64,000 nt of DNA, from positions 67,203 through 131,202 of the forward strand of contig PHFL01000010.1 in assembly GCA_002794105.1 (NCBI GenBank), written 5' to 3'. Within the stretch, counting starts at the first letter, position 1. Each line of letters starts with the position of its first letter. The notes under the pieces are model-generated. The model saw only the letters and a program-made list of their open reading frames with translations. It ran no database searches and was not told the origin of the DNA. Below are positions 1-64,000 of the stretch, piece by piece. Origin of the DNA: Candidatus Thermochlorobacter aerophilus. GTDB lineage: Bacteria > Bacteroidota > Chlorobiia > Chlorobiales > Thermochlorobacteraceae. A program made the position numbers and the translations under genes.

Positions 1-70
1 ACAAAACAAATGTATGGCTATGGCAAAAGTGCCAAAACTTTGCACTGCGATTTCAAGCACCAGCTCCAGT

Positions 71-292
71 GTATGGATGCTTCACTGCGCTGCGCTTCGG
101 TCAGCATGACAAATTGGAGATGGCAAACCTCACCCTGTTGTCCCTCTCCTTGCAAAAGGAGAGGGACGTCTGCGCCAGCAGACAGGGTGAGGTCAATCCA
201 GCGTGGATGCTTCGCTGCGCTGTGCTTTGTTCAGCATGACAGCATGAAAAGCGTGGATGCTTCGCTACGCTTATGCTTTGTTTAGCATGACA
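71..292. repeat. Three copies of a dispersed GTGGATGCTTCGC...CAGCATGACA repeat
   Basis: Copies lie at 71-111, 201-241 and 251-292. Each starts GTGGATGCTTC (GTATGGATGCTTC in the first) and ends in a version of TCAGCATGACA. The same unit recurs at 10132-10192 and 10225-10275, where it is preceded by TGTCATTCC...GAGGAATCCCGTGC, giving a longer element of about 60 bases. In reverse it reads as the peptide CHAERSEAS, a motif familiar from interspersed repeats in many bacterial genomes. It is non-coding, most likely a REP/MITE-like element. No transposase is nearby. Confidence 0.75.
128..192. repeat. Inverted repeat element, CCTCACCCTGT ... ACAGGGTGAGG
   Basis: The outer arms are perfect 11-base inverted repeats (128-138 and 182-192). 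Inside is a second perfect hairpin, CCCTCTCCTT (142-151) and AAGGAGAGGG (156-165), around a four-base loop. The nested palindromes suggest a mobile palindromic unit. A decayed copy lies just downstream of the PFOR gene at about 4057-4136. It sits between copies of the other repeat family, so the two appear to co-insert. Confidence 0.75.
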
Positions 293-465
293 GGTGAGGT
301 CCAGCATGACGGAGTGGAGTTCCAGTGAGCGCCGAACAAAATCGTCCAAAACGGCTATTGGAAATCATAGCACCCTGCGTTTTTCTCAATGTCACTTCTT
401 ACACTTCTATTGACCCACACCGTAGCAAGTAGTTTTGTTAAGTTAAAGAAGTAAGGAGTAGTCAC

Positions 466-3400
466 ATGTCTGCACTTATCGAGCCTGCCAAGCAAGTTCA
501 AACCGAGAAAAAGTTTGTCGCCATAGACGGCAATGAAGCCGTTGCGCATGTTGCCTATCGCACCAACGAAGTGATTGCAATTTATCCGATTACGCCAGCA
601 TCGCCGATGGGCGAATTTGCAGATGAATGGGCAAGTCAGCATCTCCCCAACTTGTGGGGCACTGTGCCAGCCGTTGTTGAAATGCAATCCGAAGGCGGCG
701 CAGCAGGTGCAGTTCACGGTGCGTTGCAAACGGGCGCACTCACCACAACCTTCACCGCCTCGCAAGGCTTGCTCTTGATGATTCCGAATATGTATAAAAT
801 TGCAGCGGAACTCACGCCGTTTGTCTTGCACGTGGCGGCGCGTTCTTTAGCCACGCACGCGCTTTCCATCTTCGGCGACCATAGCGATGTCATGGCGGCG
901 CGTTCCACAGGCTTTGCAATGCTGTGCGCCAACTCCGTTCAAGAAGCACACGATTTTGCCTTGATTGCCCAAGCCACAACTCTCGGCGCACGCGTGCCAT
1001 TTGTGCATTTCTTCGATGGCTTTCGCACCTCGCATGAAGTCAATAAAATTGAACTGCTCTCGGACGATGTCATGCGTGCGATGATTCCCGATGATTTAAT
1101 CGCCGAACACCGTCGCCGCAGGCTTGCGCCCGAACATCCTGTCATTCGTGGCACGGCGCACAATCCCGACACCTATTTCCAAGCGCGTGAGCGGTCAAAC
1201 CCGTTCTACATTGCTACGATTGATGTGCTGGAAGAAATGTTCAAACGCTTTGCCTCGCTCACTGGTCGACGCTATCGCCTGTTTGATTACTTCGGCGCGC
1301 CCGATGCCGAGCGCGTTGTGGTGCTGATGGGTTCAGGCGTGGAGACTGCAAAGGAAACCGCAAAGTATCTCAACGCACAAGGCGAGCGTGTGGGCGTTGT
1401 GGCGGTGCGCTTGTTCCGCCCGTTCAGCATACTTCACTTTTTAGAGGCCTTGCCGAGAAGCGTCAAAGCAATTGCAGTTTTGGATAGAACGAAAGAACCG
1501 GGTGCAACTGGTGAGCCGCTCTACCTCGATGTGATGAGCGCGCTCTACGAAGGCATGGATAAACAACAACTACCAAAAGTTGTGGGCGGGCGATACGGAC
1601 TCTCTTCAAAAGAATTTACCCCCGCGATGGTGAAAGCCGTCTTTGATAATCTCAAAAGCGAGATACCGAAAAATCATTTCACCGTTGGCATTACGGACGA
1701 CATCACGCACACAAGCCTTGAAGTTGATGATTCCTTCTCGATTGAATCCGACGATGTGGTGCGTGCCGTGTTCTACGGACTCGGTTCAGATGGCACAGTC
1801 AGCGCAAACAAGAACTCGATTAAAATCATTGCCGAAAACACTGACCACTACGCACAAGGCTACTTCGTCTATGACTCAAAGAAATCTGGCTCAATGACGA
1901 TTTCGCACTTGCGCTTTGGCACGCATCCAATTTCCGCGCCGTATCTCATCAAGGACGCACAATTTTTGGCGTGCCACCAGTGGCAGTTCATTGAGCGGTT
2001 TGATATGCTCAAACGCTTGAAAAAAGGCGGCACTTTCTTGCTCAATGCGCCATACTCGCCCGATGAAGTTTGGGATAAATTGCCACGCCGCGTTCAAGAA
2101 GAATTGATTGAAAAAGAAGCGAGGTTCTTCGTGATTGATGCTTACAAAGTCGCACGCGAAAACGGCATGGCAGGGCGAATCAACACCGTGATGCAGACGT
2201 GCTTCTTTGCGATTTCAGGCGCACTGCCGAAAGACGAAGCGATTGCTGAAATCAAAGCAGCTATCCGAAAAACCTACAAGAAAAAAGGTGAAGCCGTGAT
2301 TGCTAAAAATTTGGCGGCGGTCGATGACGCGCTTGCGCATCTTTACGAAGTGAAAGTTCCCGATAAAGCCACCAGCACAATTGAAATGCGCCCGCCAGTC
2401 TCGCCCGATGCGCCTGACTTCGTAGTCAATGTGCTTGGAAAAATCATTCTCGGCGAAGGCGATTCGCTGCCAGTCAGTTGCTTCCCGATGGATGGCACGT
2501 ATCCTGTTGGCACAGCGCAGTATGAAAAGCGAAACTTGGCACAAGAGATTCCAACTTGGGACCCGAGCCTCTGTATTCAATGCGGCAAGTGCGCGATGAT
2601 TTGTCCGCATGCGGCAATTCGTGTCAAGGTCTATGAGCCTGCTATTTTGGCACATGCGCCCGAAGGTTTCAAATCGACCGAAGGTAAGGACCGCAGTTGG
2701 CAAGGCTTGAACTACACGATTCAAGTTGCGCCCGAAGATTGCACTGGTTGCTCACTCTGCGTGGATATTTGTCCTGCGCAAAGCAAGAGCGTGCCGAATC
2801 ACAAAGCGTTGGATATGGTGCCGCAAGCTCCAATTCGTGAGCGTGAAAAGAAAAATTGGGAGTTCTTCCTCGAGATTCCCGAATACGACCGGCGCAACAT
2901 CAACACAAGCGTCATCAAACAGCAACAACTGCAACAGCCGCTCTTTGAATTTTCAGGCGCATGCGCAGGGTGCGGCGAAACGCCGTATCTCAAATTGCTC
3001 ACGCAACTCTTCGGCGATAGGGCCATCGTGGCGAATGCGACAGGGTGTTCGTCCATCTTCGGCGGTAACTTGCCAACCACGCCTTGGTCGAAGAACAAAG
3101 AGGGCTACGGCGCGGCTTGGGCAAATTCGCTCTTTGAAGACAATGCCGAGTTCGGCTATGGCTTTCGCATCTCGATTGATAAACAGCGCGAATTTGCGAT
3201 TGAACTACTCAAAGCCCATGCAACTGAAATCGGCGAAAATTTGGTGATTGATATCGTAACAGCGACGCAAAAAACCGAAGCCGACATTTACGACCAACGC
3301 CAACGCGTTGAAGTGCTCAAAGCACGACTGCGTGAGCTCGAGAACGATTGGGCGAAGCGACTTTTGGAAATCGCTGATATGCTCGTGAAAAAATCGGTGT

Positions 3401-4047
3401 GGATTGTCGGCGGCGACGGCTGGGCGTATGACATTGGCTACGGTGGATTAGACCATGTGCTTGCAAGTGGCAGAGATGTCAATATCCTTGTGCTGGATAC
3501 GGAAGTTTATTCCAACACGGGCGGACAAGCCTCGAAAGCCACGCCGCGTGGTGCAATGGCGCGATTTGCTGCATCAGGCAAAGCCGCGCGCAAGAAAGAT
3601 TTAGGCTTGATGGCGATGACCTACGAAAATGTCTATGTCGCCAGTGTCGCTATCGGTGCGCGTGATGAGCACACCTTGCGCGCTTTTTTGGAAGCCGAAG
3701 CCTACGAGGGGGTCTCGCTCATTATTGCGTATGCGCACTGCATTGCGCACGGCATTGAGATGCAAGAGGCACTGCGTCATCAAAAGGCAATGGTGGAGTC
3801 AGGACAGTGGCTACTCTATCGCTACAATCCTGACTTGATAAAGAAGGGTGAAAATCCACTTCGGCTCGATAGCAAGCCGCCGAAAACTTCGGTCAGGTCG
3901 TTCTTGGAGTTAGAAAATCGGTTTAAGCAGTTAGAGAAATTGCACCCTGACGAAGCCGAAAAGCTCTTTGCTGAGGCGCAACACGATGCCGAAACACGCT
4001 ATCATCTCTACGAATTTTTAGCCTCACGCAAGCTCAATGGGAAGTAA
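466..4047 (+). CDS. nifJ: Pyruvate:ferredoxin (flavodoxin) oxidoreductase, single-chain
   Basis: This 1193-residue single-chain enzyme interconverts pyruvate + CoA and acetyl-CoA + CO2 with ferredoxin as electron partner, in the cytoplasm. Its length matches homodimeric PFOR with all domains fused. The N-terminal pyruvate-binding domain has IYPITPASPMGE. Two 4Fe-4S clusters are marked by CIQCGKCAMICP (Cys703/706/709/713) and CTGCSLCVDICP (Cys759/762/765/769). The proximal cluster starts with CAGCGE (Cys833/836) and NATGCSS, and the thiamine diphosphate loop is GDGWAYDIG near 984 followed by EVYSNTGGQASKATP. The start at 466 is set by AAGGAG seven bases upstream. The gene stands alone between repeat clusters. 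The direction (oxidation or CO2-fixing synthesis) cannot be read from sequence. Confidence 0.97.
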   Translation: MSALIEPAKQVQTEKKFVAIDGNEAVAHVAYRTNEVIAIYPITPASPMGEFADEWASQHLPNLWGTVPAVVEMQSEGGAAGAVHGALQTGALTTTFTASQGLLLMIPNMYKIAAELTPFVLHVAARSLATHALSIFGDHSDVMAARSTGFAMLCANSVQEAHDFALIAQATTLGARVPFVHFFDGFRTSHEVNKIELLSDDVMRAMIPDDLIAEHRRRRLAPEHPVIRGTAHNPDTYFQARERSNPFYIATIDVLEEMFKRFASLTGRRYRLFDYFGAPDAERVVVLMGSGVETAKETAKYLNAQGERVGVVAVRLFRPFSILHFLEALPRSVKAIAVLDRTKEPGATGEPLYLDVMSALYEGMDKQQLPKVVGGRYGLSSKEFTPAMVKAVFDNLKSEIPKNHFTVGITDDITHTSLEVDDSFSIESDDVVRAVFYGLGSDGTVSANKNSIKIIAENTDHYAQGYFVYDSKKSGSMTISHLRFGTHPISAPYLIKDAQFLACHQWQFIERFDMLKRLKKGGTFLLNAPYSPDEVWDKLPRRVQEELIEKEARFFVIDAYKVARENGMAGRINTVMQTCFFAISGALPKDEAIAEIKAAIRKTYKKKGEAVIAKNLAAVDDALAHLYEVKVPDKATSTIEMRPPVSPDAPDFVVNVLGKIILGEGDSLPVSCFPMDGTYPVGTAQYEKRNLAQEIPTWDPSLCIQCGKCAMICPHAAIRVKVYEPAILAHAPEGFKSTEGKDRSWQGLNYTIQVAPEDCTGCSLCVDICPAQSKSVPNHKALDMVPQAPIREREKKNWEFFLEIPEYDRRNINTSVIKQQQLQQPLFEFSGACAGCGETPYLKLLTQLFGDRAIVANATGCSSIFGGNLPTTPWSKNKEGYGAAWANSLFEDNAEFGYGFRISIDKQREFAIELLKAHATEIGENLVIDIVTATQKTEADIYDQRQRVEVLKARLRELENDWAKRLLEIADMLVKKSVWIVGGDGWAYDIGYGGLDHVLASGRDVNILVLDTEVYSNTGGQASKATPRGAMARFAASGKAARKKDLGLMAMTYENVYVASVAIGARDEHTLRAFLEAEAYEGVSLIIAYAHCIAHGIEMQEALRHQKAMVESGQWLLYRYNPDLIKKGENPLRLDSKPPKTSVRSFLELENRFKQLEKLHPDEAEKLFAEAQHDAETRYHLYEFLASRKLNGK

Positions 4048-4056
4048 CCTTACTTA

Positions 4057-4185
4057 AACCCTCTCCTGCAAAAGGAAGAACAATGTGTGTCTGTTGCAGA
4101 GGAAAGGGGTAGCTACGATAGCAGACAAGGTGAAGTTGTGACATCATTCCAAGCAGCAGTGAGGAATGCTTCACTTTGTTCGGCA
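4057..4185. repeat. Decayed copies of both dispersed repeat families
   Basis: AACCCTCTCCTGCAAAAGGAAG at 4057 followed by GCAGACAAGGTGAAG at 4121 looks like an eroded version of the inverted element at 128-192. The segment TGACATCATTCC...GTGAGGAATGCTTCACTTTGTTCGGCA at 4139-4185 looks like an eroded version of the other repeat. Both arms have lost pairing. They fill the gap between the convergent PFOR and NamZ genes, so the PFOR gene is bracketed by the same two elements. Confidence 0.55.
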
Positions 4186-4201
4186 GAGTATGGTAAGAGG
4201 G

Positions 4202-5440
4202 TCATTCATAGAGCCAATACTTTTGCCAAATGCGTTCGTAGTGAGCTCGGCTGTTTTGGCTTTCCTGCAAAATCGTCTCCAATGAGGCTTGTTGCTCAAT
4301 GAGCTGGCGTAATCGGTTTGTGCCAGCAATTCTATCGATTGATTTTCCGCCATCGAGCCAGCGAAAATCATGAGGATGAGTATGGTATAATGCCAGTAAA
4401 ATTGCAATACCTAAAGCAAAAGGCTGAAACTGACGCCGATGCGTAACCCTGATACGAATGCCTTTGCAGCGCTCATCACAAAACTTCGGACGGCTTGCTT
4501 TGCCAGCTAAACTGCGCGGCATAAATGAAATCGTGTCAAACGCGACACCTGTGAGACGGAAAGCCTGCAGTTTAGCCAGCACTTTTTCTACATCAAGAAA
4601 AGGGGCACCGAAGAGTTCAAAAGGTGTAGCTGTGCCACGTCCTTCGCTGATGTTGGTGCCTTCAAGATGAACAAGCGCGGGGTAGAGTAGCATCGCCTCT
4701 ACACTGGTGATGTTTGGCGAAGGAGGAATTAGCCGCACAAGAGAATCGTCATCAAAGAACCGCTGCCGACTGAAATTCTGCATGCGCACCACACGCAATT
4801 GAAGCGCCGGCAACCGCTGCGCCTGAATAAACTGCGCCAGCTCACCAACTGTCAAAGCATGCACAAACGGCACTTCCACATAGCCAACGAACGAACGATA
4901 GGCAGTATCGAGCATAAAGCCCTGCGGTGCAATCGGCGCAATCGGATTGGGACGATCGAGCACAATAAATTCTTTACGCTGTTCGGCACAGGCTTCCATT
5001 GCTAGCTGCATCGTGGAAATGTAGGTGTAACAGCGCGTGCCAATATCCTGAATATCAAAAAGCAAAGCATCAAGGTTTTGGAGCATCTCAGGCGTGGGCT
5101 TTTTGGTCTTGCCGTAGAGCGAAAAGATGGGAATCGGCTGACCAGTTGGGGACTGAAGCATACTGCTCTGAACAAGCTGACCAGCTTCTGCATGCGTGAG
5201 AAATCCGTGTTCAGGTGCAAAAATGGCGTGGATGCGAAAACCAGCCTCCAAAAGACGCAGGTAGTTGGCTTTGCCTGTGCCATCCACACCAGTAGCATTC
5301 GTGATAAGCCCAAGCCGCTTGGATTTGAGCTCCGGCGCACCTTGCTCAAGCAGCACATCCAAGCCAACTTTGACTTGCGCCATAGCGCCTGCTGACCAAA
5401 GCAAGACCAGTGCAAAAAATAGCGGCGAGTGCTTTTTCAT
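4202..5440 (-). CDS. NamZ-type exo-beta-N-acetylmuramidase (DUF1343), secreted
   Basis: 412 residues from the chosen start. The family (DUF1343, GH171) removes terminal N-acetylmuramic acid from peptidoglycan fragments. Visible family features are the N-terminal stretch KRLGLITNATGVDG, then IFAPEHGF, LLFDIQDIGTRCYTYISTM, VLDRPNPI, and near the middle the conserved EGTNISEGRGTATPFELFGAPF. The open frame extends to 5515, but the methionine at 5440 begins a clear signal peptide (MKKHSPLFFALVLLWSAGAMA, cut before QVKV), so that start is preferred. No strong ribosome site is visible. It lies 78 bases downstream of the secreted protease and may share its transcript. Likely role is cell-wall recycling or breakdown of foreign murein in the periplasm. 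Confidence 0.88.
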   Translation of the reverse strand: MKKHSPLFFALVLLWSAGAMAQVKVGLDVLLEQGAPELKSKRLGLITNATGVDGTGKANYLRLLEAGFRIHAIFAPEHGFLTHAEAGQLVQSSMLQSPTGQPIPIFSLYGKTKKPTPEMLQNLDALLFDIQDIGTRCYTYISTMQLAMEACAEQRKEFIVLDRPNPIAPIAPQGFMLDTAYRSFVGYVEVPFVHALTVGELAQFIQAQRLPALQLRVVRMQNFSRQRFFDDDSLVRLIPPSPNITSVEAMLLYPALVHLEGTNISEGRGTATPFELFGAPFLDVEKVLAKLQAFRLTGVAFDTISFMPRSLAGKASRPKFCDERCKGIRIRVTHRRQFQPFALGIAILLALYHTHPHDFRWLDGGKSIDRIAGTNRLRQLIEQQASLETILQESQNSRAHYERIWQKYWLYE

Positions 5441-5518
5441 GGCTGGTATGAAAGTGATGTTTTGCCAAACAAAAGCATGAAAAAGTTGATTTGGCACACG
5501 ATAGCAAGTTGCCAAAAG

Positions 5519-8500
5519 TTAGCGCACAATAGCCAGCTTGCCGATTTTTTCAGGCACGCCTTCGGCAGTAACACGATAGAGGTAAATGCCTGATGAGACC
5601 TTTTCGCCTTGTTCAGTGTCTAAAAACCATTTTGCGCCGCCAGTCTCGCCAGTGTGCTCAATGCGCTTAATGACGCGACCGTTGAGCGTCAGAATTTCAA
5701 TCGTAGCCTTGCGCGTGAGGTTTGCAAACATCACAAAGTCAGTGCCAGCCCCCTTGCGATAGGGATTCGGATAAGTAAAGACGCTCGACAAATCATCTTT
5801 GACTTCCGAAAAGACCACGACATTGCCACTGGACGCCGTGTCAATCGGTGTGCCATCAAGGGCACGAAGATTGCGCAGGGTAATTGAAACAGGAACGCCA
5901 AGCGCGCCAATGGCTCGACCAGAAATCTGAAGCGTAAGTGTCTGGCGTGCATTATCAACTGCGGCGCGGGTAACTTGACCGCTGGGACGCACTTCATAGT
6001 TTGAAAGAACTTGTGCCGAAGCATCATCAATCGGTTTGCTCATGGTCAGCTCAACTTGGTCGGAAGAAAGAAGCCTGCGCGAGAGTACAAAAAATGGAGA
6101 ACGAAGCGAGCGCAAAACTTCAAAGCGGGCTTCGCGTGCCCCTTCAGCCAGACGCGCATTGAAAACATCTCGGACGGACTCGCTCACGCGCACTGTGTAG
6201 AGCCCCGTATCCAATGGCGCATCACGAAAAGACATCACAACTTCGGAGCCGCCGCGTGCCAAAATCGCAGATGAAGGATAGAAAGGCGGTCTGCCTTGCT
6301 TCTGAATTTCAAACCAAGCAGGGTTGATGGGCGCATCTTGAAGCGGGTCACTGAAACGCAGGCGCAAGTTATCTTGAGCGTCATACACGGCAGAGAGCAA
6401 GCGCGGCAAAGGCTTCGGCACGCCAAGCACATAGACACTGGTATCACTTTCACGCTGACCGTCAAACGCTGTCACGGCATAGACATAAAACCGATTGCGC
6501 TGCACATCGCGGTCAATGAAGACACTATCGGCTGTGGTGCGGTACAGCGAAAGCTGAAATGGATACGATGGTATCGACGCATACTCTCGGCGGTAAATGC
6601 GATAGGCTTGCGCTTCAGGCGTGCGATTCCAAGAGAGCTGGAGTGCGGTTTCGCCAAGCGGTTCAAGACTGACGCCAACAGGAGCAAGCGGCAAACGGCT
6701 ATCTTGAAATTCATAGCCGTAAGTTTGAAGGTCATCGCTGAAAAAAATCTCGTTGCGACCGTTGCCATCAATGTCGGCGATGAGCAATTCTTGTGCAGTG
6801 GCAGCAGGGAAAATCCAGAAAGGTTTGAATTGACTTGACGACGCATCCCACTTGAACAGGTAGAGGTTCGGATAAGCCAAGATGCAAAGTTCATCAATTC
6901 CGTCGCGGTCGAGGTCGCCGCTTTGAATGGCACTTTCGAAGATAGACTTGGCACGATAGTTGAAGAACAGTTGCGTCCAAATTTTTTCGTAGCGGTTGTC
7001 GCCAGTTGCCTGCCAGCATTCGGCAAGCCAAACGGGGGCGGCGTAATCGCGTGTGATGAGGTCGGCGTTCAGGTCAGCGTGCGCCATCACGACAAACTGC
7101 TTTTTGCCATTACCAAGAAAATTGCCGCTGACGATGAAATTGCTACCGCCTAAGTAAGGCGTGCGATTGAGCCAAGTCTGAATGTATGTATTTCCCACGC
7201 CAGAATACTCGTAGATGTAGAAATTGCCGTCAAAATCGCCGACCAAAATTTCCGGTTTGCCATCGCCATCAAAATCCTCAACAATCGATTTAGGCTGCTC
7301 GAACTGTGGGCGGGTGCCGTCTTTGGCGCGTCGCACGGGATTGGGCAATGTGGCAAGTCGAGCAAACTGCGCATCGACGATGAAGTAAGCCGTATCGTTG
7401 CGTGCCAAGAGTTGCCTTTCACCTGTGCCTTTGGTGTCAGCAATGCGTGAAGCCCAGTAGTTGCGTGATGTGGTGTCTTGGAAAATAATCTGTGCAAAGG
7501 GTGAAGAGGTTGGCGAGGTCTGCGAAAAAATAATGCTGCGACCAATCGAGTAGGCGACGGTTTCCAAAAGCCCATCTTGATTGAGGTCGCCCACATCCTG
7601 CGGAATCATGACAGGCGAGGCAACGGAATCCAAGAGCTCGAACCGCTCGCCGTTGAATTCAAAGCGCTTGAGGCGAGAAAAACGCAACCCCTGAAGTGGC
7701 AAGGCTTCATTGAGTAAGACTTCACGGCGACCGTTGCGATTAAAATCTTGCACTTTTGTCAGCAATGTGCCAGCAGGCAAGCGAAATTCAGGACGCTCGC
7801 GAAAAAGAGTTTGCCCAAAGGTCGGCGGTTGAAAAATCGTCCCATCAAGCGTGAAGGATTGCGTGGTGCTTTGGGTGCTTAAGCCAGCGGTGTTGCGCAC
7901 AAGAAGATACCACTCGTATTCAACATTCGGCTGAAGTTCAGTGCGGCGCAGGAGCACAAAGTGCCGACGCCGAATAAACGGCAATCGAAATGCCTGAAAC
8001 GCACCTTGAGTGCCACGCGGTCTGAAAAAAAGGGTGGCTTCGCACAAATCATCGGTCTGGGCTTCAACCAGAATACCATACTGGTCATTGATAATAACCT
8101 GCGTGCTTCGAACGCTATCGAGGCGCGGCGGTGTGCGGTCTAAAAAGTATTGAATGCGGTTCTCAATCGTTCTGCCGCTTTGCTCTCGCAGCAAAAGCCG
8201 CATGACATAGACGGAGTCAGGGAAGGTAGAGACATTCCAAAAGCCCAGTGTATCGTTGAGCCGTTGGCGCGCCGTAGCAGGTTGAAGGGTCTGCCAAGTT
8301 GCTCTATCGCTAAGTCCGGGACGAACTTGCAGTTCATAGTGTTGGAACTGCGGCGAAATGGCTGTGCCAATGATGGGCACACGAGATTGAGGAAAATTGC
8401 CGGGGAAGATGCCTGCATCATAGACGGGAAAAAGAATTTTTGCAATCGGTGCGCCTTGCGCTTGAACAGCACGAGCAAGATTGAGCCTGCCACCGCCACT

Positions 8501-10114
8501 GCTGTGGTCCCAGCCTTCGTCTTCGATATCGTCAGTTGTAGAGACCAAAATGCCGCGCACTTGTTCAGGTGAAAGACGCGGGTTTTGCGACAGCACGAGA
8601 GCGGCGGCGCCTGTGGCATGTGCCGCTGCGGCGCTGGTGCCACCAAATGTTGCAGAGTAAAATCTGCGGTAAAAAGGGTAAGTGGTAACAATCGCTTCGC
8701 CGGGCGCCGCAAGGTCTACGCGAAAGCCTCTGGTTGAAAATGGTGTAATCTCATCGAAGCGAGTAGTGGCGGCTGTGGCGATGACTTCATCATAGCCGGC
8801 AGGATAGCGTTGCTGTTCGCCGCCAGCGTTGCCTGCGGAGGCACACATTACCACGCCCTTTGAATACGCATACTTGACTGCATCGCGCATCACAGGTGAA
8901 GCTACCACATCACCGAAGCTCATATTCACTACGCGAATGCCGTTGTCGGCGGCGTAAATCAATGCAGAAGCGATGTCTTTGTCAGAAGCATAATCGCCGC
9001 CGTAACCACCAGCGCCCGTAAAGACGCGCAAGGCAACGAGCTTACAGTTTGGCGCCACGCCAGCAATGCCAATCCGATTGTTTGTTGCCGCCGCCGCAAT
9101 GCCTGCACAAGCCGTGCCATGAGAATTATCGTCGAAAGGGTCAGGGTCAGGAAATTGAAAGTCTGAAAATCCGTTAAGTGCGTCGTTGTTGAAAGGTTGG
9201 TCGGTAAAATCCCAGCCGATAATGTCGTCGGGGTAGCCGTTGCCATCTTGGTCAATGCCATCAAAGTCGCCAGTGATGCCATTGGGGTCTAACTCAAAGG
9301 TTTGCGGGTTGCGCCGCTCACGAAAATCCCATGGCTCAAATGTGCCATTGCGATTGCGGTCTTCAGCGGGTTTGACAAAAAGTTTAGGTGCAAGGTCAGG
9401 ATGCGTGTAGTCAATGCCTGTGTCAATAATCCCAATCAAAATAGCTGGGTCTCCCTTTGTGAATTGCCATGCGGTTTCAGCTTGAATTTTGGCAAGATTC
9501 CACTGCGAGCGATAAGCCGAGTCGTTTGGCACTTGCCAGTTGTGTGAATCGTGCGGTGAAATAGGCGGTGCATGTGTGCCAGAAGAAGAGGAGGCATACC
9601 AATCGCTATCCAGCGAAAGCAGATGCACACGAGAGGCGTATTCGACATTGGGGTCTTGCGATAGCAAAAGAACAAGTTGCTCAAGTTCAGCGGCGGAAAC
9701 CTTTTTCTCGAGACGCAAGACGGCAATGCGGTCAACTTCACGCAGGCGCGCCATTTGAAGCGTCTTTGTGGCTTTGCCAAGTGTGTTGGGTGTGAGCGGC
9801 AAAAGTGTGGCGTTCGCAATAGAGAAATTGCCAAAACGCAGCGTGCTCGGACGCGCCGATATACAAGCGGCTTGAAGCGTTGAAAAAGCAGAGGGCGAGA
9901 GCGAAGGCTTAAACTTGATGACAATTTCATTTGGCACAACGCTGGGCGCAGAAACTTGCGATGTCGGGCGCGTCAGGGCGGCTGGCAACAGCTCGCGAAA
10001 ACGCAAAGGTTCAGGCTGTGCAAAGAGCAGATGTGGCAGAAAGAAGCATAGGGAAAAAAGTAACACCAATGAATAGGATCGAGTGGGTTTTGCTATGCCG
10101 CCGCTATATCGCAT
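5519..10114 (-). CDS. Large secreted subtilisin-like (S8) protease with FG-GAP repeats and T9SS sorting tail
   Basis: About 1531 residues from the methionine at 10114. A signal peptide (YSLVLLFSLCFFLPHLLFAQ) is followed by an inhibitor-like prodomain (NEIVIKFKPS). The subtilase domain has Asp231 (IIDTGID), His332 (NSHGTACAG) and Ser494 (GGTSAAAAHATG). The middle holds several FG-GAP/VCBS-like calcium repeats (DLNQDGLLE, DFDGDGKPEILVGDFDG, DLDRDGIDE, DIDGNGRNE), then a fibronectin-III-like region (LSWNRTPEAQAYRIYRR). The C terminus is a type IX secretion sorting domain: YPNPYRKG, then VSSGIYLYRV and GKLAIVR at the very end. Upstream methionines (frame open to 10375) are rejected because that extension translates dispersed-repeat DNA; 10123 is an alternative start. 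Expected to be exported, processed and surface-attached or released. Confidence 0.92.
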   Translation of the reverse strand: MRYSGGIAKPTRSYSLVLLFSLCFFLPHLLFAQPEPLRFRELLPAALTRPTSQVSAPSVVPNEIVIKFKPSLSPSAFSTLQAACISARPSTLRFGNFSIANATLLPLTPNTLGKATKTLQMARLREVDRIAVLRLEKKVSAAELEQLVLLLSQDPNVEYASRVHLLSLDSDWYASSSSGTHAPPISPHDSHNWQVPNDSAYRSQWNLAKIQAETAWQFTKGDPAILIGIIDTGIDYTHPDLAPKLFVKPAEDRNRNGTFEPWDFRERRNPQTFELDPNGITGDFDGIDQDGNGYPDDIIGWDFTDQPFNNDALNGFSDFQFPDPDPFDDNSHGTACAGIAAAATNNRIGIAGVAPNCKLVALRVFTGAGGYGGDYASDKDIASALIYAADNGIRVVNMSFGDVVASPVMRDAVKYAYSKGVVMCASAGNAGGEQQRYPAGYDEVIATAATTRFDEITPFSTRGFRVDLAAPGEAIVTTYPFYRRFYSATFGGTSAAAAHATGAAALVLSQNPRLSPEQVRGILVSTTDDIEDEGWDHSSGGGRLNLARAVQAQGAPIAKILFPVYDAGIFPGNFPQSRVPIIGTAISPQFQHYELQVRPGLSDRATWQTLQPATARQRLNDTLGFWNVSTFPDSVYVMRLLLREQSGRTIENRIQYFLDRTPPRLDSVRSTQVIINDQYGILVEAQTDDLCEATLFFRPRGTQGAFQAFRLPFIRRRHFVLLRRTELQPNVEYEWYLLVRNTAGLSTQSTTQSFTLDGTIFQPPTFGQTLFRERPEFRLPAGTLLTKVQDFNRNGRREVLLNEALPLQGLRFSRLKRFEFNGERFELLDSVASPVMIPQDVGDLNQDGLLETVAYSIGRSIIFSQTSPTSSPFAQIIFQDTTSRNYWASRIADTKGTGERQLLARNDTAYFIVDAQFARLATLPNPVRRAKDGTRPQFEQPKSIVEDFDGDGKPEILVGDFDGNFYIYEYSGVGNTYIQTWLNRTPYLGGSNFIVSGNFLGNGKKQFVVMAHADLNADLITRDYAAPVWLAECWQATGDNRYEKIWTQLFFNYRAKSIFESAIQSGDLDRDGIDELCILAYPNLYLFKWDASSSQFKPFWIFPAATAQELLIADIDGNGRNEIFFSDDLQTYGYEFQDSRLPLAPVGVSLEPLGETALQLSWNRTPEAQAYRIYRREYASIPSYPFQLSLYRTTADSVFIDRDVQRNRFYVYAVTAFDGQRESDTSVYVLGVPKPLPRLLSAVYDAQDNLRLRFSDPLQDAPINPAWFEIQKQGRPPFYPSSAILARGGSEVVMSFRDAPLDTGLYTVRVSESVRDVFNARLAEGAREARFEVLRSLRSPFFVLSRRLLSSDQVELTMSKPIDDASAQVLSNYEVRPSGQVTRAAVDNARQTLTLQISGRAIGALGVPVSITLRNLRALDGTPIDTASSGNVVVFSEVKDDLSSVFTYPNPYRKGAGTDFVMFANLTRKATIEILTLNGRVIKRIEHTGETGGAKWFLDTEQGEKVSSGIYLYRVTAEGVPEKIGKLAIVR

Positions 10115-10131
10115 GCCGAGCATTTCATGTT

Positions 10132-10275
10132 TGTCATTCCGAACGCGGTGAGGAATCCCGTGCGTGGATGCTTCGCTTCGCTCAGCATGACAAAAGGATG
10201 GTGTTATTCCGAGCATTCCCTTTGTGTCATTCCATGCGGTAGCGAGGAATCCCGTGCGTGGATGCTTCGCTTCAT
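10132..10275. repeat. Two to three copies of the 60-base dispersed repeat upstream of the protease gene
   Basis: A full copy spans 10132-10192 (TGTCATTCCGAACGCGGTGA...TCAGCATGACA). A second, truncated at its right end, spans 10225-10275, and a fragment (TTATTCCGAGCATTCCC) lies between. The whole gap 10115-10452, between the protease start and the carboxypeptidase stop, contains these repeats and no gene. Because the repeat happens to be open in the protease frame, automated gene calling would attach a false N-terminal extension reading CHAERSEAS. The protease promoter must lie within or beyond the repeats. Confidence 0.8.
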
Positions 10276-10452
10276 TGAGAAGAGCAAACGCTAGCACGAT
10301 TCGATTTTGGTATGAAGCAGCAACAGATGTGCGCAAGTGAAGTTGCATGAAAGTTGGCTTAGCAATTTGGTGCAAAATAGTAGTGTCTTGTGCAAGAAGT
10401 CAAGGGCGAAACTAAGGCTTGACGCATGAGCATGTAGGTAGGCAATAGCCAA

Positions 10453-12138
10453 TCATGGTGTGCTTTTGATGCGTATAGGTTCGGGTTCAGCGGGAGCGGA
10501 GGTGCTACTGGGTAGCGGTGTGGCAGCAAAGTTAGCGAGCGTCTCGAGCACTTTATCCTGCAAGTTCTCAATGTCGCGGCGGGCTTGGGTGAAGTTCATC
10601 GCCATCATTGAGAAGGCAAACCATTCACCATTTTCGCCGTAGAGGTAGCCCGAGATGGTGCGCACGCCAGAGAGGTAGCCCGTTTTGGCAAAGACGCGTT
10701 TTTCTGCTTTGGTGTTGCGCAGTCGGTCAATGAGGGTGCCATCGTAGCCTGCAATAGCAAGGGTTTTCAGGAAGGGTTCAAACTTCTTGGAGTGATACAT
10801 CCAACGCAAGAGGCTAACGATAGCATCGGGAGAGATGCGGTTTTTGCGGCAGAGTCCGCTGGCATCAAAGCCAAGAAATTCATCATGCTTGGCACCAGCC
10901 ATAGACAGCACGCTGCGTATTGCCTGCAGTCCTGCTTCCAAAGAGCCTTTCGTGCTGCCGCGGTAGGCAGCGCCAACGGTGCGCAGGACCTGTTCAGCCA
11001 AGTAGTTGCTACTTTCTTTTTGAAGGTAGGTGAGAATGTCGATAAGCGGAGGCGAGTCGTATTGGGCAATCAGGATAAGTGAATCTTTGGGAAAGACATC
11101 TTGTGCAGTTTTACGACGAATCTCGCCTTCGATGCGAATACCTTTGTGCGATAGCACTTCGGTTAGCACAGTTAGCAAATACATGGCAGGCTTTTCGATA
11201 GCGATTTTTTCGCTATACCCGCGCTGTTGAGAAATCGGAAGTTCACCTGAGATGACAATGGTGTTGGTGCCAATGGCGCGTGTAATCATCAGCGTGCGGC
11301 GTGAATGTTTGGCAGATGTTACCGCATTGTTTTGAATTGAGACAAATCCCGTTGCAGGGGAAAGAATCACGATGGGGCGCTTGCCAACGGTATCGGATGG
11401 GAAGACTTGCACGAAGATAGAATTTTCATTGAATGAGAGCGCAGAGACGGGTGCCGCCATGCCGTAGGAAAGGTCGTCCCACTCTAAGCCTGTGGCATAG
11501 TCGCCATCGCCGCCAAACCAATCTTGTGCAGGTTGTGAAGGCTCAAAAGCGCTATCGTCGCCAATTAAATCGCCCTTGATGACATGAATACCGGCTCTGA
11601 GCAAGCTATCAGCAATTCCCTCGAAAAACTTGGTTGCTGAAGGAGCAACTGGGTTTTCTGGCTCGAGCCATTTGCCAGAAAGACAAGGGTTGCCGTTGCT
11701 GGTAATGATAAGGTCGCCGTGGAGAGCGGCACTACTGTCAGAGTAGCGTATGATGCGTCCCTTAGCAAAAACGCTGGTGGTGTAGCGAAAGGCAGTGTCA
11801 AGGTAGGTGAGTGCGGCAGCAACGGTCAGCAATTTTTGATTAGAGGCAGGAATAAAATTTTTTTCGCTAAGCTGCTTGAAGATAAGTTCTTTTCGGCTAA
11901 GCGATTCAATGCGCACGCCCCAGAGAACATGCTGCATGGAAGAGTCAAGAAAAAGACGTGCTAGCTCTTGCTGGAAAGTTTTAAGCTGCTGCTGAGCCGC
12001 TTTAGTTTGGCGCGGTGGCAGGGGCTGACGTGCCAGCATTTTCGCGGAGAAAATCTGCGACTGCGATAGTGCTAACTCAACATGACCAGCTAACACAAGA
12101 CAAACAAAGAGAATGCAAAACAGCCTATGCAGCACCAT
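10453..12138 (-). CDS. dacB: D-alanyl-D-alanine carboxypeptidase/endopeptidase, PBP4 family (S13)
   Basis: 561 residues. This penicillin-binding protein trims or cleaves peptide cross-links of peptidoglycan in the periplasm. All three active-site motifs are present: SxxK as SNQK (Ser99, Lys102), SxN as SSN (375-377) and KTG (484-486, in FAKTGYLSG). The N terminus is a signal peptide (HRLFCILFVCLVLAGHVELALS). The frame is open two codons further with a TTG, but ATG at 12138 is taken. Length agrees with family S13, which carries an insertion between the first two motifs. The C-terminal 20 residues are Pro/Ser-rich. It shares orientation with the nearby NamZ muramidase, so the region has a murein-remodelling flavour. 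Confidence 0.93.
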   Translation of the reverse strand: MVLHRLFCILFVCLVLAGHVELALSQSQIFSAKMLARQPLPPRQTKAAQQQLKTFQQELARLFLDSSMQHVLWGVRIESLSRKELIFKQLSEKNFIPASNQKLLTVAAALTYLDTAFRYTTSVFAKGRIIRYSDSSAALHGDLIITSNGNPCLSGKWLEPENPVAPSATKFFEGIADSLLRAGIHVIKGDLIGDDSAFEPSQPAQDWFGGDGDYATGLEWDDLSYGMAAPVSALSFNENSIFVQVFPSDTVGKRPIVILSPATGFVSIQNNAVTSAKHSRRTLMITRAIGTNTIVISGELPISQQRGYSEKIAIEKPAMYLLTVLTEVLSHKGIRIEGEIRRKTAQDVFPKDSLILIAQYDSPPLIDILTYLQKESSNYLAEQVLRTVGAAYRGSTKGSLEAGLQAIRSVLSMAGAKHDEFLGFDASGLCRKNRISPDAIVSLLRWMYHSKKFEPFLKTLAIAGYDGTLIDRLRNTKAEKRVFAKTGYLSGVRTISGYLYGENGEWFAFSMMAMNFTQARRDIENLQDKVLETLANFAATPLPSSTSAPAEPEPIRIKSTP

Positions 12139-12239
12139 TGCCAATATATTTACACCAGCAGAGCAGGGGTTTATGAAAAAGACCTAAGCAAAAGCCTCAA
12201 AAGCACTGCTGCGTGCCCCCAGCGAGCACTTGACCAAGC

Positions 12240-13412
12240 TTACAACTTGAATTCTTTTTTGATAATCTCAGCATTTTTCTTTTCATTCGGGTCTTTCAAC
12301 CCAAGTTCAACATACTTTTTTAGAAGGGGTATAGCTTCTGCTTTGCGACCGGCATCAATCATGGCAGCAGCCAGATTGTAATAGCCTAAGGCATAGTCAG
12401 GATTATCCTCAACAACTTTTTTCAAAACTTCAATAGCTTCACGAGTGCGACGGTTATCTTTGAGAAAAAGACCGTAGTTGGTGCGAGGTGCCACATTGCG
12501 CGGATTGGTATTCAGCTCGACAGCTTTGCGGTATGCCTCGTCAGCTTTCTTAAGCTCTCCAGCTTCTGCGGCAACATCAGCATAGCGCATGTAGTTAGAC
12601 AGATTACGGGCGCCTAAGCCAGCTTTCTCCATAGAAGCAATGGCTTTTTCATATCCAGCGATAATTTTGGCATAGTCTTCTTTGCTAGGTTTATTTTTGC
12701 CCTGTGCTTTGGCGCGCGCACGATAGGCTTGCTCAAGATTGTATGCAGATTTTTCATTCCCTTCTATGTTTTCATCGTTGCGGTTTCGTAGCAGCGCTGG
12801 CAGATAGGCATCTACTGAAGCCTCAAAATACTTGATAGCCTCATCAAATTTTTTTTGTGCCTGAAGTTGAATCCCAGCTTGACGAGCAATTTTGGCATAT
12901 AGTGATGGAAATTCGTCTTTGATGAGCTCGGCATAGTATAAAGCAGAGTCAGCTTTGCCCGGCAACATCATGTAGCAGTTGGCAATGTAGTTATGAAAAC
13001 CTACATAAAGATTTTGCAGTGAATCTCTGACGGATTTTTCACCTTGGAAAGGCGGTTTAGGAAGCAGGCTTAACCCTTGTAGGAAGACAGGAATAGCTTC
13101 GTTGGGATAACCAGTGGCTTGCAGAAAAAGCCCATAGTTGTTGATTGCATCAATGTTAGTTGGGTCTTCCTTGACAGCCTCCTGCATCATCTTGAGTACT
13201 CTGTTTTGCAAGATGTCTAACTCGGCTTCAATTTTCTTGGCTTGCTCGGGTGTAGCAGTAGCCAACATGGCTTGTTTTTCTTGATATTCTCGATACTCAA
13301 GTAAAGCCGCTTTCATTTTTTCGTTGGATCGCTCACGGGGCGAGCCACAGCCAATCCATACAGCTTGGGCAAGAATTAAACCCAGCAGCAGTACAGTATG
13401 TGATTTTATCAT
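12240..13412 (-). CDS. TPR-repeat lipoprotein
   Basis: 390 residues from the methionine at 13412, which opens a lipoprotein signal (IKSHTVLLLGLILAQAVWIGC, lipobox WIGC). A charged helical region (SNEKMKAALLEYREYQEKQ) follows, then tetratricopeptide repeats through to the C terminus, for example DAINNYGLFLQATGYPNEAI, KKADEAYRKAVELN and DYALGYYNLAAAMIDAGRK. TPR arrays bind partner proteins, so a scaffold role in the envelope is likely, but no specific partner is evident. The frame is open upstream to 13556, but that stretch overlaps the next gene and lacks a signal, so it was not used. Confidence 0.85.
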   Translation of the reverse strand: MIKSHTVLLLGLILAQAVWIGCGSPRERSNEKMKAALLEYREYQEKQAMLATATPEQAKKIEAELDILQNRVLKMMQEAVKEDPTNIDAINNYGLFLQATGYPNEAIPVFLQGLSLLPKPPFQGEKSVRDSLQNLYVGFHNYIANCYMMLPGKADSALYYAELIKDEFPSLYAKIARQAGIQLQAQKKFDEAIKYFEASVDAYLPALLRNRNDENIEGNEKSAYNLEQAYRARAKAQGKNKPSKEDYAKIIAGYEKAIASMEKAGLGARNLSNYMRYADVAAEAGELKKADEAYRKAVELNTNPRNVAPRTNYGLFLKDNRRTREAIEVLKKVVEDNPDYALGYYNLAAAMIDAGRKAEAIPLLKKYVELGLKDPNEKKNAEIIKKEFKL

Positions 13413-13495
13413 ATCTGTATAGTTTTTAGTTCTCTGTAATGTTGTAGAATTTTCTTGACACATAGTAGAAAGCATGAACGGGAGCAAATTGCGCA

Positions 13496-14359
13496 CTATA
13501 CCATGCCAGAGAGTCGGCGCAGGTGCATAACTTCTGCTGGCGAAAGGTAACGCCATTCCCCACGTTTTAAACCCTCTATGCTGAGACCAGCATAACTGAT
13601 GCGCTCGAGCTTTTTGACTTCATAGCCTAACGACCAAAACATCCGATGAAGTTGACGATTTTTGCCCTCATGCAAACTTACCCACACCACAGACCCATCA
13701 CCTAGAATCTTTGCCTTGCAAGCTGAGACTTTTTCACCCGTATCTTTGAGACGCATGCCGCCTGTAAGTTTCGGCAAATCTGCACGCTGAAATTTTTTAT
13801 CGAGCGTGGCTAAGTATTCCTTCTCAATGTTGTGCGATGGGTGCATGAGTCGGTTGGCAAGCTCGCCATCGTTGGTCAGAAGCAAGGCTCCAACCGTGTT
13901 GCGGTCTAAACGACCAACAGGATAGACGCGCTCATCGATATTTAGGACATCTAATACTGTTCTACGACCTCGCTCATCGTAATTTGTTGTAATTACATCT
14001 TTGGGCTTATTGAGCAGAATATACAATTTTTGCCGAGGCTCTTGAAGTCGCCTGCCCTGTACAAAGACCTCATCTTTGAAGCGATGAATCTTTGTGCCTA
14101 ACTCTGTAACAACCTGACCGTTGACGACGACTTCGCCTGCCATGATTAGCTCATCTGCCTTGCGACGTGAAGCAACGCCACAGAGCGAAATAAACTTGTT
14201 GAGGCGAATTAGCTCGGTTTGGCCTGCATCATTAGTCGCAAGAGCATGAGAAGACTTGGACGACTGCGCGCGCTGACGCGCTGCACGAGAACGCCTTGAA
14301 TCAGCAGGCTCAGCTGAAAGTGACGGCTCGGATGTAACAGATTTATTCTTTGTCGGCAT
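13496..14359 (-). CDS. rluB: RNA pseudouridine synthase, RsuA/RluB family
   Basis: About 287 residues. It isomerises a uridine in rRNA to pseudouridine; RluB modifies 23S rRNA in E. coli. A lysine/serine-rich N-terminal tail precedes an S4 RNA-binding domain (RLNKFISLCGVASRRKADELI) and the catalytic domain with the active-site aspartate in VGRLDRNTVGALLLTND and the C-terminal LHEGKNRQLHRMFWSLGY. The start at 14359 (ATGCCGACAAAG) overlaps the ScpB stop by 17 bases, suggesting translational coupling; an in-frame TTG at 14392 is the alternative. The scpB-rluB order is common in bacteria, which supports the symbol over other RsuA-family members. Confidence 0.85.
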   Translation of the reverse strand: MPTKNKSVTSEPSLSAEPADSRRSRAARQRAQSSKSSHALATNDAGQTELIRLNKFISLCGVASRRKADELIMAGEVVVNGQVVTELGTKIHRFKDEVFVQGRRLQEPRQKLYILLNKPKDVITTNYDERGRRTVLDVLNIDERVYPVGRLDRNTVGALLLTNDGELANRLMHPSHNIEKEYLATLDKKFQRADLPKLTGGMRLKDTGEKVSACKAKILGDGSVVWVSLHEGKNRQLHRMFWSLGYEVKKLERISYAGLSIEGLKRGEWRYLSPAEVMHLRRLSGMV

Positions 14360-15104
14360 CGGCAGACTTTTTGTCTTCTTTGTCGAGCTCAACTTTCAAA
14401 CGTGCATTCAATTCTTGTTGTAAAAGTTGTGCATCGGCTTCGCGCATCAGTTCCTCAATCTCGCGCGGTTTAGGCAAATCAGAAAGCGAACGCAAGTTAA
14501 AATAATCCAGAAACTCTTTGGTTGTGCCATAAAGCAAAGGCTTACCAGCACCTTCTCCGCGACCGCTGACCTCAATTAGGTTGCGTTCCAAAAGCATCCG
14601 AATCACATAATCAGCATTTGTGCCGCGAATAGCTTCAATTTCAGCCTTCGAAATCGGCTGGCGATATGCAATGATAGCCAAAGTCTCCAAAGCCGCTTGC
14701 GACAGCCTGCGCTGCAACTTCGGTTGCATGAGTTTTTGAATGATATGATAGAACTGTTTCTCGGTCAGAAAACGATAGCCCTGCGCAATATGTCGGATGC
14801 GAAAGACTCGCCCAGTTTGTTCATACTCTTGATTGAGTTCATCAATCATTTGCTCAATGTCTAAATCGGTCAATTTCTCTTGTCCAAGCGCTTGACGAAT
14901 GGTCTTAACCGAAAGTGCTTCATCGCTGGCAAAAATCAGTGCCTCAATGTACTGCTTATACTCCCGCCAACGCAGTGCCTTGTCGTCGTCTGCAGTCGGT
15001 GTATGATTTGACCCTTGCAGGTCTTGTGTAGATGAAGGCGCTACAGGTTCCGAAACAGGAGGGTGTGATGTTGGATTTGAACTAAGTGATGAATAGTCGG
15101 GCAT
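14343..15104 (-). CDS. scpB: Segregation and condensation protein B
   Basis: About 253 residues. ScpB binds ScpA and SMC to form the bacterial condensin that compacts and segregates the chromosome. The typical paired winged-helix region is seen from YKQYIEALIFASDEALS through LSQAALETLAIIAYRQPISK to EIEAIRGTNADYVIRMLLERNLI and GKPLLYGTTKEFLDYF. The N-terminal 45 residues are Ser/Thr/Pro-rich and poorly conserved. The frame extends to 15209, but ATG at 15104 is preferred; no good ribosome site decides it. It overlaps the pseudouridine synthase gene by 17 bases. ScpA is not in the window. Confidence 0.9.
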   Translation of the reverse strand: MPDYSSLSSNPTSHPPVSEPVAPSSTQDLQGSNHTPTADDDKALRWREYKQYIEALIFASDEALSVKTIRQALGQEKLTDLDIEQMIDELNQEYEQTGRVFRIRHIAQGYRFLTEKQFYHIIQKLMQPKLQRRLSQAALETLAIIAYRQPISKAEIEAIRGTNADYVIRMLLERNLIEVSGRGEGAGKPLLYGTTKEFLDYFNLRSLSDLPKPREIEELMREADAQLLQQELNARLKVELDKEDKKSADADKE

Positions 15105-15227
15105 ATTTGCCACATTATGATGTTGAGAAGCTATTGAGGATGTTGCGTGTTGCGCCAAATTCTCAACGGGTTTAAGGGTTAAAGTGAAACAAAGTGCTTT
15201 ACCAAACAAATATAATGTGTGCGACGC

Positions 15228-16043
15228 TTAGCCTAAACTCCAAATATCTTGTGGTAAGCAGCGAAGACATTGACCGCTATCCAAGGGATGCCCGTTGAGG
15301 GTAGGTGGATGCTGCGAAATATCTAAGCGCAGTTTAGCAAAGCCAATTCTGATAAGGGCATCCACAGAGTAGCCCAGTGCCTCAAAAAGCCGACGTACCT
15401 CGCGGTTCTTACCCTCGGTCAAAGTAAGCTCAACTTTTCGCCGTGAGTGTAGCTGAACCGCAACAGGTCGTGCAAAGTAGCTTTGTCCGCGCACCGATAT
15501 GGTAACGCCATGCTGAAGTTGTGCTATAGCCTGTTCAGAAAGCGGCTGATGAAGTGTAGCAAGATATGTTTTGGGCACTTGGTGTTCAGGCGCAGTAAGG
15601 AAATCTGCCAAGTCGTTATCGTTGGTAAAAAGCAACAGCCCAGTGGTGTCCTTATCTAAGCGTCCTACCGCAAAAAGCCGCTCGGTGATACCTTCTGCAG
15701 ACAGAAAAGACTTAAGGTCATCATAGACAGTAGCCCTACCTAATTCATCGCAACTGGTGGTTGTCACGCCTTTGCGTTTATTCATGACAATGTAGTGCAA
15801 ATGCTGTTTAGGCAAAGGTGTAGGCTGACCGACAAGTTCAATCCGAGCGTCAAGTGCAACCAGCATGTCTGGCGACGACGCCAGTTTTCCATTCACCTTG
15901 ACCTTGCCAGCACGCACCAACTGCTCAGCTTCTCGACGAGAACAAATGCCTTGCTTCGACATCACACGCGAAAGCGAGCGACGCTCACACCGACCTGACC
16001 ACACTGCTGATAAGTGACCGAGACCGCTATTGTGCCACTTCAT
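15228..16043 (-). CDS. RNA pseudouridine synthase, RsuA/RluE/RluF-like
   Basis: About 271 residues. It has an S4 domain ([21 protein letters not shown]) followed by a RsuA-type catalytic domain, with the active-site aspartate in [17 protein letters not shown] and the C-terminal [20 protein letters not shown]. It is the second member of this family within 3 kb, so the target base must differ from that of the first. The exact target (16S or 23S) cannot be told from sequence alone. ATG at 16043 overlaps the Hsp70 stop by 17 bases. This is the same overlap size as between scpB and its neighbour, and suggests coupling with the chaperone gene. Confidence 0.85.
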
Positions 16044-17925
16044 TGACACTCTTCTGCTTAAGCGCACGTGCTACGGCAGCATTCATGACCTCTTGTGCAA
16101 AATGCAGTGTAACGGCATTAGCTTTTTCGGTTAGCTCCACAATGAGTTGCCGATTATCGTGCTCAAGGGCTTGCTTGAGTTCAGCCAGCACAGCGTGGAT
16201 AGCATCTTGTTCATCTTTGGAAAGTTGCGCAAAAATTTCAGCTTCATGAGTCAGCTGTTTTTCAATTGCTGCCACAATGCTACGGGCTTCAACTTTTGCT
16301 TCAATAAGCAGGCGTTGCTCCACATCATCTTTGGCATGGGTAAAGCCCTCTAAAAGCATTTTCTCGACTTCTTCGTCGGTCAGCCCATATGTGGGTTTAA
16401 CAGACATGGCTTGAGTTTTGCCTGTGCGTTTGTCTTGGGCAGAGACTGTCAGCACACCATCGGCATCAATGGCAAAGGTGACCAAAATACGGTGCATGCC
16501 AGCTGGCAGAGGCGGAAGCGGACCAAGTGTAAATTTGCCTAAGCTACGATTGTCTTTGGCAAGCTCGCGCTCGCCTTGCAAAATGTGAATCTCAATGCCA
16601 GTTTGATTATCGACAGATGTGGTAAATTCCTGTGTAACCTTAATGGGTACTTTGGTATTGCGTGGAATAATTGGCACAAACACGCCACCGACTGTCTCAA
16701 TGCCCAGTGAAAGTGGCGTAATGTCCAAAAGTAGCACGTCGTCAGTGTCGCCAGAAATCACGCTGGCTTGCACCGCTGCGCCGAGTGCGACCACTTCTTC
16801 TGGATTGAGCGAATCAAAGGGTTTTTTGCCACCGAAAATTTCCGAGACAAACTTTTTAACATATGGAATGCGGGTGGAACCGCCAACTAGTACCACTGCA
16901 TCAATATCGTGCGGCGAAAGCGCCGCATCTTTGAGCGCCTTCAGGCACGGAGATTTGGTGCGGGCAATCACAGGTGCGATAATCTCTTCAAACTCTTGGC
17001 GCGAAAGCACGCGCTCAAAGTTCTGTCCGCACACATCAAGGTGAATTGTGGTTACTTCTTTGTCGGTAAGCTCACGTTTGGCGCGTTCACACTCTATGCG
17101 TAGGCGCTGCTTGATATGTGGATTGGTGAAAATATCAAACCCAAGGCGGGCTTGAATATCTTGAGCAATCTTGACAAGCAGGGCTTGGTCGAGGTCATCA
17201 CCGCCAAGATGAGTATCACCATTGGTAGAAAGCACATCAAAAATACCGTCCTCAAGCTTCAGAATTGAAATATCGAATGTGCCGCCACCCAAGTCATAGA
17301 CGGCAATAGTGCCATCTTTGCTCTTATCGAGTCCATATGCTAAGGCAGCAGCTGTGGGCTCATTGATAATGCGCAAGACTTCTAAGCCAGCAAGTTTGCC
17401 AGCGTCTTTGGTGGCTTGGCGCTGTGCATCGTTGAAATAGGCAGGCACGGTGATAACCGCTTTGGTGACAGGCTCTTCAAAGTAGTCATCTGCCCAGCGC
17501 TTGAGCTCGCGCAAAATCATGGCAGAAATTTCTACAGGCGTAAAGAACCGAGTCTCTTTGCCATTGCTAATCTCAATTTTGCACACGCGGTCCGATTCGC
17601 TTTCGCTGACGCGGTAACTAAGACGCGGCAACTCCTCTTTGATGTCGGCAAAAGTTTTACCCATCAAGCGCTTTACTGAATAGACCACACGGTCAGGATG
17701 TTCAGACAGCAATTCCTTAGCGCTGCTGCCCACAATCGGCGTGAAATCATCACTGAAATAGACCAGCGACGGGACGATGCGTTCGCCCGTGTGCTTATTG
17801 AAAATGATAGCAGGATGATCGCCGTGCATGTAGGCGACCAAACTATTGGTCGTGCCTAAATCAATACCGATGATACGCTCCTTTTTGATGGTGCCCGTGC
17901 GAATATCTATTGGAATAGTTGCCAT
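16027..17925 (-). CDS. Hsp70 family chaperone, HscA-like
   Basis: 632 residues. ATP-driven protein-folding chaperone of the cytoplasm. The nucleotide-binding domain is complete: [17 protein letters not shown] near the N terminus, [40 protein letters not shown] and [17 protein letters not shown]. The substrate-binding domain starts with [16 protein letters not shown], and an alpha-helical lid follows. Features such as [19 protein letters not shown] and the short tail ending NEVAQ instead of the EEVD- or Lys-rich DnaK end resemble HscA. However, no iscS, iscU, hscB or fdx gene is nearby, so a role in Fe-S cluster transfer is only a suggestion. ATG at 17925 has GGA six bases upstream and is preferred to a TTG at 17934. 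Confidence 0.88.
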
Positions 17926-17974
17926 AAGTTCCAAGTTAAAGTTGAAGTTTCAATACACTAACGAACAAGCAGGG

Positions 17975-19921
17975 TTAAATCGTTTGCGTAGATGCTTGCA
18001 CAGATGGGGCACGTTTCTTGATAGTAAAGTGAAACTCAGCGCCTTGACCGACTTCGGACTCAATCCAAATTTTACCGCCGTATTGCTCGACAACCTTTTT
18101 GACAATAGCTAACCCAATGCCAAAGCCGGGCTGGTCGCTGCTACCGCGTTCAAAGAGCCGAAAGACCTTCTCGAAATCCTTTTTGGCGATGCCAATCCCA
18201 TTGTCTTTGACGACAATCTCAAATACATCAGGGTGATCAATGGCGTAGATAGAAATACATGGGTTTTCAACTTTTGCAGTGTAGCGAATGGCATTGCCAA
18301 TGAGATTGGTGAAGACTTGTTCAAGGCGCCGACGTGGGAAGAGCACAACCGGCAAGTCAGGCGAAATGTGTACTTTCGTGCGCTGAGCGTCAATATGACC
18401 GCGGTAGTTTTCCAAAACTGTGGAGACCAGTTCGTAGAGATAAATCTCATCCATTTTGACCGTCTCTCGCCCAACTCGCGAAAGGTCGAGCAATTCCGTA
18501 ATCATATCTTCCATCACTTTGGCATTGTAGCGGATGCGCTCCAAAGCAAAGCGTGCCTCATACTCCATTTTGTCGTAATAGAGTTCCTGAACCCGTGAAG
18601 CAAAGCCTTGAATGGAAATGAGAGGGGCTCTAAGGTCATGCGACACGGAATAGACGAACTGCTCAAGCTCAGCATTTTTCTCAGCAAGGGTGCGATTGGC
18701 TTCTGCAAGGGCATCTCTGAGCTTTTTGCGATAAAGCCCTTCTGCAAATGCACTAGCCAAAATGTGGACAAAGCGTTTATCATCTTCTGAAAACTGACGC
18801 TGACGAAGTGTAAGAATTTGCAGCACGCCCTGCAGTTGTTCTGAAGCCACAAGCGGCACCGTAAAAAGACTTTTGCCTGAAACGCTCATCATGTATTTCT
18901 CGACGCACTTCAACTGCGGCTCTTTGAACACATCGTCAATGAAAATGGCTTTTTTCGTGAGGGCAACTTTGGGCGCAATCCCTTTAGTATCTTCCTTGAC
19001 CTCGTATGTTTGGGTAATCTCAGGAATATTAGGGTCATCGGCATGCACTAAAACTAACTTGTTGGTGGCGTCATTGTAGTGATAAAACAAAAGCAAGGCA
19101 GGTTCAAAAAACGCCTTGAACTCTGTGGCGATATGGCGAGCAATTTCTGGAAGAGTCTCAAACTGATTGAAAATATCACTGACTTTGATAATAGCTTCAC
19201 GCTCTAAGCGAGAGCGCTTCTCTAGTGTAATATCCTGCATGAGCACCTTGAATCCATCTTTAATAGGAGTGATGTCAGAGGCAAGCGGTGAAAACTCCGC
19301 TTTGAAAAAATGAGTCTTACCCGAAGGAGCCAGCAGAGAGATTTCCGTTTCAATCAATTCGCCAGATTTTGTGGCATTAGCAGCGTCAATAAAGCGTGCG
19401 GCATCTTCTGGGGAAAGGCGACCGAGTAAGTTGAACTCTTGCAAGCTATTTCTATCCCAGTCGAAGAAAATCTCGACAGCACGATTGACTTCAATGACTC
19501 GATAGTCGGAAGCGCAGATGAAAATCAGCTCAGCAGTAGAATCAAAAAGACTGCGATACTGCAGCTCAGCAAAGAGCAATTCTTCCGTGCGCCGCTTGAC
19601 AGTACTTGCCAAAGATTCATTGTAGAGCTGTAGGCGACTGTTAGCTTCATTGAGTGATTCTGTCGCACGCTGCAGCGACTCAGTTAATTCTCGGTTACGC
19701 TTAACCACACTATAGACCACGCCGCCAATAGATACCCCAACCGTTACGCCGCCCAAAACGGCGATAAAAATGGTGAGGGCACTGGGCAGGCGCAGATACA
19801 CCAATAGAACACTAAAAATCAGAGCACCAAAGACGCAGAGAAAGAAAGCAAATACCGCAAGCTGGACTTCATTGCGCTTCAGAGCTTGATAAAAGGCATC
19901 AATAATTTTCCTAATCGTCAT
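17975..19921 (-). CDS. Membrane sensor histidine kinase with PAS and GAF domains
   Basis: 648 residues from the ATG at 19921. Two membrane helices lie near residues 20-75 (LAVFAFFLCVFGALIFSVLL and IFIAVLGGVTVGVSIGGVVY). A coiled coil (RELTESLQRATESLNEANS) leads to a PAS domain (YRSLFDSTAELIFICASDYRVIEV), a GAF domain (about 240-400) and a HisKA/HATPase core. The phospho-accepting histidine is in FVYSVSHDLRAPL, the N box is LIGNAIRYT, and the G boxes are DNGIGIAKKD and GFGIGLAIVKKVV. No response regulator is encoded beside it and no receiver domain is fused, so its partner lies elsewhere. The gene starts seven bases after the MoxR stop, so the two are probably cotranscribed. Confidence 0.9.
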   Translation of the reverse strand: MTIRKIIDAFYQALKRNEVQLAVFAFFLCVFGALIFSVLLVYLRLPSALTIFIAVLGGVTVGVSIGGVVYSVVKRNRELTESLQRATESLNEANSRLQLYNESLASTVKRRTEELLFAELQYRSLFDSTAELIFICASDYRVIEVNRAVEIFFDWDRNSLQEFNLLGRLSPEDAARFIDAANATKSGELIETEISLLAPSGKTHFFKAEFSPLASDITPIKDGFKVLMQDITLEKRSRLEREAIIKVSDIFNQFETLPEIARHIATEFKAFFEPALLLFYHYNDATNKLVLVHADDPNIPEITQTYEVKEDTKGIAPKVALTKKAIFIDDVFKEPQLKCVEKYMMSVSGKSLFTVPLVASEQLQGVLQILTLRQRQFSEDDKRFVHILASAFAEGLYRKKLRDALAEANRTLAEKNAELEQFVYSVSHDLRAPLISIQGFASRVQELYYDKMEYEARFALERIRYNAKVMEDMITELLDLSRVGRETVKMDEIYLYELVSTVLENYRGHIDAQRTKVHISPDLPVVLFPRRRLEQVFTNLIGNAIRYTAKVENPCISIYAIDHPDVFEIVVKDNGIGIAKKDFEKVFRLFERGSSDQPGFGIGLAIVKKVVEQYGGKIWIESEVGQGAEFHFTIKKRAPSVQASTQTI

Positions 19922-19928
19922 GCATGGC

Positions 19929-20912
19929 TTAGGCTTTGATGAGGCTAGCAACAATCATTTCAGGTTTAATTCCTTCTGCTTCAGCACTGAAATTTGTCAG
20001 CAAGCGATGTCGCAGCACGGGCAGTGCCACAGCTTGCACATCAGAAATGTCTGGCGTATAGCGCCCGTGCAAAAGACAGCGTACCTTAGCACCCAGTATC
20101 AAGTATTGTGAAGCCCGCGGACCTGCACCCCAGCTAACAAACTGCTTAATCATTTTGTCATCGGTGCTGCTGGGTCGCGTTCGACTGACCAGCCGCACAG
20201 CATAATCAATCACATTATCAGATACTGGTACATCGCGCACAAGCTGCTGAAACTGAAGAATTTTTTCAGCATTCATCACCTTCTGTAGCGTTGGCTTTTG
20301 CGATGATGTCGTAGCCTTCACAATGGCTTTTTCTTCTTCAAACGATGGATAGTCAATCCAGAGATTGAACATGAAACGGTCAAGCTGAGCCTCAGGCAAA
20401 GGGTAAGTGCCTTCTTGCTCAACAGGGTTTTGTGTAGCAAGCACGAAAAATGGTTCGGGAAGAGCATACCGTTTACCAGCGGAAGTGACCTGATGCTCTT
20501 GCATAGCCTCTAGCAAAGCGGCTTGCGTTTTCGGTGGCGTGCGATTGATTTCATCAGCAAGCACAACGCTGGCAAAAATCGGTCCCTGAATAAACTTGAA
20601 GAACTTTTTGCCCGTCTCATGGTCTTCTTCCAAAATTTCCGTACCCGTAATGTCAGACGGCATCAGGTCAGGTGTAAATTGGATACGGCTAAAACTTAAA
20701 TCCAAGACTTTGGAAAAGCTCGAGACCAACAAGGTTTTAGCCAGACCGGGGACTCCGACCATAAGGCAGTGTCCCCGAGCTAAAATCGTCATCATCAATT
20801 GTTCGATAATGTCATCTTGACCGATAATGACTTTGTGAATTTCGGCTTTGAGCGTCTGATACAAAGCTGCAAGCTCTTCTGCAAGTGCAAGTGTTGATGT
20901 CAGTGGTTGCAT
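19929..20912 (-). CDS. MoxR-family AAA ATPase
   Basis: 327 residues. MoxR ATPases act as chaperones that mature or activate partner complexes, often together with DUF58 and VWA-domain proteins. Walker A is GVPGLAKTLL, Walker B VVLADEINR, sensor region FVLATQNPVEQEGTYPLPEAQLDRF, with the C-terminal lid region (VSWGAGPRASQYLILGAK) conserved. None of the usual DUF58 or VWA partners lies downstream; instead the next gene is a histidine kinase seven bases away. That is an unusual pairing, but adjacency alone does not prove a shared function. Confidence 0.92.
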   Translation of the reverse strand: MQPLTSTLALAEELAALYQTLKAEIHKVIIGQDDIIEQLMMTILARGHCLMVGVPGLAKTLLVSSFSKVLDLSFSRIQFTPDLMPSDITGTEILEEDHETGKKFFKFIQGPIFASVVLADEINRTPPKTQAALLEAMQEHQVTSAGKRYALPEPFFVLATQNPVEQEGTYPLPEAQLDRFMFNLWIDYPSFEEEKAIVKATTSSQKPTLQKVMNAEKILQFQQLVRDVPVSDNVIDYAVRLVSRTRPSSTDDKMIKQFVSWGAGPRASQYLILGAKVRCLLHGRYTPDISDVQAVALPVLRHRLLTNFSAEAEGIKPEMIVASLIKA

Positions 20913-20976
20913 GAACCTAACGAGTTAAGAATAATGTGGGCATAAGCTCAAATTTGAGCACATGCAACTTGAAACT

Positions 20977-22383
20977 TCATGTCGTCTCAGATGCAGGGAG
21001 CACATTGCCCTCAGCATCTACGGTAACAAGCGTGCCAAACTTCTCCAAATTGGCACGCACAGCATCAGCCTCGCCAGCAATAACATATGTCAAACGGTCA
21101 GGATGAATATACATCTTTGCCGCACTGTGAACATCGTCAAGGGTCAGACGCTGAATCTGCTCCAAAAAAGTATGGTAGTAGTTGCTGCCTAAGCGGTATA
21201 GTTCCGTAGTGGCCATCCGATTCAAAATTGTGTCAGCTGATTCACTTTGAAGAAGAAAATTGCCTGCAATGTAGTTCTTGACAGCTTGAAGTTCTTCTTC
21301 GCTAGCGCCATAGAGAACAAGCTCATGCAGTTCATCTAAAATTTCTTGTATGGCAAGATGAGTGACGCCTTTGCGGACTTGTGTGCCGATGTGAAAGTCT
21401 CCAAGCTGGGCTTTGGCGTCAAATACGCTACGAATGTTGTATGTGTAGCCTTGTTTTTCGCGTAGCTCAAGATTGAGGCGCGAGCCAAAATAGCCACCCA
21501 AAATCATGTTCATCACATAGCACTTGAGATAGTCGGCATGATGGCGTGCAATAGACAGATGTCCCATCATGATAACCGACTGAACGGCGCCATGCTTCTG
21601 CACCAAAATCACTTGTGGCGAATCTGGAAGCGAAGGGGAAGCAAAAGTGACAGCCGCCGGAATGGGCTTAGCTTGCCATGCCCCAAACACATCGGAGAGC
21701 TTTTCGACAATCTCTTGACTTCTGACATCACCAGCGACCACAATAAAGCTATTGTTGGGTACGACATAAGTTTCGTAAAACTCAACAATTGCCTCGCGTG
21801 AAACAGCTCGTACCGTGTGCTCCGTCCCAAAGGCAGGGCGTGAGTAGGGATGGGCTTGGTAGATAGCCTTCGCAAAAGCATCACTGGCTAAGTGCCCGGC
21901 ATTAGATTTCGAGAGCTGTATGCGGTGTAGAATCTGCTGACGCACAAACTCAATTTCCCGTTCGGCAAAAGCTGGATGAAGGGCAACATCACTCATGAGG
22001 GCTAATCCGCGGTCCAAATACTTGCTCATAATAGAGAGCGAAAGTGTGGCACTGTCCACACCTGACCATGCATAAAGGTCTGCGCCAAGAAATTCAGCCT
22101 CATGGGCAATTTGTTCAGCACTGCGCAAATGTGTGCCTTGCGTAAGAAGCGCAAAGACAAAAGTGGAAACCGTTGGATATGCCCCATCATAAACAGACCC
22201 CGCTCGGCTGTAGAGTCGCACAGAGACCAAAGGAGAGGTATGCTGCTCATAGACCATAATCTTGAGCCCATTGGAAAGCACGGTCTCATGCCAGACTGGA
22301 AAGTCCATATGGATAGGACGTGTAGGATGCGGCGGTCGAGAACGATCTAATGAAAAAGGCGAAGGAGATACTGTGTGAAGCAT
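20977..22383 (-). CDS. M16-family peptidase-like protein lacking the zinc motif
   Basis: About 468 residues with both M16 halves. It begins HETVLSNGLKIMVYEQHTSPLVSVRLYSRAGS, a standard M16 N terminus, and the C-terminal half includes LKCYVMNMILGGYFGSRLNLELREKQGYTY, with the conserved R/Y pair that holds substrate. Where active members have HxxEH (usually GLAHFLEHMLFKGT) this protein reads PTVSTFVFALLTQGT. Both histidines and the glutamate are gone, so it is predicted to be catalytically dead, like the non-catalytic partner of heterodimeric M16 peptidases. No active M16 gene is adjacent. ATG at 22383 is chosen over TTG at 22413. Confidence 0.82.
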   Translation of the reverse strand: MLHTVSPSPFSLDRSRPPHPTRPIHMDFPVWHETVLSNGLKIMVYEQHTSPLVSVRLYSRAGSVYDGAYPTVSTFVFALLTQGTHLRSAEQIAHEAEFLGADLYAWSGVDSATLSLSIMSKYLDRGLALMSDVALHPAFAEREIEFVRQQILHRIQLSKSNAGHLASDAFAKAIYQAHPYSRPAFGTEHTVRAVSREAIVEFYETYVVPNNSFIVVAGDVRSQEIVEKLSDVFGAWQAKPIPAAVTFASPSLPDSPQVILVQKHGAVQSVIMMGHLSIARHHADYLKCYVMNMILGGYFGSRLNLELREKQGYTYNIRSVFDAKAQLGDFHIGTQVRKGVTHLAIQEILDELHELVLYGASEEELQAVKNYIAGNFLLQSESADTILNRMATTELYRLGSNYYHTFLEQIQRLTLDDVHSAAKMYIHPDRLTYVIAGEADAVRANLEKFGTLVTVDAEGNVLPASETT

Positions 22384-22427
22384 GACTTGAATCTGGTCGT
22401 TATGCAAGTTCAAAGAAGCGAGCTACT

Positions 22428-22461
22428 TAGAAGAGAAAAGCCGCTACTATGCAAAGCGGCT
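22428..22461 (-). terminator. Intrinsic terminator downstream of the tRNA genes
   Basis: Read on the minus strand, AGCCGCT (22461-22455) and AGCGGCT (22445-22439) form a perfect seven-base stem around a nine-base loop and are followed by TTTTCTCTT. It lies 12 bases past the 3' end of tRNA-Leu and before the M16 gene, so it should end the tRNA transcript. Confidence 0.7.
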
Positions 22462-22472
22462 CTTGCGAAGAG

Positions 22473-22554
22473 TGCGCGGGAGGAGATTTGAACTCCTACG
22501 CCTTGCGGCGCTACCACCTCAAAGTAGTGCGTCTACCAGTTCCGCCACCCGCGC
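22473..22554 (-). tRNA. tRNA-Leu (anticodon GAG)
   Basis: On the minus strand the 82-base gene has acceptor GCGCGGG paired with CCCGCGC, a D arm with TGGTAGACG, anticodon stem CTACT/GGTAG with loop TTGAGGT (anticodon GAG), a long variable arm (GCGCCGCAAGGCGT) typical of leucine tRNA, and T arm GGAG TTCAAAT CTCC. CCA is not encoded. It is followed by a terminator and preceded by tRNA-Lys 50 bases upstream, probably on the same transcript. Confidence 0.95.
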
Positions 22555-22604
22555 AGTTCTTAGCGGTCTTAGGTAGTCATCAAGGGCATACTGCCAGACA
22601 TCTG

Positions 22605-22677
22605 TGAGCATAGATGGACTCGAACCATCGACCCTCTCATTAAAAGTGAGATGCTCTACCAACTGAGCTATATGCTC
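22605..22677 (-). tRNA. tRNA-Lys (anticodon UUU)
   Basis: On the minus strand the 73-base gene has acceptor GAGCATA/TATGCTC, D arm GCTCAGTTGGTAGAGC, anticodon stem TCTCA/TGAGA with loop CTTTTAA (anticodon TTT) and T arm GATGG TTCGAGT CCATC. CCA is not encoded. It is the first gene of a two-tRNA unit with tRNA-Leu. Confidence 0.96.
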
Positions 22678-22764
22678 AACCAGATGCTTGCCTAAGCAAG
22701 CTTATTTTGTATTGCAAATATACAAAACTTCAAAAAATGTTGCAAGTTTTTTCAAGCGCACGCC

Positions 22765-22872
22765 TTACTTGTTGGCATATCTTGGACGCTTCTTGTGTCG
22801 ATTCTTACGGCGTCTTTTCTTGCGCTTGTGCGTAGCCATCTTATGGCGCTTACGCTTTCGACCACAAGGCAT
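22765..22872 (-). CDS. Small basic AURKAIP1/COX24-domain protein
   Basis: 35 residues, almost half Lys/Arg, beginning MPCGRKRKRHKMATHKRKK and ending RPRYANK. This is the AURKAIP1/COX24 (mS38-like) motif found as a stand-alone mini-protein in Bacteroidota and relatives, where it is thought to be a ribosome-associated peptide. The composition and KRHKMATHKRKKRRRKNRHK core are distinctive. It lies 88 bases upstream of tRNA-Lys on the same strand, in a translation-related cluster. Confidence 0.85.
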   Translation of the reverse strand: MPCGRKRKRHKMATHKRKKRRRKNRHKKRPRYANK

Positions 22873-23109
22873 ATACGAGATGCTTTTTGTTAAGTTGCTG
22901 CAAATTGAATTTGAAAGATAAAACCTAAGCAGCAATTTTCAAAACAAAATGAACAAAGACTTGGCTGAAATGTCGTTGCAGACACGGCAACATGTTCTCG
23001 AAAAACCTGCGGCAACGCCTGAACCCCAACAGAGTAGCAACTGTAAGAGAGATTATATGTATTTTCGCATCGCATTATTGTACTTGCATCAACAAAATTT
23101 GCAACAGCT

Positions 23110-23853
23110 ATGAACTTTGCAGTCTGTCTCAACCAAGTGCCAGATACCTCTGCTCGAATCAAAATTGCGCCAGACCAGCAGCATATCGAAAAAGACGGTA
23201 TCAACTTTGTGATTAACCCATACGATGAGTTTGCACTTGAAGAAGCGCTCAAGTTGCGTGAAAAATTTGGTGGTTCAGTGGTTCTCTTTAGTGTCGGTGG
23301 TGACGAGTTTCAAGCAAACATCCGTAAGGCATTTGCAATGGGCGCAGATAAAGCCGTGCTAATTAAATCAACTGCTAAAGATGCCTACGGCATTGCAACG
23401 GTGCTAGCGGAAGCTATCAAAAAATACTTCGGCGGTTTGCCAGACATAATTTTCCTAGGCAAAGAATCTACAGACTTCAATGATGCGCAGGTCGGACCAA
23501 TGCTTGGAGAACTTTTGCAGATTCCAGCTATCATGGTGGTAGTTGCGTTACAAACAGACGGCAAAGTAGCAATCGTGGAGCGCGAAATTGAGGGTGGTAA
23601 AGAAATTATAGAGGCGCCGCTTCCGCTTATCATCGGGGCTCAAAAGGGGCTTAACATTCCCCGTGTAGCTAGCATGAAAGGCATTATGGAAGCCAAAAAG
23701 AAGCCGATTGAAGTAATGGAAATCCCTGTGCCAGAGTCGGCACGCACAAGCTTAGTGCGCCTTGAGAAACCGCCTGAAAAGCAAGCAGGTAAACTGGTCA
23801 GTTCCCCGGCTGAATTAGTGGAAAAATTGCATCGAGAAGCAAATGTGATATAA
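23110..23853 (+). CDS. etfB: Electron transfer flavoprotein beta subunit
   Basis: 247 residues. It is the AMP-binding half of ETF, which carries electrons from acyl-CoA and other dehydrogenases. The N terminus MNFAVCLNQVPDTSARIKI, the NPYDEFALEEALKLRE signature and the loop KESTDFNDAQVGPMLGELL are conserved. It is followed after 25 bases by etfA. No dehydrogenase or ETF:quinone oxidoreductase is encoded nearby, so the electron donor and acceptor are unknown. The 237 bases before it separate it from the divergent small ribosomal-type gene and should contain both promoters. Confidence 0.95.
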   Translation: MNFAVCLNQVPDTSARIKIAPDQQHIEKDGINFVINPYDEFALEEALKLREKFGGSVVLFSVGGDEFQANIRKAFAMGADKAVLIKSTAKDAYGIATVLAEAIKKYFGGLPDIIFLGKESTDFNDAQVGPMLGELLQIPAIMVVVALQTDGKVAIVEREIEGGKEIIEAPLPLIIGAQKGLNIPRVASMKGIMEAKKKPIEVMEIPVPESARTSLVRLEKPPEKQAGKLVSSPAELVEKLHREANVI

Positions 23854-23878
23854 GTCAAACCAAAAAAGCATTAAAAAA

Positions 23879-24862
23879 ATGTTAAAATCAGTAGTGTTCA
23901 TTGAGCAGCGCAGCAATGCCATCAAGCGTGCATCGCTGGAGGCCTTAAGTAAGGCAGCTGAGCTCTCCGATGAGGTCTATGCCGTGGCTATAGGTAGCGA
24001 CCTACAGAGTGCGGTGCAAGATTTGGGCAAATACGGCGCCACCAAAGTATTTCTCTTTGAGCATCCATCCCTACTGAAATATTCTGCTACGGCGTATGCT
24101 AAGTTAGTGGCGCGTGTGGTCAAAGAGCAGTCGGCTAATGTACTGTTTCTGGCAGCAACCGCAATGGGCAAGGACCTTGGACCGAGACTAGCGATTCGCT
24201 TAGGGGCAGGGTTAGCCAGCGATGTGATAGCCGTGCAAGTAGAAGGTGAAAAAATTCTGGCAAAGCGCTATGCCTACTCGGGCAAAGCCATTGCCACTGT
24301 GCAACTGGAAACCCCCGTTAAAATTTTGAGCGTGCGTCCAAATGTCTTTGCGCTGAACTCAAGTTACGCTCGCACTCCAGAAGTAATCCACTCGACCTAC
24401 TCACCTGATGAGGCTGACCTGAAGACCATTGTCAAAGAGATTGTCGCCTCTACAGGAAAGTTAGATGTAGCAGAGGCAGACATTGTGGTCAGCGGCGGGC
24501 GTGGTTTACGCGACCCTAATGGCGACGGTAAGGAAAATTGGAAAAATCTGGAAGAGCTGGCAAGTGTCTTAGGTGCAGCAGTTGGTGCAAGCCGAGCTGT
24601 AGTGGATGCAGGCTGGCGACCGCACGCTGAACAAGTCGGACAGACTGGAAAGGTAGTGTCGCCAAAGCTTTATATTGCATGTGGCATTTCTGGAGCGGTG
24701 CAGCATCTGGCAGGAATGTCCTCATCGAAGGTTATTGTGGCCATCAACAAAGACAAAGATGCACCAATTTTTCAAGTTGCTGACTATGGCATTGTAGGCA
24801 CTGTGGAAGACGTGCTGCCGAAGTTGACCGAAGAATTCAAAAAAATACTGTCACAGAAATAA
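23879..24862 (+). CDS. etfA: Electron transfer flavoprotein alpha subunit
   Basis: 327 residues. It provides the FAD-binding C-terminal domain, seen as [60 protein letters not shown] and [22 protein letters not shown]. The N-terminal domain pairs with EtfB. The sequence VGQTGK is typical of simple ETFs; nothing in the sequence marks it as a bifurcating type. It ends the two-gene etfBA unit, and the next gene starts 114 bases on. Confidence 0.95.
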
Positions 24863-24976
24863 GATGGAAAAGATGGCAAGTCAAAAAACGGCTCAAGAGT
24901 GCAACATCTGCAGGCAAATCCAGAAAAAGAGATATTGACTTGCTTTTTCTACTCGGTTTAGTGTATTTTCAAGAAA

Positions 24977-25627
24977 ATGACAAATGTAAAATCTTCTGAA
25001 GGCTTGAACTTCAAGACACTGCGAGATATGAAGAAAATTCAAGTCGATATACTTGGCCTTTCAAGTAGCCCGCATAACAACGGTGCATACGCCCTAATAC
25101 TCTTTGAGGTGGGTGGAAAACGCAAGCTCCCAATTATCATTGGGGGATTTGAGGCGCAGGCAATTGCACTCAAGCTGGAAAATATCAAGGCGCCTCGTCC
25201 ATTTACGCATGACCTCATTCGCAGCATTACAGAGACGTTCAACATCAACATCTCTGAAGTGATGATTGATGAGCTGCGTAATGAAACTTTCTTTGCAAAA
25301 GTGGTCTGTGAGCTCTCAGGTGTTGTGCATGAAATTGATGCACGACCAAGCGATGCCATTGCCTTAGCAGTACGGTGTGATGCGCCAATCTTCGTCTCCG
25401 AAGAGGTCATGAATGAGGCTGGTATCATTGATGAGAAAACTCCAGAACAAACCGGCTTTGGTATCGGAATGGGTGGCGCTGGGGCAGAGAGGCGCACGGC
25501 ATCTGCATCTCCGGCAAGTAAGCTTGAAGAACTGCGCGCTAAGCTAAATGAAGCAATTGCTAAAGAAGACTACGAGAGAGCCGCAAAAATCCGTGATGAA
25601 ATTAGCAAGTTGCAAAGCCGTTCTTAA
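24977..25627 (+). CDS. DUF151 bifunctional-nuclease-like protein with C-terminal UVR motif
   Basis: 216 residues. The DUF151 (BFN) domain spans about residues 18-140: VDILGLSSSPHNNGAYALIL, KLPIIIGGFEAQAIALKLEN and DARPSDAIALAVRCDAPIFV. A UVR-type helical hairpin at the C terminus (KLEELRAKLNEAIAKEDYERAAKIRDEI) resembles the UvrB/UvrC interaction motif. DUF151 members are annotated as possible nucleases, with little proof for bacterial ones. The second methionine at 25028 matches the usual domain start and is an alternative. It may form an operon with the next gene, 14 bases on. Confidence 0.85.
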   Translation: MTNVKSSEGLNFKTLRDMKKIQVDILGLSSSPHNNGAYALILFEVGGKRKLPIIIGGFEAQAIALKLENIKAPRPFTHDLIRSITETFNINISEVMIDELRNETFFAKVVCELSGVVHEIDARPSDAIALAVRCDAPIFVSEEVMNEAGIIDEKTPEQTGFGIGMGGAGAERRTASASPASKLEELRAKLNEAIAKEDYERAAKIRDEISKLQSRS

Positions 25628-25641
25628 CTTGTCGTGCTGGA

Positions 25642-26664
25642 ATGTCCCAGTCGTCATGCACACCGACTGTATTGAGTAAGTCCGCTGCTGTGGAGGTACG
25701 CCCCTATCAGCCCACCAATGCCGAACTATGGGACGACTTTGTGTGGCGCTCTAATAATGGGACGTTCTTCCACTTACAGCGTTTTTTAAGTTACCACCCT
25801 GTAGGACGGTTCAATTTTCATCACTTGCTATTTTATCGCGGAGAAAAACTGTTGGCGGTTCTGCCAGCAGCGCTGATGGATGAAGAGAAAACGCTTGAAT
25901 CGCCTATCGGGGCGAGCTACGGCGGCTTTGTGCTCCCGCTGCTCAAGTATGTGGAAAATGAGCGACTAGTCGATGCACTGCTGGAGTATAGCGCCCGCCA
26001 AGGCTTCAGTAAAATTCTACTGACCCCAGCTCCGTTCATCTATCAAAAAAGAATTACTCAAGACATTGATTACGCATTAGCCTTCAAAGGCTTCGATTTT
26101 GAACGGCACTACATCTCGCACGCCATTCAGCTTGAAGAGACCGATAACTTTACTAAGTACTTCTCAAGCACAGTCCGTCGCTACATTCACCAATGCCAGC
26201 GCAACCGTGACTTGAGCATTGAACTATGCGAACACCACTCAGGTCTCGATGAATTCTATCCCATCCTGCTGAAAAACAAAGCTCGTCATGGTGCAAAGCC
26301 TACGCATACCTTAGACGAGTTGCACCGCCTCAAACAGCTCTTGCCTGATAACATCTTTCTCTTTCTAGTACGCTTAAAAGGCAAAGCAATCGGTGGTTCA
26401 TTGGTCTTTCTATGCAACCCACGCGTGGCACTATGCTTCTATAACATGCTCGACTATGAATTTGAAGCCTATCATCCAATTCACTATGTGATGGACGAAG
26501 TGGTGCGCTGGGCAATCCGTAAAGGATGTAAATATGTCGATATTGGCGTCTCGCAAAACGTTCAGCATGAAAACCAAATGACTCCAGCATACTCGCTGGT
26601 GGAGTTCAAAGAAAAATTTGCAGCAAAAGGTATTCTGCGCAGCACATTTAGAAAATTGCTCTAA
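25642..26664 (+). CDS. GNAT/FemAB-like acyltransferase
   Basis: 340 residues. The architecture fits the BioF2-like/Acetyltransf_6 half of FemAB-type proteins: SNNGTFFHLQRFLSYHP and LPAALMDEEKTLESPIGASYGG at the N terminus, SSTVRRYIHQCQRN in the middle, and VRLKGKAIGGSLVFLCNPRVALCFYNMLDYEFEAYHPIHYVMDEVVRWAIRKGC at the C terminus. FemAB enzymes add amino acids to peptidoglycan; related forms work on extracellular polysaccharide or lipid. The substrate cannot be inferred. It precedes a DppB-type permease by only two bases. Confidence 0.75.
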   Translation: MSQSSCTPTVLSKSAAVEVRPYQPTNAELWDDFVWRSNNGTFFHLQRFLSYHPVGRFNFHHLLFYRGEKLLAVLPAALMDEEKTLESPIGASYGGFVLPLLKYVENERLVDALLEYSARQGFSKILLTPAPFIYQKRITQDIDYALAFKGFDFERHYISHAIQLEETDNFTKYFSSTVRRYIHQCQRNRDLSIELCEHHSGLDEFYPILLKNKARHGAKPTHTLDELHRLKQLLPDNIFLFLVRLKGKAIGGSLVFLCNPRVALCFYNMLDYEFEAYHPIHYVMDEVVRWAIRKGCKYVDIGVSQNVQHENQMTPAYSLVEFKEKFAAKGILRSTFRKLL

Positions 26665-26666
26665 GC

Positions 26667-27632
26667 ATGGCAACCTACATCCTACGACGTGTGCTGATTG
26701 CAATCCCATTGATATTTGGTGTCCTGACACTGACATTCTTCATTATTCGGTTGGCACCCGGAGACCCTACCATGCTCTATCTTGCGCCCGGCATAAGCCC
26801 GAAAGTAGCTGAGCAACTACGAGCTCAGTTTGGACTCAACGACCCGCTACCTATCCAGTATGTCAAATGGTTAGCCAGTGTGGTGCGCGGCGATTTTGGA
26901 CAAAGTTTCAGCTACATGCGTCCAGTATTTGAAGTCATTGCGGAGGCAGCACCAATTACGCTGATGATATCGACTCTGGCACTGGCGTTACAATTTTTTT
27001 GGGGAATCTTGCTGGGCGTGCTTGCTGCTGTCAAACAAGGAACGTTTTACGACCGTGGATTGACCATTGTGGCACTCTTTCTTTACTCCATGCCCGAGTT
27101 TTGGCTGTCGCTCATGCTCATTATCGTCTTTGCCTTGAAACTTGGACTGCTGCCAGCGTCAGGTTTGGAAAGTGTAGGCGCTGAATCTTTACCACTCAGC
27201 GAGCGATGGCTTGACAGAGTGTTACATCTCATTCTGCCCATATTTGTGCTAAGCTTGGGCAATGCCGCTGGGCTTGCTCGCTATGTGCGAGGTAGTATGC
27301 TGGAAGTGCTCAAGCAAGATTACATCCGTACGGCACGTGCTAAAGGCTTAAAAGAGCGTACGGTCATCTACAAACATGCTTTGCGTAATGCACTCCTACC
27401 AGTGGTAACCATACTGGGAAATTCGCTACCGATTTTGGTAAGCGGCGCACTGTTCGTAGAAGTCATCTTTGCTATCCCCGGCATGGGACGCATAACCGTA
27501 GAAGCCATTTTTGCACGCGATTATCCCTTGATTATCGCCAATACATTTATTTCCGCTGTGTTAATTATCTTAGGTAACTTAATTGCCGACGTGCTTTATG
27601 CTATCGTCGACCCAAGAATTAAACTAAGCTAA
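26667..27632 (+). CDS. ABC transporter permease, DppB/OppB type
   Basis: 321 residues with six membrane helices. The N-terminal signature (YILRRVLIAIPLIFGVLTLTFFIIRLAPGDP) and the EAA loop region (RTARAKGLKERTVIYKHALRNALLPVVTILG) place it with dipeptide/oligopeptide and nickel permeases. The usual DppC partner, ATPases and binding protein are absent from the flanks; the preceding gene is a GNAT-type protein and the next is CcmC-like. It could pair with subunits encoded elsewhere. It begins two bases after the previous stop, so cotranscription is likely. Confidence 0.9.
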   Translation: MATYILRRVLIAIPLIFGVLTLTFFIIRLAPGDPTMLYLAPGISPKVAEQLRAQFGLNDPLPIQYVKWLASVVRGDFGQSFSYMRPVFEVIAEAAPITLMISTLALALQFFWGILLGVLAAVKQGTFYDRGLTIVALFLYSMPEFWLSLMLIIVFALKLGLLPASGLESVGAESLPLSERWLDRVLHLILPIFVLSLGNAAGLARYVRGSMLEVLKQDYIRTARAKGLKERTVIYKHALRNALLPVVTILGNSLPILVSGALFVEVIFAIPGMGRITVEAIFARDYPLIIANTFISAVLIILGNLIADVLYAIVDPRIKLS

Positions 27633-27640
27633 GTACAAGA

Positions 27641-28318
27641 ATGACTAAAAAATTGGCTTTTCAAATCGGACTGTATGTGTGGTTTATTGCCGTAATTGTA
27701 GCGGCATTGCTGTCGCCCAATAAGGTAAGCATGCTCAGCGAGACGACAAGAAACATGTATTTCCATGTCCCCATGGCGATTACAGCTGTCGTGGCGTTTC
27801 TTACCTCGGTCTGGTACAGCATCAAATATCTGCGCACCAAAGAGCTGGAGCATGACATCGCTGCAGAAACCGCATCGGGCTTGGGATTTTTGTTTAATCT
27901 CTTAGCCATGCTGACTGGTGCCATTTGGGCGAAAGTAACTTGGGGACAATTTTGGCACTGGGACCCGCGTCAGACAACCATCTTTCTCGTATTCTTAATG
28001 TATTCGGCTTATTTTGCCTTGCGCGCTAGCGTGACTGTGGCTGAAAGACGTGCAGCACTGGCAAGTGTCTACAGTATCTTTTCTTTCCCAGCGCTGATAT
28101 TTCTCTATTTCATTCTGCCAAGAATGGTGCCGGGCTTGCATCCGGGCTCTGACAAAGGTGATGTCAACCCAGCGGTTTCTGCAACAACTGACCTTGAAAT
28201 TCGCCTCATTCTCTACAGTTCAATGATAGGATTTATTGCGCTGTTTTTCTGGCTACACAATTTACGGACGCGTGCCGCAAAGCTTTCGCAGCGGCTGGCA
28301 GCCGGTACTCTCAGTTAG
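27641..28318 (+). CDS. ccmC: CcmC/CcsA-type heme handling protein
   Basis: 225 residues with about six membrane helices. The heme-binding tryptophan-rich loop is clear in VTWGQFWHWDPRQTTIFLVFLM. Histidines flank it in the helices, as in CcmC (NMYFHVPMAITAVV near the N terminus, TDLEIRLILYSSMIGFI near the end). The role is delivery of heme for cytochrome c maturation. CcmA, CcmB and CcmE are not adjacent, so the system here is either scattered or uses this protein alone. It ends three bases into the stop of the convergent LOG gene. Confidence 0.82.
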   Translation: MTKKLAFQIGLYVWFIAVIVAALLSPNKVSMLSETTRNMYFHVPMAITAVVAFLTSVWYSIKYLRTKELEHDIAAETASGLGFLFNLLAMLTGAIWAKVTWGQFWHWDPRQTTIFLVFLMYSAYFALRASVTVAERRAALASVYSIFSFPALIFLYFILPRMVPGLHPGSDKGDVNPAVSATTDLEIRLILYSSMIGFIALFFWLHNLRTRAAKLSQRLAAGTLS

Positions 28319-29142
28319 AAGTTCGGTGCAAAATCGCACTCGGCATAAAAATCCAAGATAATTTTCAGAGCATCTTCAGGTGTATCAACAAGGTGCATAA
28401 AGTCAAGGTCAGAAGGCTGAATGTAGCCATATCGTCCCAGCATCACATGCCTTATCCAATCGAGTAGCCCAGACCAAAATTCAGAGCCGATAAGCACTAC
28501 AGGGAAAGTTGATGTTTTCTTCGTCTGCATAAGTGTGATGGCTTCAAAGAGTTCATCAAGCGTGCCATATCCGCCAGGCATGACAATAAAGGCTTGCGAA
28601 TATTTGACGAACATCATCTTGCGCACGAAGAAGTAATTGAAGGTGAGCAGTTTATCAGGGTCAATATAGTCGTTGGGTTTTTGCTCGTGTGGCAAATCGA
28701 TGTTGAAGCCAATGGAAGCACCGCCAGCTTTTTTAGCGCCTTTGTTTGCTGCCTCCATAATACCGGGACCGCCGCCTGAAATCACGCCCAAGCCATTTTG
28801 TGCCAAAAGCTCTGCCATGCGCTCTGCCATCTTGTAGTACTTATCGTTTCGCTTGACACGAGCTGAGCCAAAGATGCTCACTGCTGGTCCAAGTTCAGCC
28901 ATTTTTTCAAAGCCAGCTACAAATTCCGACATAATTCGGAAAACACGCCACCCTTCATGACTTAAAGCAATCCAAGCACGAAGTTTTTCATCGTCAAGCG
29001 CTTGCGCCAACTTCCATGTTGCCTTTTGCCCACGCTGGTGTAACCTATCTTTCGGCTGACCATTGGTAGAAGATTTTTGACTAACAACGGTGTTGGGAGT
29101 GGAAGCAGAAGAGGTAAGTTTGGATTTATTGGATTTTGCCAT
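28315..29142 (-). CDS. LOG family nucleotide-monophosphate phosphoribohydrolase (TIGR00730)
   Basis: 275 residues. A Rossmann-fold enzyme of the family formerly called lysine decarboxylase-like. The diagnostic PGGYGTLDELFEAI motif and GGGPGIMEAANKGAKKAGG are both present. Members cleave nucleoside 5'-monophosphates, and some act on cytokinin riboside monophosphates. The N-terminal 60 residues are Ser/Lys/Gln-rich and variable. The gene overlaps the convergent CcmC-like gene by four bases at the shared TTAG. Confidence 0.88.
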   Translation of the reverse strand: MAKSNKSKLTSSASTPNTVVSQKSSTNGQPKDRLHQRGQKATWKLAQALDDEKLRAWIALSHEGWRVFRIMSEFVAGFEKMAELGPAVSIFGSARVKRNDKYYKMAERMAELLAQNGLGVISGGGPGIMEAANKGAKKAGGASIGFNIDLPHEQKPNDYIDPDKLLTFNYFFVRKMMFVKYSQAFIVMPGGYGTLDELFEAITLMQTKKTSTFPVVLIGSEFWSGLLDWIRHVMLGRYGYIQPSDLDFMHLVDTPEDALKIILDFYAECDFAPNF

Positions 29143-29147
29143 GCGTA

Positions 29148-29804
29148 TTATGTGTGATTAATTGATTTAAGTTCAATCGTGCAAGGCAAGCGTGCAGCAA
29201 CGTCACGCTCGTGCGTGACAAGCAGAAGAATCCGGTTTTCTTTGGATGCAAGTTCTAAAAGCAAGTCTAAAACAGCGTTAGCGTTCTGTTCATCAAGATT
29301 TGCCGTTGGTTCATCAGCCAAAATAATTCGAGGTTCGTTAGCAATTGCACGTGCAATAGCCACGCGCTGCTGTTCGCCGACTGAAAGTTCTCTGGGCTTG
29401 CAGTGAGCTTTTGTTGCCAAGCCAACAAGCTGCAACAGCTCTTGAGCGCGTGCTTCAGGTCTCTCAACTTTTTGAGCAAAACTCATGGCTAAAAGAATGT
29501 TTTCCAAAGCACTTAGGCTTTGAATGAGATTAAAGGTTTGAAAAACATAACCAATATTTTCGGCACGAAAAAGGTCGCGCTTTGCCTCGGAAAGTTGTGC
29601 AATGTCGGTGCCGTTAATGTCAATAATACCACTGGTTGGCGTGAGAATCCCAGCAATTAAGTTCAATAAGGTTGATTTTCCGCTACCTGAACGACCAATG
29701 AGAGCCACGCGCTCTCCGTCGTTGAGAGTAAAACTGGGAATGTTAAGAACCAGCGCACCTGAAGACCCATACCGCTGAGTAACGTTAGTGAGCGTAATTG
29801 GCAT
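29148..29804 (-). CDS. ABC transporter ATP-binding protein, LolD/MacB-like
   Basis: 218 residues. It has Walker A GRSGSGKST, Q loop VFQTFNLIQSLSALENI, signature LSVGEQQRVAIARAIANEP (with V in place of G in LSGGEQ) and Walker B IILADEPTANLDEQNA. Length and the FxxFNLI Q-loop style match the MacB/LolD/FtsE group, which works with FtsX-type permeases. No such permease lies beside it. The LOG gene begins only five bases downstream of its stop, so the two are likely cotranscribed. Confidence 0.9.
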   Translation of the reverse strand: MPITLTNVTQRYGSSGALVLNIPSFTLNDGERVALIGRSGSGKSTLLNLIAGILTPTSGIIDINGTDIAQLSEAKRDLFRAENIGYVFQTFNLIQSLSALENILLAMSFAQKVERPEARAQELLQLVGLATKAHCKPRELSVGEQQRVAIARAIANEPRIILADEPTANLDEQNANAVLDLLLELASKENRILLLVTHERDVAARLPCTIELKSINHT

Positions 29805-29879
29805 AGACTGGGAATCTTGTACAAAGGTTTGAGTTGCCAGCAGGTTGCAAATGTAATGGATGAAACATTGGCAAAAGAC

Positions 29880-30923
29880 TTATTCAAAGTCATGCTCAAA
29901 GTACTCTACAGAGCGCTGAGTCCCATTGTTGCGATGCCGGGAGCCGCTCTGTGCAGCAATTTTTTCTGCCAAGCGTTTTTCAAAGACTTTGGCAGCATCG
30001 TAGCCATAGTGCTTGAGCAGGTAGTTTAGCGCAATAACTTCAGCAATCACAGTAATGTTTTTACCCGGATAAATTGGCAGTTGGACATGCTGGACATTTA
30101 CACCAAGAATGTTAAGAAACTTTGGCTCAAGCCCTGTGCGGTCATATTCACGATTGGAATCCCACTCGAGAAGCTCGACGACAACCTCCAGACGCTTTTG
30201 ATAGCGGATGGCTCGAACCCCAAACATAGCTTGCACATCAATGATGCCAAGCCCGCGAATTTCCATAAAGTGACCAACAAGGTTAGTGCCAGAGCCAATC
30301 AACACCGATTCGCCTTTGCGTGTGAGGACGACGGCATCATCTGCCACAAGGCGATGGCCACGCTCGACCAAATCCAAAGCAATTTCTGACTTGCCAATCC
30401 CACTGCGTCCAACTAACAGCATGCCAATGCCATAGACATCAACCATAGAACCGTGATAAGTTTGATATGGTGCAAAGTGATCGTCGAGAAAATCAGTGAC
30501 CAGATAGATGAATTTTGTAGTTGGCATATCGGTCCGAAACACCGGAATGCCAGCTTGGGTGGCAAGGTCAAGAAGGGGCTTATCTAACCGGTTGCTATCG
30601 GTTAGGCAAATACAGGGCACTTTGAATTTGGTAATGTTTTCAAAGGCTTGAAGGCGCTTGGATGGCGAAAGATGATTAAGAAAACGCGTCTCCGTATTGC
30701 CAAAAATTTGGATGCGCTTGTATGTGAAAAGGTTCGTAAAACCAGCCAGTGCTAAACCCGGACGATGAATATCGCGCTCGACAACTTTGCGCTTCGACAT
30801 ATCTACCTCGTTGAGCCGCTCAAGAGCAACACCCATTTTCAGGCTTATCTGATTGTAAAATTCTGCCACGGATATAGAATTTTTCTTGAGCGGTTTCTTA
30901 TTGAACTCTATAGAAGATGACAT
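29880..30923 (-). CDS. hprK: HPr kinase/phosphorylase
   Basis: 347 residues. It phosphorylates Ser46 of HPr and can reverse the reaction. The N-terminal domain (residues about 20-150) has DMPTTKFIYLVTDFLDD near its end; the C-terminal kinase domain has the P-loop GRSGIGKSEIALDLVERGHRLVADD and the conserved MEIRGLGIIDVQAMFGVRAI. The length is slightly above the usual 310-330 residues, with a longer C-terminal tail. It follows the hibernation-factor gene hpf on the same strand, an order related to the hpf-ptsN-hprK set of Proteobacteria, but no HPr or EII gene is present here. Confidence 0.93.
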   Translation of the reverse strand: MSSSIEFNKKPLKKNSISVAEFYNQISLKMGVALERLNEVDMSKRKVVERDIHRPGLALAGFTNLFTYKRIQIFGNTETRFLNHLSPSKRLQAFENITKFKVPCICLTDSNRLDKPLLDLATQAGIPVFRTDMPTTKFIYLVTDFLDDHFAPYQTYHGSMVDVYGIGMLLVGRSGIGKSEIALDLVERGHRLVADDAVVLTRKGESVLIGSGTNLVGHFMEIRGLGIIDVQAMFGVRAIRYQKRLEVVVELLEWDSNREYDRTGLEPKFLNILGVNVQHVQLPIYPGKNITVIAEVIALNYLLKHYGYDAAKVFEKRLAEKIAAQSGSRHRNNGTQRSVEYFEHDFE

Positions 30924-30956
30924 GCTGACCTGTTAATCATCAAGTTACCAATAAAA

Positions 30957-30995
30957 TTAGGCGAACAGGCCAAAGAAAGAGACCTATTCGCCTAA
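30957..30995. terminator. Bidirectional intrinsic terminator between hpf and hprK
   Basis: TTAGGCGAA (30957-30965) pairs with TTCGCCTAA (30987-30995); the stem is extended inward by AGG/CCT after one mismatch. On the minus strand it is followed by TTTTATT, and on the plus strand by AAAAAC. It lies between the hpf stop (31011) and the hprK start (30923), so most hpf transcripts should end here. HprK probably has its own promoter or depends on read-through. Confidence 0.75.
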
Positions 30996-31010
30996 AAAAC
31001 TAACCCTGAA

Positions 31011-31358
31011 TTAGAGATGACGAACTTTTTCTTTGTGCTTTTGCAGCTGTCGACTGATATGCTCTACGCAAGCATCAATAGCTTTCTCATATGTATCTGC
31101 CGCTTCTTTAGACACAAAGGTATGGTCATGTACATGAACTGTAATTTCTGCAAGTTTATTATTGACGTAATCGTTCTTTTGGTGGTCAAGAACGATACGA
31201 CAATCTGTAATGCCATTGTAATACTTCTTAAACTCTTGTACAGCCGTACGAGCGTAGGACTCAACAGGGTGGTGATGCTTCGAGGTATGGCGCACTGTAA
31301 AGTAAACCTGCATTTCTCTGGGGAAATGCTTGCGTCGAGTCAGTTGAGCGGCATTCAT
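31011..31358 (-). CDS. hpf: Ribosome hibernation promoting factor, short form
   Basis: 115 residues. It binds the 30S subunit in stationary phase and silences translation by dimerising or blocking 70S ribosomes. The sequence FTVRHTSKHHHPVESYARTAVQEFKKYYNGI, then AEITVHVHDHTFVSKEAADTYEKAIDACVEHISRQLQKHKEKV, is the typical beta-alpha-beta core. There is no C-terminal dimerisation domain, so it is the short type. Start at 31358 has AAGGAG eight bases upstream. It follows the recombinase gene on the same strand. Confidence 0.92.
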   Translation of the reverse strand: MNAAQLTRRKHFPREMQVYFTVRHTSKHHHPVESYARTAVQEFKKYYNGITDCRIVLDHQKNDYVNNKLAEITVHVHDHTFVSKEAADTYEKAIDACVEHISRQLQKHKEKVRHL

Positions 31359-31436
31359 ATGTCATTCTCCTTTTTCGTTGGGTTTAAGGAAGATAGTAAC
31401 CCAAAAACTACAGGGTACTCAAAATCTCTTCGAAAG

Positions 31437-32369
31437 CTACGCCTTGGGATGCGACCGCTGATAGACCTCCTTCAATCGTTCGAAACTGATGTGCGTGTAA
31501 ATTTCCGTCGTAGAAAGGCTACTGTGACCAAGCATTTCGCTAACGGCCCTGAGATCTGCACCATGATTGAGCAGATGCGTCGCAAAGGTATGGCGTAGAA
31601 CATGCGGGCTTTTCTGTTTCATCTCTGTAACTCCTCCCAGATACTTCTTGACAAGCCGTCGCACCAGCATTGGATAGATGCGCGCGGCTTTTTTTGTCAG
31701 AAACACAGCTGAAGCATCCTCCTGTCGTCTCGCTGAATGAATGTTAAGCAAGTTTTTGCGAACTTCAAAGTACTTTTTTAGTGCATCTTTTGCGAAACTC
31801 CCGAACGGAACAATGCGATGTTTTTTCCCTTTACCGAATACCTTAAGTAGCATGTTCTCCATATCTATGTCTTCGATATTGAGCCCAATAAGTTCCGAAA
31901 GGCGCAGACCTGAACTGTAGAGCAATTCAAGGAGGGCTCTATCGCGGCGACCTTCAAAACTGTCAGGGTCTAAAGCCGCAAGTTGTTCGTCAAAAAGTTT
32001 GCGGGTTTGCTCTTCGGTAAGAAACTGAGGCAAGCGCTTTGCGACCTTGGGTGTCTTGATGTTTGAAAGAGGATAAACTGACAGGATACGCTGACGAACA
32101 AGATACCTAAAAAAACTTCTGACAGCAGCAAGCTTGCGCCCAATGGAGCGAGCCTGCATACCTTGCTCCAAAAGTTCGCCCATCCACAATCGAACTGTGA
32201 GAACATCAACCTGTGTCAGCATGCTCTCGGAAAGAGAAGGAGTCTCAAAATGGCGGTAAAGGAAGTCAAAAAACTGTTCAAGGTCGGTTTGGTAGGCAAG
32301 CAAGGTATGGGAAGAGTAGTGCCGCTCAAACTGAAGATGATTCAGAAAGTTTTCAAGCAAGTGGTGCAT
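31437..32369 (-). CDS. Tyrosine recombinase XerC/XerD
   Basis: About 310 residues. It acts at dif sites to resolve chromosome dimers. The N-terminal SAM-like domain starts FLNHLQFERHYSSHTLLAYQTDLEQFF. Catalytic residues are seen as Arg in YSSGLRLSELIGLN, His-x-x-Arg in HVLRHTFATHLL, His in LGHSSLSTTEIYTHI and the Tyr of that last motif. The length is right for chromosomal Xer, and no element boundary or attachment site lies beside it, so a housekeeping role is more likely than an integrase. It could be either XerC or XerD. ATG at 32369 was used; a GTG two codons upstream is possible. Confidence 0.9.
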   Translation of the reverse strand: MHHLLENFLNHLQFERHYSSHTLLAYQTDLEQFFDFLYRHFETPSLSESMLTQVDVLTVRLWMGELLEQGMQARSIGRKLAAVRSFFRYLVRQRILSVYPLSNIKTPKVAKRLPQFLTEEQTRKLFDEQLAALDPDSFEGRRDRALLELLYSSGLRLSELIGLNIEDIDMENMLLKVFGKGKKHRIVPFGSFAKDALKKYFEVRKNLLNIHSARRQEDASAVFLTKKAARIYPMLVRRLVKKYLGGVTEMKQKSPHVLRHTFATHLLNHGADLRAVSEMLGHSSLSTTEIYTHISFERLKEVYQRSHPKA

Positions 32370-32437
32370 GGGCACGCATGTGTCGTAATTTTATCTAAGG
32401 TTGAAACTAACCTGCACTTAAAAAAGCCAAACGCAAA

Positions 32438-33058
32438 TCAGCGAGGGCATGTCAGCACTTTGCATGTCCATCCCGTGCCTTTTTGGTTATAGACTGTCAC
32501 GGCATCGAGAACAGGAAAGTAGCTTTCAAGCTGTTGCCAAATTGCCTGATGCTTTTCTTTGACAAACATTGAGACAAGGAAAATGCCATCGGGCTTGAGA
32601 TACTGTGCATAGCGCTGAAACCCTTTGAGAGGATTTTTAAGATAGTAGATGGATTCATTGAAAACGATGGCATCGAAGCATTCGCTGGGAACATAAGTAT
32701 TCATATCGCCGACCACGAAGTGCGTGCGTTCAGTGCACTTGTGTGAAGCCAGTTTAATCGGTTCTGAAAAATCAACGCCTACATACTTGGAATACATGAC
32801 CTCAGGAATGCTCTCTTGCAAGATGCCTTCGCCACAGCCCATGTCCAAAAGCGACCCATGCGGTTTAAGACGCATGAAATAGCCAGCAAGAATGCTGTGA
32901 TGAGCCAGCTCATCTAAGTTGCGCAGCCAAGCCCATTGACCCTGCGCATACTGTGTTTGCCATTTCTCTTCATTGTCTTTGCCAAGCGCGTGCCTGATAA
33001 GCCGTTGCGCCTTCGAAAAAATGCTACGAGCGTGTGATGACTTCTCTGATGCGGTCAT
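32438..33058 (-). CDS. Class I SAM-dependent methyltransferase
   Basis: 206 residues. The SAM-binding motif I is HGSLLDMGCGEGILQESIPE, and motif II region is GVDFSEPIKLAS. Later motifs NTYVPSECFDAIVFNESIYYLKNP and FQRYAQYLKPDGIFLVSMF give a typical Rossmann fold. The N terminus is a Lys/Arg-rich helical stretch. The substrate is not identifiable; small molecules, lipids or sugars are possible. It lies next to the recombinase in the same orientation with a 68-base gap. Confidence 0.8.
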   Translation of the reverse strand: MTASEKSSHARSIFSKAQRLIRHALGKDNEEKWQTQYAQGQWAWLRNLDELAHHSILAGYFMRLKPHGSLLDMGCGEGILQESIPEVMYSKYVGVDFSEPIKLASHKCTERTHFVVGDMNTYVPSECFDAIVFNESIYYLKNPLKGFQRYAQYLKPDGIFLVSMFVKEKHQAIWQQLESYFPVLDAVTVYNQKGTGWTCKVLTCPR

Positions 33059-33195
33059 TAGCGGTCAAGCGTTAGTTAAGCTGTGAATTTAACAAAGAAT
33101 CGGTGATTGGCATACGTATCTAAATGCTCAATTTTTTGAACGAAGCACTTGTTAATTCGCTTGAACTTGCCTATCTACACGAAACTTAACTCACT

Positions 33196-33468
33196 ATGTC
33201 TCAAATGAAAAATATTTCCTTTGACGGTCTGCAAGCTCGACTCGATGAGCAACTCAAATATCCCAGCCTGTTTCTCTTCAAGTTCATTGCGCCACTTGAA
33301 AAAGCCCAAGAACTGGTTGGAATTTTTGCGGCAAACCCGGTGACCACAAGATCTTCCCGCTACGGCAATTATATCAGCGTTACAGCTGAACTGGAAATGC
33401 AATCCACTGAAGAAATTATTGAGATTTACCGTGCAGCAGCGCGCATAGAAGGAGTCATTTTACTCTGA
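33196..33468 (+). CDS. DUF493/YbeD-like small protein
   Basis: 90 residues. An ACT-like fold of the YbeD (DUF493) family is indicated by YPSLFLFKFIAPLEKAQELV, then SRYGNYISVTAELEMQSTEEIIEIYRAAARIEGV, matching the family end pattern. In E. coli YbeD is encoded near lipB, but no lipoate genes are here and the role is unknown. It is followed by pgsA after 95 bases. Confidence 0.78.
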   Translation: MSQMKNISFDGLQARLDEQLKYPSLFLFKFIAPLEKAQELVGIFAANPVTTRSSRYGNYISVTAELEMQSTEEIIEIYRAAARIEGVILL

Positions 33469-33563
33469 CCCACGGGTCAGCAAGTCGGTGGGCTATGTTG
33501 TGTTTGAGCCGAAAGAGCCGTAAGTTTTGAGAAAAATCGAGAACTTGGGGGGTCAGCAACCTG

Positions 33564-34181
33564 ATGAAAATGACTTTACCCAATCAATTGACCATACTGC
33601 GTATTGTGCTGACGCCAGTGTTTGTCGGGCTCATGCTGTTGGATAGTGTCAATTCTCGACTAATCGGCATTGGCGTCTTTACAATTGCGTCGCTGACAGA
33701 CCTCTACGACGGTTACCATGCACGCAAGTATGGCGAAGTAACACGCTGGGGCGCCTTTATGGACCCACTTGCCGATAAAATTCTCATTACTTCGGCATTT
33801 TTGGTGTTTGTGGCACACGGCATTTTAGAGCTATGGATGGTGCTGGTGGTCTTGGCGCGAGATGTGCTCGTTACCATGATGCGGCTATACGCTGAATTGA
33901 AAGATAAACCGATTGTAACAAGCAAATCCGCTAAAATCAAGACGCTGCTGCAAAATGTATTAGCGTATCTGCTCCTGCTCCTGATGCTGTGTTCAGAGCA
34001 GAATTTATTTGGCGAGGCGATTGCAAATGAAGCCAAAAAGCAATTGCATGCGCCTGTGGTCGGTATTGCCATGCTTCTGCTGACGATTTACACGGTCTAT
34101 ACAGGTATCACTTACCTTGTGGAAAATTGGCAGACCCTTCGCGCCGTCTATCTTGATGCACGCTCATCGGTTAATGCTTAG
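33564..34181 (+). CDS. pgsA: CDP-diacylglycerol-glycerol-3-phosphate 3-phosphatidyltransferase
   Basis: 205 residues. It makes phosphatidylglycerophosphate from CDP-diacylglycerol and glycerol-3-phosphate in the inner membrane. The CDP-alcohol transferase motif D-x2-D-G-x2-A-R-x8-G-x3-D-x3-D reads DLYDGYHARKYGEVTR then GAFMDPLAD. Several hydrophobic helices follow (ILELWMVLVVLARDVL, VLAYLLLLLMLCSEQ). It overlaps the next gene, the phosphatase for its product, by eight bases. Confidence 0.93.
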   Translation: MKMTLPNQLTILRIVLTPVFVGLMLLDSVNSRLIGIGVFTIASLTDLYDGYHARKYGEVTRWGAFMDPLADKILITSAFLVFVAHGILELWMVLVVLARDVLVTMMRLYAELKDKPIVTSKSAKIKTLLQNVLAYLLLLLMLCSEQNLFGEAIANEAKKQLHAPVVGIAMLLLTIYTVYTGITYLVENWQTLRAVYLDARSSVNA

Positions 34182-34659
34182 CACTTTACATACACCTATC
34201 GTGAAACGGCTGGTTGCAAAAGTTTTCGGCACAGGCTTGGGCACAGGATACCTGCGCTACGCTACAGGCACATTTGGGAGCATGCTGGCAGTGTTGCTCT
34301 ACTGGGCAGTGCCAAGACTTTCTGACCCAATGATGCTCGCAGGCGCAATTGTGGCAGGTTTGGCTATTGGCGTGTGGGCAACATCCATTTTGGAAGAAGA
34401 GTATGGACACGACCCCAAAGAAGCCACAATTGATGAGGTCGTTGGGCAATGGATTGCGCTACTTTTCCTTCCAAAGACGATACTTGCCGTAGGGCTGGCA
34501 TTCGCCTTATTTCGGCTCCTCGACGTCATCAAGCCTGAACCAGTGCATCGATTGCAAAAACTGCCAAAGGGTTGGGGCGTGATGATGGATGATGTCATGG
34601 CAGGCATGTATGCCAACTTGGCGTGCCATATCTTGCTGTGGCTATTCTCTAAGCCATGA
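34174..34659 (+). CDS. pgpA: Phosphatidylglycerophosphatase A
   Basis: About 161 residues. It dephosphorylates phosphatidylglycerophosphate to phosphatidylglycerol. Family motifs are GTGLGTGYLRYATGTFGS near the N terminus, EEEYGHDPKEATIDEVVGQWIAL in the middle, and VMDDVMAGMYANLACHILLW near the end. The earlier in-frame methionine at 34117 lies inside pgsA; ATG at 34174 overlaps the pgsA stop by eight bases and is preferred for coupling. The two enzymes together form the phosphatidylglycerol pathway. Its stop is one base from the convergent carB end. Confidence 0.9.
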   Translation: MLSTLHTPIVKRLVAKVFGTGLGTGYLRYATGTFGSMLAVLLYWAVPRLSDPMMLAGAIVAGLAIGVWATSILEEEYGHDPKEATIDEVVGQWIALLFLPKTILAVGLAFALFRLLDVIKPEPVHRLQKLPKGWGVMMDDVMAGMYANLACHILLWLFSKP

Positions 34660-34660
34660 G

Positions 34661-36157
34661 TTAGGTTTTGAGCAACTCCACATCACACTCGGCAAGCTCG
34701 CGTAGCTCAAGTTCCATATCAACGATTTGCTGGATGTTGTGCAAAAACCATCGGTCAATTTTCGTAGCCTGATAGACTTCCTCCACCGTGGCGCCAGCTA
34801 ACAGAGCATAGCGAATGTAGAAGATGCGGTCGGACGTGGGCGTTTTGATGCGCTCCAAAATTTCAGCTTTGGCTTTTTGTTTTGCTTCGGGCGAAAGTGA
34901 GAAAATATCGAGCTTATCTTTGCCATCTGCGCCTAATCCAGCTCTGCCGATTTCAAGCGAGCGAAGGGCTTTTTGCAATGCTTCTTTGAAGGTGCGTCCA
35001 AACGCCATGGCTTCGCCTACCGATTTCATTTGGATGCCTAAACGGTCTTCGACATTGCGGAATTTTTCAAAATCCCAGCGAGGAATTTTCACGACGCAGT
35101 AATCAATAGCTGGTTCAAACGAAGCAGGTGTAGTTTTGGTAATATCGTTTTGAAGTTCATCGAGCCGGTATCCGACGGCAAGTTTGGCGGCAACTTTTGC
35201 GATGGGGAAACCTGTGGCTTTAGACGCCAAAGCCGAGGAACGCGAGACACGAGGGTTCATCTCGATGACAATCATTCTGCCTGTTTCAGGATGAACGGCG
35301 AATTGAATGTTTGAGCCGCCTGTCTCCACGCCAATTTCGCGAATGATTTTGATGGCAGCATCACGCATGGCTTGATACTGCTTGTCAGTCAGGGTTTGTG
35401 CAGGCGCCACCGTGATGCTATCGCCGGTGTGGACGCCCATGGGGTCGACATTTTCAATCGAGCAGACAATAATCACATTGTCGGCAAGGTCGCGGACGAC
35501 TTCCAGTTCGTATTCTTTCCAGCCCATGATGGATTCTTCGACCAGCACTTCGCCGATAGGACTTGCCGAAAGGGCGCGCCGAATAATGTCGAAATACTCG
35601 GAGGCAGTTTCAGCAATGCCGCCGCCAGTGCCACCGAGCGTGAAGGACGGACGCACGACAAGCGGTAAGCCCAACTGCTGCAAAGCCGATTCGGCTTCGG
35701 ATTCACTGCGCACGAAAATGCCGCGTGGCACCTCCAAGCCAATTTTTTTCATGGCCTCGGCAAACAGCTCACGATTTTCAGCTTTGCGAATGGCACGAAG
35801 TTTAGCGCCGATAAGCTCGACGCCGTTGCGTTCCAATTCGCCAGACTCGGCAAGGGCAACCGCTACATTGAGCGCCGTCTGCCCACCCATCGTGGGCAGA
35901 AGCGCATCAGGTTTTTCTCGCTCAATCACCTTGAGCACATACTCTGGCGTGATGGGCTCAATGTAGGTGCGGTCGGCGACCTCAACATCGGTCATGATGG
36001 TTGCAGGATTGGAATTGACCAAGATGATGCGGTATCCCTCACTGCGCAGCGCTCGACAGGCTTGCGTGCCAGAGTAGTCGAACTCGCAGGCTTGCCCAAT
36101 CACAATTGGACCGGCACCGATGATAAGAATAGACTTGATGTCTTTGCGTTTCGGCAC
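34661..36157 (-). CDS. carB: Carbamoyl-phosphate synthase large subunit, N-terminal half
   Basis: 498 residues, about half of a normal 1070-residue CarB. It covers the first ATP-grasp unit (carboxyphosphate) and oligomerisation domain: [75 protein letters not shown] and [24 protein letters not shown]. The stop is followed at once by pgpA on the opposite strand, and no second ATP-grasp half is in the window. Such split CarB is known in some bacteria and archaea, so this is likely a true separate subunit rather than a broken gene. Translation starts at a GTG (36157), matching the usual CarB N terminus. Pathway: pyrimidines and arginine. Confidence 0.88.
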
Positions 36158-36284
36158 GTCGGGCTTGATGACAATGTGTTAGTTTGATGAAGTTTTATTC
36201 GGGCGCAAGATACAAAAAGCACGCGCAATTTGCGCACAGCCGAAACGAGAAGTTTGAAGCAGAAAGAGCTGGGCGCACTAAAAC

Positions 36285-37271
36285 CTACTTATTTGCGTTG
36301 CTGCGCAAGGGCGTGTTGCGAACAAAATTGATAATTGCTTCATTCACCTCGGCACTGCGTTCAATCTGAATCAGATGTCCAGTTTGGGGAAGCATCAAGA
36401 GTGTCGCATTCGGCATGGCTCTGACGCCTTGCTCCATGATCTCGCGTGTGCGTCCGCCATGCAGGAAAGGATTGGGGATAAGATTATCGTTTTCGCCAGC
36501 GATGACAAGTGTGGGTGCTGTAATCTTGTCTAATTTATCCCAAACGTATTCATCGAGCATGGCGCCGACGCATTTCCAGACGGCATAAGCGAATCGGTCA
36601 AATTCCTCGGTCATGCTTAGGCGAACACGCTCTTCAATGAGCCATTCCCAATCGTCACTCCAGTTGTAGAAATTGTTTGTGATGTTGGCACGCACGCGCT
36701 CTTGCGGGGTCTTTTTGATAAAATCGGGCGTGGTCGTATTGCGAAGCCAGTCGCCTTCACCGGGTTTGAAGGCTTCAAAACCAGCAGGCGAGAGCAAGAT
36801 GAGTTTGTCGACGGCATCAGGAAAGTTGAGCGCGGCAGTCATGGCAATTTGTCCACCCATAGAGTGACCAACCCACGTGGCTTTTGTGAGCCCCAAATCG
36901 TGAAGCAAAGCACGCACGGTTTCGGCATAAAACTTCAGGGTGTAAGGCGCTGAATACGGTTTCGATGATTTTCCATAGCCGACAAGGTCGAGGGCGATAA
37001 CACGAAATCCTTGCGCAGTTAGGGCGGGGATGTTGTATCGCCAAAAACCCATGTTGCTGGCAAGACCATGAATCAAGACAATTGCCGGACCCTCACCTTT
37101 GCTATCATGATAAGCAATTTTGACACCATTAACTTGCCGCATCTCGGTGCTGAAGGGATAAGGAATGTCCTGAAATTTCATCGGCGGTTCATGATGATAG
37201 AGTTTTGCCTGACCACAGCCAGCAAAGGCGAAGAGGCAGGTCAGCGCAAAGCATATTGTGGCGTGCTTCAT
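36285..37271 (-). CDS. Alpha/beta hydrolase lipoprotein
   Basis: About 328 residues. A lipoprotein signal is visible (MKHATICFALTCLFAFAGC), so the hydrolase is likely membrane-anchored. The alpha/beta fold has the oxyanion region IVLIHGLASNMGFW, nucleophile motif GHSMGG, aspartate in VIAGENDNLIP and histidine in PQTGHLIQIERS. The substrate is unknown; lipid or ester hydrolysis is plausible given its co-oriented neighbours. The frame is open to 37334, but ATG at 37271 matches the signal peptide and leaves 23 bases to the outer-membrane gene. Confidence 0.82.
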   Translation of the reverse strand: MKHATICFALTCLFAFAGCGQAKLYHHEPPMKFQDIPYPFSTEMRQVNGVKIAYHDSKGEGPAIVLIHGLASNMGFWRYNIPALTAQGFRVIALDLVGYGKSSKPYSAPYTLKFYAETVRALLHDLGLTKATWVGHSMGGQIAMTAALNFPDAVDKLILLSPAGFEAFKPGEGDWLRNTTTPDFIKKTPQERVRANITNNFYNWSDDWEWLIEERVRLSMTEEFDRFAYAVWKCVGAMLDEYVWDKLDKITAPTLVIAGENDNLIPNPFLHGGRTREIMEQGVRAMPNATLLMLPQTGHLIQIERSAEVNEAIINFVRNTPLRSNANK

Positions 37272-37294
37272 TGTTTGGATGCAGATGACGTTAA

Positions 37295-38869
37295 TTAAAA
37301 CATGAGCCAACTTACGGTGCCGAAGACAACCCAAGGATTTTGCGGACGTGTAGAGAGTGTCGCTGGGCGTGTCAGGGCACTGTCATAGAAATCTCCGTTG
37401 AACATGTATGCGGCACTGACCCCTAAGTCCAAGAAAAGAGCCAGTGTGTATTTGAGTTCGGCATTGAGTTCAGCGCCGATAAAGCGACCGACGCCACTGG
37501 GCGTTTGATTAGCAAGCGCTGCTGCTGCACCGACTTTGATGAGCACCTTGTTGGGCACAAGGTTGTTGAAGTAGTTGAGAAAAATGGCACTGGTGCCAAA
37601 GCCCATGTTAGAGATGTCATGCACTGCTGAGTAGTAACGATTGACCACTTGCACATCAGGGAAAAGCAGGAAGGCACGGTGCGAGCTAAAAATCCCCACA
37701 GGTGAGCCCCACGTGTTGCCTGTAACGACGCCTGTGTATTGACCATCGCTGACATTATTGCCATCGCCTGAAGTGTAGAGCACTTCTAAGGCAACGCGGT
37801 CGTTTGCCGTTTGACCGTATTTGTAGTAAAGCGAAGCATGCACCGTAAAGCCGAAGATACCGACATTGCCAGCGCTGGCACCTTGTGGTGTAAAAATGTT
37901 AAGGTTGCCGAAATTGAACACAGTGAGTGCGCTTGCCCAGAGTCTGCCGCCGATAAACTCACGGTTGTAGGCGAAGTTGGCGCCAGCCCAAAGCACATCG
38001 CCTTTGTAACGATTTTGTCCTAATTGAAGACGCGCGCCGCCGTTGTATTCGACGAGCAGCGAGTTAAAGCCTTGACTGAGAATGGAGACCCCGCCTTCAC
38101 CTTGCCCACGGTCGTAGAGATACCACAAACTCCCGCCAATTTCCCACAAGCCCGACACGCGTGTTTCGGCATCTGCCATCAGCAGCACCACATCATCATC
38201 AATTTGGATGAAATTTTCATAGAGTTGAAAATAGGCTAACCGACCAATTGTAACAGGCGTGAGATTGAAGTAGGTGCTGATGCCCACACCTTGCGTGCCC
38301 CAAAACATTAGGCGGTTGGCGCTGGTCTGATTGGTTTGCAGCGTATTGACATTAGGGTCTCGGGGATTATCAAAAATGCGTTGAATGCCGATGACCACAT
38401 TCCATGCAGGGTTGATTTTGAGTTCAACATTCGCCAGCAAGGTTTGAATGTTGACCGTTCCTGCGTTGATAGCGCCGCCGACATTGTTGCCGACGCCATA
38501 GTTAACATCGCCCCAAGTTACATCCACTTTGAGCAAGGCGCGAAAAATCGCAAGACCATCTAAGAGTGATGGGCGATACACAAAAAGCGGCACAAAACGT
38601 CCCTCGCCATAAAATGCTGTTTGTGGAAAAGTTGAGGTGCTATTCGGTCCGAAAAGGCGACCGATAACTTGCCCTCTGAGAAATTCATTTTCAGGCGCGA
38701 TGTTGCTGGCAGTCAGGCGCGTAAAGAAAAAACCGATGAACTGCAATTCCGAGGGCGGTTTTTCAGGACTGCCCATGCGCCGCTCGTCATCGACAGGATA
38801 GTTGGGCAGTTGTGCCCATGCAGGCAGAACGCAGCACAGCAAAAGAAGCGGTAGTAAGGTGTGCTTCAT
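37295..38869 (-). CDS. Outer-membrane beta-barrel protein
   Basis: 524 residues. A signal peptide (MKHTLLPLLLLCCVLPAWA) is followed by alternating aromatic and polar strands throughout. The last strand ends in phenylalanine (TVSWLMF), a typical outer-membrane assembly signal. The barrel resembles alginate-export-type or porin-type channels in pattern (for example RLMFWGTQGVGISTYFNL and LYYKYGQTANDRVALEVLYTSGDGNN), but I cannot assign a family with confidence. It sits between two lipoprotein genes and could form a channel for their substrate. Confidence 0.75.
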   Translation of the reverse strand: MKHTLLPLLLLCCVLPAWAQLPNYPVDDERRMGSPEKPPSELQFIGFFFTRLTASNIAPENEFLRGQVIGRLFGPNSTSTFPQTAFYGEGRFVPLFVYRPSLLDGLAIFRALLKVDVTWGDVNYGVGNNVGGAINAGTVNIQTLLANVELKINPAWNVVIGIQRIFDNPRDPNVNTLQTNQTSANRLMFWGTQGVGISTYFNLTPVTIGRLAYFQLYENFIQIDDDVVLLMADAETRVSGLWEIGGSLWYLYDRGQGEGGVSILSQGFNSLLVEYNGGARLQLGQNRYKGDVLWAGANFAYNREFIGGRLWASALTVFNFGNLNIFTPQGASAGNVGIFGFTVHASLYYKYGQTANDRVALEVLYTSGDGNNVSDGQYTGVVTGNTWGSPVGIFSSHRAFLLFPDVQVVNRYYSAVHDISNMGFGTSAIFLNYFNNLVPNKVLIKVGAAAALANQTPSGVGRFIGAELNAELKYTLALFLDLGVSAAYMFNGDFYDSALTRPATLSTRPQNPWVVFGTVSWLMF

Positions 38870-38963
38870 TGTTGCTTCAAAGATTAGATTCAGCTTGGGT
38901 GCAGCAGAGCGCTACTCCTTACTGACGCCCCGCCGACTTCTCCCAAGCCCAAAGGGTTTGAGA

Positions 38964-39476
38964 TTACTGACGCACATAGCGTTGGACATTTGCCTGACCG
39001 AATGCGCCGCCAGAAGTGCTGCCAAAACCAGCGGCAGCGGTGGGTGGCGTAACCCCCTGAAGGGGTGGCTGGGTTTGCGCAACTTCATAGCGCATGGTGT
39101 TGCCGACAACTTCATAAATGCCTACAGCCGTTATGGCTGTGGGTGAATTCTGATTGGCAACAATGTTGCGAATGTTAGCGTTGGCGCCTGTAGCACCACC
39201 GGGCGAAGTGGTGTAAGTGCCGCGCAGAGTCGCCTCAGTACCAGCCGAATCGCGCTGAACCACAACATATGAGCCATCACGGTTGAAGGTGGCTTGAATG
39301 CGGCGAATTCTAAACGGTGGATTAAAAAGCAATGGCGCCACGTTGCCCCCTTCCGATACCCACGTGCCCACAATCGGGTCTTGAGGCGCACCATCATCGG
39401 ATGACGTGGTAGACCCCTGACAAGCGGCAAAGCTCAAAGCAGCGCACAGCAGCAGGAAAATGCTCAAATGTTTCAT
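38964..39476 (-). CDS. Small lipocalin-like lipoprotein
   Basis: 170 residues. A lipoprotein signal (MKHLSIFLLLCAALSFAAC) is followed by DPIVGTWVSEGGN and a beta-rich domain (ATFNRDGSYVVVQRDSAGTEATLRGTY, TAVGIYEVVGNTMRYEV), as in lipocalin-like domains. A strong ribosome site AAAGGAGG lies eight bases before the ATG (39485-39492), unlike most genes here, so it may be well translated. The C-terminal 30 residues are Gly/Ala/Thr-rich. The ligand is unknown; it sits beside an acyl-CoA ligase and an outer-membrane barrel. Confidence 0.7.
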   Translation of the reverse strand: MKHLSIFLLLCAALSFAACQGSTTSSDDGAPQDPIVGTWVSEGGNVAPLLFNPPFRIRRIQATFNRDGSYVVVQRDSAGTEATLRGTYTTSPGGATGANANIRNIVANQNSPTAITAVGIYEVVGNTMRYEVAQTQPPLQGVTPPTAAAGFGSTSGGAFGQANVQRYVRQ

Positions 39477-39565
39477 GTTTGAAACCTCCTTTGGTTTAAT
39501 TGTTAGAAATTGCAGTCAATGCAGACCGCGCAATGAAACTTTTTGACCTATAAGACCCTAACAAG

Positions 39566-41062
39566 TTAAATTTCTCTAAGTGCCTTGCGATTAACTTTCC
39601 CGACATCATTCTTTGGCAAGGCATCAAGGAAGACGACATACTTGGGCACTTTGTATTTGGCTAAGTTGGCTTGACAAAACGCTTGCACCTCACTTGCAGA
39701 GAGCGAAGCCCCGGGTTTTAGCACCACGAAGGCTTTGCCAACCTCTCCCCACTTCTCGTCAGGTGTAGGCACCACTGCCGCTTCAGCAATACAGGGATGC
39801 ATGTGCAGCACACGCTCAACTTCGGCAGGATAGACATTTTCTCCGCCAGAGATGTACATATGCTTTTTGCGATCGACCACATAGTAAAAGCCCTCTTCAT
39901 CTTGTCGTGCCAAATCACCAGAGTAGAACCAGCCGTCTTTGATGGCTTTGGCAGTTTCGGTAGGATTGTTCCAGTATCCTTTCGTGACCACATCACCTTT
40001 GAAGATGAGCTCACCGACCTCACCTTGCTGGACATCATGACCCTCGTCATCTACAATGCGCACGTGTAGGTAAAAGTTAGGCACACCAATCGAGCCAATT
40101 TTGCGTACAGCATCGCGTTGGTGAAGTGAAAAAAGGCTTGGACCCACCTCGGTCATGCCAAAACCCTGACGAATAGGAATACCACGATTGTGCCAAAGCT
40201 CAATGACTGAAATGGGCAGTGCTTCACCGCCAACAATGAAAAAACGCATGTGGCGTAGGTCAACCGTGTGAAAATTAGGTGCAGCAGCCATCAGCTTGAG
40301 AATCGTAGGCACAGCCAAGAATATGGTTGCTTGTTCGCTCTCGAGCAGGTGTAGTGCAGTTTCGGCATCAAATTTTTTCATCAGGCAGGAATATGCGCCG
40401 CGATGCAGAAGTGGTGTAGAGAGCGCATTAAGCCCACCAGTGTGAAAAAGCGGCAAGACACATACCGTGCGCTCGTCAGCAGTCATATCCAAGCGCATCG
40501 TGGTATTGATGCTGTTCCAAAAAAGCATTTTGTGAGAATAAAGCACGCCTTTGGGAAGTCCCGTTGTGCCGCTGGTGTAGAGAATAAAGACAGCGTCATC
40601 TTCATCAAGTGAGCATGGTGTAAAAGATTCAGGCAAGTCGCGCTGGGCATAACCTGCCTGCTGCAACTCTTGCAATGTCCACTGATGTGTGATGGAAGCA
40701 GGCAAAGGAAATTGTGCCACATTCGGCAGATATTTTTCTTCGGTGATAAGGAGTTTAGGCGTGCAGTCAAGAAGCACTTGATGAATTTCTTTCGCCGCTA
40801 AGCGATAATTGAGCGGCACGATAGTTGCACCCGTCTTTTGCGCCACGAAAAACAAAATGAAGTGTTCCAAGCAATTGTCTGCATAGAGCGCAATGCGGTC
40901 GCCGCGAGCGATGCCCAAATCGGCTGTAAATTGCCGTGCTAGCCTGTTGGAGATGTTATCAAGCTGCTGATAGGTCAGGGTGCGCCCGGTCTCAAATTCT
41001 TTGAGAGCAATTTTGTCGGGCACATACATGCAAAGTTTTTCCAGCCAGTTGAATACCGTCAT
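39566..41062 (-). CDS. AMP-dependent acyl-CoA synthetase/ligase
   Basis: 498 residues. It activates a carboxylic acid as an acyl-adenylate and then transfers it to CoA. Motifs: YTSGTTGLPKGVLYSHKM (P loop), QGFGMTEVGP, GWFYSGDLARQDEEGFYYVVDRKKHMY (hinge) and the catalytic lysine region PKNDVGKVNRKAL. These fit the fatty-acid or aromatic acid ligase group. It lies 19 bases downstream of the MFS gene in a co-oriented run with a KAS III-like protein and a reductase. Confidence 0.9.
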   Translation of the reverse strand: MTVFNWLEKLCMYVPDKIALKEFETGRTLTYQQLDNISNRLARQFTADLGIARGDRIALYADNCLEHFILFFVAQKTGATIVPLNYRLAAKEIHQVLLDCTPKLLITEEKYLPNVAQFPLPASITHQWTLQELQQAGYAQRDLPESFTPCSLDEDDAVFILYTSGTTGLPKGVLYSHKMLFWNSINTTMRLDMTADERTVCVLPLFHTGGLNALSTPLLHRGAYSCLMKKFDAETALHLLESEQATIFLAVPTILKLMAAAPNFHTVDLRHMRFFIVGGEALPISVIELWHNRGIPIRQGFGMTEVGPSLFSLHQRDAVRKIGSIGVPNFYLHVRIVDDEGHDVQQGEVGELIFKGDVVTKGYWNNPTETAKAIKDGWFYSGDLARQDEEGFYYVVDRKKHMYISGGENVYPAEVERVLHMHPCIAEAAVVPTPDEKWGEVGKAFVVLKPGASLSASEVQAFCQANLAKYKVPKYVVFLDALPKNDVGKVNRKALREI

Positions 41063-41081
41063 CGTATCGTCTTGTTAAGAG

Positions 41082-42358
41082 TTAAGAGTTATTCATGTTG
41101 CGACTGCCTATGCCCAAGACAATAGTTGCCAGCACACAAGCGACGGGACAGACAAGCAGGGAAAGACGCATCACTTCAGGATGTGTGCTGACATTCCAAT
41201 AGTCGTTGAGGGCGCCAATCAAAAGCGGAGCTAAACCATAGCCAGCTAAGTTGACAAGGAAAAAGTAAATGCCAACGGCAAGACCGCGCATGTTTGGCGC
41301 CGCAATATCGTTCAGGTCAGCAAACGACGGACCGAGCCAAGAGAGGCTAAACCCGATGAGCAGAAAGTTCAGAGCAAGAAGCAAGGGAAGGTTGTTGCTG
41401 AAAAGCATCAATGCCCAGCAGCATGCGCTGGCGGCGGCAGAAAGACTGGCTAACTTCATGCGTCCGCCTGTAGCCGTCTCACGAAATCTATCGGCAAGAT
41501 AGCCGCCGCCGACGATGCCAATGATTCCACCAACAATCATGGCAAGACCGAACCACGTGCCAACTTCAACCAAACTGAGTTGATGGACACGCACGAAAAA
41601 CACGGTAAGCCACGCCGCTACACTGGCTGAAGCGATATTGAAGAGCGCATAACCCCCGTGATGAAACCATATCTTGGGCATTTTGTAGAGTGCATGCCAG
41701 TGCACCGGAGCTTGCGGCTGTGAGAAGTTTGTGTCTTGATGTCGCTTTGCCCACGCTCGGGCTCAATGAGTCCAGCCACCAGCAAAGCTACCAGCACACC
41801 GGGAAAGCCCAAGAAATAAAACGCATATCGCCAACCAATTGCTTGGGCAATCGCTCCGCCCAAAAGAAAAGCCAGACCGCTGCCTAAAGCAATTGCCGAT
41901 GAGTAAATGCCTTGAACTGTTGCACGCCGCTCTCGCGGAAAGTAATCACTAAGCAAGGAAAGGGCGGCAGGACCAAGCGTGGCTTCGCCAATGCCAACGC
42001 CCACACGACAGAGAAAAATCGTCCAAAAATCAACGGCAAAACCCGTAAGACCAGAGAAAATGCTCCACGAGGCCAAGCCAATCGCAATGAGAGTTTTTCT
42101 GGAAATTCGGTCAGCAAGTCGCCCAAAAGGAATGCCCAGAATCGTGTAGAAAATGATGAAGGAAGTCGAGCTTAGGAGAGCAAGTTCCACATCGCTAAAC
42201 TTCATTTCGCTCTTGATGGGCGTAAAAAGAATGTAGATGAGCATGCGGTCTAAAAAGTTGAGCAAATAGACCACCGTGAGCAACCCCAGCGCATACCACG
42301 CATAGTGTGCAGAGATAACTTTTTGCGACCCGATATTGGCAGTTTGTGCTTGCATCAT
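41082..42358 (-). pseudogene. MFS transporter (spinster-like), interrupted by a frameshift
   Basis: Two adjoining frames make a single MFS carrier of about 425 residues. The 5' part (to about 41730) has twelve-helix MFS landmarks: YLLNFLDRMLIYIL, GRLADRISRKTLI, RVGVGIGEATLGPAALSLLSDYFPRERR. The 3' part continues with APVHWHALYKMPKIWFHHGGYA and GGGYLADRFRE. The frame is lost near the AAA at 41728-41730 (minus strand CACAAACTT). Restoring one A there would give DIKTQNFSQPQAPVHWHALYK, a smooth join. Sequencing error in a homopolymer is as likely as true decay. The carrier lies between the KAS III-like and ligase genes, with 20- and 19-base gaps. Confidence 0.82.
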
Positions 42359-42378
42359 CGTATCATTTAGCTACTTGC

Positions 42379-43368
42379 TTAAAACTTGAACAGGGCACTG
42401 GCAAAGGCAAGACCGCCACCAGAGCCAATGAACATCAGCAAGTCCCCCGGCTTGACCTTCCCTTGAGACAGAGCTTCATAGAATGCCATAGGAATGCAGG
42501 CAGAGCCAGTATAACCGTATCGGTCCATGATGGTGTGGGCGCGCTCTCGTGGCACGCCAAGTCGGTCTAAGGTTTGCCAGATGCTATTGATGTTAATCTG
42601 TGTAAGGAAGTAGTGCGCCACATCTATCGGCTGAATGTTGAGTCGTTCGGTCAGGGAGCGAGCCATTTTGGTCCAAACTTCCACATTGAGCTCTTTCGGA
42701 AACTTCTTGACAAACTTGAGCAAGTGATCTTTGCTTGAGATGGCTTTGTCAGAAATTGGCTCGTGTGTGCCGCCAGCGTAGATACCCATCCAGTCGTGGT
42801 ATTGCCCTTCGGTGAGCAGTTCGCTGGCTAAAAATCCGCGTGTGGAATTTTTCTCGGCAGAAAGAATCGTGGCGCCAGCGCCATCGGCAAAGAGCGTGAC
42901 GGTTTTCTTATCGTGCATGTCCAAATACTTGCTCATGGCGTAAGCACCCACAACCAAAATGTGCTGATAATGTTCGTCAGAACGGATGTATTTGGAGGCC
43001 ACATCGAGTGCGGTAACAAAGCCAGCACAAGCCGTGTTGATGTCAAATGTGCCGGCATGCTTTGCACCTAAACGGTATTGAACAACCGAAGCCGTCGAAG
43101 GAGAAATATACTCTGGTGTATCGGTGGCAACGATAATGAGGTCAAGTTTGTCGGCAGAAAGACTGGCGTTGGCAAGAGCTTCGCGGGCGGCATGTTCGAC
43201 AAGGTCAGCCGTAGATTCGTCTTCCCGGCACCAGCGGCGCTCTCGAATCGTCAGGTTTTGCACCAGCCAAGTGTCGACATCTTCGCCTAAAAGCTCGTTG
43301 AAATAAGCATTAGGAATAACGCGTTCAGGTGCATACATTCCTGCGGCAACAATGATGGCATTTTGCAT
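42379..43368 (-). CDS. KAS III (FabH)-like protein lacking the usual His/Asn catalytic pair
   Basis: 329 residues of the thiolase fold. The nucleophile is kept (Cys114 in DINTACAGFVTALD). In FabH the histidine lies in PHQAN and the asparagine in GNTSA; here the matching stretches read FLTQINI (Thr257) and YGYTGSACIP (Tyr286). The rest is conserved: VATDTPEYISPSTAS, ADGAGATILSA and LLMFIGSGGGLAFASALF. Loss of both residues argues against ordinary decarboxylating condensation, and an acyltransferase or altered condensing role is possible. It is followed by the MFS gene after 20 bases and preceded by a FabG-like gene. Confidence 0.82.
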   Translation of the reverse strand: MQNAIIVAAGMYAPERVIPNAYFNELLGEDVDTWLVQNLTIRERRWCREDESTADLVEHAAREALANASLSADKLDLIIVATDTPEYISPSTASVVQYRLGAKHAGTFDINTACAGFVTALDVASKYIRSDEHYQHILVVGAYAMSKYLDMHDKKTVTLFADGAGATILSAEKNSTRGFLASELLTEGQYHDWMGIYAGGTHEPISDKAISSKDHLLKFVKKFPKELNVEVWTKMARSLTERLNIQPIDVAHYFLTQININSIWQTLDRLGVPRERAHTIMDRYGYTGSACIPMAFYEALSQGKVKPGDLLMFIGSGGGLAFASALFKF

Positions 43369-43449
43369 ACAGTGTATCCTTTCTTGCTTTGCCCCAGCAA
43401 GGCTACAACTTAGAGCGCTTGCCGAATGCAGATTAACAAAACCTAACGC

Positions 43450-44199
43450 TTAGGAGATGTATCCCCCATCGACGCTGAGCACCGCCCCTGTGATGAAAGA
43501 GGCTTCATCAGAAGCCAAAAAGAGATACGCATTGGCAACATCTTCAGGTGAGCCAAGGCGTCCAAGTGGCGTGCGCTCAATGACGGCATTCAAGACTTTT
43601 TCAGGCACAGTTTTAATCATGTCGGTGGCAATAAAGCCGGGAGCGACGGCATTGACCGTGATACCTTTCTTGCCCAATTCTCTTGCCCAGACCTTCGTCA
43701 TGCCAATCAGACCAGCTTTGGCGGCGACATAGTTGGTTTGCCCAAAATTGCCATACAATCCAACCACGGAAGCTGTATTGATGATGCGCCCGTATTGCTT
43801 TTCTACCATGTAGGGCACAACGGCTTTAGCACAATAGAAAACGCCTGTCAGATTGACATTGATGACCTGTTGCCACTGTGACACGCTCATCTTGAGCAGT
43901 GTGGCATCTTGCGTAATCCCGGCGTTGTTGATGAGAATATCGAGGTGGGCAAATTGTTCGTAAGCGCGTCTAGCCGCCGATTCAACGGAGTCAAATTCTG
44001 CGACATTGACAGCATCAAAATGTACTTTGAACCCCTGCGCAGTAAGCGATTGGACAAGACTTTCACCTTTTTCGCGATTCATATCCCAGATGATGACCGT
44101 GGCACCTTCACAAGCAAATTTTTCTGTGGCTGCTCTGCCAAGACCTTGTGCCCCGCCTGTAATGATTGCCGTCCGCCCGCTTAAACGCTGCATTGCCAT
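43450..44199 (-). CDS. Short-chain dehydrogenase/reductase, FabG-like
   Basis: 249 residues. The NAD(P) site is TAIITGGAQGLGRAATEKFA; catalytic Ser, Tyr and Lys lie in IINTASVVGLYGNFGQTNYVAAKAG; PGFIATDMIK and VLSVDGGYIS are typical of 3-oxoacyl-ACP reductases. Given its neighbours it may reduce a 3-oxoacyl chain made or handled by the next gene. The frame is open to 44340, but that extension is a low-complexity hydrophobic stretch with no reductase homology; ATG at 44199 or 44193 fits the fold. Confidence 0.88.
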   Translation of the reverse strand: MAMQRLSGRTAIITGGAQGLGRAATEKFACEGATVIIWDMNREKGESLVQSLTAQGFKVHFDAVNVAEFDSVESAARRAYEQFAHLDILINNAGITQDATLLKMSVSQWQQVINVNLTGVFYCAKAVVPYMVEKQYGRIINTASVVGLYGNFGQTNYVAAKAGLIGMTKVWARELGKKGITVNAVAPGFIATDMIKTVPEKVLNAVIERTPLGRLGSPEDVANAYLFLASDEASFITGAVLSVDGGYIS

Positions 44200-44370
44200 A
44201 TCGTTAATTGGTTGAAATGTATTAAAGCGCTTTTTTATTGTTTGAAAAGTAAAAAACACAATACAGAAAAACAAAAACTTGTAGCCGGTCAAAAAACCTA
44301 AAACAGTGCCGCAGGGGGATGAAGATGGGGACTTAGGCACAGCGTGAGAGGTTAGGCAAAGCGGTCAGCG

Positions 44371-44868
44371 CTATTTTGACTTTCCATTGCGTTTGCTTGT
44401 AGCTTGCTCTTTCTGCGCTTGCCATGCGTTCAAAAACTCTTCGTGGAATTTATCCATCAGTGTAAAGAATTCTTCCATTTCGCTGAGCCGCTGGCTAAGC
44501 ATAGGCATAGAAACCCCAGATTCTTTGAGCACCGCTTTCAGCCGCTTGGCAATTCGGATGTTGTTGCGAATGCGTTCAGCGTGATTGCGAAAAGCATTTT
44601 CAAAGGCGCGAGGATGAATTTCGTAGTAATCCTTGCGAGAATTTTCTTGAGAGAGCACTTTGCGAACCAAGTTACGTTCAAGCAAGCGGCGCATAATCTG
44701 GCTAATGGGTCCCTTGCTTCGACCAAGTTCGCTGCAAATCTCGTCAAGGGAAAGTGGCTCTTCGGAAGAGAGCAAGAGTCCAACGACATGCCCCATCACG
44801 CGATTGAGACCGAAGGCGTGATACGCTTCGCCATACTCGCGCACAACTTCTTTGCTAACCTGATGCAT
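44371..44868 (-). CDS. GbsR/MarR-like transcriptional regulator
   Basis: 165 residues. A winged helix is seen: GLNRVMGHVVGLLLSSEEPLSLDEICSELGRSKGPISQIMRRLLERNLVRKVL, followed by a helical C terminus (RIRNNIRIAKRLKAVLKESG and LSEMEEFFTLMDKFHEEFL) for dimerisation. The pattern fits the GbsR family. As the first gene of a run of co-oriented lipid and envelope genes (171 bases before the FabG-like gene), it is a candidate local regulator of that run; the ligand is unknown. Confidence 0.8.
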   Translation of the reverse strand: MHQVSKEVVREYGEAYHAFGLNRVMGHVVGLLLSSEEPLSLDEICSELGRSKGPISQIMRRLLERNLVRKVLSQENSRKDYYEIHPRAFENAFRNHAERIRNNIRIAKRLKAVLKESGVSMPMLSQRLSEMEEFFTLMDKFHEEFLNAWQAQKEQATSKRNGKSK

Positions 44869-44902
44869 ATCATGAATTTTTTCAAAAGGTAAGAAAATGA
44901 AT

Positions 44903-45709
44903 TCAAACTTGCTTAGTGTCTTTTGCTGTTATCGTCTTAAGCTCGCCAAGGTAATGCCGATACCAATTGACGCCAGCATACTTGCGGTTAATCTCCATCA
45001 ATTCTGGCTTGCGTTCTAAAAGCTGAAGAATATCGTAGAGTGAAAAAATAGGCTTGCTTTCTGTCCAAAGCTCATCATAGACGGCTTTGATAAAGTGATA
45101 GTCTTCAAGATAGTCAATCGTAAAGCGATGCGTCATGGCGTAGTTAAGTCCGGTTTCCCACTCAACATTTTTCAAGCGAAAGCGTTCAGGCTGTTCCCAG
45201 ATAAAAGGAGTGGTGTGTTCGCGTTCAAAATCTTTTTTGGCTTCGCGCCAAGCCGTTTCCAAAACGGAAAAGTGCATCACCTCTACATCGTTGCCATCAG
45301 GATAAGTGGGCGGGTGAAGGTTGCTGACATAGTCAACAGAGTCAGCAGATTCCAGAAATGCTGTCAGCACGCGATCGATAATGTGTGGGTCGATGAGGGG
45401 ACAATCAGATGGAATTTTGACAACACTATCGGCGCGCTCTGCCTTGGCAGCTTGATAGTGGCGATCGAGCAAGTCTGTAGGATGACCGGAAAAACACTTG
45501 ATGTGAAGGCTTTTACAAAGCTCACGCACAGGGTCATCATTGGAGCTATGCGTGGTGGCTACAACGAGTTCAAATGGCACAGTTGCGGCTTGAATGCGCT
45601 CAAGCTGGCGCTGAAGCAAGGGTTTGCCAGCAAGCGGCAAGAGAATTTTGCTAGGTAAGCGTTGAGAGCCTGTGCGAGCTTGAACAACGACAACTATCCT
45701 CATGGTCAT
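44903..45709 (-). CDS. SpsF-like cytidylyltransferase
   Basis: About 268 residues. It resembles SpsF/CMP-sugar-type nucleotidyltransferases, which make activated sugars for surface glycans. The N terminus RIVVVVQARTGSQRLPSKIL is the nucleotide-binding start, and DSVVKIPSDCPLIDPHIIDRVL the Asp-rich catalytic part; VSNLHPPTYPDGNDVEVM is typical. Two methionines (45709, 45703) are possible starts. It follows a putative glycan transferase gene after 33 bases. Confidence 0.85.
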   Translation of the reverse strand: MTMRIVVVVQARTGSQRLPSKILLPLAGKPLLQRQLERIQAATVPFELVVATTHSSNDDPVRELCKSLHIKCFSGHPTDLLDRHYQAAKAERADSVVKIPSDCPLIDPHIIDRVLTAFLESADSVDYVSNLHPPTYPDGNDVEVMHFSVLETAWREAKKDFEREHTTPFIWEQPERFRLKNVEWETGLNYAMTHRFTIDYLEDYHFIKAVYDELWTESKPIFSLYDILQLLERKPELMEINRKYAGVNWYRHYLGELKTITAKDTKQV

Positions 45710-45742
45710 AGAGCAAATCTTGTAGCAAAGAACCAATTGGAA

Positions 45743-46798
45743 TTACGCTTTGCTAAATGTAAAGAGACTTGCCATCAATTGCGGTGCATAGGCTGCATTA
45801 ATCCAACGTTTGGGACGAACTTTCGTGTAAGGTCTGCTATCTTCCAAGAGCTCTCGGCAAACGTTAGCAATATTTTGAGCCGATGTACCACCATTTTGAA
45901 TAGGCATTAGGCGTTTGAGCTCGTTGATGTCGAATTCTGAATAGACTTCTTTTCCAAGTGCAAGTCCGACATAGACCGTCGAAGAGAAGCGTGTAATGAG
46001 CACATCACAGTTGGCAATCATTTCTTCGGCAACGCCTGATGTATAGACCAGTGCGTTCGGTGCATACTTTTTGATTTCTCTGATGGCTCGTTCATGATTT
46101 TCGTTAGGATGAAGTTTGAAGATAAGCAATCGCCCATTGGCTACTTTGAGAGCATGCTCAATAATTTTGCGGCGATTTTCATACTTGAGTGTCTCACGTG
46201 AGTCGCTGGTGCAGACCAGCACAAAGTTTTTGTAGGGAAAGTTGTTTTGATAAAACTGTTTGCAGTTATCGAAGTTTGGAATACCAGTAACACGAATTTT
46301 TTCAGGCTTAACACCTTTGCGAATAAAAAGGTCGCGATAGCCTTCGGAAGCGACGCAGAAATAGTCGTATGCGTCGCTAAGCCCTGTTGTAGAAGTGCTG
46401 GCAATCCAGCGTGGCAGGAAAGGAAAGAGTTTCACCAAGTGATAGAAAAAATTTTCAGGGTCGGTCATGCCTTCTTGAACCAAGACTATCTTTTTATTCC
46501 GGATGTTCTTCTGAATCAGCAAGTCAGATGAGGTAACTACAAGGTCATAGTCGTTCTTTTTACCCTGATAGTCGATTTGCAAGTCATGCGCACGAAGGTA
46601 GTTTAGGCAGCGTTCAACATGTTTGAAGCCGACTGTGGTGGACTCGGCAAGTCTCATTTGGCGTAGTACCTCGTGCAAGCCATCGCAATAGTAGGGTGTA
46701 AACCAGCAATCATACTCGGGGAGGCACTGTGCAATCTTATGCATCTGGGTGGTTTGATTGTGCGAACCACCGATAAAGAGAATTTTTTTTCTGCTCAT
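45743..46798 (-). CDS. GT-B-like surface-glycan transferase, CDP-glycerol transferase-like
   Basis: 351 residues. It has a Rossmann-like N terminus (RKKILFIGGSHNQTTQMHKIAQCL) and a C-terminal domain with RLLIFKLHPNENHERAIREI, then VAEEMIANCDVLITRFSSTVYVGLALGKEV. That HPxE-like plus D/S-rich pattern is found in CDP-glycerol glycerophosphotransferase-like and UDP-GlcNAc 2-epimerase-like proteins. The exact donor is unknown. Between SpsF-like and LPG-synthase-like genes, it probably serves surface polysaccharide or lipid modification. Confidence 0.65.
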   Translation of the reverse strand: MSRKKILFIGGSHNQTTQMHKIAQCLPEYDCWFTPYYCDGLHEVLRQMRLAESTTVGFKHVERCLNYLRAHDLQIDYQGKKNDYDLVVTSSDLLIQKNIRNKKIVLVQEGMTDPENFFYHLVKLFPFLPRWIASTSTTGLSDAYDYFCVASEGYRDLFIRKGVKPEKIRVTGIPNFDNCKQFYQNNFPYKNFVLVCTSDSRETLKYENRRKIIEHALKVANGRLLIFKLHPNENHERAIREIKKYAPNALVYTSGVAEEMIANCDVLITRFSSTVYVGLALGKEVYSEFDINELKRLMPIQNGGTSAQNIANVCRELLEDSRPYTKVRPKRWINAAYAPQLMASLFTFSKA

Positions 46799-46814
46799 GT
46801 GTAAAGTTGCTGTG

Positions 46815-47876
46815 TTAGGGTTTGAGTGACTGAGCTACGACTTCTTTGGGTTTTAGGTCGGCAAACGCCAGAAGAATATAACCGAAAATAATCCAGAAGA
46901 CTTCCTTCGTACGCTTGACGAGCACAAAGGCTGCGCCTGAATCGGCACTATCTGCAATGCCAAAACCATCAAGAAAACGGACATAGCCATAGTCTTGAAT
47001 GCCAATTCCAGCAGGCAGAAACACAATCATAGAACGGACGAGAGAAAGCGCAGACTCTAGTGCTAAAACTTCAGCGAAGCTGAGGTGAATGCCTAGCAAT
47101 TTCATGATAAGAAATGTTTCTACGGTCTCAAAAAACCATGCAATGACAAAAAACAAGATAGCCACACTGGCTTCTTTGAGCGAAAGTCGGCGAAATTTAG
47201 AAAACTGATGGTCGATGTCAAGAATCTTCTCTTCTTGCTGAAGTAGCCATGTACGCAAAGGAGAAAATGGAATTTGAAGCAGGGCACGGTGAAGTTTCTC
47301 TGCCACACTGCCGTAGAGAAAAATAGCGGCTACAGTGCCAAAGAGCAAAAGCACCGTAAGTGAGGCACCAAGAGTAACAACTGGTAAGCCATCAAAGCCG
47401 ATGATTTGTTCAGAACTGCGCGCAAGAAATTCATAGCCGACAATGACACTGACCAACACATACATAGAATGTCCAATACTGAGAAAGCAGTTGCGCATCA
47501 TGCCCGTTGCAATAGCTTCAGAAACAGAAATGGCGCAAATACGATTGAGCAACAAAGGTTTAAGTGATTCAGCCAGCGCTGTACCGCCAGGCAGGCTCAT
47601 GAGCATGGCTTCAGACATGAGCTTGACGCTAAAGAGTTTTGAAAAAAACACAGAGCGACCGATGAGCGGAAAGGTCTGACGCCAGCCCAGCGTATCAAAA
47701 AAACTGGCAATGATGTAAGGAATGGGAACCAGAAGAAGCAATGCACCAGCCTGTTGCAGGAGCGCAATTACTTTGCTGTAATCTGCGTGACTGACAAGCC
47801 GCACAAACATGGCAAAGCCGAAAATCAGTGCCACAACTTTGATGAAGAGTAACCCGTATCGGCGCAGCGCTTGCAT
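46815..47876 (-). CDS. LPG-synthase-type membrane protein (UPF0104)
   Basis: 353 residues with about eight hydrophobic helices, including YGLLFIKVVALIFGFAMFV, AVFLPAGIGIQDYGYVRFLDGFG and a loop rich in Gly/Pro (MSLPGGTALAESLKPLLL). This matches the membrane part of lysyl-phosphatidylglycerol synthase and AglD-like flippases. No aminoacyl-transferase domain is attached, so the likely role is lipid translocation or glycan export. It is the first gene of a three-gene glycan run on the same strand. Confidence 0.82.
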   Translation of the reverse strand: MQALRRYGLLFIKVVALIFGFAMFVRLVSHADYSKVIALLQQAGALLLLVPIPYIIASFFDTLGWRQTFPLIGRSVFFSKLFSVKLMSEAMLMSLPGGTALAESLKPLLLNRICAISVSEAIATGMMRNCFLSIGHSMYVLVSVIVGYEFLARSSEQIIGFDGLPVVTLGASLTVLLLFGTVAAIFLYGSVAEKLHRALLQIPFSPLRTWLLQQEEKILDIDHQFSKFRRLSLKEASVAILFFVIAWFFETVETFLIMKLLGIHLSFAEVLALESALSLVRSMIVFLPAGIGIQDYGYVRFLDGFGIADSADSGAAFVLVKRTKEVFWIIFGYILLAFADLKPKEVVAQSLKP

Positions 47877-48012
47877 CTAATGTTCTGTTATCGAGCCACA
47901 GAGCAACAAAAATACGCTTGATTTACGAATGTACAAGGATTGATGACCAAATTAAGGGCAGCAAGCCACTGCTGTTGCAAGACACAGAAGCAACGTAAGT
48001 AGAGAGAATAGA

Positions 48013-48054
48013 CAAAAAACATAGGAGGCGCCACCCAATACTCAAAGCGCCCCC
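48013..48054 (-). terminator. Intrinsic terminator downstream of glnN
   Basis: Read on the minus strand, GGGGGCGC (48054-48047) pairs with GCGCCTCC (48031-48024) with one G-U pair, and is followed after three bases by a run of six T (48019-48014). It lies about 50 bases after the glnN stop and before the LPG-synthase-type gene, so it should end the lrp-glnN transcript. Confidence 0.65.
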
Positions 48055-48105
48055 GAATTCCTGTTTAACCCCATGCTGCAATGTGTCATAGTTGTCTGAC
48101 AAGCC

Positions 48106-50264
48106 TCAGTGCAAGAAAAGCATTTCCAGATAAGTAGGAATAGGATACAGACTTCTATCAATCTGACCTTCCAACCTATCGGCAATCTCGCGCACATGAT
48201 TCATAGCGGGTATGATAACTTCTGCACAGTATTCGGCTTGTGCCTCTATGCCGCCTTTTTGATGATGAATCTCGTGGGTGAGCTTTTCCAAGCGTTCCGT
48301 GCGCAATATCAGCTCAGCAATGTTGTTAGCAAGTTCAGAAATCAAGGCAGACTGTTTCTTCTTAGCGGTGCGCTCAAGTTTGAGCGATTTGCTAACCTGC
48401 ATAAGTTTTCCAAATGAGTCAGCAATTTCTCTTTGGAAGCGCATGCAGGCAGGTAAAATTTGTGTGCGAATCATCATCGCAAGGGTCTTAGCTTCGATAT
48501 CGATTGCCTTGATATAGCGCTCTAAGCAAACTTGATAACGGGCATCAATTTCTATTTCAGTTAAAACTCCGTATTTGACAAAGAGCTTGCGTACGCTGTC
48601 GTCTTTCCAAACCTTCATGGCTTCAGGCAGGTTGCGGTGGTTGGGCAGACCACGCTTTTTGGCTTCCTTCTGCCATGCTTCGCTATATCCGTCGCCATCA
48701 AAACGAATGGGTTTGGTTGCCTTGATTTCACGGCGCAAGACTTCAAAGATGGCAGCTTGTAGCTCTTTGCCAGAAGCCATTTCCGCTTCAATAGCTTCAC
48801 GCATCTCATCAATTGCCTCTGCCATGATGGTGTTAAGCACCATGTTGGGAATTGCAATTGGCATTGAGGAGGGCACTGCACGAAATTCAAACTTATTACC
48901 TGTAAAGGCAAATGGTGAAGTGCGGTTGCGGTCAGTATTATCCTTGGTGAGTGTCGGAATGTGAGAGATGCCTAAGTCAATAAATTGCTTTTCAGTAGTT
49001 TTAGTCATGTGCCCATTTTCAATAGCATCTAGAATGGCATTGAGCTGGTCGCCTAAGAAAACCGATATAATAGCAGGCGGAGCTTCGTTAGCCCCCAAAC
49101 GGTGGTCGTTACCGGGATTAGCAATAGCGGCACGTAAGACACTGGCACGCTTATGTATGGCTTTCAAGACGGCAACGAGGAAGACAAGAAATTGCAGATT
49201 GGATTCAGGAGTATCGCCAGGGTCAAGCAAATTGCCACCGACATCAGCACCTATAGACCAGTTGTTGTGCTTACCAGAGCCGTTGATACCAGCAAAGGGT
49301 TTTTCATGAATAAGCAATGCTAAATCTTTGCGCTCTGCTACACGCCGTAGCATTTCCATGGTAAGCAAGTTGTGGTCAGCTGCCAGCGGTGTCTCTTCAT
49401 GGATTGGAGCAATTTCAAACTGATGTGGAGCAACTCATTATGACGTGTCTTGACAGGAACGCCTAACTGGTAAAGCTCTCTTTCAAGCTCTTGCATGAAC
49501 TCCATGACACGGTCAGGAATAGAGCCAAAATAGTGGTCCTCAAGTTGTTGGTTCTTTGGCGGAAGAGCACCAATAAGAGTACGACCAGTCATGATAAGAT
49601 CTGGACGCTGTTCATAGAGCGAGCGATCGATGAGAAAGAACTCTTGCTCAGCACCAACATAGGTGGTAACTTTTGAAACTTTCGTGTTACCTAAGAGGTG
49701 CAAGAGCTTGATTGCGGCTTTGCTTAGCGCACGTGCAGAGCGTAAAAGCGGTGTCTTTTCATCGAGTGCTTCGCCGTGGTAGGAAATAAACACCGATGGA
49801 ATGCAAAGCGTGGTGCCTTCTGGACCCTTCATGAGAAAGGCAGGAGTACTGGGGTCCCAAGCTGTATAACCACGTGCCTCAAATGTGGTACGCATGCCGC
49901 CAGATGGAAAACTCGAAGCATCGGGCTCACCTTGAATGAGTTGATTGACAGAAAATTTCTCAATTAGTTGCCCATCTTTGTCGAAGGCAATAAATGCATC
50001 ATGTTTTTCAGCTGTGGTGCCAGTCATGGGTTGGAACCAGTGGCAGTAGTGTGTGGCACCATTTTCAATAGCCCATTCCTTCATGGCTTGAGCGACGTGT
50101 TCAGCAATGCGTTCGTCGAGCTCTTCGCCCATGGTCAGGGTTCGCATCAAAGACATATAGACATCTTCAGGCAGTCGCTCGCGCATCACTTGATGATTAA
50201 ATGTAAGCGAGCCAAACATGGCGGCGTTTTCAGAAAGCGTCAGCGTTCCGTTTTGAGTCGACAT
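48106..50264 (-). pseudogene. glnN: Type III glutamine synthetase, interrupted by a one-base frameshift
   Basis: Together the frames give about 719 residues, the normal length of GSIII, which makes glutamine from glutamate and ammonia. The first part holds [38 protein letters not shown] and [12 protein letters not shown], and reads in frame up to KTRHNE. The second continues [14 protein letters not shown], then LIHEKPFAGINGSGKHNNWS and RLGANEAPPAI. The break lies at about 49434-49436, where GAGTT would be GAGGTT; one missing G accounts for it. All catalytic segments survive, so a sequencing error or a rarely expressed allele is possible. It follows an Lrp-type regulator with a 36-base gap. 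Confidence 0.9.
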
Positions 50265-50300
50265 TGCAATTTGCGGCTTTAAGGTTAAGTGAAAAGAATG

Positions 50301-50801
50301 CTATATGCTATTGTTTTTACTATGCTCTAAACTTTCCAAGACTTTCTGGGAGTTGATGCAATGCGATTTCTTGATTTCACTGAGCACGATGCTGGTCTGC
50401 GTGCCTGTCACGCCCGTCCAAGATTGAATGCGTGCCAGAAGTTTTTCTAAGGCGCTGGTGTCGGAGACAACAGCTTTAATTAGATGCGAGCCTTCGCCTG
50501 TAACCGAGTAGCATTCAGTAATCTCGTCTTCCTTGTGCACATTCTGAATAAGCGTGGGATAGTGCTTTGAAGAATCCATCGTTACACGAATAAACGCAAT
50601 GATGTCGTAGCCTAACTTTTTGACGTCAACCAAGGTCGTAAAGCCTTTGATGATGCCGCGCGCTTGCAGTTTTTCCAACCGCTCACTGACCGAAGGAATC
50701 GAGAGTCCAACGGCTGCAGCAAGCTCGCTGCGTCTCATCCGGCCATCCTCTGAAAGCATTTCAATGAGCTTGAGGTCAATCTTGTCTAAGTGCCACGACA
50801 T
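50301..50801 (-). CDS. Lrp/AsnC family transcriptional regulator
   Basis: 166 residues. It has an N-terminal helix-turn-helix (LDKIDLKLIEMLSEDGRMRRSELAAAVGLSIPSVSERLEKLQARG) and a C-terminal RAM domain (FIRVTMDSSKHYPTLIQNVHKEDEITECYSVTGEGSHLIKAVVSD). Members sense amino acids or related compounds. It is read toward glnN with a 36-base gap, so it is likely in the same transcript and may control nitrogen assimilation; direct proof is lacking. Confidence 0.9.
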   Translation of the reverse strand: MSWHLDKIDLKLIEMLSEDGRMRRSELAAAVGLSIPSVSERLEKLQARGIIKGFTTLVDVKKLGYDIIAFIRVTMDSSKHYPTLIQNVHKEDEITECYSVTGEGSHLIKAVVSDTSALEKLLARIQSWTGVTGTQTSIVLSEIKKSHCINSQKVLESLEHSKNNSI

Positions 50802-51174
50802 GTGTGTGAGCCTAGATTTTTCATGCTTAAATTTTCAGCAAAAAGTCAGGTAATCGGTAAAAGAAGACACGAGTCTCCTAAAAAAATTAGGCAAAGGCGC
50901 AATAGTTTCTTACAAATTTAAAACTTTTGCACAAAATTGCAAGCAAAGTGTAGTCAAAAGTCCTTAAAAACCTCATAAATAAGGGAAGTGGGAAAAACCA
51001 AGAAAGCTATGCAAACACCAGACTGCAGTGCCACATCGTTTGCAACTGGATATGCGTTGAGCTATGCAAACACAAATACTGCTTTTGAAAAGCTACACAG
51101 GCGCGCTAACTTTGCTTAGTAGTTCAAAGAAATGGAGCTATCAGACATTTAACCTTTGAAAGGAGAAAACAGCT
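50802..51174. promoter_or_regulatory. Divergent intergenic region with a 14-base direct repeat
   Basis: This AT-rich gap of 373 bases separates the lrp-glnN run from the small gene at 51175 and should contain both promoters. AGCTATGCAAACAC occurs twice, at 51005-51018 and 51060-51073, spaced 55 bases start to start. Such a repeat in a regulatory gap is a candidate binding site for a protein, possibly the neighbouring Lrp. A strong ribosome site, AAAGGAG (51159-51165), precedes the small gene. No open frame longer than trivial length is credible here. Confidence 0.5.
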
Positions 51175-51525
51175 ATGGCTGATGAACCAAAAAAGCTTTC
51201 GCCGATGATGGCGAAAAAGCTTGCCCAACAACAAGCTGCCAAAGAAGCATCGTCAGCGACGGAAACCAACACACCCGCTGCAGAAACAGAACCTGCACCT
51301 GCTACAAAGGCAACCACCATACCTATTGCAAAGCCAGCAGCTAAGGCAGAAAGCGCACCAAAAAATCCCGATGGCACGCGCTATGGCTACAGCGATGGCT
51401 TGCCCTCTGTGTTCGGCACACCGCCAGCGATTGATGAAGCATACTTTGTAATCAAAACCGTTTCGTCCATTCCAGCGGCTATTGTTGAGGGCATAATGAA
51501 CTTTTTCAAAAAAGTTACAAGCTAA
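51175..51525 (+). CDS. Unknown small Ala/Lys/Pro-rich protein
   Basis: 116 residues; not recognised. Residues 1-65 are low-complexity (KKLSPMMAKKLAQQQAAKEA, then many Ala, Thr, Glu, Pro and PAPATKATTIPIAKPAAKAE), without cysteines or a signal peptide. The C-terminal 50 residues look folded or amphipathic: DGTRYGYSDGLPSVFGTPPA, then VIKTVSSIPAAIVEGIMNFFKK. AAAGGAG nine bases before the ATG is one of the best ribosome sites in the window, suggesting high expression. It is the only plus-strand gene between 34659 and 54550. The composition recalls the N-terminal tail of the Chlorobi reaction-center protein PscB, but it has no Fe-S cysteines, so that identity is not claimed. Confidence 0.6.
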   Translation: MADEPKKLSPMMAKKLAQQQAAKEASSATETNTPAAETEPAPATKATTIPIAKPAAKAESAPKNPDGTRYGYSDGLPSVFGTPPAIDEAYFVIKTVSSIPAAIVEGIMNFFKKVTS

Positions 51526-51572
51526 AAGAGCACTGCAGGGCTAAGCAAGGCTAGCAGAGCTAAGTCATGAGT

Positions 51573-53285
51573 TCATGAACGGCGCCGAAGTTGACGCTGA
51601 AAAACTTCGGAATGAAACTTAAAGAGTTTATCAAGGTGTGCAGTCCAGAAGGAAAAGTCATGCGAGCCTTCGAATGTTAGGAAAGTATGTTTAACTCGGC
51701 GCCGGCGCAAAATTCGAACCGCAGCCTGGTGACTGGGAAGAAAAAGATTCTGCGTACCTGTTAGGAAAAAAAAGTCAGTGGCTCTGAGTGTGGAATCGGC
51801 ACTGCGTTCAAGCAGTGAAGTAGCCATGTAGGCATTCCAGAAACTGTGGTCGCCACCATCAATTGCAGTTTGTGTAGCAGGACGGTGATCGAGCGTGCCC
51901 ATCAAGCTACCGACAGCAGAGAAAAGTGCCTGACCTTTTTCTGTTTTTAATGCCAAAAATAGGGCAGCAGCTCCACCCCATGAAACCCCAGCTACGGCTC
52001 GTGCTGCACGCTGACGAATGGCACGATAGTCTTCTTCGACCAAATCTGGCAATTCCTCCAAGAAAAAATTTTCGTAAGCGCGCTTGCCATCTTTTGAATT
52101 CACATAGTATGAGCCATGCTCATTAGGCATGACCACAATCATCTCTATGATTTGTTTTCTGCTTATAAGCGAATCCAAAAAACGGTCTAATTCAATCTCA
52201 CGCCAGAGCAGATGTGTGCCGCCCTGTGGATGCAAAAGATACAGCACCGGGTAGGCACGGCGACGATGTTGCAGAAAAGATGGAGGAAGATAAACACCCA
52301 CAGAGACTTTGCGCCGCATATAAGCCGAATTGATTTCCAAATCAAAAAATCGGGATTGATTGCCAATCTCCAGCCACTTGCCATTCTCGAGCTGAAAATA
52401 GCGCTCATCATGACCAAGATAGCTGACTTTATTTTGCCACTTGATTTCTGAATCGTAGTCAGCAACGACAAGACTGTCTGAGACCTGATAGACTTGAAAG
52501 TCATGATAGGTAATAGTGGCGCCAGCAAGGCGCTGTGTGATGGCTTGTGCGAAAAGTTTTTGCTCGGCATAGCGAGTGCCGTTGTTGAAGTATCGCTCAG
52601 AGACAAGGCTCATGTAGGCTTCAGGTTGGCGTGAGATTAGCATGGTATCCATCACTTCCACTGTGCGGCGAATAATCTGTGCGATGCTATCTGGTGCTGG
52701 CACAGCAGGTTGCTGGAGTGCCGCGCGCATTGCCGTTTTCGTAAAAATGCCGATGAGCTTTTTGTCTGGTCCAGCACCAGCGTAGATGCCACCATCAAAG
52801 TTTTTGCAAAAAACACGCACCGCTAAAGTGTTGGTCTTGCCGTATGCTATCAGTGAATCAGGTAGTAGATAGGCGCGCAATTCACCATCAGCAGGGTTTT
52901 CCATGCTGCCAGTCTTTCCAATGAGCTGACCGTTGAGATAGGCTTCGTCAATACTGTTGATGCGTCCGAGTAACAAGTAAAGCGGTTTACCTTTTGCGGT
53001 TTCAGGCAAAACGAAGGTTCTGCGATAAAGTGCCAGTCCAGAAAAGCCGCGTGAGATTTCATAGTCATTCCAAAATCCGGGTACAGAGATACTAACCCAG
53101 CTTGAATCGTTGTAATCGGGCAAAAGTGCTTCTCTACTGGCGGCATAAAATCCGAAAGCAATGCGCCATTCACCATGAAGTGGAAGCGCAAATTCTTTGT
53201 TTGGTGAAGTCTGTCCCCAACCAACTAGCGGATGGAAGACAAGGTAAGCAAACCATAGATGCAGAAGCCAAAAGCAATACCGCAT
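51573..53285 (-). CDS. Three-domain secreted esterase
   Basis: 570 residues. A signal peptide (CFWLLHLWFAYLVFHPLVGWG) is followed by a beta-sandwich like that of family 2 glycosidases (SVPGFWNDYEISRGFSGLALYRRTF, AYLNGQLIGKTGSME). A SnoaL/NTF2-like middle segment (ISRQPEAYMSLVSERYFNNGTRYAEQKLF) follows, then an esterase-D-type alpha/beta domain with VGVYLPPSFLQHRRRAYPVLYLLHPQGG, nucleophile motif AGVSWGGAAALF, and a C-terminal FEGSHDFSFWTAHL (His). It probably cleaves an ester on a carbohydrate or lipid outside the cell. It lies five bases after the yihY stop on the same strand. Confidence 0.8.
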   Translation of the reverse strand: MRYCFWLLHLWFAYLVFHPLVGWGQTSPNKEFALPLHGEWRIAFGFYAASREALLPDYNDSSWVSISVPGFWNDYEISRGFSGLALYRRTFVLPETAKGKPLYLLLGRINSIDEAYLNGQLIGKTGSMENPADGELRAYLLPDSLIAYGKTNTLAVRVFCKNFDGGIYAGAGPDKKLIGIFTKTAMRAALQQPAVPAPDSIAQIIRRTVEVMDTMLISRQPEAYMSLVSERYFNNGTRYAEQKLFAQAITQRLAGATITYHDFQVYQVSDSLVVADYDSEIKWQNKVSYLGHDERYFQLENGKWLEIGNQSRFFDLEINSAYMRRKVSVGVYLPPSFLQHRRRAYPVLYLLHPQGGTHLLWREIELDRFLDSLISRKQIIEMIVVMPNEHGSYYVNSKDGKRAYENFFLEELPDLVEEDYRAIRQRAARAVAGVSWGGAAALFLALKTEKGQALFSAVGSLMGTLDHRPATQTAIDGGDHSFWNAYMATSLLERSADSTLRATDFFFLTGTQNLFLPSHQAAVRILRRRRVKHTFLTFEGSHDFSFWTAHLDKLFKFHSEVFQRQLRRRS

Positions 53286-53290
53286 TGTGC

Positions 53291-54340
53291 TTATGAAACT
53301 GAGGAAGACCCTGACGAAGAAATGTGTGGCTTGGCTTGAGAGCGAGATTGTGGCGTGTGTTCAGCAACAGATGACTTGCTGACAGAAAACGGCAAATCAA
53401 TACGGTTAAGCGGCAACATATCGTCGAGTGCAATTACACTTTCGTGAGAAGCGACTTGGGGCATAGAGTGTTCAGATGCTTGTGCCGTAGAAGGTAAAGC
53501 GTTGCCCGACTTGGTGTGAGTTGCGCCAATTGTCCCGCTGTAAAAGAGCCAGTTGACTTCGGCACCGATTAGGAAAATTAGTGCGCAGGCGTAGAGCCAA
53601 ACGAGTGTGGCAAGTCCCTTTGCAAGCACTGTGTAGCCTTGCCCATAGTATTGGTATTTGAGGTAGTCGCCATATAAAACGCAGACCAAAATCCAAAGCA
53701 AAGCCATAAGCATTGCACCAGGCAGAACATGAGGCAATTTTTGCCCAACGCGTAGCGAAAACTTATAGACAATCAGTGCCGAGAGCGTCATGGCAAGAAA
53801 TGCAATAGGAAAACGCGTCCATTGCAAAAACTGACCCAGTCGATACAGCCTGAATTTTTTTTCAAGCATTCTTTCAAACTCTGAGCCAAAGATGATAAGG
53901 CTGAAGACAATCCCCAAAGCTACACCGAGCAAAAGGACTAATTCTGCGGCAATCATCTGACGACGGAAAAATCCGTAGTTTGGTCGCATGTTGTAGATGC
54001 GCTCCATGGCTTTCATGACGGTGGTAAAAACAGTTGCCATGGAGAAAAAAGAGAAAATGAGGCTAAAGGTGAAAATCCCACCGCGCCGTTCAGCTAGAAC
54101 TTTCTCAATCGTCTGGTCTATGGGCTGATAGACCTCCTGCGGCAAAACCATGCCGATAAAATCAGAAATCAACAAAGCAGTTTTAGGCGTCTGGATAAGG
54201 CTAAGGAAACTTACCAAAAGAAGCACAGCAGGAAAGATAGCCAGAGCAAGGTTATAAGCCATTTCAGCTGCTAAACCAAGACAGTCGTCTCGGTCTATTT
54301 TCTGAACAAGTATCTTGACTATGTGAAAAAATCGCTTCAT
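53291..54340 (-). CDS. YihY/BrkB family inner-membrane protein
   Basis: 349 residues. Six hydrophobic helices and the N-terminal MAYNLALAIFPAVLLLVSFLSL, MERIYNMRPNYGFFRRQMIAAELVLLLGVALG and a C-terminal VLPGAMLMALLWILVCVLYG followed by YGQGYTVLAKGLATLVWLYACALIFLIGAEVNWL mark the YihY family. The function is debated (not RNase BN). A Ser/Pro-rich cytoplasmic tail of about 75 residues follows the last helix. Divergent from ppk by 209 bases. Confidence 0.88.
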   Translation of the reverse strand: MKRFFHIVKILVQKIDRDDCLGLAAEMAYNLALAIFPAVLLLVSFLSLIQTPKTALLISDFIGMVLPQEVYQPIDQTIEKVLAERRGGIFTFSLIFSFFSMATVFTTVMKAMERIYNMRPNYGFFRRQMIAAELVLLLGVALGIVFSLIIFGSEFERMLEKKFRLYRLGQFLQWTRFPIAFLAMTLSALIVYKFSLRVGQKLPHVLPGAMLMALLWILVCVLYGDYLKYQYYGQGYTVLAKGLATLVWLYACALIFLIGAEVNWLFYSGTIGATHTKSGNALPSTAQASEHSMPQVASHESVIALDDMLPLNRIDLPFSVSKSSVAEHTPQSRSQAKPHISSSGSSSVS

Positions 54341-54549
54341 GTGCTAAAAATGCTGTGAATTTGAACGCAGCATCGGCAAAGAGAAAATACTACGGAAAGT
54401 ATAACCTAGTTTGTTGCAAGCTAGCTCTCAACAAGTGAGCGTAGTAAAAGAAACCGCCTCATCAAACTATCACTGTCTTTCGTTTTTTCCAATCAATGAG
54501 TATGTTTCTATGAACTTGTTTGGTTTGAAACCATTTTGAGAAATTGTAG

Positions 54550-56661
54550 ATGCCAAGAGCACGAAAAGCATTAACAAAAACACCGATTGAGACTTCACGA
54601 GACAGTATTTCGCCCGAGCTATATATTAACCGTGAACTAAGCTGGATTGAGTTCAACAAGCGAGTGTTGCATGAAGCGAGCAACCCTGCGCATCCGCTAT
54701 TGGAGCGTGTCAAGTTCATTGCAATTTTTAGTTCAAATCTCGATGAGTTTTTCATGATTCGCGTCTCTGGCTTGGAAAAGCAGGTTGAAGCCGGTAACGA
54801 CACGCTCTCGTTCGATGGGCTTTCGCCAATGCAGCAGTTGTTAGAGATTCGCCAGCGCACAATTGAGATGCTATCTGAACGCTCTCGCTTGTTTTATGAA
54901 GAACTCATTCCGCAACTGGCTGAAGCAGGCATTTCATTTGCCAAGTATGAACAACTGCCTGAGACCTACAAACAGGCGCTAAATAACTTTTTTGATGAAC
55001 AAATTTTCCCAGTGCTAACGCCGTTGGCGTTTGACCCCGGGCATCCATTTCCATTTGTCTCCAACCTTTCACTATCGCTGGCTGTACAACTTAGAGGTAG
55101 CTCTGACGATAGCCTGCGCTTTGCTCGTGTCAAAGTGCCCGATGGACTTTCAAGATTGATTCGGCTCGACAAAATCAAAGGAATAAAACTGCCCAAAGGC
55201 AAGATAATATATGTCTGGTTGGAAGACCTCATTGCAGGCAATATCCAGAAGCTCTTCCCAAATGTGCCGGTTATATCGGTGCATCCATTTCGTGTAACAC
55301 GCGATGCAGATATTGAAATTGAAGAAGATGAAGCAGGCGATTTGCTGGCATCTATTTCACAAGGGCTACGCCAACGCCGATACGGCAATGTGGTCAAAAT
55401 GGATGTCAATCCCGGAATCCCGGACTACATCAAACAGGTACTGATGGAAAATCTCGAAATAGAAGAAAGGAAGGTCTATGAAATTCCCGGTATTCTGGGA
55501 CTTAGCAGTCTCATGGAAATGATGTCAATCGATCGTCCAGATTTGAAAGATGTGCCATTTGTGCCGCGAAATCCATTTTTGGCGCAGGAAGATGAGAACA
55601 TGTTTGAGTTGCTCAAGCATCGCGATATGCTGTTGCATCATCCTTACGATTCTTTTCAACCCGTGATTGATTTTATCAACTGCGCCGCTCAGGACCCAGA
55701 TGTATTAGCCATCAAACAAACGCTCTATCGTGTAGGTAGTAAGTCACCTATCGTTCAGGCATTGATTGAAGCGGCAGAACGCGGTAAGCAAGTCGCCGTT
55801 CTGGTCGAGCTCAAAGCCCGCTTTGATGAAGAAAATAACATTGTGTGGGCAAGAGCGCTCGAAAAAGCCGGCGCCCATGTTGTCTATGGCTTACTTGGCT
55901 TAAAGACACATGCCAAAATGCTACTTGTGGTGCGTCGAGAAGCTGACGGGCTGCGCCGATATGTGCATCTGAGCACAGGCAATTACAATGCTGCTACGGC
56001 AAAGATTTACACCGACTACAGCCTCTTTACCTCTAATCTAGAAATTGCCGCCGACATTTCCGAAATTTTTAACTACCTGACAGGCTACTCGAGGCAGGAT
56101 ACATACCGCAGAATTGTCGTAGCACCTCTCAACATGCGTAAGTGGATATTAGAGATGATTGAGCGGGAAATTGCGTGCCACAAAAAGTATGGCAATGGGC
56201 ATATTATGTTCAAGCTCAATGCACTGGTAGACCCACAAGTCATTTCTGCGCTCTATCGTGCTTCGCAAGCTGGAGTGTGGATTGATTTGATTGTGCGTGG
56301 AATCTGCTCACTGCGTCCAATGCTCAAAGGCGTCAGTGAAAATATCCGTGTCATCAGCATCGTGGGGCGTTTTCTTGAGCATAGCCGTGTCTTTTACTTC
56401 TACAATAACGGTGAGGAAGAAATCTATCTGGGCAGCGCCGATATGATGCAACGCAACTTAGACCGGCGCGTGGAAATCATTTTCCCCGTTTTGGAGAATT
56501 CCTTCAAAAAAAGTATCAAGCACGGTCTGGAAACAATGCTGCAAGATAATGTGCAATCGTGGAGCCTGTATCCGGACGGCACATACATGAAAACCGTGCG
56601 AGAGGGAGAACCAGTAAATAGTCAAATTGTATTTTTGCAACAGCAGCATATCGTATATTAA
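54550..56661 (+). CDS. ppk: Polyphosphate kinase 1
   Basis: 703 residues. It builds polyphosphate from ATP and can reverse the reaction. The order of domains is normal: N-terminal helical YINRELSWIEFNKRVLHEA, head domain with SSNLDEFFMIRVSGLEKQVE, and two phospholipase-D-like catalytic units. The autophosphorylated histidine is His454 in GLKTHAKMLLV. RYVHLSTGNYNAATAKIYTDYSLFT and VWIDLIVRGICSLRPMLKG with EEEIYLGSADMMQRNLDRRVE are diagnostic. It is followed by rpiB five bases on. Confidence 0.96.
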   Translation: MPRARKALTKTPIETSRDSISPELYINRELSWIEFNKRVLHEASNPAHPLLERVKFIAIFSSNLDEFFMIRVSGLEKQVEAGNDTLSFDGLSPMQQLLEIRQRTIEMLSERSRLFYEELIPQLAEAGISFAKYEQLPETYKQALNNFFDEQIFPVLTPLAFDPGHPFPFVSNLSLSLAVQLRGSSDDSLRFARVKVPDGLSRLIRLDKIKGIKLPKGKIIYVWLEDLIAGNIQKLFPNVPVISVHPFRVTRDADIEIEEDEAGDLLASISQGLRQRRYGNVVKMDVNPGIPDYIKQVLMENLEIEERKVYEIPGILGLSSLMEMMSIDRPDLKDVPFVPRNPFLAQEDENMFELLKHRDMLLHHPYDSFQPVIDFINCAAQDPDVLAIKQTLYRVGSKSPIVQALIEAAERGKQVAVLVELKARFDEENNIVWARALEKAGAHVVYGLLGLKTHAKMLLVVRREADGLRRYVHLSTGNYNAATAKIYTDYSLFTSNLEIAADISEIFNYLTGYSRQDTYRRIVVAPLNMRKWILEMIEREIACHKKYGNGHIMFKLNALVDPQVISALYRASQAGVWIDLIVRGICSLRPMLKGVSENIRVISIVGRFLEHSRVFYFYNNGEEEIYLGSADMMQRNLDRRVEIIFPVLENSFKKSIKHGLETMLQDNVQSWSLYPDGTYMKTVREGEPVNSQIVFLQQQHIVY

Positions 56662-56666
56662 CAACG

Positions 56667-57125
56667 ATGAAAGTGGCTGTAGGTAGCGATCATGCTGGCT
56701 TTGAGAAAAAATCGGCAGTAGTGCTGTGGCTGAAGCAAAAGGGTTATGAGGTTATGGATTTTGGGACACATTCTGCCGAGTCAGTAGATTACCCCGATTA
56801 TGCGCGCAAAGTTGCAATGGCGGTAGCGCAGGGCGAGTGCTCACAGGGCATTTTGTTGTGCGGTAGCGGCATTGGGGTCTCAATCGTAGCAAACAAAGTC
56901 AAAGGTATACGGGCGGCATTGGTCTTCAACCCAGAAGTGGCAAGCTTAGCACGCCGGCACAACGATGCCAACATCATGTGCTTGCCTGCACGCTTTATGA
57001 CAGAGACCGAGATAGAGCAGAGTCTAGAAAACTGGTTTACTGCAAACTTCGAAGGTGGGCGACACTTACGGCGAGTGGAAAAAATTGAACCGGATGTGCA
57101 TCTGTTACCGTGTCAAAGCAAGTGA
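56667..57125 (+). CDS. rpiB: Ribose-5-phosphate isomerase B
   Basis: 152 residues. It interconverts ribose-5-phosphate and ribulose-5-phosphate. The catalytic cysteine lies in GILLCGSGIGVSIVANKVKGIRAAL; AVGSDHAGFEKKSAVVLWLKQKG is the N-terminal signature and RRHNDANIMCLPARFM carries the phosphate-binding arginine and histidine. The 5-base gap after ppk and shared strand suggest one transcript. Confidence 0.95.
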   Translation: MKVAVGSDHAGFEKKSAVVLWLKQKGYEVMDFGTHSAESVDYPDYARKVAMAVAQGECSQGILLCGSGIGVSIVANKVKGIRAALVFNPEVASLARRHNDANIMCLPARFMTETEIEQSLENWFTANFEGGRHLRRVEKIEPDVHLLPCQSK

Positions 57126-57198
57126 TACAAGTCTCAAACAAAACCTCATGATTTCGTTCTTTGGAAGTATCAACCAACCAAACTGATGAAGAAAGGAT

Positions 57199-57870
57199 AT
57201 GAACCGAATTAAGTATCGCAAGGATATACCAACGCTGAAATCTACTGACAGCATCTCGGAAGCATTTGAAACTGTCAGAAGTAGCGGATATGGAGTACTG
57301 CCCGTAGTAAAACATCACAAACTCATCGGGATACTTCATGAAAACGATGAAGTGCTTCTTAAAACTGCCGAACAGCATCCTTCAAAGACTTTAGGTGCGA
57401 TAGAGTTTGCTGAACCGCCAGCACTGCGCTACGATGCACACCCGCTGGAGCTGATAAAAATGTTTCGTAAAAATCTGCTCCCGTTGTTGCCAGTTGTTGG
57501 AAATAATACCACATATCTTGGCGCCGTGCTGCGCCACGATGCCGAGCAGCAAGTCATGGAACTCTTTTCGCTCTCGTCTGAAGGCGTGCTGATAGAATTA
57601 GAAACTCCTGTAACGCTGCGTCTGTCGGAGGTAATTCGCCTTTTGGAACAAAATGAAGCCCAAGTGTTAGCTATTGCTACACGGCGAAACCAAAACTATG
57701 CCGATGCACAATTTGTAGTGCTACACCTACAAGTGCCAGATGCATATCGCTTACAGCGCACCTTAGAGCGCTACGGCTACACAGTAACATATAATTCGCA
57801 AGCAGGAGAAAGCCTGCTCGATGACTCAATGCTAAAAGCTCAGGAATTTTTACGCTACTTGGAACTGTAG
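57199..57870 (+). CDS. CBS-domain protein with ACT-like tail
   Basis: 223 residues. Two CBS units are seen at the N terminus: KDIPTLKSTDSISEAFETVRSSGYGVLPVVKHHKLIGILHEND and IEFAEPPALRYDAHPLELIKMFRKNLLPLLPVVGN. The tail from about 140 to 210 (ITLRLSEVIRLLEQNEAQVLAIATRR, VPDAYRLQRTLERYGYTV) resembles ACT-like sensing segments, as in AcuB-like proteins. A ligand (AMP, SAM or similar) is likely; the target is unknown. Confidence 0.75.
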   Translation: MNRIKYRKDIPTLKSTDSISEAFETVRSSGYGVLPVVKHHKLIGILHENDEVLLKTAEQHPSKTLGAIEFAEPPALRYDAHPLELIKMFRKNLLPLLPVVGNNTTYLGAVLRHDAEQQVMELFSLSSEGVLIELETPVTLRLSEVIRLLEQNEAQVLAIATRRNQNYADAQFVVLHLQVPDAYRLQRTLERYGYTVTYNSQAGESLLDDSMLKAQEFLRYLEL

Positions 57871-58071
57871 CAAACTGCTTGGAAAAGATGCAGAAAAGCA
57901 AAGGCAAAGAGAACATTATGCTGTGTCTGAAAGCAGGCGGCTGAAAATAGCAAGTGTCTCAAGCGATTTAATTCCAACTTTTAACAAAAGCTCGTCTGCA
58001 AAAAAGACACACCGTATGACGGCTCTTAGCGCATCAAGCTTTTTTTCTTAGATTTAGCTAAATGAAACCCT

Positions 58072-58437
58072 ATGCAGACTGCGACAGACAAATTTATCGT
58101 CATTGGTGACCGCGTACTGATTAAGCCAAAAACGGATGAGCGTACGCGCGGTGGACTGTATCTACCTCCAAGTGTCCACGAAAAGGAAAAAGTTCAAAGT
58201 GGGTATGTCCTGAAGACAGGACCAGGATATGCTGTGGCACCGCCTCAGGATCCAGATGAGCCTTGGAAGGAAGCGGCTAAGAAACCACAGTATATCCCGC
58301 TTCAAGCCATGGAAGGAGACCTAGCAATTTACTTGCAGAACCTTTCTCATGAAATTGAATTTGAAGGTGAAAAATATGTTATCGTGCCACACTCAGCAAT
58401 TCTCCTGCTCATCCGCGAGGACTTCAACAACGACTGA
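58072..58437 (+). CDS. GroES-like co-chaperonin family protein, stand-alone
   Basis: 121 residues. The Cpn10 fold is seen: TDKFIVIGDRVLIKPKTDERTRGGLYLPPSVHEKEKVQSGYVLKTGPG, EFEGEKYVIVPHSAILLLI. Compared with GroES (about 95 residues) it has a Pro/Gln-rich insertion near GYAVAPPQDPDEPWKEAAKK. No groEL gene is beside it, so it may be a paralog with a separate role. It is followed by a lipoprotein gene 15 bases on. Confidence 0.85.
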   Translation: MQTATDKFIVIGDRVLIKPKTDERTRGGLYLPPSVHEKEKVQSGYVLKTGPGYAVAPPQDPDEPWKEAAKKPQYIPLQAMEGDLAIYLQNLSHEIEFEGEKYVIVPHSAILLLIREDFNND

Positions 58438-58452
58438 AAATCTGCACCGGCT

Positions 58453-59160
58453 ATGAAAATCCGGTTGACCTGTGTGTTACTAACAGTCTTGATAAGCATA
58501 GGATGCCAGAAAAAGACCAACTTCGAAGATTTTGTCCGTGCTGAACAGCAAATCAATGAGCGCCAGCAAGAGATTCTTAAGCAGGCTGAAGAGCTCAATA
58601 GGCTAATCTATGAGGTCAATAAGAAATTTCCAGACAAGAAAATCTCACTTGATACAGCACTGGGATTTACAAAGGAGCAGCAGGAGCTATTGATGAGCAT
58701 GATTGAGCAGGAAAAGGATGTATCAACGAAGGGATTGCTGCAAAGGGTGCTCGATGCCGAAAAGCAAATCGATGAGTTGCAAAGAAAAATTAAAGAAATT
58801 ACGGACAAACTGCCAGCACCGCATGTTGTCAAAAAAGGGGAAACCCATCGCCAAATTGCTATGGAATACCTAATGAATGTGCATAAACTTGATGAGAAGA
58901 AAGCAAAAGAGCTGGTCGATAGAGTGGCTTTAGTCGACGCTATGGAAGTAGGATATAATGTCTGGCTCTATTACAATGATGGAGTATTTGGAACGTTCGT
59001 AACTCAAGGTGAGGCGAAAATTAGCCCATACAAGCTAAGCAGAATAATGCGCCGACGTGAATTAGAACGCGCCCGACAAGAAGGCATAGAAGAGGGGCTG
59101 AGACAAGCACGGCAGTCTTTGCCGGCACCAGCTTTTCCTGACACTGGCAAGCAACAATGA
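58453..59160 (+). CDS. Coiled-coil lipoprotein with LysM-like segment
   Basis: 235 residues. A lipoprotein signal (MKIRLTCVLLTVLISIGC) leads into a charged coiled coil (RAEQQINERQQEILKQAEELNRL and MIEQEKDVSTKGLLQRVLDAEKQIDELQRKIKE). APHVVKKGETHRQIAMEYLMN looks like a LysM beginning, which binds peptidoglycan, but the rest of the motif is weak. It ends in a basic helix (RRRELERARQEGIEEGLRQARQ). An envelope anchor or scaffold role is plausible; there is no firm family. Confidence 0.7.
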   Translation: MKIRLTCVLLTVLISIGCQKKTNFEDFVRAEQQINERQQEILKQAEELNRLIYEVNKKFPDKKISLDTALGFTKEQQELLMSMIEQEKDVSTKGLLQRVLDAEKQIDELQRKIKEITDKLPAPHVVKKGETHRQIAMEYLMNVHKLDEKKAKELVDRVALVDAMEVGYNVWLYYNDGVFGTFVTQGEAKISPYKLSRIMRRRELERARQEGIEEGLRQARQSLPAPAFPDTGKQQ

Positions 59161-59257
59161 GCCCGTGCGAGAACGAATTACCAAGCGGCGTGACTTTCTA
59201 TGCAAAAATGCCGTATAGAAAGCGGTGGTAGAGAAAATTCATGAAGTAAGCTGAACT

Positions 59258-60241
59258 ATGAGTACAGATTACCTAGCACCGACGCTGGATGCGCAAATCA
59301 AAAGCTTAGCAAAAACGGACCTTTTTGCAGAAATCGAGCGGCTGAAAAAAGAGCTAAATGCGGTGATTTTGGCGCACTATTACCAAGAGCCAGATATTCA
59401 AGATGTAGCGGACTTTTTAGGCGATAGCTTGCAACTGGCGCAAGCGGCAAGAAAGACCAATGCAGAAGTTATCGTCTTTGCAGGTGTGCACTTTATGGCA
59501 GAGACTGCCAAAATTCTCAACCCTGAGAAGCAGGTGCTCCTGCCTGATATGAATGCAGGTTGTTCACTTGCTGATAGTTGCCCACCGGCGCTGTTTGCCA
59601 AGTTCAAAGAGATGCATCCCGATGCCGTGGTCGTCAGCTACATCAACTGCAGTGCTGAAATCAAGGCAATGTCTGATATTATTTGCACCTCCTCAAATGC
59701 CGAAAAAATTATTCAGAGTATCCCAGCAGACCGACCGATTATCTTCGCACCCGACAGAAATTTGGGGGCATATCTGATGAAAAAACTTGGGCGACCAATG
59801 ATTCTGTGGCAAGGGACATGCTTTGTGCATGAGTCATTTTCGGAGCGCAAACTCATTAGCTTGAAAACGGCATACCCACATGCTAAAGTAATTGCTCATC
59901 CAGAGTGTGAAGAAGCAGTGTTGCGCCATGCTGATTTTATCGGCTCAACACGTGCCCTGCTCGAATACACCATCAAAAGCGATAGCCGCACATTCCTAGT
60001 GGCAACTGAAACGGGCATCCTGCATCAGATGAAGAAGTGCTCACCTGATAAGGAATTTATCCCTGTGCTGGTTGAAGAAAAACGAGGATGTGCGTGCAAT
60101 GAATGTCCTCACATGAAACTCAACACACTCGAAAAACTCTACTTGTGCATGAAACACCGCGCCCCAGAACTGACTATGCCAGAAACACTGCGTCTGCGTG
60201 CGTTAAAGCCATTAGAGCGAATGTTAGAAATCTCTGCCTAA
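59258..60241 (+). CDS. nadA: Quinolinate synthase A
   Basis: 327 residues. It condenses iminoaspartate with dihydroxyacetone phosphate to quinolinate in NAD synthesis. The 4Fe-4S ligands are Cys102 ([11 protein letters not shown]), Cys188 (WQGTCFVHE) and Cys283 ([12 protein letters not shown]). [27 protein letters not shown] and the triad of repeats are conserved. No nadB or nadC lies in the window. Confidence 0.95.
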
Positions 60242-60259
60242 TTACTCTGACCAAAGTAG

Positions 60260-60904
60260 ATGGAAGGCTTTCATCAGGTCTCATCGTTAGATGAGCTCAT
60301 ACGCTGGGGCGGATACACGGTGCTTTTCTTTATTGTATTTGCAGAAACAGGTCTCTTCTTTGGATTCTTGCTACCCGGCGACTCACTGTTGATTACAGCA
60401 GGACTGGTGGCGGCAAGCGGAAAGCTGGGATTTTGGGAGACCAATGTCGTCATGATTTCAGCGGCAATCTTGGGAGATAGCACAGGATATTTCATTGGAC
60501 GAGCCTTAGGAAGAAAACTCTTTGAGAAGGAAGATTCCCTGATTTTCCGTAGAGAGTATTTGATACGCACACAAAACTTCTATGACAAGCATGGCGGCAA
60601 GACGATTTTCTTTGCACGCTTTGTGCCTGTTATCCGAAGTTTTGCAACCACTGTGGCAGGCATTGCCAAAATGTCCTACCCACGATTTATCACGTTCAGC
60701 GTGTCAGGGGCTATTACATGGATAGCATCGCTGACTTCACTGGGCTACTTTCTTGGCTCCCAATTTCCTGAACTGGATACCTACATCAATCTGATAATTA
60801 GCATAACCGTGTTGGCAATCGTGAGCAGCATCGTCTTCAGGCTCATTCGTGCCAAAATTGAATTGCAGCGTGCAAAGTCGGTTAAAGCAAGTGATACCGA
60901 CTAG
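60260..60904 (+). CDS. DedA family membrane protein
   Basis: 214 residues. Hydrophobic helices with the DedA signature: VLFFIVFAETGLFFGFLLPGDSLLITAGL, ISAAILGDSTGYFIGRALGRKLFE and KTIFFARFVPVIRSFATTVAGIAKMSYPRFITF. DedA proteins are linked to membrane lipid translocation or proton balance. Its stop overlaps that of the convergent MCE gene by three bases (CTAG). Confidence 0.92.
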   Translation: MEGFHQVSSLDELIRWGGYTVLFFIVFAETGLFFGFLLPGDSLLITAGLVAASGKLGFWETNVVMISAAILGDSTGYFIGRALGRKLFEKEDSLIFRREYLIRTQNFYDKHGGKTIFFARFVPVIRSFATTVAGIAKMSYPRFITFSVSGAITWIASLTSLGYFLGSQFPELDTYINLIISITVLAIVSSIVFRLIRAKIELQRAKSVKASDTD

Positions 60905-61788
60905 AAAATTCGCAACTGAACTTTAATACCTGCTTTCTGCCCTAATTTCAAGACAGAGTCAAGATTGCTCACAACGCTATCGAGTTTCATGACGAACTGT
61001 TCGTCATTGAGGACTTTGCCAACAAGCGTAGAGCGGTCGGTCTTTAAGCGTTGAGTCAAATCTTTGAGCGAAACCACAAGAGAATCGGCATTGCGCAGTG
61101 TGCCACGTGCATCACTCAATGCACCCTTCAGCTCAGGCTGAATATCATTAATGAGTTTCTCGACAGTAGCAATCGTGCGGTCAATGTTGGCAATCAACGC
61201 TTTGATGTTGGCACTGCGCAAGTCACGGCTGAGCACAGCAAGGTCAGTCGTAGCACTACGAAGGTTTTGAATAGAAATTTTGAGATTTTCTTGCACAGTT
61301 TCATCGCCAATGATGGCGTCGGCACTTTGCAAGGTGCGACGCACATCGGCAATTAGAATCTTGAGCGTATCAATAGTGCTGCCAGCGCCACCAACAAGGT
61401 CAGGAATGTCGGCAAGGAAAGTGCCACGGATGACTTCACCTTGGGCAAGTTCGCCAGCCTCCTTGCTACCCGGATAGAGCTCCACTTTTTTGCCCGTCAT
61501 CAGTTCCAGCATGGCAATACGGGCAGTCGCATTGCGATAAAGCACCACTTCAGGCGACACAGACAGTTGCACATAGACATAGCCATCTCGCAAAGCAATA
61601 TCGTCGACTTTGCCAATGCGCAAACCACTAATCATGACGGGGTCGCCGGGCTGCAAGCCGCTAACATTTTCAAAGCGAACGCCAATTTTTTTACTGCCTA
61701 CTCTGACATCCTTTGCCCACCAGAGCGCAAAACCCAGCAAAATCAGGGCGAAAGAGACCGTTAATCCGACTTTAAGTTCTGGTTTCAT
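60901..61788 (-). CDS. MlaD/MCE-type lipid transport protein
   Basis: 295 residues. An N-terminal anchor helix (VGLTVSFALILLGFALWWAKD) and an MCE domain (FENVSGLQPGDPVMISGLRIGKVDDIALRDGYVYVQLSVSP, ELMTGKKVELYPG) are clear. A long helical tail follows (TLKILIADVRRTLQSADAIIG). MCE proteins carry lipids across the periplasm with MlaE/MlaF; these genes are not adjacent. The start overlaps the aroQ stop by four bases (ATGA), so coupling is likely. Confidence 0.88.
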   Translation of the reverse strand: MKPELKVGLTVSFALILLGFALWWAKDVRVGSKKIGVRFENVSGLQPGDPVMISGLRIGKVDDIALRDGYVYVQLSVSPEVVLYRNATARIAMLELMTGKKVELYPGSKEAGELAQGEVIRGTFLADIPDLVGGAGSTIDTLKILIADVRRTLQSADAIIGDETVQENLKISIQNLRSATTDLAVLSRDLRSANIKALIANIDRTIATVEKLINDIQPELKGALSDARGTLRNADSLVVSLKDLTQRLKTDRSTLVGKVLNDEQFVMKLDSVVSNLDSVLKLGQKAGIKVQLRIF

Positions 61789-62261
61789 GAATATGCAATT
61801 GCCCCACTGCGGTGTGCAGCGTGTTTGAGATGATGAAGTAAAGCAAGGATACCCAGCGCATAACTTTCTTCGCCAAAGCCACTAATCACACCAATGCAGA
61901 CCTCTGACAACACCGACACACGTCGAAAGGCTTCCCTGGCGTAGATGTTGGATAAATGAACTTCCACAACAGGAAGTTTGATAGCGGAAATGGCATCGCG
62001 TAGAGCCAGAGAGTAATGCGTATAGGCACCGGCATTTAGAACAACCCCGTGAATTTTGCCTTGGTCTTCGGCTTCATAAAGCTTTTCAATCAGTGCACCT
62101 TCATGTTCAGACTGAAAAAACTCTAAGTGAATATCAGGGAAGCGACTCACTAACCGCGCATTGATTTCTTGAAGTGAGCATGTGCCATAGTGCTGTGGCT
62201 CCCGCTTGCCTAAGCGTGAAAGATTTGCGCCGTTTAAGACAAGAAGAGAAACTGTTGGCAT
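61785..62261 (-). CDS. aroQ: 3-dehydroquinate dehydratase, type II
   Basis: 158 residues. It makes 3-dehydroshikimate in aromatic synthesis. Motifs: VLNGANLSRLGKREPQHYGTCSL (the lid tyrosine lies in the Tyr-Gly pair), EFFQSEHEGALIEKLYEA, GVVLNAGAYTHYSLALRDAI and PVVEVHLSNIYAREAFRRVS. It lies upstream of the MCE gene with a four-base overlap. Confidence 0.94.
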   Translation of the reverse strand: MPTVSLLVLNGANLSRLGKREPQHYGTCSLQEINARLVSRFPDIHLEFFQSEHEGALIEKLYEAEDQGKIHGVVLNAGAYTHYSLALRDAISAIKLPVVEVHLSNIYAREAFRRVSVLSEVCIGVISGFGEESYALGILALLHHLKHAAHRSGAIAYS

Positions 62262-62320
62262 AGCTGTCTAATATTAAACGCGGCATGACGTGCCAAGCGG
62301 GATTTGTAAATCCGCTTGCA

Positions 62321-62355
62321 TAAAAATAAAAAGGCGACAGGTTTTATGTCGCCTT
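62321..62355 (-). terminator. Strong intrinsic terminator downstream of the BI-1 gene
   Basis: Read on the minus strand, AAGGCGACA (62355-62347) and TGTCGCCTT (62339-62331) form a perfect nine-base stem around a seven-base loop and are followed by TTTATTTTTA. It lies 16 bases beyond the BI-1 stop. A further imperfect hairpin lies at about 62295-62317 in front of aroQ. Confidence 0.88.
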
Positions 62356-62370
62356 CTGCACGCCTGCTAA

Positions 62371-63084
62371 TTACTCTTCATTACGTCCGCCAAACAGATT
62401 GAGTAGACTAAGGAATAGGTTGATGAAGTTAAGGTAAAGCGAAAGGGCGCCGACTACAGCAAGCTTACCTTCACTTTCACCATCCAGAGCAGAGGCCGCC
62501 ATGGCTTTAATGCGCTGTGCATCATAAGCTGTGAGCCCTGTAAAGACTAGCACCCCGACGGCGCTAATAATCAGGTTCATGATGGAACTGCCTATGAAAA
62601 GATTAACAAGACCGGCAATCACCATGCCAATGAGCGCCATGAAAAGCAAATTTCCAATGCTGGAAAGGTCGCGTCGTGTGCTCAGTCCATAGAGGCTCAT
62701 GATGCCAAATGTGCCTGCTGTAATCATGAAGACTCCGGCAATAGAGCCAAGGTTATAGACCAAGAAAATGCTCGAGAGCGTGATACCGTTCAAGGCTGAA
62801 TAGAAGAAAAAGAGTGAAGTGGCTGTAACAGCTGAAAGACGATGAATGAAACCGCTAATAGCGAAGACAAGACCAAGCTCGCCAATAATGAGTAACCACA
62901 TCACCCAGCGATTTTGAGCAAAAAACGAGCGGATTTCAGCAGTGTCAGCGCAGTACCAAGCCATTGCAGCCGTGAGTGCAAGTCCAAGTGTCATCCAAGT
63001 GTAGACTTGGTTCAAGACACGTCGCTCAACAGCGGCCAGAGACGAAGCAAAACTTGCTTGGGTTGAAATGAATGTATTCGCCAT
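62371..63084 (-). CDS. Bax inhibitor-1/YccA family membrane protein
   Basis: 237 residues with seven hydrophobic helices. Signature: LNQVYTWMTLGLALTAAMAWYCADT, ALNGITLSSIFLVYNLGSIAGVFMITAGTFGIMSLYGLSTRRDLSSIGNLLFMALIGMVIAGLVN and VFTGLTAYDAQRIKAM (paired aspartates near the end), with the usual LYLNFINLFLSLLNLFGGRNEE tail. In bacteria these proteins are pH-dependent channel-like or interact with FtsH. AGGAG nine bases before the ATG supports 63084. A strong terminator follows. Confidence 0.93.
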   Translation of the reverse strand: MANTFISTQASFASSLAAVERRVLNQVYTWMTLGLALTAAMAWYCADTAEIRSFFAQNRWVMWLLIIGELGLVFAISGFIHRLSAVTATSLFFFYSALNGITLSSIFLVYNLGSIAGVFMITAGTFGIMSLYGLSTRRDLSSIGNLLFMALIGMVIAGLVNLFIGSSIMNLIISAVGVLVFTGLTAYDAQRIKAMAASALDGESEGKLAVVGALSLYLNFINLFLSLLNLFGGRNEE

Positions 63085-63188
63085 GCTTTTACACTCCTAT
63101 GAAAGGTTGGTTTAGTTACCGAATCTAATTTCTACGACTTATACGCCTATTAACACAAAATGTTGAATAAGTGTTCAGAGAAAGAACA

Positions 63189-64000
63189 TCAAAGAATGTA
63201 GCGGCTCAAATCGCGGTCTTTGGCAATTTTACTCAAGCGACTTTCAACCATCTCTTTGGTGATGACAACTTTCTTACTTGGCACATGCTCAGGGACATCA
63301 AACATCAAATCTTCCAAAAGTGTGGTCATGATAGTATGCAGGCGTCGAGCGCCGATATTTTCAACTGATTCGTTGACTTCAGCAGCCATTCTAGCAATGG
63401 CACGGATACCGTCTTCAGAAAATTCCAGCTCTACTCCCTCGGTTTTGAGCAAGGCAGTGTATTGCTTGATGAGGGCATTTTCAGGCTGCGTAAGAATTTT
63501 GACAAAGTCGCTCTCCGTCAGGCTTTTCAGCTCGACTCGGATAGGGAAGCGCCCTTGAAGTTCAGGAATTAAATCGGAGGGTTTAGAGACATGGAAGGCT
63601 CCTGAGGCGATGAAGAGAATGTGGTCGGTTCTCACCATGCCGTATTTAGTCATCACATTAGAGCCTTCTACAATCGGCAACAGGTCTCGCTGAACGCCTT
63701 CGCGACTGACGTCGGGACCGCGACCGCTGGTACCGCCCGTGGAAGCGATTTTATCGATTTCATCAATGAAGACAATGCCCGTTTCTTCCACACGGCGGAT
63801 GGCTTCTTTGATGACCGCATCCATGTCAATGAGCTTTTGAATTTCTTCTTGCTCCAGAAGAGTGCGGGCTTCGGCAACAGTGACACGGCGCTTCTTACGC
63901 TTCTTGGGCAGACCGCCAATCAGGTCTTGGACCATGCCACCGATATCTTCCATAGGTCCGAACGGACCGAAAATCTGCATGGCAGGGATATTGTCGGAGG
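63189..64000 (-). CDS. hslU: ATP-dependent protease ATPase subunit HslU, 3' portion (truncated by window edge)
   Basis: At least 269 residues are visible; the frame continues past the right edge, so the N-terminal Walker A region is missing from view. What is seen is the I domain ([24 protein letters not shown]) and the Walker B and C-terminal parts of the AAA ring: [72 protein letters not shown] and the HslV-activating tail ending RDLSRYIL. HslU unfolds proteins for the HslV peptidase; HslV is not in the window. Confidence 0.95.

Follow-up and report, generated by a model that had tools for sequence, protein, structure and literature searches.

What is the small protein of 116 residues that Candidatus Thermochlorobacter aerophilus encodes in an isolated gene, flanked on both sides by genes of the minus strand, and is it related to the reaction center protein PscB, as its low-complexity head first suggested? 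The window (the whole stretch of DNA that was analysed, 64,000 nucleotides) contains the following elements around this gene:

51175..51525, + strand, gene of the 116-residue small protein, stop included (ORF list, homologs, dN/dS)
51160..51165, + strand, Shine-Dalgarno sequence AAGGAG, 9 nt before the ATG (sequence)
51084..51114, + strand, Bacteroidetes-type promoter TTTG-N19-TAACTTTG (pattern match, published consensus)
50301..50801, - strand, divergent gene of an Lrp/AsnC-type regulator, a positional marker which is not part of the system

On the right, an esterase-like gene (51573-53285, - strand) reads toward the small gene. The original prediction had placed the open reading frame, its start and stop, the strong ribosome site and the isolated plus-strand position exactly where we find them, and AAGGAG- or GAGGAG-type sites also precede the homologs at loci L002-L004, L006-L011 and L013. 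A 78-residue antisense frame (51141-51377, - strand) overlaps the small gene; it was rejected, since the pattern of codon changes, the promoter and the Shine-Dalgarno sequence all favour the plus-strand gene. The leader RNA of the gene shows nothing special in a structure calculation (z-score 0).

The pair TTTG/TANNTTTG is the published promoter consensus of the Bacteroidetes (PMC6847099). The sole exact match to TTTG-N19-TANNTTTG in the 64 kb window is the promoter of the small gene (0.47 expected), and a scan for sigma-70 promoters gives no plus-strand site. The pattern TTTG-N19-TAAYTTT occurs at the same place and on the same strand in eight of the nine genomes of the family (L001-L008), the exception being L010 (genome G005), which has no exact match; in G001, a promoter-like sequence is retained though the small gene has moved to other neighbours. 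In two genomes (L037, L038) Lrp too is preceded by this pattern, so that it represents a class of promoters and not a signal peculiar to the small gene. That the protein would be abundant, as had been guessed, is supported only indirectly, by the strong Shine-Dalgarno sequence and the conserved Bacteroidetes-type promoter.

The small protein is not confined to one species. A search with the single protein finds homologs throughout the window's family, where all nine genomes give E-values of 5e-15 or lower. G010, which represents a third family by itself, matches at 3e-16, and the two genomes of a second family give weak matches (G009 at 1e-4, G012 at 0.008). The second-family sequences are included in our profile A3 and score well with it by construction, so that the independent support is an E-value of 1e-4 and position for G009, and an E-value of 0.008 and position alone for G012. 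With the Chlorobiaceae counterpart described below, the search in Chlorobi and relatives suggested at the outset returns homologs in four families, and their presence in 9/9 genomes of the family and beyond bears out the claim of a real conserved gene. A profile of the tail, run against 296 genomes sampled evenly over the phylum, has no credible match beyond the order (the best one there has an E-value of 0.0099, in a frame that holds a stop), a scan of the genome collection with one peptide pattern gave five loci, each bearing the name Chlorobiales, Thermochlorobacteriaceae or Chloroherpetonaceae, and a search of plasmids gave no match. These searches indicate that the family is restricted to the order Chlorobiales.

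The protein can be divided into three parts:

51175..51237, + strand, residues 1-21, N-terminal basic motif MADEPKKLSPMMAKKLAQQQA, helix predicted from residue 10 (alignment, dN/dS, AlphaFold2)
51238..51363, + strand, residues 22-63, linker rich in Ala, Pro, Lys, Thr and Glu, of variable length and predicted to be disordered (pLDDT, alignment, dN)
51364..51522, + strand, residues 64-116, conserved C-terminal region NPDGTRYGYSDG..FGTPPAID followed by a putative helix-Pro-helix docking tail (alignment, AlphaFold2, dN/dS, match to Chlorobiaceae tails)

In an alignment of 12 homologs, the tail IPAAIVEGIMNFFKK and the N-terminal KKLSPMMxKKL are among the most conserved parts; the C-terminal block RYGYGDGxxSxFGxPPAIDEAY... 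is followed by a helical tail with an invariant proline. In the first (the window's) and third families, the linker ranges from about 40 to more than 100 residues while both ends hold; the KKLSPMMxKKL motif is absent from both members of the second family. Six pairwise codon comparisons, covering two genera, give an overall dN/dS of 0.03-0.12, ratios which are rough because pS is near saturation in several of the pairs; the N-terminal motif gives 0.02-0.04 in the four comparisons with finite, non-zero dS, and the dN of the linker exceeds those of the N-terminal motif and of the tail in all six. The small gene is under purifying selection, which is weakest in the linker.

AlphaFold2 predicts helices at residues 10-26, 85-98 and 101-115, with pLDDT of 79-86 in the tail blocks and below 50 at residues 27-61; the overall mean is 60 and the pTM 0.21, and we claim no tertiary fold. 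The hydrophobic moment of the last helix (window 101-115) is reached by a fraction of 0.0075 of shuffled sequences, that of the C. tepidum-like tail by 0.0025 and that of the tail of G028 by none of 2000, while the first tail helix (window 85-98), at 0.06, is marginally amphipathic. The conserved-looking amphipathic tail of the original prediction therefore holds, with a marginal first helix, and so do the low-complexity Ala/Lys/Pro-rich head and the lack of metal ligands, there being neither cysteine nor histidine in the 116 residues.

This modular conservation of tail, linker and N-terminal motif is what leads us to read the protein as a small strap or adaptor. Its family, restricted to the Chlorobiales, is genuine, and we propose, with about even chances of being right, that it works as a small, non-enzymatic tether: the C-terminal amphipathic helix would dock either on another protein or on the membrane from its cytoplasmic side, the linker, predicted to be disordered, would act as a flexible spacer, and the short basic helix at the N-terminus, which two of the four families have, may bind a second site. 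We infer this role from the design alone, that is, from predicted helices and disorder; prediction and conservation do reveal the features of the class, a conserved terminal helix and a variable disordered linker. The tail alone is common to all four families, and a two-ended tether is not the universal form, since the Chlorobiaceae proteins have almost no linker and those of the second family lack the N-terminal motif. The earlier idea of a structural or complex-bound accessory protein fits this anatomy in its second half.

The composition of the head could also suggest a nucleoid- or RNA-binding protein with a Lys/Ala/Pro tail of the histone H1 type, and the basic N-terminal motif would agree with it. 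H1-like tails are strongly basic. A DNA-binding tail of this kind requires a strong net positive charge, whereas the whole protein has a net charge of +1, the Ala/Lys/Pro/Thr/Glu-rich head carrying nine lysines but seven aspartates or glutamates; we rejected the histone-like identity, and consider nucleic acid binding in general very improbable.

Searches of Pfam, NCBIfam and the PDB gave matches at chance level (the lowest E-value, 0.0078, in one of 12 members), none convincing above the curated cut-offs of Pfam or NCBIfam, and we saw no enzyme motif in the small protein. A literature search with the presumed locus tags CT1413 and CT1415 returned no relevant paper. According to these database and literature searches the protein family is apparently undescribed, and it adds an order-wide family to the green sulfur bacteria.

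As for known systems, the encapsulation peptides of microcompartment cargo proteins are an example of docking peptides made of a linker and an amphipathic helix. The small protein resembles them in that a Pro/Ala-rich linker leads to an amphipathic helix at the end of the chain, but it consists entirely of linker and ends, with no enzyme domain. The C. tepidum-like ortholog used here comes from genome G034, whose PscB is identical to a piece presumed to be C. tepidum PscB. Neither this ortholog nor the window protein matches a relevant solved PDB chain, and we rejected an identity with PscE or PscF. In the C. tepidum reaction center, these two subunits (UniProt Q8KDI3 and Q8KG87) are small accessory proteins like ours, PscE being charged and helical (PMC9529944); they differ from it in that its C. 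tepidum-like ortholog has no relevant solved chain.

PscB itself was the relative first considered, and it does share with the small protein, in the Chlorobiaceae, an Ala/Pro/Lys-rich spacer after a short N-terminal segment, and a MAEP/MADx-type start in some members. However, PscB requires two 4Fe-4S motifs with their cysteines, and none is found in the 116 residues, so that the identity is rejected: a long Ala/Pro/Lys head is present, but no iron-sulfur domain lies behind it, and the PscB central GKxRLxxLxVxLGRxG-like motif is missing. The small protein is moreover a separate gene; the window genome has its own PscB piece on contig C38, which contains a gap of N letters and was left out of the counts of frame length. 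The iron-sulfur domain of PscB was found in 92 of the 98 genomes of the order. Among the genomes of the first and second families, all ten whose gene is uncut have an open frame of 121-161 residues, the match in G001 containing one internal TGA; in the Chlorobiaceae, the frame has 204-320 residues in 80 of the 81 genomes matched, the other being a partial match of 63 residues. In the window's family, PscB is uncut in eight members, and in 8/8 of them its frame is too short to include a long Ala/Pro/Lys head, which also speaks against kinship. The third-family genome gave no PscB match and cannot be placed in this comparison.

Following the resemblance thus brought to light that PscB is headless in the deeper lineages: the Thermochlorobacter- and Chloroherpeton-type proteins (L123, L124) lack the head of about 130 residues rich in Ala, Pro and Lys. 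The long PscB head is therefore a Chlorobiaceae trait, and its role becomes a comparative question. Several Chlorobiaceae heads (L120, L128, L130, L146-L148, L152, L121, L122) contain a conserved central motif, GKxRLxxLxVxLGRxGVRQESA-like, within a low-complexity stretch. In the published structure, this stretch is unmodelled; the two ends of C. tepidum PscB bind FMO and residues 17-129 form the unmodelled loop (PMC9529944).

These data raise the idea that the small protein would be a stabiliser of the reaction center/FMO complex on the cytoplasmic side, a spacer provided in trans where PscB lacks its long head. It is consistent with the way PscB binds FMO through its ends, with the short PscB of the first and second families, and with the linker of the small protein, whose length runs opposite to that of PscB: long beside the short PscB of the first family, short beside the long one of the Chlorobiaceae. 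Yet this contrast represents a single split in the tree (n=1), we found no homologous motif, and no result of this analysis connects the protein directly with the reaction center. Comparisons of the heads with those of PscB reach at most 5 of 500 shuffles in 6 of 30 cases (most clearly for the Chloroherpeton-like G009, with 3 of 5 PscB heads), a test that is confounded because shuffling destroys short repeats, so that similarity beyond composition is suggestive at most; the resemblance to PscB seems mostly compositional. We regard the stabiliser as quite unlikely. A more elaborate version has a slim chance: the small protein would be a detachable PscB head which, where PscB is headless, supplies in trans a flexible strap to keep FMO, or a different soluble partner, attached to the reaction center. 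After the Chlorobiaceae had built the strap into PscB, the small protein would have shrunk to its docking helix, and many Chlorobium-type genomes would later have lost it.

The small protein has a counterpart in the fourth family, the Chlorobiaceae, where we located the same spot from the Lrp gene (found in 20/20 genomes). Seven stretches (L043-L049) contain a short frame divergent from Lrp and followed by a gene which we presume to be crtQ. Taking as start the ATG nearest the conserved block, this frame is 63-84 residues long, with almost no linker. Its tail, PAxxDLRFVVKESLNLGxRFxxEVDRMLKKL, aligns end to end with that of the window's family; a single ungapped register scores +11.1, the next best -7.7. 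Comparing the tails alone, hhalign gives a score of 18.7, which none of 300 column shuffles reaches (13.1 at most); its own probability is low (38%), so that the homology rests on the shuffle test, the register and the position. AlphaFold2 predicts the Chlorobiaceae tail as a single helix (residues 33-64, pLDDT about 90; model pTM 0.36). Taken together, these comparisons indicate that the Chlorobiaceae protein is a shorter, diverged version of the window protein, and its ortholog in Chlorobaculum is in an organism where deletion and tagging are possible.

A profile of 30 Chlorobiaceae sequences matches 41 of the 98 genomes of the order, all of them among the 86 Chlorobiaceae: 20 of the 21 of one genus (g9) and 21 of the 65 of another (g7). 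It does not detect the gene in the other 45 Chlorobiaceae genomes. Four g7 loci (G015, G037, G046, G055) retain Lrp next to crtQ, and no frame in the gap matches; in a fifth (G041), Lrp lies outside the stretch. The gene of the FMO antenna is kept in 12/12 tested genomes that lack the small gene, so that green-sulfur phototrophy does not depend on the small protein, and a core photosynthesis subunit is ruled out by this result together with the 45 absences. FMO is also present in 20/20 of another set of genomes, which carry the gene; the presence of the gene is no test of a link to phototrophy, because the FMO marker classes all the genomes tested as phototrophic.

The proximity of crtQ suggests a different role, that of an accessory factor of carotenoid desaturation which would help the CrtQ-like desaturase to bind the membrane or its substrate. 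The crtQ-like gene is the next one, about 110-215 nt downstream, at L043-L049 and L097; in the third-family genome (G010) its start lies on the same strand about 130 nt beyond the small gene, and in G012 the distance grows to about 5.5 kb, again downstream. On the other hand, crtQ lies on another contig in 4/4 genomes tested of the window's family, Chlorobiaceae without the small gene retain crtQ (9/9 tested), and in the four Chlorobiaceae loci with Lrp in view, Lrp and crtQ adjoin with no matching frame in between. We consider this role unlikely. The window's assembly (G000) itself contains two crtQ copies with identical scores (C9, C15) and has 12% contamination, which points to mixed strains in the bin.

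Last, the neighbourhood could suggest a regulator of nitrogen metabolism. The glutamine synthetase inactivating factors IF7 and IF17 of cyanobacteria are small and disordered. Like them, the protein is small, by prediction largely disordered and, in some genomes, close to glutamine synthetase: in the window and the relatives inspected, the divergent neighbour is Lrp/AsnC, and glutamine synthetase comes next. This placement is not kept in G004 and G006, where the gene is about 8 kb from Lrp, nor in G001, where it is on a different contig, yet it keeps its own promoter; the likeness to IF7/IF17 is moreover one of description. We find this alternative hardly probable at all. A palindrome, CCTAAAAAAATTAGG (50877-50891), lies about 75 nt upstream of the Lrp/AsnC start and is the sole match to CCTAA-N5-TTAGG in the window (0.05 expected). 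Related CTWAA-N4-TTWAG boxes are kept in the intergenic gap beside Lrp, in relatives that have the small gene and in others that lack it, which indicates that the palindrome belongs to Lrp and looks like its operator. The Type-III-like glutamine synthetase of the window (48106-50264, - strand) is split into two overlapping frames of 308 and 420 residues (overlap 49338-49368); that of the relative G002 (L119) is also split, elsewhere in the gene, and that of G009 is one frame of 729 residues, so these splits may be either sequencing errors or real frameshifts.
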